Virus record (IMG/VR): IMGVR_UViG_3300037070_000783
Span: 1 to 31,742 of that record
Source: a virus
DNA: 31,742 bases
Direction: 5' to 3' (one strand)
Shown: piece after piece, positions 1 to 31,742 of the stretch
Position numbering within the stretch: the stretch's first letter is position 1
Layout: each line of letters begins with the position of its first letter
The notes under the pieces: generated by a model
What the model was told of the DNA's origin: nothing
The model's input: the letters and a program-made list of their open reading frames with translations, nothing else
Database searches by the model: none
Translations under genes and position numbers: made by a program

Positions 1-30
1 GGAGGGGCGGGATTGACGGGGCGCTCGCAT
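1..30 (-). CDS. Start of a gene that runs off the left end
   Basis: After the TAA of the HNH gene (31-33) an ATG follows immediately on the minus strand (28-30). It stays open to base 1, giving MRAPRQSRPS and then the window edge. Ten codons cannot identify a protein. In many tailed phages the order is HNH, small terminase, large terminase. The large terminase begins at the other end of the window, so this may be the first codons of the small terminase. That identification is inference from position only. Confidence 0.3.
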   Translation of the reverse strand, partial: MRAPRQSRPS

Positions 31-354
31 TTACGTCGCGACCCGGCCCCCCCGCTTGGCGCGCTGGTTGCACGCAGGATGCGCGGCGACGTAGCCGTAC
101 TCGGGCGCACCGTCGACCACGTGCGCTGCGTCCCAGCGTTGCGCTTGGGTGATGGTGCTACCGCAGTACCCACAGGGCAGGGGGAGCATCCCCCGTAGCG
201 CAGCCTTAGCCCGCTTGTGTGCCCCGTCGTAGCCCTGTGAGGTAGAGGTGCCCCGTGCCCTCCCTCTAGCCCGCTCATGCTCCCTTGCATGGAAGGAGCA
301 GCGGGTGGTGGTGGTCAGTTCGGTGCATCCCCTGGTGAGGCATAGCCGCCGCAT
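31..354 (-). CDS. HNH endonuclease near the packaging genes
   Basis: This 107-residue protein starts at ATG 354, which overlaps the stop of the upstream membrane-protein gene as TGATG. Two cysteine clusters are visible: an N-terminal CLTRGC...CSFH set, and the HNH core CGYC, AHVVD and HPACNQRAKRG. Such small HNH proteins commonly sit beside terminase genes. In some phages (for example HK97 gp74) they are needed for DNA packaging or cleavage at the packaging site. The reading frame stays open further upstream to 519, but that region encodes a convincing membrane peptide in another frame, so the longer start is rejected. The role in packaging is inferred from family and position. Confidence 0.85.
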   Translation of the reverse strand: MRRLCLTRGCTELTTTTRCSFHAREHERARGRARGTSTSQGYDGAHKRAKAALRGMLPLPCGYCGSTITQAQRWDAAHVVDGAPEYGYVAAHPACNQRAKRGGRVAT

Positions 355-485
355 CAGAGCAGCAGGCTCAGCACCCATAGGGCCAGCCCTGCGGCCACCA
401 GGTTGAGGCGCCCTACTGCTACACCTAGCCCGGCAGCAATGAAGCACACCAGGGCCAGTACCAGCAGGATGGTGTGGACGTTCAT
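354..485 (-). CDS. Small two-helix membrane protein
   Basis: This 43-residue gene was found by translating the gap. It starts with MNVHTILLVLALVCFIAAG, continues through a short polar turn (VGRLN) and ends in a second hydrophobic stretch containing LVAAGLALWVLSLLL. The start overlaps the RlpA-like stop as ATGA, and its own stop overlaps the HNH start as TGATG, which supports translation. Two closely spaced transmembrane segments with a tiny turn are typical of small phage membrane proteins found near lysis genes. It could be an accessory holin or pinholin-like protein. No specific family can be assigned from sequence alone. Confidence 0.75.
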   Translation of the reverse strand: MNVHTILLVLALVCFIAAGLGVAVGRLNLVAAGLALWVLSLLL

Positions 486-901
486 GGGTTACTCGCAATC
501 GCTGTATCGGGCAGACCATCGGTAGGTGGGGCTGCCGCTGGTGTGACTCGTACCGGGTAGAGCCCTTGGGATGGGTCGAGCCCTAGTGCCTTGAGGGTGG
601 CGGGGTCCAGGTCCACTAGGCGCTGCTTCGGCGTACCCGTATACAGATCCCCGAACATAGTCGGGGTGACTACGACGGAGATGCCAGTCTGGCGCGAGGT
701 TATGCGGATGGGCTGACAGTGGGTCCACGGCCATACGCAGCTGTTGGTCGCTACTCCGAGGCCGGCGTACCAGCTCGCCAAGCCTTCGCCATAGACTTCG
801 CATCCGGCTACTCCTGTGGGGGAATACCACGTCACGGGGATGGGGTGACATTCGGCCCGTACCGGCCGGGTTATCGTCAGAGTGGCCATCAGGCTCAGCA
901 C
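482..901 (-). CDS. Secreted RlpA-like double-psi beta-barrel protein
   Basis: This is a 139-residue protein from GTG 901. After a hydrophobic N-terminus ending PVRA|ECHP it carries the pattern GLASWYAGLGVATN, then RQTGISVVVTPTMFGD and RLVDLDPATLKALGLDPSQG. These fit the double-psi beta-barrel fold of RlpA, expansin and barwin proteins, which act on or bind peptidoglycan or other glycans. The reading frame stays open upstream. An ACG codon at 934-932, overlapping the preceding TAA as TAACG, would add TRFLVIAAAIV and complete a normal signal peptide. The true start may therefore be 934 (see findings). The position between the holin-like and small membrane genes suggests a part in lysis or wall degradation. 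The family call is fairly secure; the enzymatic activity is not. Confidence 0.75.
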   Translation of the reverse strand: MLSLMATLTITRPVRAECHPIPVTWYSPTGVAGCEVYGEGLASWYAGLGVATNSCVWPWTHCQPIRITSRQTGISVVVTPTMFGDLYTGTPKQRLVDLDPATLKALGLDPSQGLYPVRVTPAAAPPTDGLPDTAIASNP

Positions 902-933
902 GATGGCCGCCGCGATGACGAGGAAGCGAGTCG

Positions 934-1128
934 TTAGCCCGCTCCACCCTCCAGCTTGGCCGTGGGGGTGACCTGGGACCGCACGATGAGGCCGAGCACG
1001 CCAACCACCAGCGCGTTGATGATGGCGACCTGCTCCACGGTGAGCTTCAGGCCGAAGGTGATGGCGAGGTTGATGCCGATGGCGACGACGGCCGCAATGG
1101 CAGCCGGCTCGCGTCCGAAGATGGTCAT
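934..1128 (-). CDS. Holin-like small membrane protein
   Basis: This is a 64-residue protein with a strong ribosome binding site (AAGGAG, 5 bases before ATG). It has two hydrophobic segments, roughly residues 8-27 (PAAIAAVVAIGINLAITFGL) and 34-50 (VAIINALVVGVLGLIV), and a short polar tail. It lies directly downstream of the M23 peptidase gene, as holins commonly do. A holin would form the inner-membrane lesion that lets a cytoplasmic peptidase reach the cell wall. Small phage membrane proteins of this size diverge fast, so the holin call rests on topology and context. Confidence 0.65.
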   Translation of the reverse strand: MTIFGREPAAIAAVVAIGINLAITFGLKLTVEQVAIINALVVGVLGLIVRSQVTPTAKLEGGAG

Positions 1129-1137
1129 CGGGTCTCC

Positions 1138-2007
1138 TTAGTTGCCTGCAAGGTCAATCTGCTTGACGTAGCCGAACACGTGCCCGTTGTTGACGTACAG
1201 CGGGGTGATGAGCACGTCACCGAACGGGCGCTCGGCGGCGGGCAGGTCATCCTTGGGGATACGGCCCACGAAGTTCAGAGACTTGCGGGACGTGAACCGA
1301 CGCCATACGTCGGAGTTGACGGTCGCGTCCTTGCGGATTGGCTTGTTGGCCAGCAGGGTGCGCTGGATGGTCATGCCATTGGGCTTGACTTCGGAACGGA
1401 AGCGCATGGGGGCCGGATCTCCGTCTGCACGCAGTAGGTCGTCAATCCCGGTATCGGGTAGCTCGTCATAGCCCGGCGCGAAGCGGGAGTCGTTGAACAG
1501 CGGCCCACCGGGTAGCACCAGGGCGGGGTTCCAGTAGTAGGCGTCAGGGTCGTAATACGGCCGTGGGCCGAGCCTTGCCCAGAAGTGGAGATGGTTGCCG
1601 GTGGCGGTGCCGGTCATCCCCACGTCGGCGATGTGCTGGCCCTTGGTGACGTGCTGGCCTTCGCTGACCCGGAGCTTGGAGCAGTGGGCGCCGAGGTACA
1701 TACAGCCCTCATTGACGGCGACCCGGAAGTACCAGCCGCCGCCATTGGCCCAGGTGCCGGGCGAACCCCAACGGGCATCCATGACGATGCCGGCCTCGGG
1801 GGCAAGGATGGGCGTGCCGTTGCCAGCCGCAACGTCCAGCGCGGCGTGGAAGTGGGGGTGATAGGACGACCCCAGGAAAGCGCCGTTGCCGGGGTCGTGC
1901 GCCCGACGTAGCGGAGCATCGGCGAACATCGGCCCATCCACGGCCCAAGCCGAAGGGGCGAAGCCTCGGGTGTAGACGCCGTTGGGGACGGGGTTGGCCC
2001 AGCCCAT
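1138..2007 (-). CDS. M23-family peptidase (endolysin)
   Basis: This is a 289-residue protein from ATG 2007, one base past the preceding TAG. Residues about 50-145 form a LytM/M23 zinc metallopeptidase domain. HAALD (H54, D58) and NHLHF (H139, H141) supply the metal and catalytic residues, with H108 nearby, and the surrounding G-rich beta segments are typical. M23 enzymes cut peptide crosslinks in peptidoglycan. The C-terminal 90 residues are a separate domain ending in FGYVKQIDL, possibly SH3-like and wall-binding. No signal peptide is seen, consistent with release through the holin just downstream. An alternative ATG at 2022 would overlap the upstream gene by 14 bases. Confidence 0.88.
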   Translation of the reverse strand: MGWANPVPNGVYTRGFAPSAWAVDGPMFADAPLRRAHDPGNGAFLGSSYHPHFHAALDVAAGNGTPILAPEAGIVMDARWGSPGTWANGGGWYFRVAVNEGCMYLGAHCSKLRVSEGQHVTKGQHIADVGMTGTATGNHLHFWARLGPRPYYDPDAYYWNPALVLPGGPLFNDSRFAPGYDELPDTGIDDLLRADGDPAPMRFRSEVKPNGMTIQRTLLANKPIRKDATVNSDVWRRFTSRKSLNFVGRIPKDDLPAAERPFGDVLITPLYVNNGHVFGYVKQIDLAGN

Positions 2008-2008
2008 C

Positions 2009-2209
2009 CTAGCCCCACGCATCCCCGATGCAGTGCTTGCAGGCCACCGCATCCCCGGCCAGCAGCTTGGACTCGGCCTCATGCTCCTGGATGACCATGC
2101 GGCCTTCGATCGCGTCGGTGTTACAACGCTCGGTCAAGCCGGCCTTGCGGTGCAACGTGTCGATGCCGTCGTTGACGTTGAGGATGTACTCCCCGTTTTC
2201 GTGCGGCAT
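2009..2209 (-). CDS. Small protein with a C-terminal CKHC motif
   Basis: This 66-residue protein has a strong ribosome binding site (AGGAG, 6-7 bases before ATG). It is mostly hydrophilic with mixed charge. It has cysteines at the middle (ERCNTD) and at the end (ACKHCIGDAWG), which could bind one metal ion. I do not recognise a family. It sits in the lysis block between a small membrane protein and the M23 peptidase and is probably co-transcribed with both. Confidence 0.7.
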   Translation of the reverse strand: MPHENGEYILNVNDGIDTLHRKAGLTERCNTDAIEGRMVIQEHEAESKLLAGDAVACKHCIGDAWG

Positions 2210-2218
2210 GGGTATCTC

Positions 2219-2422
2219 CTAGAACAGGGTCAGGAGGTAGGGCAGGAGCTGCTCGGTGGGCAGGATCGCGTGGAAGATGAGGACGATGGCGATGACCAAG
2301 ATGGCGCGCTTCAACCAGCGCAGCTCGACATCTTGGCGGCGTAGGCGCTCCGGCAGGGTTTCGACCTGGTCGCCGTAGTGCAGCTCGATGGCATCGCCGT
2401 TGATCTTGGGGTCGGCGCTCAT
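2219..2422 (-). CDS. Small single-span membrane protein
   Basis: This 67-residue protein starts at ATG 2422, overlapping the previous stop by ATGA. The N-terminal 38 residues are polar (including LPERLRRQDVELRWLKR). They are followed by a hydrophobic segment AILVIAIVLIFHAIL and a short second hydrophobic tail, LLPYLLTLF. The basic residues just before the helix suggest a cytoplasmic N-terminus. It may be a second lysis-block membrane protein (holin, antiholin or spanin-like), but sequence alone does not decide this. Confidence 0.65.
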   Translation of the reverse strand: MSADPKINGDAIELHYGDQVETLPERLRRQDVELRWLKRAILVIAIVLIFHAILPTEQLLPYLLTLF

Positions 2423-3093
2423 CGCAGCAGGCCGAGCGCCACGCCGGCAGCGCCGACCAGCAGCCCGACGACGGCGAACATCAGTGCGCGCGCGTCGATG
2501 CCGCCGGAGGTGTGGCCTTCGCCGCGGTCCAGCCGCGACTTCACGTCGCTGATCTTGTCGTCGAGGGAGCTGACGCTGGTGGTCATCAGCAGCGCAAGCG
2601 CGTCCAGCCGTTCCTTGGTGGCATCCTCGGACTTGCCGATGGCGAGGGCGTTGGCCTTGTTCTGCTCGGACACGGCTTCTTTGGCGGCGGCGAGGGCGGC
2701 GTCCAAGCTGATGCGGGACTCCTGCGCGGCCTGTTCGGTACGGGTGTCCCGTTCGGCGAACTGCGTGGTGATGGCGGTGAACTTCTCGTTGCTAACCCGC
2801 GCCACGGTGTCGAGCTGCGACAGGATGAACTCGCGGGCCGATGCCAGCTCCTCGCGGCGGTCTTGGCGTAGGTGTTCGTGCTGCTCGGCAGTGTCGGCCT
2901 GTAGCTTCTTCAGTTCGTCGGCCACCAGTTCGGTGGCGCGGTCCATCCCGCCCAGCCGGGTGAACACCACTTCGCGGAACGCGGCCAGTGCGCGGTCGAC
3001 CAGCTGCGTGGTCAGGCGGGTCGGGTCGGGAATGGGAAGGTTCGTGTCGCCTTCCTGGGCGGCGTACTGGTCGTCGCCGATGCTCATGGTCAT
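2419..3093 (-). CDS. Coiled-coil protein with C-terminal membrane anchor
   Basis: This is a 224-residue protein with a clear ribosome binding site (GGAGG, 7 bases before ATG 3093). Residues about 25-190 are helical and charged with heptad-like patterning, and include AQESRISLDAALAAAKEAV and SLDDKISDVKSRLDR. The C-terminus (ALMFAVVGLLVGAAGVALGLL) is one transmembrane helix. Proteins of this design are frequent in phage lysis and tail regions, but no function is established that I can name. It is the first gene after the intergenic hairpins and so probably heads the lysis transcript. Confidence 0.75.
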   Translation of the reverse strand: MTMSIGDDQYAAQEGDTNLPIPDPTRLTTQLVDRALAAFREVVFTRLGGMDRATELVADELKKLQADTAEQHEHLRQDRREELASAREFILSQLDTVARVSNEKFTAITTQFAERDTRTEQAAQESRISLDAALAAAKEAVSEQNKANALAIGKSEDATKERLDALALLMTTSVSSLDDKISDVKSRLDRGEGHTSGGIDARALMFAVVGLLVGAAGVALGLLR

Positions 3094-3117
3094 GCACGGT
3101 CCTCCGCAACGTTCACG

Positions 3118-3182
3118 AAAGGCCGCCCAATGGCACGGCGGCGCAAGGCAAGGCCCGCCGGCAAGAGGAGAGCGGCGGGCCT
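3118..3182 (-). terminator. Two intergenic hairpins, possible terminator
   Basis: On the minus strand a perfect 9 bp inverted repeat (AGGCCCGCC / GGCGGGCCT, 3174-3182 with 3151-3159) is followed by a 6 bp stem (GCCGCC / GGCGGC, 3137-3142 with 3122-3127) and then CTTTCG. The T tracts are short, so this may be a weak terminator. It lies between the end of the early operon (3201) and the lysis block (3093), where separation of transcripts would make sense. Confidence 0.45.
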
Positions 3183-3200
3183 GTTTCGGGAGTCGGCGAA

Positions 3201-3263
3201 CTAAGCGTTCGCGGCGGTCACCGTCTCAGGCAATCCGCGGGACTCTCCGATTGGGTATGTCAT
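3201..3263 (-). CDS. 20-residue ORF coupled to the end of the early operon
   Basis: ATG 3263 overlaps the stop of the 177-residue gene as ATGA, and the ORF ends at TAG 3201. The peptide runs from MTYPIG to VTAANA and has no recognisable features. The exact overlap suggests that ribosomes continue into it, but the peptide may have no function of its own. The hairpin region begins just downstream. Confidence 0.35.
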   Translation of the reverse strand: MTYPIGESRGLPETVTAANA

Positions 3264-3793
3264 ACGCCGTCATACGCCGGGTTGTCAAGCCTGCGGCACT
3301 GCGGGCACTCATCGGGCAGCGGGCCACCCGGCTCGCGGTGCTCATGCGGGCGGCCCATCCACTCGGCCGGCGTGCGCTGTTGGGGTTCGGGTTCGAGCTG
3401 GGTGTCCATGCGGCGCTCGATGGCGGTCAGGGCCGAGGTCAGCGTGCGGTCGGTGCGCTCGGCGTCGGGCAGTTGGAGCCGCAGGCGCGCCATGTCGACG
3501 CTGTACTGCTGGCGGATGACCAGGTTGACCAGGGCGCGGGCGTACAGGCCGAGGTTGATGCGCTGGTAGGCACGGTGCCATAGGGTGGTGGCGTACCACT
3601 CATCGAGGAAGCCGGCGAAGATGGGGTTGAACGGGACGCCGATGCCGTAGTCGCCATCCCGCTGGTGCATCTTGGCGAAGAACAGATCGTCTTGGTACAG
3701 CAGGCGATGGAGCGCGATGGCGGCGTCCAGGTCGCGCGGCGGGGCGGCGGCTTCGGCGTCAAGCTGCGCGTCGGACTTGCGGGGGTCAGTCAT
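3260..3793 (-). CDS. Unknown protein downstream of the PAPS-reductase-like gene
   Basis: This 177-residue protein starts by an ATGA overlap with the PAPS-reductase-like gene. The central part (residues about 22-115) is helical with aromatic residues: LHRLLYQDDLFFAKMH, FAGFLDEWYATTLWHRAY and ALVNLVIRQQYSVD. The C-terminus has a short CPQC pair. I do not recognise the family. The overlap suggests it is made with the ParB/GNAT/PAPS-reductase group, but it could equally be an independent early protein. Confidence 0.75.
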   Translation of the reverse strand: MTDPRKSDAQLDAEAAAPPRDLDAAIALHRLLYQDDLFFAKMHQRDGDYGIGVPFNPIFAGFLDEWYATTLWHRAYQRINLGLYARALVNLVIRQQYSVDMARLRLQLPDAERTDRTLTSALTAIERRMDTQLEPEPQQRTPAEWMGRPHEHREPGGPLPDECPQCRRLDNPAYDGV

Positions 3794-5073
3794 GCGGGCA
3801 CCTCATCCCAGAGGGTGCGCTGGGCGACAGCCGGCATGTCCCACTTGTCCCGGCGTCGCCTCATCAGATCTAGGTACTTGCTGTATGCCTCGCTGCGGTG
3901 CTGGGTGAACCCCAGACCCTTAACCCAATAGTCATTGCGGAGCAACGACTTGCAGACCCGCCGCCAACTGGGTGCCTTACGGGCCGCCTCTAGTTCATAG
4001 GGCGCCTCGTCGGGGATGCCGTCAGGGTAGCCGCGTGCCATCCACCACCGCTGGAAAATGGCCATCTTATTCTCGTAGTGCTCCTGGGTGCGTGGTGGCA
4101 TGGACTGCATCAGTAAGGATGCGAAGCTGCGCCACGTATGCTGCGGCGGCTTGGAGATCCGCCGATAGCCGGTCATGTTGCCGGACTCCTGGATGTACAT
4201 GGCCCCGGTATTCGCGCCGTTCACGCGGGCCACAATCCGCGCCCATGTCTCCGGCTCGATTAGGTGGAACAGCCATAACCCGCGCCGCTGATCATCCCCA
4301 TACGGCTGGCAGATCCGCATCTGGTTGATGGTCAGTCCCGCCTTGTACATCATGTCGTATAGGCGGTTGTATGGCAGCTCGGGGTTCTTCCCCTGGTAAG
4401 TCCACAGGTCGGCCGTTTTCCAGTCGTAGACCGGATAGATGTTCGCCACGTTCTCGGTGACCTGTGTCGTCCACCGCTTGCCATCCACCGATGCCTTAGT
4501 AGCCGATGCGACCGTGCGGTAGCGGTTCAGGCTCTCATCGGATCGGATGCCCACGAAGCAGGCGGTCGCTTGGGCATCCTCTGGCCCGCCATCATCCCAA
4601 GGCGTAGCGCGGGAATACCATTCACCAAACGCCGGCACGAATTCCTCGAACTCCATACCGGGGCGGAAGAATGGGAAGGCATCGGGGTCGACAATCGCCG
4701 ACTCTGGCGGTTCGCGGACCCACGCTTCACGCTTGCCAGGCTCCCAGCAGACCCAATGGGTTTCGTACACGCTGACCGCGTTGCGGAGATGGATTGGCAG
4801 CGCCACCCAATACGGGTCGCCAAGGTCCGCGTACATCTCGTACATCGCCTCGTTGTGGTCGATGGTGAGCTTGTATTGTCCCTCCAGATCCACGAACAGG
4901 ATGCCGACCCGCCGCTGCCGCTTGCGTGCTTCCTCCATGACGAGATGCAGCATCACGGTAGAGTCCTTGCCGCCCGAGTAGGAGACATAGACCCGCGGAT
5001 AGTTGTCGAACGTCCAAGCGATGCGCTCCCGCGCAGCGGTCAGTACGTCCATGCCGAGTCCGCGCTTAGGCAT
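3790..5073 (-). CDS. PAPS-reductase/IbrA-like PP-loop protein
   Basis: This is a 427-residue protein from ATG 5073, overlapping the previous gene by 8 bases; a longer start at 5142 is less likely. The PP-loop SYSGGKDST (residues 31-39) identifies the PAPS reductase/ATP pyrophosphatase superfamily, which activates substrates by adenylation. The long C-terminal half with RICQPYGDDQRRGLWLFH and PETWARI matches my memory of the DUF3440 branch. That branch includes IbrA, a coactivator of immunoglobulin-binding eib genes in E. coli that acts with ParB-like IbrB. A ParB-like gene lies three genes upstream here. Whether the phage protein regulates transcription or takes part in nucleic-acid modification is unknown. 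Confidence 0.88.
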   Translation of the reverse strand: MPKRGLGMDVLTAARERIAWTFDNYPRVYVSYSGGKDSTVMLHLVMEEARKRQRRVGILFVDLEGQYKLTIDHNEAMYEMYADLGDPYWVALPIHLRNAVSVYETHWVCWEPGKREAWVREPPESAIVDPDAFPFFRPGMEFEEFVPAFGEWYSRATPWDDGGPEDAQATACFVGIRSDESLNRYRTVASATKASVDGKRWTTQVTENVANIYPVYDWKTADLWTYQGKNPELPYNRLYDMMYKAGLTINQMRICQPYGDDQRRGLWLFHLIEPETWARIVARVNGANTGAMYIQESGNMTGYRRISKPPQHTWRSFASLLMQSMPPRTQEHYENKMAIFQRWWMARGYPDGIPDEAPYELEAARKAPSWRRVCKSLLRNDYWVKGLGFTQHRSEAYSKYLDLMRRRRDKWDMPAVAQRTLWDEVPA

Positions 5074-5452
5074 CCCACAATCCCTTCGCTTGCGATGCTT
5101 CCCAAGCCGCGATGACTTCATCGGCGGCCGCATTGGCGGCATCCTGTTCTTGTTCGGTTAGGCGATGCCATCCCAGCCGGGTCAGATCCTCCGACGAACC
5201 GACAGCGATACAGCAGCCCGAGTGACCCATGAACGCCCGTCGGTTGAGGCTCGGCGTAGTCATGGCAGCTAGCATCGAGTTCGGCCATTCATCCATTGCT
5301 CGCAGCATGGCCTCTCGAAAGGCATCGGGCTTCTTCATCAGATCGGCGGCCGCTTGGATGAATCCCTCGCGCTCATCCACTGGGACCATCCGCCACATGC
5401 CGGCTTGGTGTTCTTCGAGCTGCGAGTAGTGGAAGTAGACCTGCCGACTCAT
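5066..5452 (-). CDS. Unknown protein inside the ParB-GNAT-PAPS-reductase cassette
   Basis: This is a 128-residue protein. ATG 5452 overlaps the GNAT stop as ATGA, and the gene ends 8 bases inside the PAPS-reductase-like gene. It begins with VYFHYSQLEEHQAGMWR and has GHSGCCIAVG in the middle and EQDAANAAADEVIAAWE near the end. It is soluble and mostly helical. I cannot name a domain. The tight overlaps on both sides make it part of the four-gene cassette, possibly an adaptor or specificity factor. Confidence 0.75.
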   Translation of the reverse strand: MSRQVYFHYSQLEEHQAGMWRMVPVDEREGFIQAAADLMKKPDAFREAMLRAMDEWPNSMLAAMTTPSLNRRAFMGHSGCCIAVGSSEDLTRLGWHRLTEQEQDAANAAADEVIAAWEASQAKGLWDA

Positions 5453-5871
5453 GGCTTGCGAACCATCGTGTAGTAGCGGCCGCGCGTGCCGGTTTCCTTG
5501 AACCCGCACTCTGCGAACAGGTGCTTGGAGGCGTCGGTAGCGGTTGCCTTGAGTTCCTTTGAACCGTGCCGCAGTGTCAGCCGCAGGACCATCGTCGTGC
5601 CAGCCAACTGCCCGCGGTGGCCAGGGCCGACGTACAGCGACGACACCATGCCGCGGCGGTAGGCCACCATCCCCAGCGTTTCGGTTTCGGTACGGGCGAT
5701 GTACCACTGCTTGTCATCGTCGTCCCAAACCGGGCCGCCCAACTCGTCAACGATCTCGCGGCGCGACAACCACGGCCCGAGCCATTCGTAGAACCGGGGG
5801 TCGGCGTTGGTTACTTCCTCGATGGAGTAAGCCGGCAGCTTGTGGTCGGCGATATATCCCTCGGCCGCCAT
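5449..5871 (-). CDS. GNAT-family N-acetyltransferase
   Basis: This is a 140-residue protein. ATG 5871 overlaps the ParB-like stop as TGATG. Residues about 70-95 (MVSSLYVGPGHRGQLAGTTMV) give the beta4-alpha3 acetyl-CoA pyrophosphate-binding signature of GNAT enzymes (R/Q-x-x-G-x-G/A). HLFAECGFKETGTRGRYYTMV at the end is the usual C-terminal GNAT strand, where the substrate closes. The acceptor is unknown. Its insertion between ParB-like and PAPS-reductase-like genes suggests it modifies the product or a partner of these, but that is inference. Confidence 0.82.
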   Translation of the reverse strand: MAAEGYIADHKLPAYSIEEVTNADPRFYEWLGPWLSRREIVDELGGPVWDDDDKQWYIARTETETLGMVAYRRGMVSSLYVGPGHRGQLAGTTMVLRLTLRHGSKELKATATDASKHLFAECGFKETGTRGRYYTMVRKP

Positions 5872-6587
5872 CAGACCACCGCCTCGATGACTTCCTGCTC
5901 GGGATCTAGTGTGTCGTCATCTTCGATCCGGTACGGGTCGGCCTCCCATGCCTCAGAGAACTCGCGGTCGGCGAACATCTCTGCTAGGCCGGTGATCTGG
6001 GCCAGCCGCAGCACCTCATCGGGGTCCATCCCCAGCTCGTTGCCGATCTTCTTGTCGGACCAGTTGCGGCGCTTGAGTTCGAGTACGATGTCGGACATAC
6101 CCTGGACCTTGTGCTTTCCACGCGCACGGTTATGGCGGATGGTGGCGGCGATCCTGTCGCCACGGTCTAGGCGGTCCGAGTTCGCAACCACTACCGGGAG
6201 GTGGCCGTGCATCCGGTCGCTGATGGCTTCCACCTCGCGCCCGACGCGGTTGCGGTGGAATCCGTCGACCACCTCATACGATCCTGATTCAACCTCCCAG
6301 CCGACAATCGGTTGCGTGTAGTGGTCGGCCTCGATAGATCGCTGCAGCAACTTCATCTCGGGTGGCGCAACGGAGTTCGGGTTGTAGTCGTTGGCCGCCA
6401 CGGCGTCCTGCTTGACCCATATAACCAGGTCCACCGGCTCATCCTTGAATGGCGAGTTGGCGTGCAGGGTCCGGCGAACAGCGTTCAGGGTTTCGACTTG
6501 CAACTCGATGGGCAGCCCTCCGATCCCATCGGCCAATGAACGTGCCCGAGCGATGATGTCGCGGCTGCGCTGATGCGGGGTTTTCAT
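5871..6587 (-). CDS. ParB/IbrB-like nuclease-domain protein
   Basis: This is a 238-residue protein from ATG 6587, overlapping the HNH stop as ATGA. Residues about 50-120 form a ParB N-terminal domain: VKQDAVAANDYNPN, SIEADHYTQPIVG and EVVDGFHRNRVG (DGFHR 108-112). A helix-turn-helix-like region follows (ELKRRNWSDKKIGNELGMDPDEVLRL). ParB-like domains bind DNA and, in some families, bind CTP. IbrB of E. coli has this domain and works with IbrA, and an IbrA-like gene lies downstream. A plasmid-partition role is unlikely, since there is no ParA gene. Confidence 0.85.
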   Translation of the reverse strand: MKTPHQRSRDIIARARSLADGIGGLPIELQVETLNAVRRTLHANSPFKDEPVDLVIWVKQDAVAANDYNPNSVAPPEMKLLQRSIEADHYTQPIVGWEVESGSYEVVDGFHRNRVGREVEAISDRMHGHLPVVVANSDRLDRGDRIAATIRHNRARGKHKVQGMSDIVLELKRRNWSDKKIGNELGMDPDEVLRLAQITGLAEMFADREFSEAWEADPYRIEDDDTLDPEQEVIEAVV

Positions 6588-6940
6588 TCCTTGCCCACCT
6601 TCTCCAAGTATTCCAAGAGCAGCGGCCGCCAGATGCGCCCGTACTCTGTCTTTAGTCGATGGTGCCAATGGCACAACAGGACCATGTTGGTCCGATGGGT
6701 CGGTGACTTGATGCCTAGACCACCCGATGCCCGAACGTGGTCGACCTCCGTCGGCCCATCGCACCGCGAATACCCGTACCCGATGCGCTCAAAGGTCTGG
6801 TCGGCCAACTTCGGACCGATGCAGTACTTGTCCCGCTGCCGCACGTATGCCTTCTCCGCAGCTTCGGCAGCCGTGTCGCGTTTCAGGGTTGGCTTCTTCT
6901 TGGCCGGTGGTGCAGCGAAGGGCGAGGTTGGCCGGGTCAT
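6584..6940 (-). CDS. HNH endonuclease
   Basis: This is a 118-residue protein from ATG 6940; the frame is open further upstream but overlaps other genes. After a lysine-rich start (PPAKKKPTLKRD) it has YVRQRDKYCIG, CDGPTEVDHVRASGG, and HRTNMVLLCHWHHRLKTEYG, a standard H-N-H metal-finger core. It begins by ATGA overlap with a 16-residue ORF and ends overlapping the ParB-like gene. Free-standing HNH proteins in early phage operons are often homing-type or junction nucleases. The target here is not visible. Confidence 0.85.
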   Translation of the reverse strand: MTRPTSPFAAPPAKKKPTLKRDTAAEAAEKAYVRQRDKYCIGPKLADQTFERIGYGYSRCDGPTEVDHVRASGGLGIKSPTHRTNMVLLCHWHHRLKTEYGRIWRPLLLEYLEKVGKE

Positions 6941-6987
6941 GGCAACACGGCCTCGCGCAGCTCGGGCGTCACGGGGTCGCGGGTCAT
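6937..6987 (-). CDS. 16-residue bridging ORF, possible HNH remnant
   Basis: The ORF encodes MTRDPVTPELREAVLP. It overlaps the upstream nuclease stop as ATGA and the downstream HNH start as ATGA, so it exactly fills the gap. The text resembles the N-terminus seen in many phage HNH proteins (VTPELREAVLARD...), so it may be the cut-down start of a lost HNH gene. It may alternatively be a coupling peptide without a role of its own. Confidence 0.4.
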   Translation of the reverse strand: MTRDPVTPELREAVLP

Positions 6988-7379
6988 GCCGGGAGGTCCA
7001 CGGGACACTTGCGGCAGGATGGGCCGTGGTAGTGCGGCGTCGGTTCGGGTATCCCAAGCGCCTGCCGAATCCACGACAGCGCCGTGCCGTTCTCCACCTG
7101 CCGCGGGGTGGCGCGGATGACGCGGTACCCCAAGATGGCCGCAGCCGACTGCTTTTCACAATCCGCAGCCATTCCAGCGCCGCGGGAGTGGCGGCCTGCG
7201 ACGTAGCCGCCGCCGTCTATCTCGATGAGGACCGGCGACCAGAGCGGGTCCAGCAGGCTCCAGTCAATGAAGAAGTCGGCCCGCCACCTTCTCGGCGGCG
7301 CAAACCGATATTCCTGCTTGAAGGGGATGCCGGCCTGGCGCAGCTGCTCGGCCAGGAGGATCTCGGCGTTACTCGGCAT
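6984..7379 (-). CDS. PD-(D/E)XK endonuclease, Vsr/DUF559-like
   Basis: This is a 131-residue protein. N-terminal E6 (NAEILLAEQLRQAGIPF), then RRWRADFFID (D35), SPVLIEIDGGGYV (E53-D55) and a downstream GYRVIRATPRQVENG follow the order of very-short-patch-repair-like PD-(D/E)XK nucleases. CEKQSAAAILG supplies the usual lysine-bearing helix. The C-terminus adds SCRKCPVD, a possible metal-binding pair. In phages such proteins can act as junction resolvases or nicking enzymes, and no RuvC or RusA homologue is seen in the window. The gene overlaps its upstream neighbour by 11 bases. Confidence 0.78.
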   Translation of the reverse strand: MPSNAEILLAEQLRQAGIPFKQEYRFAPPRRWRADFFIDWSLLDPLWSPVLIEIDGGGYVAGRHSRGAGMAADCEKQSAAAILGYRVIRATPRQVENGTALSWIRQALGIPEPTPHYHGPSCRKCPVDLPA

Positions 7380-7725
7380 GGCGGGCGGACTCGATTAGGT
7401 CAGCGATAGCGGCAACCGTCCGCGCGCCGACATCGGCCCGGTGTAGGTGGGAGCAGACGATGGTGTCCGGTGGGTACTTGGTCAGGATGGCGTCGGCCAC
7501 GTCCAGCAAGTCGCGGAATCCCAGCCTTTCCACGTCCAGCCCTGCTAGCGCGGGCGGCTCACCCATCGCTTCCCATACCTCATCATCGTGGTCAGGAGCC
7601 ACAGAGGGAGCGGCGGGCTGGGCCATGACTTCGATGAAGTGCGGCCCGTGGTAGTGGTGCTCATGTTCGTAGTCCATCCGGCACCAGGGGTCAGCCGTTC
7701 GGGGTTCCGCAGCGGGGTCAGTCAT
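7369..7725 (-). CDS. Unknown acidic, histidine-rich protein
   Basis: This is a 118-residue protein beginning by ATGA overlap with the replication gene. The N-terminus is rich in histidine and tyrosine (YEHEHHYHGPHF), followed by a Pro/Ala linker. The C-terminal half looks like a compact helical domain (LGFRDLLDVADAILTKYPPD, VGARTVAAIADLIESA). I do not recognise a family. The His-rich segment might bind metal. The position among DNA-metabolism genes suggests an early accessory role. Confidence 0.7.
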   Translation of the reverse strand: MTDPAAEPRTADPWCRMDYEHEHHYHGPHFIEVMAQPAAPSVAPDHDDEVWEAMGEPPALAGLDVERLGFRDLLDVADAILTKYPPDTIVCSHLHRADVGARTVAAIADLIESARHAE

Positions 7726-8219
7726 GCCTGGCCAGCTTTCGCTTTCGCTCTGGCAATCGCATCATCAAAATCGCTCACGTTACTTTCCTTACCCTTCCCT
7801 ACCGTTCCCTGTACCGTTACGTTACGGCTGGAAGATGGCGGAGCCTCGCGGAACTCTGCGGAGCCGTGCGGAGGTTCGCACTTCTGGTGCTCGATCAGGT
7901 AGGTCTGCGACTTGGTGCCACCGATCCGCTGATGGGCGGTCAGCTTGGGGATGAACCCGTGGGCGCAGTCCTGCAATCGCACCCGGTCGATGGTCACTAG
8001 GCGGCGCATCCACTCCGCAGCTGCCCGCTCGCGTCGAGCGGCAGATCGGTAGCGGTACAACTCCGACGCCACCTCCGGCACGTCCCATCGAAACCACCCG
8101 TAGTCGTCGGCGACGCCCCATAGGCCGATATAGAACTCCCGCACGTCGGCGGTGATACCGGGCGTGTTGTGCAGCCTGGAGTCACGCCAGTAGTCCGGCT
8201 TGATCTGGCGGATTCGCAT
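7722..8219 (-). CDS. Replication-initiator-like protein
   Basis: This is a 165-residue protein from ATG 8219, which overlaps the HNH stop as TAATG. The start MRIRQIKPDYWRDSRL, then EFYIGLWGVADDYGWFRWD, is the characteristic N-terminal winged-helix text of phage replication or replisome-organiser proteins. These are functionally comparable to lambda O and DnaD-like initiators. The C-terminal 40 residues are polar and low in complexity, and the DNA encoding them holds repeated GTAACG and GGGAA blocks that resemble origin iterons (see separate entry). No replicative helicase or polymerase is seen, so host enzymes would have to be recruited. The initiator role is inferred from family resemblance. 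Confidence 0.75.
   Translation of the reverse strand: MRIRQIKPDYWRDSRLHNTPGITADVREFYIGLWGVADDYGWFRWDVPEVASELYRYRSAARRERAAAEWMRRLVTIDRVRLQDCAHGFIPKLTAHQRIGGTKSQTYLIEHQKCEPPHGSAEFREAPPSSSRNVTVQGTVGKGKESNVSDFDDAIARAKAKAGQA
7758..7828. other. Candidate replication origin (iteron-like tract)
   Basis: Inside the initiator-like gene, plus-strand bases 7777-7826 show CGTTAC three times, TTCCCT twice and CCGTT twice in a pyrimidine-rich run. A locally A+T-rich patch (CATCATCAAAATCG, 7760-7773) lies alongside. In lambdoid phages the origin lies within the initiator gene O, with iterons next to an A+T-rich element, and the layout here is similar. It is a pattern-based guess. Confidence 0.4.
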
Positions 8220-8572
8220 TAGTAATCCGCCTCGGGCCACAACTCCTCTACCACGTCCGCTAGCGATTCTTCTGGCTCGCGGTTCAGTAGGCGTTGCCCT
8301 ATATCGCCCTTTGCTTCGTTGGCACCCAGCAGAACCCAATGCCACAGCGGGCTGCCGTCCTCGGGGAACTCATCGCCGTCGAACAACGTGGTTCCTTTAC
8401 CAGCGTTGCACTCCCGGCACGCCGTTACCAGGTTGTCGATATGGTCAGCCCCACCACGCGACGCAGGGTGGAAGTGATCAACCTGAAGCTCCACGTTCGG
8501 CGGATGACCGCCACAGTAGACACAGGTGAATCGGTCACGCTTCAGAACTGCGAAGCGGAGGGCAAGGTTCAC
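8219..8572 (-). CDS. HNH endonuclease
   Basis: This is a 117-residue protein starting with GTG 8572, with AGGAGG 6 bases upstream and a GTGA overlap. The core is complete: FAVLKRDRFTCVYCG, LQVDHFHPASRGGADHIDNLVTACRECNAGKG, that is CxxC, DH, N and CxxC-N. A C-terminal helical tail of about 45 residues follows (LWHWVLLGANEAKGD). It matches the common free-standing HNH family found in bacteria and phages. It ends at the initiator-like gene by TAATG. Confidence 0.9.
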   Translation of the reverse strand: MNLALRFAVLKRDRFTCVYCGGHPPNVELQVDHFHPASRGGADHIDNLVTACRECNAGKGTTLFDGDEFPEDGSPLWHWVLLGANEAKGDIGQRLLNREPEESLADVVEELWPEADY

Positions 8573-8721
8573 GGCAGCCTCCTAACAGGCTTGTGGCGTT
8601 GGCCGGTGAGGTTAGGCTCAACCGGCCCAGCCGCCACCCGTATTTTACGCGGTTCAATCTCCCCCGTTGCCAGGAATCGCGCGAGGCGCGCAGCCTCGCG
8701 GATCTCGTCGTCGGCGGTCAT
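8569..8721 (-). CDS. Small unknown protein
   Basis: This 50-residue protein begins by ATGA overlap with the zinc-finger-like ORF and ends in GTGA overlap with the HNH gene. It starts MTADDEIREAARLARFLATG and ends in a basic, proline-containing tail. The N-terminal half is probably one amphipathic helix. No family is recognised. The frame is also open upstream to 8787, but that stretch overlaps the cysteine-rich ORF. Confidence 0.55.
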   Translation of the reverse strand: MTADDEIREAARLARFLATGEIEPRKIRVAAGPVEPNLTGQRHKPVRRLP

Positions 8722-8819
8722 GGCCGGCCATACCGGCAGAACTTGAGGTGCTTGACGCGCCACCCGCAGACCGGACAGAAGCCGCACCAGGGCGCCAGCC
8801 AGCGGCGCAGGCGGGTCAT
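8718..8819 (-). CDS. 33-residue zinc-ribbon-like protein
   Basis: This gene was found by reading the gap between the methyltransferase and the next gene. It starts by ATGA overlap with the methyltransferase stop and ends by ATGA overlap with the 50-residue gene. After MTRLRRWLAP comes WCGFCPVCGWRVKHLKFCR, giving four cysteines in CxxCxxC...C spacing, enough to bind one zinc ion. The basic residues suggest nucleic-acid contact. The function is unknown. Confidence 0.6.
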   Translation of the reverse strand: MTRLRRWLAPWCGFCPVCGWRVKHLKFCRYGRP

Positions 8820-9853
8820 GCGACCGCCTCAGCCAGCCGGACGCCGATCCACTCGCTGACGTTGCTCACCACGCCGTTGCCGCAGCAGCGGTAGCGGTGG
8901 GAGTCAAGGCCGAGCGGGAGCATCACCGCTTCCACGTCCGCACTATCGTCCAGCCGTCCGGCCAGCCCATCAGGCGCTCGCACTCCACCGGGGTCAGGCG
9001 GCGCACCGATGAGGTGGTTGCTGGACTTGTAGTCGCGGGCGCTGAGGTTGCCGGCGGTGTCGTCCTCGACGAACTCGCCGAACTTGGCGGTGGCGTTGAA
9101 GATGGGTCCTGCGACCAGCCGCCCGTCGGCGGCTTCTTCTGTGTCGATCCGCCACCCTTGCTTGGGTCCGGTCTTGAGGCTGCCAGCAAGGTCAACGCCG
9201 AGTGTAGGGCGGCGGGCAGCTCCCGTCCGCGCCGCGTCGCCCGTCGCAGAATGCCCGTCGCAGCGCGCGCCGACAGATAGAACCGCTGCGGCGCTGTCGG
9301 CTCCAAAACCTGCTCCAGCGTGGAGGGCAAGAATGAACACCCGCCGTCGTCGCTGGGGCACTCCGAAGTATTGAGCGTCGAGAATCCGGTAGGCCCACCC
9401 GTACCCGAGTTCTGCCAGGCGACCGAGGAGCGCCCCAAAGTCTCGGCCCGCATTACTGGAGAGGAGGCCCGGTACATTCTCGAGGAGGATGGCGGGAGGT
9501 CGGTGGCGCTCCACAAGGTCGAGGAAGGCGAAGGCGAGGCTGGACCGCTCTCCGGCGAACCCGGCCCGCTTGCCGGCGACGCTGAGATCCTGGCAAGGAA
9601 AACCGCCGGACCAGAGGGTAGCCCGATGCCACTCCCCACCCGCAGGGTCGGCTTGTCGCTCACCGTCATCCGCGTCCCGCCGGTCGAGTCGAACGATATC
9701 GCCGACATTCGGGACGCCGGGCCATCGCTCGGCGAGGACGGCGCTGGCGTAGGGGTCGATTTCGGAGAAGCTGACGGTTCGCCAACCGGCACGCTCAAGC
9801 CCAAGGTCAAGTCCTCCGACTCCTGAGAAGAAGGAGGCGTGCGTGAGTTCCAC
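8816..9853 (-). CDS. C5-cytosine DNA methyltransferase
   Basis: This is a 345-residue protein from GTG 9853. It carries motif I FFSGVGGLDLGLERAGW, motif IV GGFPCQDLS with the catalytic cysteine, motif VI LLENVPG, motif VIII QRRRRVFI and motif X YRCCGNGVVSNVSEWIG. It would methylate cytosine C5 in a short target, probably to protect phage DNA from restriction. No cognate restriction nuclease is seen. The segment usually reading R-L-T-P-x-E-C-E-R-L-x-G-F/W-P-D-G-W is absent from this frame and is instead spelled in the adjacent frame at about 8945-9005, so about 30 residues are displaced (see findings). The enzyme may therefore be altered or damaged. Confidence 0.85.
   Translation of the reverse strand: MELTHASFFSGVGGLDLGLERAGWRTVSFSEIDPYASAVLAERWPGVPNVGDIVRLDRRDADDGERQADPAGGEWHRATLWSGGFPCQDLSVAGKRAGFAGERSSLAFAFLDLVERHRPPAILLENVPGLLSSNAGRDFGALLGRLAELGYGWAYRILDAQYFGVPQRRRRVFILALHAGAGFGADSAAAVLSVGARCDGHSATGDAARTGAARRPTLGVDLAGSLKTGPKQGWRIDTEEAADGRLVAGPIFNATAKFGEFVEDDTAGNLSARDYKSSNHLIGAPPDPGGVRAPDGLAGRLDDSADVEAVMLPLGLDSHRYRCCGNGVVSNVSEWIGVRLAEAVA
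8923..9372 (-). other. Alternative-frame coding signal inside the methyltransferase
   Basis: A second minus-strand frame is open from 9975 to 8923 across the methyltransferase gene. It spells LEPTAPQRFYLSARAATGIL and RRATRRGRELPAALHSAL at 9181-9285, text I associate with phage methyltransferase-linked proteins. At 8945-9005 it spells RRLTPVECERLMGWPDGWT, a hallmark C5-methyltransferase segment. The N-terminal part of the frame is Ser/Pro-rich and looks like a shadow. It may be a real overlapping product, a frameshift product, or the trace of paired indels. Confidence 0.45.
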
Positions 9854-9854
9854 G

Positions 9855-9899
9855 TCACGCCACGCCTCGCGCCCGGTCCAGCATGGCCTCGTTGCTCAT
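9855..9899 (-). CDS. 14-residue bridging ORF
   Basis: ATG 9899 overlaps the stop of the upstream gene as ATGA, and the ORF (MSNEAMLDRARGVA) ends one base before the GTG of the methyltransferase. It fills the gap precisely. It is more likely a translation-coupling element than a functional peptide. Confidence 0.3.
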   Translation of the reverse strand: MSNEAMLDRARGVA

Positions 9900-10162
9900 G
9901 GCGCGCTCCGCTGATCCAGGCAGCCAATGAGCCAGTCGACAAACTGAATAGCCGACTCGTACTCGCCTTCTTCATCGCACAGGTCGCGGTACTCGGCGGC
10001 GCCCACCAGCAGTAGCTTGCGCTGCACCTTATTCAGGTTGGTCAGCGGCCAGAGCTCGACCGCCTTGGGGTCGCCGATGGTGATGCGGCCCCCGCAACCG
10101 GCGCACAAGTGCGAACTACGGTCCAGCCGGCGGCCAGGCACGATGGTCACGCCGGCCATCAC
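9896..10162 (-). CDS. Small protein with an N-terminal CxxC motif
   Basis: This is an 88-residue protein. Two starts fit: GTG 10162 (GTGA overlap) or ATG 10159 (TGATG overlap). Residues about 18-28 (HLCAGCGGRITIG) form a zinc-knuckle-like CxxC. The rest is acidic and helical (EEGEYESAIQFVDWLIGCL). It may be a half zinc ribbon that pairs with another cysteine further on. No function is recognised. Confidence 0.68.
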   Translation of the reverse strand: MMAGVTIVPGRRLDRSSHLCAGCGGRITIGDPKAVELWPLTNLNKVQRKLLLVGAAEYRDLCDEEGEYESAIQFVDWLIGCLDQRSAP

Positions 10163-10446
10163 TTGGCCACCGTCAACTTGCGCCCGAACACCGGCACGGC
10201 TCGGCAGCGTCGAGTGCCGTAGACCCTGGTGCCGTAGTGGGCACCGTTGCAGAACACCTCATGTAGATGCCCCACGATCCCTTCAGCCGCTCGCTGGCGG
10301 GCGCGGCGCGCGCGCTGGTATTCGCGTTGGCTGGCACGCCGTTCGGCGCGGTGACGGGCGCGGTAGCGAGCGTGCTTCACGTTGCGTACCTTGCGGTCCT
10401 CCTCAATCTCCCAAGGGTCGGGGATCATCCAGTCGGGCGTGCTCAC
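10159..10446 (-). CDS. Arginine-rich small protein
   Basis: This 95-residue protein starts at GTG 10446 by GTGA overlap; a longer frame reaching 10602 overlaps the winged-helix gene and is rejected. The middle is strongly basic and helical (HARYRARHRAERRASQREYQ, RARRARQRAAEG), suggesting nucleic-acid binding. The C-terminal part has EVFCNGAHYGTRVYGTRRC with two cysteines. The family is not recognised. Confidence 0.65.
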   Translation of the reverse strand: MSTPDWMIPDPWEIEEDRKVRNVKHARYRARHRAERRASQREYQRARRARQRAAEGIVGHLHEVFCNGAHYGTRVYGTRRCRAVPVFGRKLTVAK

Positions 10447-10757
10447 CACAACACCTGCTGCTCGGTGCCCTGGGTGCGGTAGGTGCGGCGCACGGCGCGG
10501 TACGTCCTCCACATGGAGAAGATCTGCGACCGCTGGCGCTGCAACCATTCCTGCGGGGAGCCGTCCAGCCAGTACCCATCGTTCCCCGACAGCACCAGCC
10601 AACCGGCCAGGCGGGCGTCGTGGACGGCGCGCTTGACGGCGCGCTCGGTCCAGCCCAACTCATCGGCCAGCTGGGCCTTGTGCTTGGCATGGTCGGAACC
10701 CCGCCCCAGACGCGACAGGACGGCCTGTACGGCCATATCGTCGGGCTGGCGGGTCAT
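10443..10757 (-). CDS. Winged-helix DNA-binding protein
   Basis: This is a 104-residue protein. ATG 10757 overlaps the stop of a 21-residue ORF as ATGA. Residues about 8-65 form a winged-helix pattern: VQAVLSRLGRG, KAQLADELGWTERAVKRAV for the helix-turn-helix, and GWLVLSGNDGYWL for the wing. The tail is basic and aromatic (SMWRTYRAVRRTYRTQG). It could regulate early genes or help load replication proteins. The DNA-binding call is good; the target is unknown. Confidence 0.72.
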   Translation of the reverse strand: MTRQPDDMAVQAVLSRLGRGSDHAKHKAQLADELGWTERAVKRAVHDARLAGWLVLSGNDGYWLDGSPQEWLQRQRSQIFSMWRTYRAVRRTYRTQGTEQQVLW

Positions 10758-10819
10758 GCTGGCAGCGCCACTTTCGGCAATGGATGACGGCAGACCCGCG
10801 GCTTGCGCTTGGGGCTCAT
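10754..10819 (-). CDS. 21-residue bridging ORF
   Basis: ATG 10819 overlaps the ERF-like stop as ATGA, and the stop overlaps the winged-helix start as ATGA. The peptide begins MSPKRKPRVCRHPLPK and is very basic. Both junctions are exact, so translation is plausible. A separate function cannot be shown. Confidence 0.4.
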   Translation of the reverse strand: MSPKRKPRVCRHPLPKVALPA

Positions 10820-11631
10820 AGCGCCAGCTCCATCGGCTCGGGATTCATGGGCGGCGCCTGCCGGTCCTCGAGTTCCTTGGTGGCCCAATAGGACCGCGCC
10901 TGCGCCTTGCCGCGGGCGTCGAGCGCCTTGTACTCGTCGGTGTCCCGCTGGGGTGGTTCGGCCGGAGGGGACGTGTCAGCGCCCACCTCCGGCCCATCGG
11001 CTGCGGCAGAAGTGCCCACAACGTCCGCAGCCTGTTCATCGGCGGCATCCTCTTCCTCTTGCCGCTCCACTTCTTCATTGAGTACCAGCTCCGCATCGGT
11101 GCCATGACTCGCCACGGCGGCGATCAGCGCGTCCAGCTGCGCCTCGGTGGCCTTGGTGCCGACCTTGATGCCAACGATGGCGGCGTAGGTCTGCAGCCCC
11201 TCGTTGCCGATCCCCTTCTCGGCGGCCAACTGCGCCAGGATGACCCGCTTGTCAGTCGGGGCGGAGGTTTGCGCCTCCCTGCTGCGAGAGTCCTCCGCCC
11301 CTGACTGCTTATTGGTCACTTCCTCGCGGGAAGCGACGCCGCGCTTGACCTCGAACCCGAGCGCCGCGATGGCGCGACCCCAAGCCGATGTCTCCGCGTT
11401 CTCAATCTCCGAGCCGCGGGTGAAGGTCGTCTTGCCGGGGATCTCCAGCGATGAGTGCCCGGTGCCGGGACGCGGGTCGTCCGGCGTGCGGTAGGCGTAT
11501 GCCTTGATGGTGACCCGCGACTCGGTGAGTTCGACGATCTCGGACTGTAACGAGCCCTCAGGATAGGACTCCATGAACGCCCCGATGCGGTCGGATACCG
11601 GCACATAGTCGTCCATATTGAAGCCTGGCAT
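10816..11631 (-). CDS. ERF-like single-strand annealing protein
   Basis: This is a 271-residue protein from ATG 11631, overlapping the HNH stop as TAATG. Residues about 10-105 resemble the ERF/Sak class of phage recombinases. SRVTIKAYAYRTPDDPRPGTG precedes TRGSEIENAETSAWGRAIAALGFEV, the same place where ERF proteins carry the ET-S-x-x-R/G-R-A-x-x-x-x-G signature. The C-terminal half holds a helical segment and an acidic low-complexity tail, common in annealing proteins for partner contacts. Together with the PD-(D/E)XK exonuclease two genes upstream it would form a recombination pair, as exo and bet do in lambda. Confidence 0.72.
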   Translation of the reverse strand: MPGFNMDDYVPVSDRIGAFMESYPEGSLQSEIVELTESRVTIKAYAYRTPDDPRPGTGHSSLEIPGKTTFTRGSEIENAETSAWGRAIAALGFEVKRGVASREEVTNKQSGAEDSRSREAQTSAPTDKRVILAQLAAEKGIGNEGLQTYAAIVGIKVGTKATEAQLDALIAAVASHGTDAELVLNEEVERQEEEDAADEQAADVVGTSAAADGPEVGADTSPPAEPPQRDTDEYKALDARGKAQARSYWATKELEDRQAPPMNPEPMELAL

Positions 11632-12053
11632 TACGCAATCCCTCTCGTCTGACGACGGCAGGTGGCGCACTCGATGGCGCCAGTTCGGCGGACGTAGGTA
11701 TTCTCAGCCGTTCGTTTGTGTCCACCCCTACAAACGCCGGTCGGCTCTCCTGCGATGTATTCCGCGTTGGTGCGTTGGCCCTTCTTGGCGTTGCAGGGCC
11801 GGCAGGTCAGCTGGATATTCCAAGTCGTATTCCATCCGCCACGGCTCAAAGGTGTCCCGTGGTCGAACTCAGTTGCAGGGGAGCCACAGAAAACGCATAT
11901 GCCTTCGCCCTGCTCCCACATCCAGAAGCCGTCCTCGAGCGTCAGCTTCCCAGGCACCATAGCCCGCGCCGCCCGCTTGTTGAGTTGCTGCATCCGGCCG
12001 AACATCAGCCATCGTTCAGGATGTCGGGCGGCATATTCGCGGCTTGGCATCAT
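11631..12053 (-). CDS. HNH endonuclease with C-terminal zinc finger
   Basis: This is a 140-residue protein starting by ATGA overlap with the exonuclease gene. The core is ICVFCGSPATEFDHGTPLSRG followed by NTTWNIQLTCRPCNAKKG. A second cysteine/histidine set follows (GVCRGGHKRTAENTYV, ECATCRRQ), a finger often found in homing-type endonucleases. It sits between the exonuclease and the annealing protein, so it may have inserted there and kept the overlaps. Activity is likely intact. Confidence 0.88.
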   Translation of the reverse strand: MMPSREYAARHPERWLMFGRMQQLNKRAARAMVPGKLTLEDGFWMWEQGEGICVFCGSPATEFDHGTPLSRGGWNTTWNIQLTCRPCNAKKGQRTNAEYIAGEPTGVCRGGHKRTAENTYVRRTGAIECATCRRQTRGIA

Positions 12054-12814
12054 GCCACCTCGACTCGGGCTTGGGGCAAGATAAGCTCGCCGATGGCCGC
12101 CTTGTCGTTGTGCTTCACGTATTCATGCAGCCGCTTGACGCCCAGGAACTCCACGAACTCGGCAGCGCCAGCCGGCACTTCGATGAACTGCCACATGGCC
12201 GGGTTGTCGCGTGGCACCCACAGGATGGCGCAGCCCGCCACCGATGGTACGTCGGCAATGCGGCGGTCATCCTCGCCGATGAACTCGGCGAAGCGGTAGG
12301 CGGCCAGTTGTAGCCGCACGTCGTGACCGATGGCCGAGCCGCTCTTGAGGTCGATGAGCAGCCGCCGCCCGTACACGTCGGCGATGAGGTCCAGGCTGCC
12401 GGCATACCCTTCGGTCAGGTTGAACACCTGCACCTCGGAGTCGTAGACCAGCGGGCGGTAGGCCGCCCACCATTCCGCGAGTGCCGCTTGGTGCGCCTCC
12501 GCGCCGGGGATGTAGGTCACCGGCTTGCCTGCCACCAAGTCGGCGAGGGCTTCGTGCAGGGCGGTGCCGAAGTCGGCGGCATCATCCCGCTTACGCCACG
12601 GCACGCCCTTGAGGTGCTTCACCTTCTCGTCGGTTGGCAGGTCGGTCCAATCACCGCCAGCGACGGCGTACTCGGCCACCGTCTTGGCCGCCCATGCGCC
12701 GAGCCACGGCTTGGGATAAGACTGCAGGATGGTCGTCACGCTCCACAGATGCTCGTCCTTCCAGCCGTACTTGCGCTGGCCTTGGAAGGCGGTGGCGTTC
12801 TTGGGCTTGGTCAT
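12050..12814 (-). CDS. PD-(D/E)XK exonuclease, RecB/Cas4-like
   Basis: This is a 254-residue protein. HE at residues 87-88 (DFGTALHEAL), E127 (SEVQVFN), D142 (GSLDLIADV), D155-L-K157 (LLIDLKSGS) and Q169-x3-Y173 (LQLAAYRF) are the ordered motifs of the RecB-type nuclease fold with the extra QxxxY. Such enzymes degrade double-stranded DNA ends to give single strands for annealing. Its neighbour two genes on is the ERF-like protein, which fits. It overlaps both flanking genes by ATGA. Confidence 0.88.
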   Translation of the reverse strand: MTKPKNATAFQGQRKYGWKDEHLWSVTTILQSYPKPWLGAWAAKTVAEYAVAGGDWTDLPTDEKVKHLKGVPWRKRDDAADFGTALHEALADLVAGKPVTYIPGAEAHQAALAEWWAAYRPLVYDSEVQVFNLTEGYAGSLDLIADVYGRRLLIDLKSGSAIGHDVRLQLAAYRFAEFIGEDDRRIADVPSVAGCAILWVPRDNPAMWQFIEVPAGAAEFVEFLGVKRLHEYVKHNDKAAIGELILPQARVEVA

Positions 12815-13203
12815 ATCTCCAGCACCTTCTCCTCGCGCAGCCGGTCGCGCTCATCGAGCAGCCGGATCTCCATGAGCACCTGCTCGTCTCGGATGCGGTC
12901 GCGCTCGTCCAGCAGCCCGGTGACGTATGGCTCGGAATGGCACAGGCACTTCTTCGGGTGCCACTTCACCGGCTCGCGGCATAGGTCGTCGATGGGGTTG
13001 GGCTCGCTCAGGTCGTACATCTTCCAGGCGCAGCCGCATTGGTCGCAGGTGTTCGTCCCACGGAACTCGTAGGGGTGCGGCGCGGGGGCGTGGGTCTGTG
13101 GGCCGTGCATCGGTTCCTCCTGCAGAACGTCGGCGGTCAGTTCGTCAATGGCGGCGTCGGGCATGGGGTAGCCCGCGCCGTACTCGGGGTGGCGACTACA
13201 CAT
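12811..13203 (-). CDS. Zinc-binding protein with duplicated helical tail
   Basis: This is a 130-residue protein overlapping the upstream gene by 8 bases. Residues about 50-95 contain TCDQCGCAWKMY, then DDLCREP and KKCLCHSEP, enough Cys/His for one or two zinc sites. The tail carries LLDERDRIRDEQVL and LLDERDRLREEKVL, an internal duplication that forms a charged helix or coiled coil. No family is recognised. It may contact DNA through the zinc part and oligomerise through the tail. Confidence 0.72.
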   Translation of the reverse strand: MCSRHPEYGAGYPMPDAAIDELTADVLQEEPMHGPQTHAPAPHPYEFRGTNTCDQCGCAWKMYDLSEPNPIDDLCREPVKWHPKKCLCHSEPYVTGLLDERDRIRDEQVLMEIRLLDERDRLREEKVLEI

Positions 13204-13396
13204 TGCCGATGACCCACAGCAGGAATGGCACGCCCATGAACAGCGTCACCAGGACCACCAGCCCGAGCAGGATCTCCCCCGCATCCTTGAGGTGGTCGCT
13301 GGCGGTCACGCGGAACGGGACGGCCTGCGGACGGCGCACGTAGGTGCCCGACTGCAACTTGATGATGCGCTCGGAGTCCTCGCGGTAGCGCCTCAT
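13196..13396 (-). CDS. Small membrane protein of the early operon
   Basis: This is a 66-residue protein from ATG 13396 (ATGA overlap). The basic N-terminus (MRRYREDSERIIKL) is followed by a single transmembrane helix, ILLGLVVLVTLFMGVPFLLWV, near the end. Its place among the first early genes suggests an effect on the host membrane, such as superinfection exclusion, but nothing in the sequence proves this. The frame is open to 13465, but the coupled start is preferred. Confidence 0.65.
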   Translation of the reverse strand: MRRYREDSERIIKLQSGTYVRRPQAVPFRVTASDHLKDAGEILLGLVVLVTLFMGVPFLLWVIGNV

Positions 13397-13521
13397 CGCT
13401 CGACCTTCAGGTAGTCGGTGCGGTCCTGGTTGGGAAGCTTGCCTTCCTGCATGCGGCGAATCCACTCGGGCTGCTTGCGAGGCTTGGGCTTCTGATCCTT
13501 GAGGCGTTCGGTGAGAGTCAC
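13393..13521 (-). CDS. First early-operon gene, 42-residue basic protein
   Basis: The gene starts with GTG 13521 and has the best ribosome binding site of the region (AGGAGGA, about 8 bases upstream). The protein begins VTLTERLKDQKPKPRKQPEW and ends DRTDYLKVER. It is rich in lysine, proline and arginine and probably soluble. The strong site and its leading position suggest high early expression. Its stop overlaps the membrane-protein start as ATGA. The function is unknown. Confidence 0.65.
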   Translation of the reverse strand: MTLTERLKDQKPKPRKQPEWIRRMQEGKLPNQDRTDYLKVER

Positions 13522-13670
13522 GTATGATTCCTCCTGCTGAACCGTCCTGCCTCCCTGTCTGATCGTTGGAGCGGGGCGGTTCGGTGTTATGTAGGCGGAG
13601 CGCCTATCGGAGTGGACGGGGTGGAATCTCTCTCGGCTGACATAAGCCGTAGGCCGTAGCGGCTCAGGCG
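13522..13670 (-). promoter_or_regulatory. Leader region of the early operon
   Basis: This stretch lies between the 40-residue ORF and the first strong ribosome binding site of the early operon (13529-13535). It is rich in short hairpins, including CGGCT/AGCCG (13634-13638 with 13645-13649) and GCCG/CGGC (13653-13663), and carries the left arm of the long inverted repeat. An 18-codon ORF (13587-13643, starting MSAERDSTPSTPIG) is present but has no clear ribosome binding site. No confident -35/-10 pair is seen. An early promoter is expected here from layout. Confidence 0.3.
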
Positions 13671-13807
13671 TTAGTCAGGCGCCCTATTGCCTTCGGTCCC
13701 ATCCCATCGCGGCTTCCACAAGGGGCGGTAGTTCCGCCAGAGCCGACCCATGACAGGCCGGGGTAACGGTCCGATCTCCTTGGCTGGCCTCACTCCGATA
13801 GGCACTC
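13598..13807. repeat. Long inverted repeat enclosing a structured segment
   Basis: GCCTATCGGAGTG at 13602-13614 is the exact reverse complement of 13791-13803. With one mismatch the match extends to 17 positions (13598-13614 with 13791-13807). The enclosed 176 bases contain several smaller stems: GTGGAA/TTCCAC, GGCGG/CCGCC at 13724-13738, and AGGCC/GGCCT at 13755-13790. The arrangement could be a closing stem of a structured RNA on either strand, or a pair of inverted protein-binding sites. Confidence 0.6.
13671..13793 (-). CDS. 40-residue tryptophan-rich ORF
   Basis: GTG 13793 overlaps the stop of an 8-codon ORF (13790-13816) as GTGA. That ORF itself starts by ATGA overlap with the HTH gene, so a translational relay runs from the HTH gene into this ORF. 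The product contains KEIGPLPRPVMGRLWRNYR and LWKPRWDGTEGNR, basic with three Trp. Codon third positions are mostly G or C, as in the neighbouring genes. The ORF lies inside the inverted repeat. It is either a small DNA- or RNA-binding peptide or a leader. The family is unknown. Confidence 0.4.
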   Translation of the reverse strand: MRPAKEIGPLPRPVMGRLWRNYRPLWKPRWDGTEGNRAPD

Positions 13808-13812
13808 TCCCT

Positions 13813-14004
13813 TCATGCCGGTATCTTCTCCGGCGGTTGTGACAGCTCGGCTGTCTCGATGCGCTCGCGCCAGTAGTTGATCGTATTGCGGGTCACGCCC
13901 AAGATGCGGGCGGCGTGGACCGGGGAGCCGTCTGCCAGCTCGAGGGCGGCGGCCACCTTGGCGGCGGTCAGGCCGACCTTCTTGGGGGGTCTGCGGTTGG
14001 TCAT
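13813..14004 (-). CDS. Small helix-turn-helix DNA-binding protein
   Basis: This is a 63-residue protein from ATG 14004. The N-terminus is basic (MTNRRPPKKVGLTAAKVAAA) and is followed by GSPVHAARILGVTRNTINYW, a Fis/homeodomain-like helix-turn-helix. There is no ribosome binding site, but a promoter is spaced so that transcription would begin at the ATG (leaderless). An upstream TTG at 14040 would overlap the promoter and is rejected. Direct repeats at its start suggest self-regulation. It stands alone between the late and early operons and is a good candidate for the switch regulator. Confidence 0.78.
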   Translation of the reverse strand: MTNRRPPKKVGLTAAKVAAALELADGSPVHAARILGVTRNTINYWRERIETAELSQPPEKIPA

Positions 14005-14032
14005 GTACAAGAAGGTACGCCGATGTACAAGA
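14003..14032 (-). repeat. Paired TCTTGTACAT repeats, likely operator
   Basis: On the minus strand TCTTGTACAT occurs at 14032-14023 and again at 14012-14003, exactly 20 bases apart (about two helical turns). Each holds the palindrome TGTACA. One copy lies in the promoter spacer, the other covers the transcription and translation start of the HTH gene. This is the layout expected of an autorepressor operator. Confidence 0.6.
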
Positions 14033-14040
14033 CCTGTCAA
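14012..14040 (-). promoter_or_regulatory. Promoter for the HTH gene (leaderless)
   Basis: A perfect -35 TTGACA (14040-14035), a 17-base spacer and a -10-like TACCTT (14017-14012, matching TATAAT at three of six positions) are followed 7 bases later by the ATG at 14004. Transcription would therefore start at or next to the start codon. The promoter lies directly after the late-operon terminator. Confidence 0.6.
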
Positions 14041-14044
14041 TAGG

Positions 14045-14073
14045 CAAAACGAAACGCCGCCCCGAAGGGCGGC
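14045..14073 (-). terminator. Intrinsic terminator of the structural operon
   Basis: On the minus strand GCCGCCC-TTCG-GGGCGGC (14073-14056) is a perfect 7 bp stem with a stable UUCG loop, followed by GTTTCGTTTT. It lies 22 bases past the last tail gene (stop 14095) and just before the HTH promoter, so it should separate the two transcripts. Confidence 0.85.
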
Positions 14074-14094
14074 AGGATCGCGGGACGGATGCGG

Positions 14095-14286
14095 CTACTC
14101 GGGATCTTTGAGCAGCAAGGCCGGACTCTCGCCATCATCCACGCCGGTCACCGTGGTCGGGTCAATCCCCAGGCCCCACGCCAGCCCGGCCATGATGCCC
14201 GCCGCCTCCGCGTCGGCCTTGTCGCGGATGGCGAGCAACGCCTTGAGCCGCTCCGCGGCGGCGCGCGGGATGGGCGCGTAGCTCAT
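14095..14286 (-). CDS. Small protein at the end of the tail operon
   Basis: This is a 63-residue protein from ATG 14286 (ATGA overlap with the tail gene). It starts MSYAPIPRAAAERLKALLAI and is helical in the first half, with an acidic tail (DDGESPALLLKDPE). The longer frame to 14430 overlaps a tail gene and is rejected. It is possibly a tail accessory or chaperone protein. No family is recognised. Confidence 0.6.
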   Translation of the reverse strand: MSYAPIPRAAAERLKALLAIRDKADAEAAGIMAGLAWGLGIDPTTVTGVDDGESPALLLKDPE

Positions 14287-15293
14287 ACCAGCGTCACCGA
14301 GTACCAGGCGAACCCGACGCGGAAGTAGACCACCGGCGGGCTGGCGCCGATGTCGATGTACTCCGCGCCGGTGGGCGGGTTGGACAGCGGCGGGCCGATG
14401 CCGAACTCCACCCCGATGGGGATGGGCCACGGGTCAATCAGCAGCACCGGGTCGGAGCTGGCGTGGGTGATGCCGACCGGCACCTGGGCGACGGTGTAGT
14501 GCACGATGCCAACCGTCCCGGTCGCGGTTGGCCTGAAGCGGAGGCCGCTGTGATTGGCGGTCTGGAGTATCGCCTCGGTGTCGGTGGCGGTGGTCTGCCA
14601 CGCGGCCGGCTCCCCGTCCACCGTGCGCCACGCCTTGGCCGCCAGGCTGGTGGTGCCGGAGTCAGTAGCCTGGAAGGCAACGTTGATCTCATCCCCGACC
14701 GCCACCGTGCCGGGCGGCACCACGGCGGCAGCGAGGGCCGTGTTCACGCTAGTCACGTTCTTGGACAGGCGCAAACTCATGGCACCCGCTCCGTCAACGG
14801 TCAGGCGGGCGCGGTAGGAGTTCACGCTCAAGTCGGTCCCACCCCGCACGTAGTTGTCGTGGGTGGTGTCGAGCGTGTCAATCAGGCGGGCAATCTGCCG
14901 TACCTGAAGGTCGAGCAGCGGCTGCGCCATGACCAGGGCGGGCGTGGCCGACACGCCGGTGGTCACCACCTCGATGATGCCTTCGCCGCCCGTCACGCTG
15001 AAGTCTACGTCGGCGATGCTCTCGCTGCCGCGCCAGCGACTGATGCCGTCGTCGGCCCACTCCCACTCCCCGCCGGCTGGCACCTCGCGCTCGAACGTAT
15101 CCTCGGCGAACACGCCGAGCACGCCCGTCTGCCCACGATGCACGCTGAAGGTGGTGCCGCTGACCTGGTACACCACCATCTCTTCCTGGTTGACGACGAC
15201 GCGGAACGGCGGTTCGGGGAAGTCGGCGGCGCTGGTGACGCTGATGCTGCCATCGGTGACGGCCACACCCGCGCTAAGGGTGGTGGCGGTCAC
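14283..15293 (-). CDS. Distal tail protein (fibre or baseplate component)
   Basis: This is a 336-residue protein from GTG 15293, which overlaps the previous stop as GTGA; the frame's earlier ATG (15386) lies inside another gene. The N-terminus (TLSAGVAVTDGSISVTSAAD, then VVNQEEMVVYQVSGTTFSV and RGQTGV) resembles the small beta domain found in many phage tail and baseplate proteins. The rest is beta-rich and Thr/Val-rich. It is probably a fibre or receptor-facing protein. The exact role is unknown. Confidence 0.65.
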   Translation of the reverse strand: MTATTLSAGVAVTDGSISVTSAADFPEPPFRVVVNQEEMVVYQVSGTTFSVHRGQTGVLGVFAEDTFEREVPAGGEWEWADDGISRWRGSESIADVDFSVTGGEGIIEVVTTGVSATPALVMAQPLLDLQVRQIARLIDTLDTTHDNYVRGGTDLSVNSYRARLTVDGAGAMSLRLSKNVTSVNTALAAAVVPPGTVAVGDEINVAFQATDSGTTSLAAKAWRTVDGEPAAWQTTATDTEAILQTANHSGLRFRPTATGTVGIVHYTVAQVPVGITHASSDPVLLIDPWPIPIGVEFGIGPPLSNPPTGAEYIDIGASPPVVYFRVGFAWYSVTLV

Positions 15294-15832
15294 GGCTGGG
15301 TGGCGATGACGACGTTGGCGCCGGAGCTGAAGCGGGCCATCAGCTGCGTCTTGCCGGCGCCGTTGTCCTTGCACCAGATCCGGCACCAGTTGGCAGCCGG
15401 GGCGGCGGGGTCGCTGGCGCGTTCGTTGATCTCGATGTAGCCGTTCGGCATGCGGAAGGCGTCGGTGGTACTGGTGCCCTCAAAGGTCTGGGCGAAGATC
15501 CTGCCCGAGTGGGTGGACTCGTTGACGCCCGAGCGCAGCGTGAAGTCGGTGTCGGTGGCGAGCGTGCCGTTGCCACCTGACATCTTGCCCGAGGCCAGCA
15601 GGCTGAAGCGGTTGTTGGCGTCGCCGGTCACCTTGGTGGCCAGGCTCACCACGGTCGACAGGTTGCGGATGATGTTGAGCCGCACCGTGTCGCCGGTGTC
15701 GGCGGCGGTGCTCTCGGTGATGAGGTCGGCCCAGTTCTTGAGCCACACCAGGTGGTCGCGGATCTCGGTGTTCATCTGCGCCGCCGTCACGGCGCTGTTG
15801 GCCCACGTCGCTGGGACTGTCCAGGCGGTCAT
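15290..15832 (-). CDS. Tail fibre-like protein
   Basis: This is a 180-residue protein with a good ribosome binding site (GGAG, 6 bases before the ATG). It starts MTAWTVPATWANSAVTAAQ and contains MNTEIRDHLVWLKN. This start (W-T-V-P-x-T-W, then N-x-x-I-R-D-N/H-L-x-W-L) recurs in many phage fibre proteins. Its C-terminus, with CKDNGAGKTQLMARFSSGA, is also typical of them. The middle is beta-rich. It is likely displayed on the distal tail and coupled to the next tail gene by GTGA. Confidence 0.7.
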   Translation of the reverse strand: MTAWTVPATWANSAVTAAQMNTEIRDHLVWLKNWADLITESTAADTGDTVRLNIIRNLSTVVSLATKVTGDANNRFSLLASGKMSGGNGTLATDTDFTLRSGVNESTHSGRIFAQTFEGTSTTDAFRMPNGYIEINERASDPAAPAANWCRIWCKDNGAGKTQLMARFSSGANVVIATQP

Positions 15833-15842
15833 CGCGTCTCCA

Positions 15843-17252
15843 TTATCGTGCCAGTATGCCGGTGCCGCCGACTCCCTGACCGGCGCTGCCGCCGATGGTG
15901 AACAGGCTCACCGCGGCGGGCATCTCCTCAAGGTCGTACTTGGTCGTCCAGGTCGCACCGGAATCCGTGACCGATGTCTCGAAGCCGCGGATCAGGAACT
16001 CGACCGCCGACAGGTTGTGCTCGCTGCTGGTGTAGGTGATGCGGTCGGTCACGTCGCGCGCCAGCTGGGTCGGGAAGCGATTGACGAAGGCGGGGGTGGC
16101 GTTGCCGCGCGGGTCCTTGTAGCGCCAGACGTACCAGTCGCCCAGCCCTTGGGCGTATGCCTCGTTGAAGATGTAGTCCGAGGCGATGGTGGGGCCTCTG
16201 AGGATGCCGTAGGCAGTCTGGGAAGTAGAGTCGTCACTGATGCTGGCGTCCATCTCCGTAGCCAGTGCGCGGCGGCCGCTGATGGTCACGTCCCGCAGCA
16301 CGACGCCCGAGCCTGACGCCACGATGCGGACCCGCGCCGAGCGCGCGAACGGGAACAGGGTCACGGTGCTGATGCTGCCCGACTCGACGGTATAGGTCAG
16401 GGCTTGGAAGAAGGTCGGGTCATCGAACCGCGCCCAGCGGTTGACGGTGGCCGACGCGGGGACCTGGATGCGGCTGCGCTTCCAGACCACCACCGCATCA
16501 TCCTCCAAGAGCCGCGGCGTGGCCTCCACCCGCTGCTGGTTGATGATGCGCTCGTCGGTGTAGTCGAACATGCCCAGGCTCTCGGCGAACGGGTTGGCGA
16601 AGTCGGTGTCACTCCACGTCTCCGCGCTCGCGTTGGACTGGAGAATGGTGCGGTCGATGACGGTGTACTGGTAGGCCGCTGAGGTGGGCCGGATGAAGTG
16701 GACGCTGCCGGTGGCGCGGTTCAGTTCTTGGAGCACTGACAGGGCGTTCACCTCGTCGGCCCCGGTGTACGGCACCGTCGCTTCCGCTCCCCCATCCACC
16801 AGCAGCCGGTTCGATCCCGACTCCCCGATGTCGTCAAGGATGGCGTCGCGGTAGTCGCTGATGCTGCGGGTCGCGCTGGCGGCCAGGTTCGTCTCGCGCC
16901 GCGCGAAGTTGAACAACGCGTCCTCGCAGTGCAGCTCGGCCCACTTATCGTCGAGCGGGACGACGCGGCGCAGGAAGCCGTGGAACAGGTAGTAGGTGAC
17001 GGCCGAGTAGGTGCAGGTGACCCGCACTGCCTTGCCGATCTTCAGCACCGAGGCAAGGCTGCTGCCCGAGTTGCGCGGGTTGAACGCCTTGTCGGTGTTC
17101 TGCACCAGCAGCACGCAGTAGCCCGGCGACTCGGCGCTGCCATCCCAGTTAGCCCCGCGGCCGTAGCGCAGCGATGCACCGGCGCCGGGCCCGCCCACGC
17201 GGGTGGAGATGTCGGTGCCGCCCAGGGTGACGGTGACGACCGGGCTGGCCAC
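15843..17252 (-). CDS. Minor tail protein (distal tail)
   Basis: This is a 469-residue protein starting at GTG 17252 directly after the tape-measure TAG. The N-terminal half contains VTVTLGGTDISTRVGG, GRGANWDGSAESPGYCVLLV and VTYYLFHGFLRRVVPLDDKW, a beta-rich layout typical of baseplate or distal-tail proteins following the tape measure. Residues in the middle (RTILQSNASAETWSD) and the C-terminus are again beta strands. The C-terminus is Gly-rich (TIGGSAGQGVGGTGILAR). It is likely the distal tail hub or tail-tip protein. Confidence 0.68.
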   Translation of the reverse strand: MASPVVTVTLGGTDISTRVGGPGAGASLRYGRGANWDGSAESPGYCVLLVQNTDKAFNPRNSGSSLASVLKIGKAVRVTCTYSAVTYYLFHGFLRRVVPLDDKWAELHCEDALFNFARRETNLAASATRSISDYRDAILDDIGESGSNRLLVDGGAEATVPYTGADEVNALSVLQELNRATGSVHFIRPTSAAYQYTVIDRTILQSNASAETWSDTDFANPFAESLGMFDYTDERIINQQRVEATPRLLEDDAVVVWKRSRIQVPASATVNRWARFDDPTFFQALTYTVESGSISTVTLFPFARSARVRIVASGSGVVLRDVTISGRRALATEMDASISDDSTSQTAYGILRGPTIASDYIFNEAYAQGLGDWYVWRYKDPRGNATPAFVNRFPTQLARDVTDRITYTSSEHNLSAVEFLIRGFETSVTDSGATWTTKYDLEEMPAAVSLFTIGGSAGQGVGGTGILAR

Positions 17253-18890
17253 CTAGCTCTGCCGCCTGCGCTCGCGCTCCAGGGCCGGGGTCAGGACGCG
17301 GGCCAGCTCGGCGGCCTGCGATGGGGTCGGCGCCAGCGTGGACTGAAAGATGATGGTCGTTCCGCCGCCTGCGCCCCGATTGCCAGCCAGCCCGCCCTGT
17401 ACGGCCACTGTTCCACCACGCAGCCCACCGGCCAATGAGCCGGTGAAGCGGTCAGCGATGGCGTGGGCACCCTTGTCGATCTCGGGGCCGGACATGGGGC
17501 CGGACTTCGGCAGGCTGCCGCCGATGCTGTTGACCTTGAGGTAGTACAGCGCGTCACCGATGGTGCCGACCCCGGCGCGGATGCCCTCGGCCATGCCGTT
17601 GATGTATGTCTGCGCCGCGTAGCTGCCGGCACTCCAGCCGTTGAGCTTCTCCAGCTCGGCCTCAGCCGCCGCCACTAGCCGCTTGGTCTTGCGGACGATG
17701 ACCGGCTCACCAGATGCCAGGCCATCGGCCACCGCCTGGGAAGATATGAAGCCCTGCAACCGCAACGTCTCCTGCTTCGGTGTCAGGTAGTTCTCCATGT
17801 AGGTCTTGAGGTCGTCCACCGCATCGTTGAAGTGGAACTGGGCATCATGGATTGCATCGCCGGCCAGTTGCGGCAGCTTGCCGAACTTGCCGACTGCCCC
17901 TGCCACGCCGTCCTCCGCGGTATCGGTCATGGCGGTCACGATGAAGCCGCCTTCGGTCGTCACCGTGCCAGCCAACGCACCCCAAGCCGTAGCCCATGCC
18001 TCGGTCATATGGCTGGTGTAGCCGACTGACTTCTCAGCGGTGGCGATCATGGCCGCCGTGGTTTCTTCTTGGGCGGTGTGGATCTCGTAGAGCCACTGGA
18101 GTACGGGGTGCGCGAAGTCCGCGAAGTCCTCGCCGGCCTGGTGGAGCGAGTTGCCGGCGTCCAGCGCGAACTGGGCGAAACTGTCTGCCGCATCCAGTAG
18201 CGCGTGGCCGACCACCTCCTCGAACTCACCCCAGGCGATGCCTGCTGCCTCGGCAGCCCCGGCCGTGGTATCCGCATAGGCTTCGGCCTGCCCGGTAGCG
18301 CGACGCTGAATCTCGGCGATGGCCTCGGTGCTGGTGGTGCCTTTGTCCAGCTGGATGCCGTAGCGCGCCAGGATGCCGACGTTGCCGCCGTACACTTTGC
18401 CGAGCAGAGTGGAGGCGGCGGTCAGGTCAATACCGCGCAGGCGGGCGAAGTCCATGGCGGTGCGCTGGAGTTCAAGTGCCGCGGTTTCGTCCTGGGTGAC
18501 GGCCAGCAGCTGGCGTAGCCCCTCGCGCTGAACGTCGTCAGCAAAGCCGAGACGCAGCCGCGACTCGATGACCTTCTCGATGGCGTCGCTGTTGCCCTCG
18601 TAGGCCGGGATGTTCGCTTCGAGCGACGCCTTGAGCAGTGCCTGCGACTGCTCATCTTCTATGGCAGCCTTGGTCATGCTGGCCAGCTCATAGCCCAACG
18701 CGGCGGCCGCGCCGACACCCAGCGTCATGGGCGAGATAAGCCCACCAGTCGCAGCGCCCAACTTGCCGATTGGGCCGCCGGCAGCCGTGGCCGAACCGCC
18801 GAGTATCCGCGTCTCCTTGGACACGCGGGCCAGCGTGGCGCTCGCTCCGTCGCGGGCGATGACGTTGACGGCAATCACATCTTCGGCCAT
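17253..18890 (-). CDS. Tape measure protein
   Basis: This is a 545-residue protein from ATG 18890, overlapping the chaperone frameshift stop as TGATG; the longer frame to 18947 lies inside that gene. The first 25 residues (MAEDVIAVNVIARDGASATL) and the Gly/Ala-rich hydrophobic stretch (GGLISPMTLGVGAAAALGYE) are typical. Long helices follow, then a Ser/Gly segment (SIGGSLPKSGPMSGPEIDKG) common near tape-measure ends. At the usual 1.5 angstroms per residue it would give a tail of about 80 nm, rather short. The position after the chaperone frame pair supports the call. Confidence 0.85.
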   Translation of the reverse strand: MAEDVIAVNVIARDGASATLARVSKETRILGGSATAAGGPIGKLGAATGGLISPMTLGVGAAAALGYELASMTKAAIEDEQSQALLKASLEANIPAYEGNSDAIEKVIESRLRLGFADDVQREGLRQLLAVTQDETAALELQRTAMDFARLRGIDLTAASTLLGKVYGGNVGILARYGIQLDKGTTSTEAIAEIQRRATGQAEAYADTTAGAAEAAGIAWGEFEEVVGHALLDAADSFAQFALDAGNSLHQAGEDFADFAHPVLQWLYEIHTAQEETTAAMIATAEKSVGYTSHMTEAWATAWGALAGTVTTEGGFIVTAMTDTAEDGVAGAVGKFGKLPQLAGDAIHDAQFHFNDAVDDLKTYMENYLTPKQETLRLQGFISSQAVADGLASGEPVIVRKTKRLVAAAEAELEKLNGWSAGSYAAQTYINGMAEGIRAGVGTIGDALYYLKVNSIGGSLPKSGPMSGPEIDKGAHAIADRFTGSLAGGLRGGTVAVQGGLAGNRGAGGGTTIIFQSTLAPTPSQAAELARVLTPALERERRRQS

Positions 18891-19104
18891 CAGCCCTTCA
18901 CCTCTACCGCTTCCAGGGACATGAAGATGAACCCTCGCCGGACCCACTCCTGCACCAGCGGGTCAGCGAGGGCGGCGTCAATCTCATACGGGGCGACGTG
19001 CCAGCGTTGCGCCAGCAGTTCTAGCCGGTACTCCCACGGTAGCCCCTTGAGCACGCCGCCGCCGGCGTTGTGCAGCTCGGTGAGCTGCTGGCCTAGTCGA
19101 CGGC
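18890..19104 (-). CDS. Tail-assembly chaperone extension (-1 frame)
   Basis: A -1 frame continues past the stop of the chaperone gene (19093) and reads QQLTELHNAGGGVLKG, PWEYRLELLAQRWHV and EWVRRGFIFMSLEAV to a TGA at 18890 that overlaps the tape-measure ATG. In many siphoviruses a longer chaperone is made by -1 slippage here (G and GT proteins of lambda). No perfect X-XXY-YYZ heptamer is seen. GGACCCT (19117-19111) is the best-placed candidate. The coordinates cover the part likely unique to the long form. Confidence 0.65.
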
Positions 19105-19443
19105 GGGCGTAGGGTCCAGCGCGGCATCCTCGGCCTGTTTCGTCCAGGCGGCGACTACGGCATGGAGCACCGGCAACGGCTGGTCGTCGAACGAACCGCC
19201 GAAGGAATGGGCGACCACCATCTGCGCGGCGGCTACGTGGACCCGCGCGTTGACGCCGGACATCAGCGCCTTGAACTCGCCGATGGTGGGGATGGTCCGC
19301 ATCTCCACCCACTGGCCGGCATAGTCGCCGGACAGTTCGAGGCGCACGAACTCGCGGTCACGCTCGTCGAAGTATTCCTGACGCGCTGCGTCGGCCTTCT
19401 CCTCTAGCTCGTCATCGTCGGGCACTGGCTGCGGTCTGCTCAT
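19093..19443 (-). CDS. Tail-assembly chaperone, short form
   Basis: This is a 116-residue protein starting by ATGA overlap with the major tail gene. It is acidic and helical (DDDELEEKADAARQEYFDER, then GEFKALMSGVNARVHVAAAQ) with WTKQAEDAALDP near the end. The gene order major tail, chaperone with frame extension, tape measure is conserved in siphoviruses. The protein would bind tape measure during tail polymerisation. Assignment is by position and composition. Confidence 0.75.
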   Translation of the reverse strand: MSRPQPVPDDDELEEKADAARQEYFDERDREFVRLELSGDYAGQWVEMRTIPTIGEFKALMSGVNARVHVAAAQMVVAHSFGGSFDDQPLPVLHAVVAAWTKQAEDAALDPTPAVD

Positions 19444-20441
19444 GTGATGGTCGTCTCAGCTGTGACCACGACCAGCGAGTGGTCGGTGGTGGCGGTCGTG
19501 TCATACACCGGCACGTACTTCAGCGTCTCCCAGATGACGCCGTCCGTCTCGCCGTGCTTGTGGCCATCGGTGTCCAGCACCCCGTACAGGTCCAGGGTGG
19601 CGGCGTAGTTGCTGCCGCCCAGCGCGGCGCCGGTGTTCTTGATGCGGATTTTGCGAACCGCCTTGTCGTAGTAGCGGTCCAGCTCGTTGTCGTTGATGCC
19701 GTAGCGGGTCAGCGTCAGCGTCCAGCCCCGCGCCCCGACCCTGAAGGTGTCCTGCGCCGCGGTGGTGGTGTTCAGGGTGTCGATGTCGGTCCACTCATGA
19801 TCCAGCACGAACTCGGCCTTGCTCACGTACTGGTCGATGGTGGTGCCGATGGTGGTGGGGTCGATCCAGACCTGGGTCTGCACCGGGGTCATGGCGATGG
19901 TGTTGGCAATCGCGGCCGGGCTGCCGCCGAAGGCCGACAACTGGGAGATGGCCTTGGGGCTGTGCATGTTGGCGGCGAAGGTGACGCCCTCATCGGCCGA
20001 CTTGTCGAAGGTGATGGTCAGCTGGTCGCCCACCACGAACGGCAGCCGGAAGCCGGGCTGCGTGGCGGACAGGGTGGTGTCATAGCCCCACTCGAAGGTA
20101 AAGGCCTTGAGGTCGTCCGAGGCGCTGGTCGGCACGAACGTATACGTTTTGTCGGCGCCGCCGCCGACGCCGGTGGTCACGCCCTTGAAGAACATGTTGC
20201 CCAGCCAGGCGAGCTGGTTATAGGACAGGTTGCCGCCCATCGACAGCGTGTGCTTCTCGCGTCCCACCGCCGCGCGGTAGAAGCCGAAGTACGAGCCACG
20301 CCGCTCCATGGGGCGGATGGTCTTGACATCGGGCGTGTGGTCGAAGGTGGTCTGCTCGAGGATTCGAACAGGGTTGACGCCGGTGCCCCGAGTGGCCTCG
20401 ATGGCAGCGCGGACACTGGTGAAGATTCCTGACTGCGGCAT
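19440..20441 (-). CDS. Major tail protein
   Basis: This is a 333-residue protein with a GAGGAG ribosome binding site about 6 bases before ATG 20441. It starts MPQSGIFTSVRAAIEATRG and continues VRILEQTTFDHTPD and KTIRPMERRGSYFGFYRAAV, a pattern seen in tail-tube proteins. Long beta-rich stretches follow (GADKTYTFVPTS, GYDTTLSATQPGFRLPFVVG). It precedes the chaperone pair and the tape measure, exactly where siphoviruses place the tail tube gene. Confidence 0.8.
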   Translation of the reverse strand: MPQSGIFTSVRAAIEATRGTGVNPVRILEQTTFDHTPDVKTIRPMERRGSYFGFYRAAVGREKHTLSMGGNLSYNQLAWLGNMFFKGVTTGVGGGADKTYTFVPTSASDDLKAFTFEWGYDTTLSATQPGFRLPFVVGDQLTITFDKSADEGVTFAANMHSPKAISQLSAFGGSPAAIANTIAMTPVQTQVWIDPTTIGTTIDQYVSKAEFVLDHEWTDIDTLNTTTAAQDTFRVGARGWTLTLTRYGINDNELDRYYDKAVRKIRIKNTGAALGGSNYAATLDLYGVLDTDGHKHGETDGVIWETLKYVPVYDTTATTDHSLVVVTAETTIT

Positions 20442-20444
20442 CGC

Positions 20445-20636
20445 TTACTCCTCGGGTTCGGGTGCCAGACTGGCTGGACTGGTGTGCGCCTGTTTCTTGG
20501 CCTCGGCCGCGGTCAGCGCGAAGGCGCTGGTCGCCACCAGGCGGTCGGCCTCGGCCTTGGACTCAACCTCATGGTCCTCGAGCCGCTCGTGCGCGAAGCG
20601 GCCGGGGATGTGGAAAACGGGGATTGGCTTGGCCAT
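20445..20636 (-). CDS. Small protein before the major tail gene
   Basis: This is a 63-residue protein with AGGAG 6-7 bases before the ATG. It begins MAKPIPVFHIPGRFAHERLE and is followed by an Ala/Lys-rich helix and a Pro/Glu tail. Small proteins here are common in siphovirus head-tail clusters, but I cannot assign a role. Confidence 0.65.
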   Translation of the reverse strand: MAKPIPVFHIPGRFAHERLEDHEVESKAEADRLVATSAFALTAAEAKKQAHTSPASLAPEPEE

Positions 20637-20645
20637 GGGTCGCTC

Positions 20646-21098
20646 CTAGGTATAGGTCTGCGGGCTCATCTCAAGGACGTAGATCGTCAGCGGGAACACG
20701 ACGAAGTCCTTGGTGTTGACCACCACCGGGTAGGCCGGCCCGCCACGCTGGATCTTCACCACCTTGGGGTTCATGGTGAAGGCGGCGCTGCTGCGGAAGG
20801 CAGCGATGCTCAGGTCGATGAAGGGCAGCATCGTGTTCTCGACCTCGGCCACCGTGGCGGCGCTGAAGTACAGGTCGCCGTTGATGTAGTGTCCGACTTC
20901 TTCCAGGCTGCCGGGTCGCAGCTCGAAGTGGTCATACGTCACCAGCGCAGCCGGCGTCACCGTGATGTCGGCGCCCGGCGCAATCGGCTTGACGGTCGTA
21001 TCGCCCGCCGCGCCCACGGTGGCGGCATAGGCGGCCTGCATGCCCGCCACCCCGGCGAGGGTCTTGGCGACGGCGTAGGTGACCGATACCGCGCTCAT
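20646..21098 (-). CDS. Tail terminator/completion-like protein
   Basis: This is a 150-residue protein from ATG 21098, overlapping the gp10-like stop as ATGA; the longer frame (to 21608) overlaps connector genes. Mixed helix and beta sequence (VAKTLAGVAGMQAAYAATV, VTYDHFELRPGSLEEVGHYI, NGDLYFSAATVAEVEN) sits exactly where HK97-type phages have the tail terminator (after gp10-like, before major tail). Family similarity is not obvious by eye, so the call rests mainly on order. Confidence 0.6.
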   Translation of the reverse strand: MSAVSVTYAVAKTLAGVAGMQAAYAATVGAAGDTTVKPIAPGADITVTPAALVTYDHFELRPGSLEEVGHYINGDLYFSAATVAEVENTMLPFIDLSIAAFRSSAAFTMNPKVVKIQRGGPAYPVVVNTKDFVVFPLTIYVLEMSPQTYT

Positions 21099-21496
21099 GG
21101 CTTCTTGAAGTCCGCGAGCACCGTGCCGGTCAGGACTCTCCGCGCGGCTACGTCGCCGCCAGCATTCCGCCCGCGTTCCACCCACGGGTTGGCCGTGATG
21201 CCGCGGCTGGTGCCGCCGATGGGGAAATGCCGGTACCAGGTGCGCGGGCCGACTGATACGGCTGCCGCTTCGCCTGCCCGCTTCCGCATGGTGCGGACAC
21301 TCACGCTCCGGCGCGTGGCGCCGGTCGCCACCGGGGCGTTGGCCATGATGAACGGGCGCATGACTGCGGCGGCGGCACGGACCGCCTTGTTGAGGGTCAA
21401 GGTGGAACGGGGAGCGGTGCGCTTGCCCAGGTCGAGAATGACCTTCTCCTCGCCGGTGACGATGATGGTGAACGAGCCACTGGTGATAGGTGGCAT
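21095..21496 (-). CDS. HK97 gp10-like head-tail connector protein
   Basis: This is a 133-residue protein from ATG 21496 (TGATG overlap). FIMANAPVATGATRRSVSVR is the signature of the HK97 gp10 family (P-x-x-T-G-x-L/T-x-x-S), and helical AVRAAAAVMRPF precedes it. The C-terminus has NPWVERGRNAGGDV. These proteins join the neck to the tail. The longer frame to 22117 is a shadow. Confidence 0.82.
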   Translation of the reverse strand: MPPITSGSFTIIVTGEEKVILDLGKRTAPRSTLTLNKAVRAAAAVMRPFIMANAPVATGATRRSVSVRTMRKRAGEAAAVSVGPRTWYRHFPIGGTSRGITANPWVERGRNAGGDVAARRVLTGTVLADFKKP

Positions 21497-22353
21497 CAGG
21501 CGACCAGGACCGGGCCGTACTGCGCGATGGCCTGCTTGACGGACAGCGGCATACCCGCTCCGAAGATGGGCGTGCCGAACTGGTTGACGCCCACCGGCCC
21601 GCCGCCACCCGGCCCTTGCCGATACCACTCGCGCGCGAGGTCGAGCGTCGCCTTGCGGATCATGGCCGGCGGGGCTGCCCAGCCGAACACGCCGGTCAGG
21701 CGCACGGTGCCGTAGCCGGGTGCGAAGTAGGGCGTGCCCAGCCCGGTGAGCTGGACGGTGCCATAGGTTTCGGTGTCGGACTTGTCGCTCGGGTCCAGCA
21801 TCCAGGCGGTCGCGCCGAGGGCGGTGAAGGTGCCGCCGGTCTGGGTGGCAATCTCCACGGTGGTCAGGCTGACGATGCCGGCCCGCACTCGGAGGCGGCT
21901 GGTGCCGGTGCCGTCGAAGGTGCGAATCTCCGTACCGCTGACTTGCGGATGACGGTAGAAGTCGCGCCCGCATTGGGCGTCTAGGTAGCCGCTGGCATCC
22001 ACCAGCAGATCCGAGAGCAGATTGTCCTGCGAGGTGTTCGGCACGTTGACGTACTCGCGCAGCGCGTCGAGGGTGGCGTAGGCGGTCGACGCGCCCGCTT
22101 GGAACACGGGCGCCCAATCATCGAAGGCGGTGCCGCCGGTGTTGCCGATGCGGGTGCGGTAGTAGTGGCCGGTCGCGCCGGTGGCGTCGATGATCTCGTA
22201 CTGCGTCTGCCCGGCGATGAGCAGCGTGTTGCCAGTGGCATCGGTGAACAGGCCGGTGGCGCTGGTGTTATCCCGCGCCCAATACAGCTTCGCGCCGGCG
22301 CTGAACTCGGTGATCTTGTCGTCTGGGTTGTCGACGTTGACGCGGATGAGCAC
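21496..22353 (-). CDS. Head-tail adaptor, gp6-like, with extra N-terminal domain
   Basis: This is a 285-residue protein from GTG 22353. Residues about 95-285 resemble HK97 gp6-type adaptors: YATLDALREYVNVPNTSQDN, LLSDLLVDASGYLDAQCGRD, then a beta region and PAMIRKATLDLAREWYRQGP. The first 90 residues are an additional beta-rich domain (TEFSAGAKLYWARDNTSATG, GATGHYYRTRIGNT) not seen in a minimal gp6 and possibly exposed on the virion. It lies between the repeat protein and the gp10-like gene. Confidence 0.72.
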   Translation of the reverse strand: MLIRVNVDNPDDKITEFSAGAKLYWARDNTSATGLFTDATGNTLLIAGQTQYEIIDATGATGHYYRTRIGNTGGTAFDDWAPVFQAGASTAYATLDALREYVNVPNTSQDNLLSDLLVDASGYLDAQCGRDFYRHPQVSGTEIRTFDGTGTSRLRVRAGIVSLTTVEIATQTGGTFTALGATAWMLDPSDKSDTETYGTVQLTGLGTPYFAPGYGTVRLTGVFGWAAPPAMIRKATLDLAREWYRQGPGGGGPVGVNQFGTPIFGAGMPLSVKQAIAQYGPVLVA

Positions 22354-22354
22354 G

Positions 22355-24337
22355 CTACTTCACCTCTTTGATGTTCGACGAATCGCGCCCGCCCGCGCTC
22401 CCGCTGTTGCTCGTTGGGTCGGCGTCCCTGATGGTCGAACCCTTGCCATTCGCCGAGCCGCGCGAGGTGCCCGGCCCGACCGCCGCCAGCACGCGCGAGC
22501 CGGTGCCCTGGATCTCACGGATGAAGGCCGAGTTGGTGGCAATCACCATCAGGGCCGGGTTCACGGTGGGCGTCGGTGCGAAGGTGGCCAACGTCAGGCT
22601 GGCGTTGCCCGCGATGACCTTCAGCCCGAGCACCGGCGCGAAGGTGTTGGTCGCCAGGGTGGCGAAGCCCGGCGTGACCAGCTGGTGAGCGGTGACCGAG
22701 ACAGTCGCCGCGAAGGTGGCGGTCAGCAGCGCCTTGGTGGTGGGCGTGACCGTCTGGTGGTTGGTCACCGCCACGCTGGGTGCGAAGGTCGTCAGCGCCA
22801 GCGCGGCCGTGGTCGGGATGACCGTTAGCCCGGCCCCGCCGGTGACCAGCGGGACGAACGCGGTCAGCGTCAGGGTCGCGGTGGTCGGGGTGAGCGTCTG
22901 GTGCGCGGTGGCGCTGACGGTCGGCGCGAAGGCCGTCAGCGTCAGGGCCGTGGGTGCCGCCGCGTTGATGCGGTGGGCGATAGTCGCCGCGAAGGTCGCG
23001 GTCGCCAGCGTGGCCGTCGTCGGCGTGACGGTCTGGTTGTTGCTGACTGCGACGGTTGGCGAGAAGAAGCTTAGGTTGAGGCTGAAGCCCGGCCCCGGCA
23101 CGCGGCCCGGCGTGACCGTCTCGTTGAGGACCGGGATGAAGCGGGTCGTCGTCAGCGTGGCGGTGGTCGGTGTCACCACCTGGTTGGCGGTGGCCGTCAC
23201 CGTGGGGGCGAAGGTGGCCGTCACCAGGGTCGCGGTAGTCGGTACCAGCGTCAGCCCCGCACCGGCGGTGACGGTGGGTGCGAAGGTGGCGAGGGTCAGG
23301 CTCGCCGTCGTGGGGGTGACGAGCTGGTGGTTGGACGCCGTGACCACCGGCGCGAAGGTCGAGAGCACCAGGGCGGTCGGGCTGGCGGCGTTGATGCGGA
23401 GTCCGATGACCGGCGCGAACTTGGTCGTAACCAGGGCGGCGGTGGTCGGGGTGACGCTCTGGTGGTTGGTCGCCGTGACAGTGGGCGCCAGAGGCGACAG
23501 GACCAACGCTGTGGGCGCGGCGGCGTTGATACGTAGATTCGCCTGCGGAGCGAACCTGGTCGCCACCAGGGCCGTTGTGGTGGGCGTTACCAGTTGGTGG
23601 TTGCTGGCGGTGACGGTGCCGGCGAAGGTGGCCAGGACCAGCGCGGTGGTGGTCGGAGTGACGGTGATGCCAGCCGAGGCCACCGCCAGCTCCAGCGCGA
23701 AGCCGGTGCCGGTATGGGAGCCGGCCACCACGTCGACAACCAGATCCTCGCCGGCCTTGTACTCGGTGATGAGGAACGTGTTCGGGGTGAGGTAGGTCGT
23801 TTCCTGGATGCTGGTGAAGCCGGACCCCACCGACGGGTCGGTGTTGCCGGTGTGGATGCTACCCACCGTCATGTTGTTGGTCGGATCGGCGAAGGCGGCC
23901 AGCGTCGTGATCGACGGGTTGCTGGTGGCCGACCACGAACCCTGCACCAGTTGCACGATGCCGCCGAGGCCGTTGCTGGTGGCCGAGGCATTCGACCCCG
24001 AGACTTCGATGGCGTGGACGGTGCAGCCGGTCTGGTTGTCAGCGCCGAAGCCCACCGTCACCGCGCCCGCGCTGGCGCCGGTCCCGGTCCAGGCGTAATA
24101 CAGCGACAGCCGCCGGGTCGCGTCGGTGGCGTGCTGCGCGGTGGTGTGCAGGCTCCAGGTCAGGCTGTTGCCGGTGACGCTGGCGGGCGCGATGGCGTTG
24201 GAGCCGTCGCTGTTGTAGATGAACAGCAGGGCCAGCCGGTTGGCGGTCCAGGTGATGGAGCCGGTGGCGTAGGAGGCGACGTTGCTGGTACTGGCGAAGT
24301 TCCCGGCGCCCAGTTTCTCGGTGAGGGCGATGGCCAT
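22355..24337 (-). CDS. Large virion protein with tandem 24-residue repeats
   Basis: This is a 660-residue protein from ATG 24337 (TAATG overlap); the frame opens much further upstream but overlaps the beta-helix gene. Residues 1-223 form a beta-rich domain (SITWTANRLALLFIYNSDGS, TGCTVHAIEVSGSNA). Residues 224-596 hold about 16 tandem repeats of about 24 residues, consensus VTPTTAALxxTTFAPTVTAxNHQ. The last 60 residues are polar and Gly/Ser-rich. Repeats like this suggest a long fibrous array on the virion surface. It may be a capsid-attached fibre or tail fibre. Confidence 0.75.
   Translation of the reverse strand: MAIALTEKLGAGNFASTSNVASYATGSITWTANRLALLFIYNSDGSNAIAPASVTGNSLTWSLHTTAQHATDATRRLSLYYAWTGTGASAGAVTVGFGADNQTGCTVHAIEVSGSNASATSNGLGGIVQLVQGSWSATSNPSITTLAAFADPTNNMTVGSIHTGNTDPSVGSGFTSIQETTYLTPNTFLITEYKAGEDLVVDVVAGSHTGTGFALELAVASAGITVTPTTTALVLATFAGTVTASNHQLVTPTTTALVATRFAPQANLRINAAAPTALVLSPLAPTVTATNHQSVTPTTAALVTTKFAPVIGLRINAASPTALVLSTFAPVVTASNHQLVTPTTASLTLATFAPTVTAGAGLTLVPTTATLVTATFAPTVTATANQVVTPTTATLTTTRFIPVLNETVTPGRVPGPGFSLNLSFFSPTVAVSNNQTVTPTTATLATATFAATIAHRINAAAPTALTLTAFAPTVSATAHQTLTPTTATLTLTAFVPLVTGGAGLTVIPTTAALALTTFAPSVAVTNHQTVTPTTKALLTATFAATVSVTAHQLVTPGFATLATNTFAPVLGLKVIAGNASLTLATFAPTPTVNPALMVIATNSAFIREIQGTGSRVLAAVGPGTSRGSANGKGSTIRDADPTSNSGSAGGRDSSNIKEVK
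22550..23668. repeat. DNA encoding about 16 tandem protein repeats
   Basis: Bases coding for residues 224-596 of the large virion protein contain roughly 70-base imperfect repeats, each with the coded core PTTAALxxTTFAPTV. Alternate units end in the peptide RINAA or in TASNHQ, suggesting two interleaved unit types. The copies are well diverged at the DNA level, so this is an old repeat family and not an assembly artefact or CRISPR. Confidence 0.75.
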
Positions 24338-26061
24338 TAGATCGGGGCGGGGTAGGTCGGGTTGGGTGCCGCGAAGTCGATGCCGTTGTAGAACTGCCCG
24401 GTCCCGTTGGCCGCGTCGTCCTTCATGGTCTGGTCCACCGTGTCGACCTGCGCCGGCCCAGCGTTGGCGATGACCGCCGCCTTGAGGGTGGCGTCCATGG
24501 TGCCGATGGTGACGGTGCTCTGGGCGTTGGGGGTGGCCCGTTCCTCGGCCGTCCCGACGTGGTCGCCGGTCGGCGTGAAGGCGGTGGTGCCGTTCTGGTT
24601 GCGGAACACGTTGGACGCGAACGGGAAGTGGACGCTGTTGGCGAAGGTCGCGTAGTTGGGGTCGTCCTCCCACACCCGGCTGGTGGTGGTGTTGGTGCCC
24701 TTCTGATACCAGTTCTGCAAGATGTTGATGGAGCGCGGGTTGCCGTGCCCGACCTGGCTGCCCCAGTTGTAGATGACGTTGTTGTAGAACTCCACCAGGC
24801 TGGCCCGCTCGGCTTTCACGTTCCGCTCGAAGTTGTGCAGGATGACGTTGCGGTAGAAGGTGATGCGGTCGCCGTGCTCGGTGGCCTCGTTGGCCTCGTT
24901 GTTGGCCGGGACGCTGATGTTGTTGCCCAGCCCCTTGGGGTTGTCCGGCTTGTTGGACTGCCGCAGGCCCGCCCCGATGATGCAGTGCTGGACCGTGACG
25001 TAGGTAACGTGGTTCAGCAGGGCGATGCACATATCCAGCGACCACAGCAGCGAGCAGTGGTCGAGCACGAAGCCCGACATCACGCCGCCCGAGCCGGGGT
25101 TGATGGTCATGGAGTCCTGGTCGTTCGGCCCGCCGTGCTGGTCGCCGCAGCGGAGCCGCATGTTGGTGATGATGACGTTGTCGCACTTGAACTGAACGTC
25201 ATACGTCCGCAGGCTGCCGCCGTAGTTGGAGCCGTCGATGGTCAGGTCGCCAGCGTCCACGTTGAACGAATCGGAGGCGGCGTTGAAGTTGATGCCACCG
25301 ATGGGCCGCACGATGCGCGGGCCAGTCGTACCGCCCACCGCGTCGGCGAACTCGGCCCAGGTGGTGGGCTGCAGGATGGTGCCGCCCGTGCCGCCAGTGA
25401 CAGGAGTGGGGCGGTTGCCGGCCCAGCCCACGATGCTGAAGTCGCCCGGCCCCGGTGCCACGCCAGCGGTGGTGAACGTCCAGCTGTACGGCACGGCCAG
25501 CGCGGTGCCGGCGGTGTTGGTGATGGCGGTGGATAGGGTGATGGTGTACTCGGTGCCATCGGCCAGATCGGCGTCGGGGTTCAGCGTGGCTACCTTGGTA
25601 GGCGCGTCGTAACTGACCACGCACGCCACCGACGGGCTGATGGTCATGGTCGCGCCGGTGATGGTGGCGGGGTCCATGTCCATGTCGAAGGTGGCCTTGG
25701 CATTGACGGTCACCACCTTGCCCGTGCTGCCGGGGATGGGCGTGGCCGCGATGACCTGCGGCGGGGTGGGCGGCGGGGGTGGTTCCTCGGGGATGATGAC
25801 CGCCACCGGCGCTTCCTGCACGACCGAGGTCTTGGTGGCGAGGGTCAGCCCGTTGGCCCGGATTGACACCGTGACGGTGCCGAGCTCGCGGGCCAGCAGG
25901 TTCTTGGAACCGGCGCCCTGCACCGGGTAGCTGACCGTGCCCGAAGGCCAGGCCACCACCAGGCGCCGAACGGCTGTCCCGGTCCAGGCAATGAGCAGGC
26001 CGGTTCCCAGTTCGACCGGGGTTTCGACCTGGAGCGTCGGCGTGGTCTTGGGCCGCGCCAT
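24337..26061 (-). CDS. Pectate-lyase-like beta-helix virion protein
   Basis: This is a 574-residue protein from ATG 26061 (TGATG overlap). Residues about 1-90 are a beta domain with a proline linker (EEPPPPPTPP). Residues about 105-205 are a Big_5-like Ig fold (IPGSTGKVVTVNAKATFDMD, TEYTITLSTAITN). Residues about 230-510 form a right-handed beta-helix (GGTILQPTTWAEFADAV, DLTIDGSNYGGSL, VIITNMRLRCGDQHG, DHCSLLWSLDMC, VEFYNNVIYNWGS), matching pectate-lyase-like proteins. It could depolymerise a host glycan or only bind it. The position next to capsid genes is unusual for a tail spike. Confidence 0.75.
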   Translation of the reverse strand: MARPKTTPTLQVETPVELGTGLLIAWTGTAVRRLVVAWPSGTVSYPVQGAGSKNLLARELGTVTVSIRANGLTLATKTSVVQEAPVAVIIPEEPPPPPTPPQVIAATPIPGSTGKVVTVNAKATFDMDMDPATITGATMTISPSVACVVSYDAPTKVATLNPDADLADGTEYTITLSTAITNTAGTALAVPYSWTFTTAGVAPGPGDFSIVGWAGNRPTPVTGGTGGTILQPTTWAEFADAVGGTTGPRIVRPIGGINFNAASDSFNVDAGDLTIDGSNYGGSLRTYDVQFKCDNVIITNMRLRCGDQHGGPNDQDSMTINPGSGGVMSGFVLDHCSLLWSLDMCIALLNHVTYVTVQHCIIGAGLRQSNKPDNPKGLGNNISVPANNEANEATEHGDRITFYRNVILHNFERNVKAERASLVEFYNNVIYNWGSQVGHGNPRSINILQNWYQKGTNTTTSRVWEDDPNYATFANSVHFPFASNVFRNQNGTTAFTPTGDHVGTAEERATPNAQSTVTIGTMDATLKAAVIANAGPAQVDTVDQTMKDDAANGTGQFYNGIDFAAPNPTYPAPI

Positions 26062-26483
26062 CAGGCGAGAGTGAAAACGCCGCTCGCGTGAATGGCGACC
26101 GTGAGCGTGTTGCCGGTCGTCGCCGTCACGTCAGCGGGTGTCGAGTCCAGCAGGCAATAGCACAGCACGTCGCCGCTCACTTCGTAGATGACAGCGAAGC
26201 GGGCCACGATGCTGCCGCCCGAGGCGGTCCACACCGGGTCAGTGGCGATGTCCACCGTGATGGTGGTGGTACCCGCGAAGGTGATGTCTACGGCGATGCC
26301 GCCAGTGGTGTAGCCGTTCGCGTTGGCGTGCTCGTTGGTGACGCCGGCATAGGTGGTTGACGTGGCACTGATGTTGGACGTGCTGAGGAACAGCGCCATC
26401 TTGTAGGAGTCGGCGTCGAGGAACTGCCCATTGAGCAGCTTCTGACGGACGCCGTTCGGGAAGGACCATGCGCCGGCGGCCAT
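26061..26483 (-). CDS. Small virion protein
   Basis: This is a 140-residue protein with GGAG about 8 bases before the ATG. It starts MAAGAWSFPNGVRQKLLNGQ, then FLDADSYKMALFLSTSNISA. Later it contains VARFAVIYEVSGDVLCYCLL. This style (N-G-x-x-x-x-L-D/N-G, then S-Y-K-x-A-L-F) is common in small phage structural proteins near head genes. The protein is beta-rich and probably a decoration or joining protein. Confidence 0.7.
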   Translation of the reverse strand: MAAGAWSFPNGVRQKLLNGQFLDADSYKMALFLSTSNISATSTTYAGVTNEHANANGYTTGGIAVDITFAGTTTITVDIATDPVWTASGGSIVARFAVIYEVSGDVLCYCLLDSTPADVTATTGNTLTVAIHASGVFTLA

Positions 26484-26486
26484 CGG

Positions 26487-26735
26487 TTACTCCTTGCCCT
26501 TGAGGGCTGCGTTGGACAGGGCCTTGCGCTCGGGTTCGGCCTTGGCCTTGGGTTCCGCCTTGGCCTTCTCGGCGGGCGCCGGGCGCTTGAGCGTGATGGG
26601 GCCGAAGAACTGCGGCCACTTCTTGGCAGCGGGGTCGTTGGCGGCGAATAGGTCACCCTTGCGGGCTTCCACAATCTGGCCGTCGCACTCGCCGCTGAAG
26701 TTCTCCAGGGCTTGGATGATGTTGGGGTCGGCCAT
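26487..26735 (-). CDS. Small lysine-rich protein after the capsid gene
   Basis: This is an 82-residue protein with AGGAG about 8 bases before ATG 26735. The N-terminal half (MADPNIIQALENFSGECDGQ) may be a small beta fold. The C-terminal half alternates Ala, Lys, Glu and Pro (PAEKAKAEPKAKAEPERK), an extended charged tail. It lies downstream of the capsid terminator, perhaps to lower its expression relative to capsid. It may be a head decoration protein. Confidence 0.68.
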   Translation of the reverse strand: MADPNIIQALENFSGECDGQIVEARKGDLFAANDPAAKKWPQFFGPITLKRPAPAEKAKAEPKAKAEPERKALSNAALKGKE

Positions 26736-26750
26736 CGGGTGACTCCTATG

Positions 26751-26785
26751 AGGAAAGGGCGGCGGCGAGGGAACCGCCGCCGCCC
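26751..26785 (-). terminator. Hairpin terminator/attenuator after the capsid gene
   Basis: On the minus strand GGGCGGCGGCG (26785-26775), loop GTTCCCT, and CGCCGCCGCCC (26767-26757) form a perfect 11 bp stem followed by TTTCCTC. It lies 11 bases past the capsid stop. The T run is short, so it probably terminates only part of the transcripts, raising capsid mRNA over downstream genes. Confidence 0.7.
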
Positions 26786-26795
26786 CCTGGGGAAA

Positions 26796-28841
26796 CTACA
26801 GGATCGCGGCCTGTCGGCCACCGTCCGGGTTGATGACGCGGGCGGTGTTGCGCCAGAAGGCCATGACGCCGCGCTGCCCAGTCGGGAAGCCGGTCGTGGC
26901 GTCGAACATGTTGGGGATGACTTCGACCGACATGCCCAGCCGGTCGACGACCAGGTACGACTCGGGGTTCAGCAGCACGCCGAAGGTCGAGTCGGCGACG
27001 GTCGTGGTGAACGTCATCGACGGGCACTCGTAGACGGGGTAGCCGAGCAGCCGGAGGCCGGTGTTGCCACCGGGGTTGAGCTGCGGCGTCCCGACTGACG
27101 GGTAGTTAGTGCCGTTGAACAGCTGGCCTCCAACCGTCTCAAGGCCCTGGATGTACTGGATCGCGGCCCGCGACAGCAGCCACACCGCGTTGAAGCGGTG
27201 ACGGATCGGCAGCGCGTTGGCGACGTTGCGGATGTCCTGGATGACGAGCACGACCGTGGTGGCCGTGTCGACGCGGGTGAACACGTCCTTGAGGCCGGTC
27301 CCCTGCGGGAACACCGTCGCACCCGTGCCGAGCGTGAACTGGTTCTCCTCGTAGGTGTCCTTGGCCTCGGCGAACAGGCGGGACAGTTCCGAACCGAGGT
27401 CGGCCCGGTCCTGCATGATCTCGTAGGAGACGGTGGCGAAGCCCTGCGCGCGCTTCACGATCAGCTCCGGCTGGGCGAGCGTCGGCGCGCCCTCGGTGGT
27501 GGCCGCCGCTTCCAGCGCGTAGGCCACCGTCACCGCCGTGGACGTGACGCCACGCCAGGTATCGGTACCGGTGATCGTCTCGACGCGGGCCGCACCAGCG
27601 CGGTACGGGTTGATCGAAGTCCACGCGCCGATGTTGATGAAAGTCGGGTCGAACGCGAACGGCACGGCGAAGCCGCCGGTCGCATCCACGCCCACCGCCA
27701 TGGCGGCGCGCTCAAGGGCCAGGTCTTCCTCGGCCGTCAGGTTGCGGCCGCGGACGTACTGGCTGAAGGCCCGCTTGTAGAGCGGCGAGCCGGTGGCCAG
27801 CACGCGGCTGGAGATCTCCTTGTCGTCGGAGTCGTGGGTTTCGATCAGGTCCACGATGTGGTTCTTGACCGCCGGCTTGTCGGCCACGTCCGGCAGGTGG
27901 GTGATCTCGACCGCGCGCAGCGCGTTGTCGCGCACCTTCATGCCGTACTCGTCGCGCGAGCGCGACACGCGGCGGATGGCGTCGAGGTCGTAGATGTCGG
28001 CCTCGCTGGGCCGGCTGATGACGGCCGGCGCACTGTCGACCTTGCCTTCCTTGGCGAGCGTGCCGAGGAAGTCTTGTCGCTGCTTCCAGGCTGACTGGTC
28101 GGCGCGGTGCTTGGCCAGCTCGGCCTTGTCGGCCTCGAAGTGGCCTTCGGCCTCGGGCGGCATGACACCGGGGAACTCGGTCGCCTGACGGGTCAGGCTC
28201 TCTTCGAGTTCGTTTATCCGGTTCAGCCGATCCTCCGGGTTGGTGAACTGCTTCTCTTCGGTTGCCACTGGTGTACTCCTCTGAGCGACGGGCTCGTCAA
28301 CTGGCACCGCCGCTGGCGGTGGTGATTCGGGTTCCGCCCGGACGGCGGTGACTTGGGCGCCGGGATAGGCGCCGCGTTCTAGGACCGCCACGCGGCGGAT
28401 GTCGATGGCCGTGCGCTCGATGACGCCCTCGGGCGTCCGACGCTCACTGACCGGCATAAAGCTCGCCGACATGCTGGTCAGCACGCCGTCACGCGCGAGT
28501 TCGTACAGCTCGTCACCGGCTGCCGTGCGGGTGACCTTGAAGGCCATCAGGTGGCCGGCGTCGGTGACTTCGGAACTGATGCCACGGCCGACCAGCTTGC
28601 CGTCATGCTCGCTGGACTCCAGCTTGACCTGCGACGGGTCCAAGCCATCGGTGGCCCCGCGCAGGATTGACTCGCGGTAGGGTCGGCCGAGCACCCCGTG
28701 CGCGTCCCGGTCGGCCACTTCCTGCACCGCCCCGAAGGGGATGACCAGGCCTTCGATGATGCGGTCATCATCGCTGCCTTCGGTTGCGGCCCGAACGTGC
28801 AGCTCGGCCATGAAGTCGCGTCGCAGAAGTGGGTTGCTCAT
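26796..28841 (-). CDS. Fused prohead protease and HK97-type major capsid protein
   Basis: This is a 681-residue protein from ATG 28841 (ATGA overlap with portal). Residues about 1-170 are an HK97-family (U35) protease with SSEHDGKLVGRG (H79) and LTSMSASFMPV (serine at 123-127). Residues about 190-370 are a charged helical segment like the HK97 delta scaffold. From about 385 the HK97 capsid fold begins: VDATGGFAVPFAF, TWRGVTSTAVTVAYALEAAA, GFATVSYEIMQDRADLGSEL. The fusion would supply protease, scaffold and shell in one chain, with self-cleavage on maturation. Confidence 0.9.
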   Translation of the reverse strand: MSNPLLRRDFMAELHVRAATEGSDDDRIIEGLVIPFGAVQEVADRDAHGVLGRPYRESILRGATDGLDPSQVKLESSEHDGKLVGRGISSEVTDAGHLMAFKVTRTAAGDELYELARDGVLTSMSASFMPVSERRTPEGVIERTAIDIRRVAVLERGAYPGAQVTAVRAEPESPPPAAVPVDEPVAQRSTPVATEEKQFTNPEDRLNRINELEESLTRQATEFPGVMPPEAEGHFEADKAELAKHRADQSAWKQRQDFLGTLAKEGKVDSAPAVISRPSEADIYDLDAIRRVSRSRDEYGMKVRDNALRAVEITHLPDVADKPAVKNHIVDLIETHDSDDKEISSRVLATGSPLYKRAFSQYVRGRNLTAEEDLALERAAMAVGVDATGGFAVPFAFDPTFINIGAWTSINPYRAGAARVETITGTDTWRGVTSTAVTVAYALEAAATTEGAPTLAQPELIVKRAQGFATVSYEIMQDRADLGSELSRLFAEAKDTYEENQFTLGTGATVFPQGTGLKDVFTRVDTATTVVLVIQDIRNVANALPIRHRFNAVWLLSRAAIQYIQGLETVGGQLFNGTNYPSVGTPQLNPGGNTGLRLLGYPVYECPSMTFTTTVADSTFGVLLNPESYLVVDRLGMSVEVIPNMFDATTGFPTGQRGVMAFWRNTARVINPDGGRQAAIL

Positions 28842-30220
28842 CGGGCTGGTTCCTCCACGGGAATGGGTGACTTGCCATTGGTTGGTGCCGGGTTGGGGAT
28901 GGCTGGCTCGGTGCCGGGTTCTTGGAGCTGGACGGACAGCTGGCCGGTGTGCTTGAGCAGGGACAGGTCTTCGGCCTCGACCGCCTTGACCACGGAATCC
29001 GGCTCGAAGCCGCCGTCGATCAGCTGGCGGATGGTGCTGCCCTTGATCTGCTCGATCTCGGCCGCGTCCTTGCGGTCCTCACGCAGGAAGGGCACGTCGC
29101 GCGGGTCGTACCACAGCCGCGAACCGGCCGGGGCTGGGATGAGGGTCTGCATGGCGCCCGCGAAGTTGGCCCAGTACGGGTGCAGGAAGCCGTCAGCCAC
29201 CAGCCGCCGCGCGGCGGCGAAGTTGCCGGCGTTGAGGCTGGCACCCTGGAGTCCTTCGGACAGGCCGACGATGGCGGGATGGATGCGGGCGGCGGCGGCA
29301 ATGCGCGTTTCACCGGCGCCCTGCACCAGCTTGAAGTCCAGCTCGCGCATATCTTTGCCGATGACTTCGGCCGTGTCACCGGCCACCAAGTACAGGGTGC
29401 GGTAGGCGTTGGCCGCGCCGGTGTGGCCTTCTTCGATCATCTTCCACCACTCGTCGAAGTTGGCCTTGGACGGCGACGCGCCGCCACGGGTCACGACCAG
29501 GTTGGGGGTGGCGCCGTTCTCGAAGAACTTCAGTTTGTGGCTGTTGGCCGCCTGGTCGCCCATCAACTCGCGCACGATGGGCGTGACCCAACTCATGCCG
29601 CGATAGTGGGCCAGCGGGTCGGGGATGGGCTTGAAGTGTGCGAACTCGCCGCGCTGGTAGAGGCGCGGTGGCTTGCCGGACCGCTTGCCGCCGGGGTAGA
29701 ACACGATGCCCAGCACGTCGGCGTCGGGGTCGTCGGCGTCCATGTCGGGGTCGTCGAAGCTGCCCAGCAGGATCTCGACCCAATCGGGCTGGAGGCGGCG
29801 CAGCCAGCCGCGCTGCTGGACGACGTAGAAGTTGCCGGCCAGGTCGGCATCCACCAGCGCCCGGTTCAGCAGGTCGCTCGGCGCCGCGTTGGGCCATGGC
29901 TCCTCGAACGGGCGCAGCGCGCTGGTGCCGAACAGGTCGTCAGGCCGGCCGTTCCGCATACGCTGGAACTGGAAGCGGCCCTGCGCGAAGAACAGCATCC
30001 GGGCCTGGATGCAGGCGAACACGACGCCGTTGGACTTGTACGCCTGCTGCACGTAGCCGACAAAGTTGTGTTCGATGGCCTCCGTCTTCTCGCCGGGCAG
30101 GGTGGTGTTCAGGCCCAGCGGGTAGGAGTGGCCGTTGAAGTTGAACGAGTTGCCGGACAGCGCGAGGTCGTACCACGCCCGTGCCCTGAGCTGCTGCTTC
30201 TTGGCCTTCTTCATGCCCAT
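28838..30220 (-). CDS. Portal protein
   Basis: This is a 460-residue protein. Starts at 30220 and 30214 both fit; the latter overlaps the terminase stop as ATGA. The text LAHYRGMSWVTPIVRELMGD, FFENGATPNLVVTRG and AAARIHPAIVGLSEGLQGAS, then NFAAARRLVADGFLHPYW, follows the HK97/SPP1-type portal core. It forms the dodecameric DNA entry channel and binds the terminase. Neighbours on both sides support this. Confidence 0.9.
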   Translation of the reverse strand: MGMKKAKKQQLRARAWYDLALSGNSFNFNGHSYPLGLNTTLPGEKTEAIEHNFVGYVQQAYKSNGVVFACIQARMLFFAQGRFQFQRMRNGRPDDLFGTSALRPFEEPWPNAAPSDLLNRALVDADLAGNFYVVQQRGWLRRLQPDWVEILLGSFDDPDMDADDPDADVLGIVFYPGGKRSGKPPRLYQRGEFAHFKPIPDPLAHYRGMSWVTPIVRELMGDQAANSHKLKFFENGATPNLVVTRGGASPSKANFDEWWKMIEEGHTGAANAYRTLYLVAGDTAEVIGKDMRELDFKLVQGAGETRIAAAARIHPAIVGLSEGLQGASLNAGNFAAARRLVADGFLHPYWANFAGAMQTLIPAPAGSRLWYDPRDVPFLREDRKDAAEIEQIKGSTIRQLIDGGFEPDSVVKAVEAEDLSLLKHTGQLSVQLQEPGTEPAIPNPAPTNGKSPIPVEEPAR

Positions 30221-31683
30221 GCGGCGAAGTGCTCTCCTTGGGCTTCGGTGCGGATGGCGCGGTCAACGGCCAGCGCGAGCGCGATGCAGGCGTCAATCCG
30301 ACCGCGGGACTTGGACTTCTGAAGGGTGAAGCCGCGCTCGTTGAAGCGCGGCACGGCATTGAGCACGTGGGTGCGGAGGGTGTCGTCGCCGTCGTGGCGC
30401 AGCTCGCCCTGCTTGATGAGTCGCAACAGGTCGCCGCAGGCGGGTGTCATACGCTCCACGCTCTGCGGCACTTCTTCCAGGAGCAGCCCCTCGTCAGACA
30501 GCATCTTGGCCGGCACGTCGAAGAAGCGCGGGTCATAGCTGATGGCCTGCACGTCGTAGGCGCGGTCCAGTTCGCGCAGGTGCTCCATGACATCGGTCAC
30601 GTCGACCGACTCGGAGGTGGGAATCCAGACGCGGCTGGTGGCCCGTAGCAAGCCGGCCTCGTCCTTCTGCACCATGACCACGGCGGTCGAGTCGCGCTTG
30701 AGGCCCACGTCCACGCCGATCCACGTCGGCGCGCCGGCTACGAAGTCATACGGCTCCTGCAGCGCGTCCCACAGCACCCGCCCGTTGGGGCCGAGCCACG
30801 AATCCACGCCGTCATACCACTGGCCGAGGCGGAAGATCCGGAAGTGGCCTTCGGGCGTGATGCCGATGTCGGTGGCCAGCGCCGACTCGCGCAGGAAGCC
30901 GGCTGCGATGGCAGGGTTGGCCATGCGCCAGGTGGCCGGGTCGTTGATGTCGGCGTCCTCGGCCACCGTCCACTCGCGGTACACCAAGCCGGGTAGCACG
31001 TTGCCTTCCTTGACGGCGGCGCGGAGGTGAAACAGCGCGTTCTCGCGGTCCAGGCCGGGCGTGCCGACCGCCATCACCAGCGACCGCTCGCGCTTGCCGC
31101 CGGCCAGTCGCAGCGAGTCCCACGATTCCATGGGCTGGAAGCCGATCTCATCGAACAGGGAGAAGGAAGGGTCCAGCCCTTGGAGGCCGTCGGGGTCGTT
31201 GGAGATGGGGAACAACTCGCCGCCGTTGAACGGAGTCACCACTCGCGGGGTGGCGATGCCGGTGTAGATCAGCGACCGGGACAGCAGCTCCGGTTCCTTC
31301 TTGATGATGGCCACCGCCACGCCGTAGCAGGAGCGGATAGCCTGCCCCACCGTGGTCGCCACGATGGGCACCTGCGGTGCGCCGGTTTCGTCGTCGTCGA
31401 ACAGCGCCCAAGTGGCGAGCGCCCCGCCGAACGTGCTCTTGCCGTTGCCGCGGGGAGTGGCCAGCACGCTCAGGTCCACGTCGTCGGCCAGGGCTTCGGT
31501 CAGGAAGTCGCGCTGGAACGGTGCCAGCTTGAGCGGTGTCCCGTGACCCTTGCCCTTGGGTGGCCGGCAATAGGTTTCGATGAAGCGGATGGCGCGCTTG
31601 GCGCGGGACTTCTCGGGCCACGACTTCCACGGTCCGGGCGATGCGTCGGCGATGCGCTTGGAGGCGTTGCCTTGTGGGTTCAT
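30211..31683 (-). CDS. Terminase large subunit
   Basis: This is a 490-residue protein. Residues 74-84 (LATPRGNGKST) are the Walker A motif, SLFDEIGF (D178, E179) is Walker B with the catalytic glutamate, and VGTPG near 207 is the coupling motif. The C-terminal nuclease domain starts with WIGVDVGLKRDST (D325) and includes a later conserved Asp (RIDACIALALAVD). It pumps DNA into the procapsid and cuts the concatemer. No small subunit is seen in the window. Confidence 0.94.
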   Translation of the reverse strand: MNPQGNASKRIADASPGPWKSWPEKSRAKRAIRFIETYCRPPKGKGHGTPLKLAPFQRDFLTEALADDVDLSVLATPRGNGKSTFGGALATWALFDDDETGAPQVPIVATTVGQAIRSCYGVAVAIIKKEPELLSRSLIYTGIATPRVVTPFNGGELFPISNDPDGLQGLDPSFSLFDEIGFQPMESWDSLRLAGGKRERSLVMAVGTPGLDRENALFHLRAAVKEGNVLPGLVYREWTVAEDADINDPATWRMANPAIAAGFLRESALATDIGITPEGHFRIFRLGQWYDGVDSWLGPNGRVLWDALQEPYDFVAGAPTWIGVDVGLKRDSTAVVMVQKDEAGLLRATSRVWIPTSESVDVTDVMEHLRELDRAYDVQAISYDPRFFDVPAKMLSDEGLLLEEVPQSVERMTPACGDLLRLIKQGELRHDGDDTLRTHVLNAVPRFNERGFTLQKSKSRGRIDACIALALAVDRAIRTEAQGEHFAAWA

Positions 31684-31697
31684 TCGCAGCGCCTCGC

Positions 31698-31733
31698 GTT
31701 ATAGGTGTGCGCGACAGAGGGGCGGGTCCCCTC
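31698..31733 (-). promoter_or_regulatory. Hairpin and -10-like element before the terminase
   Basis: GAGGGG-CGGGT-CCCCTC (31717-31733) is a perfect 6 bp stem with a 5-base loop. A TATAAC hexamer lies downstream on the minus strand (31703-31698), 14 bases before the terminase ATG. No clear -35 is present. The hairpin could be a weak terminator, part of a packaging site, or chance. The TATAAC could be the -10 of the late promoter. Confidence 0.3.
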
Positions 31734-31742
31734 TCATTCTCT

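Follow-up and report, generated by a model that had tools for sequence, protein, structure and literature searches.

Phages such as T7 carry RNase III processing stems between their early genes, and bacteria harbour MITE-like elements, in which short noncoding DNA is flanked by inverted repeats. A superficial inspection of the literature returned nothing relevant to the element described below, to RNase III stems or to the MITE-like comparison. The DNA analysed here, referred to as the window, is the 31,742-base IMG/VR virus record IMGVR_UViG_3300037070_000783 (positions 1 to 31,742), the proteins of which were annotated with a PHROGs scan and Pfam. Nearly every gene lies on the minus strand. 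The structural module runs on that strand from the terminase gene (30211-31683) down to position 14095, and is followed by a gene coding for a small HTH protein, with which the early transcript probably opens. Downstream of the HTH gene comes a noncoding gap of 291 bases before the next gene of the early group, both genes being on the minus strand. The gap holds a long inverted repeat; the sequence-only reading was right to place this repeat between a regulator gene and the early operon. The features of the region are as follows.

14055-14074, minus strand: hairpin resembling an intrinsic terminator (terminator scan); it would end the structural-gene transcript, ahead of the early promoter candidate
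14012-14040, minus strand: candidate early promoter read from the sequence, with TTGACA (14040-14035), a 17-base spacer and a weak -10 region, TACCTT
13813-14004, minus strand: gene for the HTH protein of 63 residues; HTH_8 just over the Pfam cut-off, homologue in the related locus L059
13791-13816, minus strand: 5′ arm of the stem (core 13791-13807), overlapping the HTH stop codon (13813-13815)
13615-13790, minus strand: enclosed segment of 176 bases, with noncoding codon usage and structure at chance level
13589-13614, minus strand: 3′ arm of the stem (core 13598-13614)
13522-13588, minus strand: leader of 67 bases with a GC-rich hairpin, before the 42-residue ORF
13393-13521, minus strand: early ORF of 42 residues with a GTG start and GGAGG ahead of it
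10816-11670: gene for the early protein named p284, used as a query for relatives

The early genes beyond the gap include the 42-residue ORF, an ORF of 66 residues whose C-terminal stretch is hydrophobic and a 130-residue ORF; others code for an exonuclease, an HNH protein, a replication initiation protein, and ParB-like and PAPS-reductase-like proteins.

The early transcript probably begins a short way ahead of the HTH gene. The candidate promoter was not listed by the promoter scan because its -10 region is weak; TTGACA is nevertheless found directly 5′ of the HTH gene in the window and in two related loci, L059 and L053, in both of which the gene would be almost leaderless. Two copies of a CTTGTACAT box (14023-14031 and 14003-14011) lie 20 bases apart beside the promoter candidate. 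They may be operators, perhaps for autoregulation, and are more likely to act as such than the arms of the inverted repeat. On the plus strand, a promoter-like sequence (TTGAGG-18-TATGAT, 13499-13528) faces the gap and is antisense to the early leader.

The repeat itself is as the sequence-only reading had described it: 13 bp are perfect (13602-13614 and 13791-13803) and 17 bp match with one mismatch (13598-13614 and 13791-13807), enclosing 176 bases. When the arms are extended to 13589-13614 and 13791-13816, 22 of 26 positions match. A chance origin within so short a stretch had been judged improbable, and this held: when the 295-base stretch 13522-13816 was shuffled 400 times with its dinucleotides preserved, no shuffle reached the repeat's own stem score of 14, and among 2000 simulated stretches of 310 bases none gave a perfect arm of at least 13 bp. 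An eight-codon reading frame (13790-13816), starting at an ATGA that overlaps the HTH stop codon, spans the 5′ arm exactly; frames of such length are common by chance. An intrinsic terminator (a short hairpin plus a T run) was not found at the element, the scan of 13300-14400 showing only the hairpin at 14074-14055 and one overlapping it at 14064-14050.

Compared with shuffled sequences, the whole element folds well on both strands (z = -4.38 for the minus strand and -3.60 for the plus strand). Among 227 minus-strand stretches of 210 bases, 13598-13807 had the lowest z (-4.5), although its start was fitted to the element while the remaining 226 stretches lay on a fixed grid. The second-lowest value (-3.9) belonged to 26601-26810, also on the minus strand. 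In a modelled early transcript running from 14012 to 13400 on the minus strand, all 17 core pairs are predicted with a probability of at least 0.98; on the plus strand, 16 of the 17 reach at least 0.95. The duplex of the 26-base arms has a predicted energy of -39.7 kcal/mol on the minus strand versus -36.7 on the plus strand, with 23 of 26 positions paired and a core of 17 continuous pairs, one of them G-U. The G-U pair is the single mismatch of the core: at this place the plus strand has C-A, and the minus (coding) strand U-G. The predicted pairing thus weakly favours the minus strand. The whole 513-base transcript folds modestly better than its shuffles (z = -1.71).

The enclosed segment had been described as full of smaller stems. 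Folded alone, however, 13615-13790 does no better than shuffled sequence (z = +0.43 for the minus strand and -0.39 for the plus strand). Folding against shuffles on both strands, the check that had been proposed, is therefore positive for the whole element and negative for its interior, and since the interior stands at shuffle level the score of the whole comes entirely from the arms. No family of Rfam release 15 matched in the window at its gathering score, and the best match at the element (E-value 0.55) was a chance-level hit to an lncRNA family, under its gathering score. These results give no support to the suggestion of a discrete, structured RNA some 210 bases long, which was dropped as the leading reading because of the interior scores and the missing Rfam match. 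The 40-residue ORF, the GTG of which had been thought to be controlled by the repeat, does exist (minus strand, 13793 to 13671), but its codon usage is that of noncoding sequence: the 40/44-residue ORF scores about -0.16, versus +0.22 to +0.32 in the neighbouring genes. No properly spaced ribosome site was found ahead of it by eye. A coding role was rejected on the codon score and the absent ribosome site, and control of its start codon is unlikely since the ORF does not look coding.

Relatives of the early region proved rare. The terminase query retrieved 29 related viral loci, whose early regions, where searched, differ from that of the window; in 15 terminase-related records the HTH protein was found in none and the exonuclease in one, and the exonuclease used as a query gave no viral relative. 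A query with the p284 protein identified six more viral loci, L059 among them. The HTH homologue of L059 is 51% identical over 43 residues (E-value 7e-9), and the gene order is that of the window: last tail-module gene, TTGACA, HTH gene, small genes, p284. The L053 record has the 63- and 180-residue proteins and the exonuclease in common with the window. Its early region also opens with TTGACA and a small HTH gene, which is preceded by a repressor-like gene on the opposite strand, and its HTH protein is only 30% identical. A search with the HTH protein sequence itself gave no match. The HTH profile matched the L059 record alone among viral contigs, gave one weak match in 11 records (E-value 0.001, within a 264-residue frame) and matched none of 396 Actinomycetota genomes at an E-value of 1e-8. 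In the same 396 genomes, p284 was found once (1e-10) and relatives of the terminase in six (1e-30), two of them below 1e-150; the stretches beside these two (L080-L082) showed no convincing shared early gene. At 1e-150 the terminase was detected in one of 298 genomes of one order, a genome already among the matches of the 396-genome set.

The HTH stop codon and the start codon after it are 63 bases apart in L059 and L053, versus 291 in the window, and the inverted repeat is absent from this gap in both relatives. Their gaps contain leaders comparable to that of the window.

L059:4591-4653, plus strand: leader of 63 bases with a GC-rich hairpin
L053:9890-9952, minus strand: leader of 63 bases with a GC-rich hairpin

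The L059 and L053 leaders are clearly similar to each other (score 25, the best place in the L059 locus). Only the L053 leader stands out in folding (z = -2.71, with -1.22 for L059 and -0.51 for the window). When the 67-base leader of the window was compared with that of L059, one of 1000 shuffles scored equally high, and the leader ranked first of 6334 window positions by a margin of half a point; against the L053 leader it ranked 13th. The pattern of the leader hairpin was found in five stretches of viral contigs, two being the L053 and L059 records themselves; the other three look like chance, and two of them, L068 and L071, are of identical sequence. The window leader is probably homologous to those of L059 and L053, and the element is probably a lineage-specific extra sequence lying between the HTH stop codon and the old leader hairpin. 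Since the next gene of the window differs from that in L059 and L053, we can only infer that an insertion took place.

No homologue of the element was detected by megablast and blastn in phages, in plasmids, or by nhmmer searches with the gap against the related loci gathered, and the two-arm pattern (exact 12-bp arms at this spacing) was absent from viral contigs; the pairing consequently has no covariation support. A DNA search of the 15 terminase-related records gave 15 matches of 14-35 bases in seven of them, which were taken as chance. The window holds no second copy. Bacterial genomes yielded one exact two-arm match, in a Dietzia contig, of 12 bases per arm; the arms differ outside the 12-mer and the interior reads N. 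In the Dietzia contig, the arms at L066:1950-2180 are long and perfect, contain CCTATCGGAGTG and flank the interior of N.

Of the readings considered, the one given most weight, with a probability of roughly 35%, is that the arms pair with each other over a long range in the early mRNA of the minus strand, the resulting stem being an intercistronic element that separates the regulator from the early operon. The early transcript would run from the HTH gene through the element and the leader hairpin to the early genes. The stem, of 17 bp or up to 26 with mismatches, would begin at the HTH stop codon and loop out 176 unremarkable bases; as double-stranded RNA it could be cut by a host enzyme of the RNase III type, the presence of which is assumed. 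Alternatively, it might act as a barrier, stabilizing the regulator message and uncoupling it from the early-gene message. What was found is indeed a nearly continuous predicted RNA stem of about 20 bp between cistrons, as expected for a substrate of RNase III-type enzymes. This reading is favoured by a stem score above that of all 400 gap shuffles, by the lowest z of the 227 stretches, by the near-certain predicted pairing of the core with its mismatch becoming G-U on the minus strand, by the position of the arms in noncoding sequence between two genes of the same direction, and by the TTGACA that L059 and L053, like the window, have immediately ahead of the HTH gene. It is weakened by the lack of homologues, by the number of comparable stems expected by chance (considered below), by a plus strand that pairs nearly as well, by the modest z of the 513-base transcript, and by the fact that L059 and L053 manage without the element. 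A ribosome ending the HTH gene, or reading the eight-codon frame, would keep the stem open, so that HTH translation could influence it. That ribosomes leaving the HTH gene act as a switch, deciding whether the stem closes and thus whether the early-operon message is processed or passed on, is a far-fetched extension of this idea.

Nearly as credible, though still doubtful, is that the repeat is simply the best fortuitous one of a GC-rich 32-kb genome, functionless and fallen in a noncoding gap. It is the best stem of the window, and about 0.4 stems of its score are expected per window (mean of eight second-order Markov simulations); a second perfect 13-bp repeat (4894/5137) lies within coding sequence. 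In 471 kb of partly overlapping viral loci, about 4.3 stems scoring at least 14 are expected and 14 rows were listed, some stems being counted repeatedly from overlapping or near-identical loci. Given these expectations, the significance of the repeat rests on its noncoding location. An unstructured interior and the absence from L059 and L053 also suit a chance origin. The shuffles of the gap itself speak against it, however, as does the expectation of only about 0.03 such stems per window in noncoding sequence, obtained by multiplication from a noncoding total of about 2.4 kb (rough gene map); moreover, a compact phage nonetheless retains 224 noncoding bases here. Other strong stems were noted in the related loci. 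L061:3477-3584 is a 108-base rod-like hairpin, its outer arms perfect over 14 bp and its stem score 21 (no simulation reached 18 or more); it is located in noncoding sequence that has the last tail-module gene on one side and a promoter-like site of the early region on the other. Further stems lie at L053:6336-6433 (score 15), L053:3925-4037 (17) and L024:2030-2103 (16), the first and last of which appear to overlie the first codons of genes.

Less probable is a degenerate, non-autonomous MITE-like element, inserted after the HTH stop codon, with the arms as terminal inverted repeats of about 21-26 bp around noncoding filler. The shorter HTH-to-next-gene gaps of the two relatives agree with this, as does the similarity of the 67 bases left without the element to the L059 leader (first rank, narrow margin); the interior is neither coding nor structured, and inverted repeats are present at the termini. 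No target-site duplication was found by eye at several candidate ends, however, and the copy searches returned only the Dietzia look-alike. Somewhat less probable still, two inverted DNA-binding sites for a regulator might loop the DNA across about 190 bp: the arms offer two identical 13-bp sites in opposite orientation within a regulatory gap, but they hold no copy of the CTTGTACAT boxes, no other close copy exists (12 window matches with up to three mismatches, both arms included, versus 26 expected), and the scan found no promoter-like site between them. It is also unlikely that the stem closes a discrete noncoding RNA, 210-230 bases long, on either strand, for although the whole element folds well and the plus-strand promoter-like site at 13499-13528 points into it, the interior scores, the missing Rfam match and the lack of a homologue argue against it.

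Overall, the inverted repeat is strong, spans a long range and has no known relatives; it is likely either a modest cis-acting intercistronic stem or a lineage-specific insertion. If functional, it would represent a cis-acting RNA stem dividing the regulator from the early operon in a poorly known group of soil phages, perhaps phages of Actinomycetota; on present evidence it serves mostly as a caution, a strong folding score for a whole element having come from two arms alone.

With MITE-like elements it shares noncoding DNA bounded by inverted repeats and missing at the corresponding site of two relatives, but it differs from them in having no target duplication, no further copies and no known transposase with these ends. 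The leader hairpin of the window, L059 and L053 lies in the same gap and would belong to the same early transcript; at about 40 bases it is short, and its place is downstream of the element. Unlike the inverted repeat, this hairpin is also found in relatives. Unlike the stems of T7-type phages, the predicted stem is a long-range one with a 176-base loop and an assumed host enzyme; like them, it would be a duplex of about 20 bp lying between cistrons of a polycistronic early mRNA.
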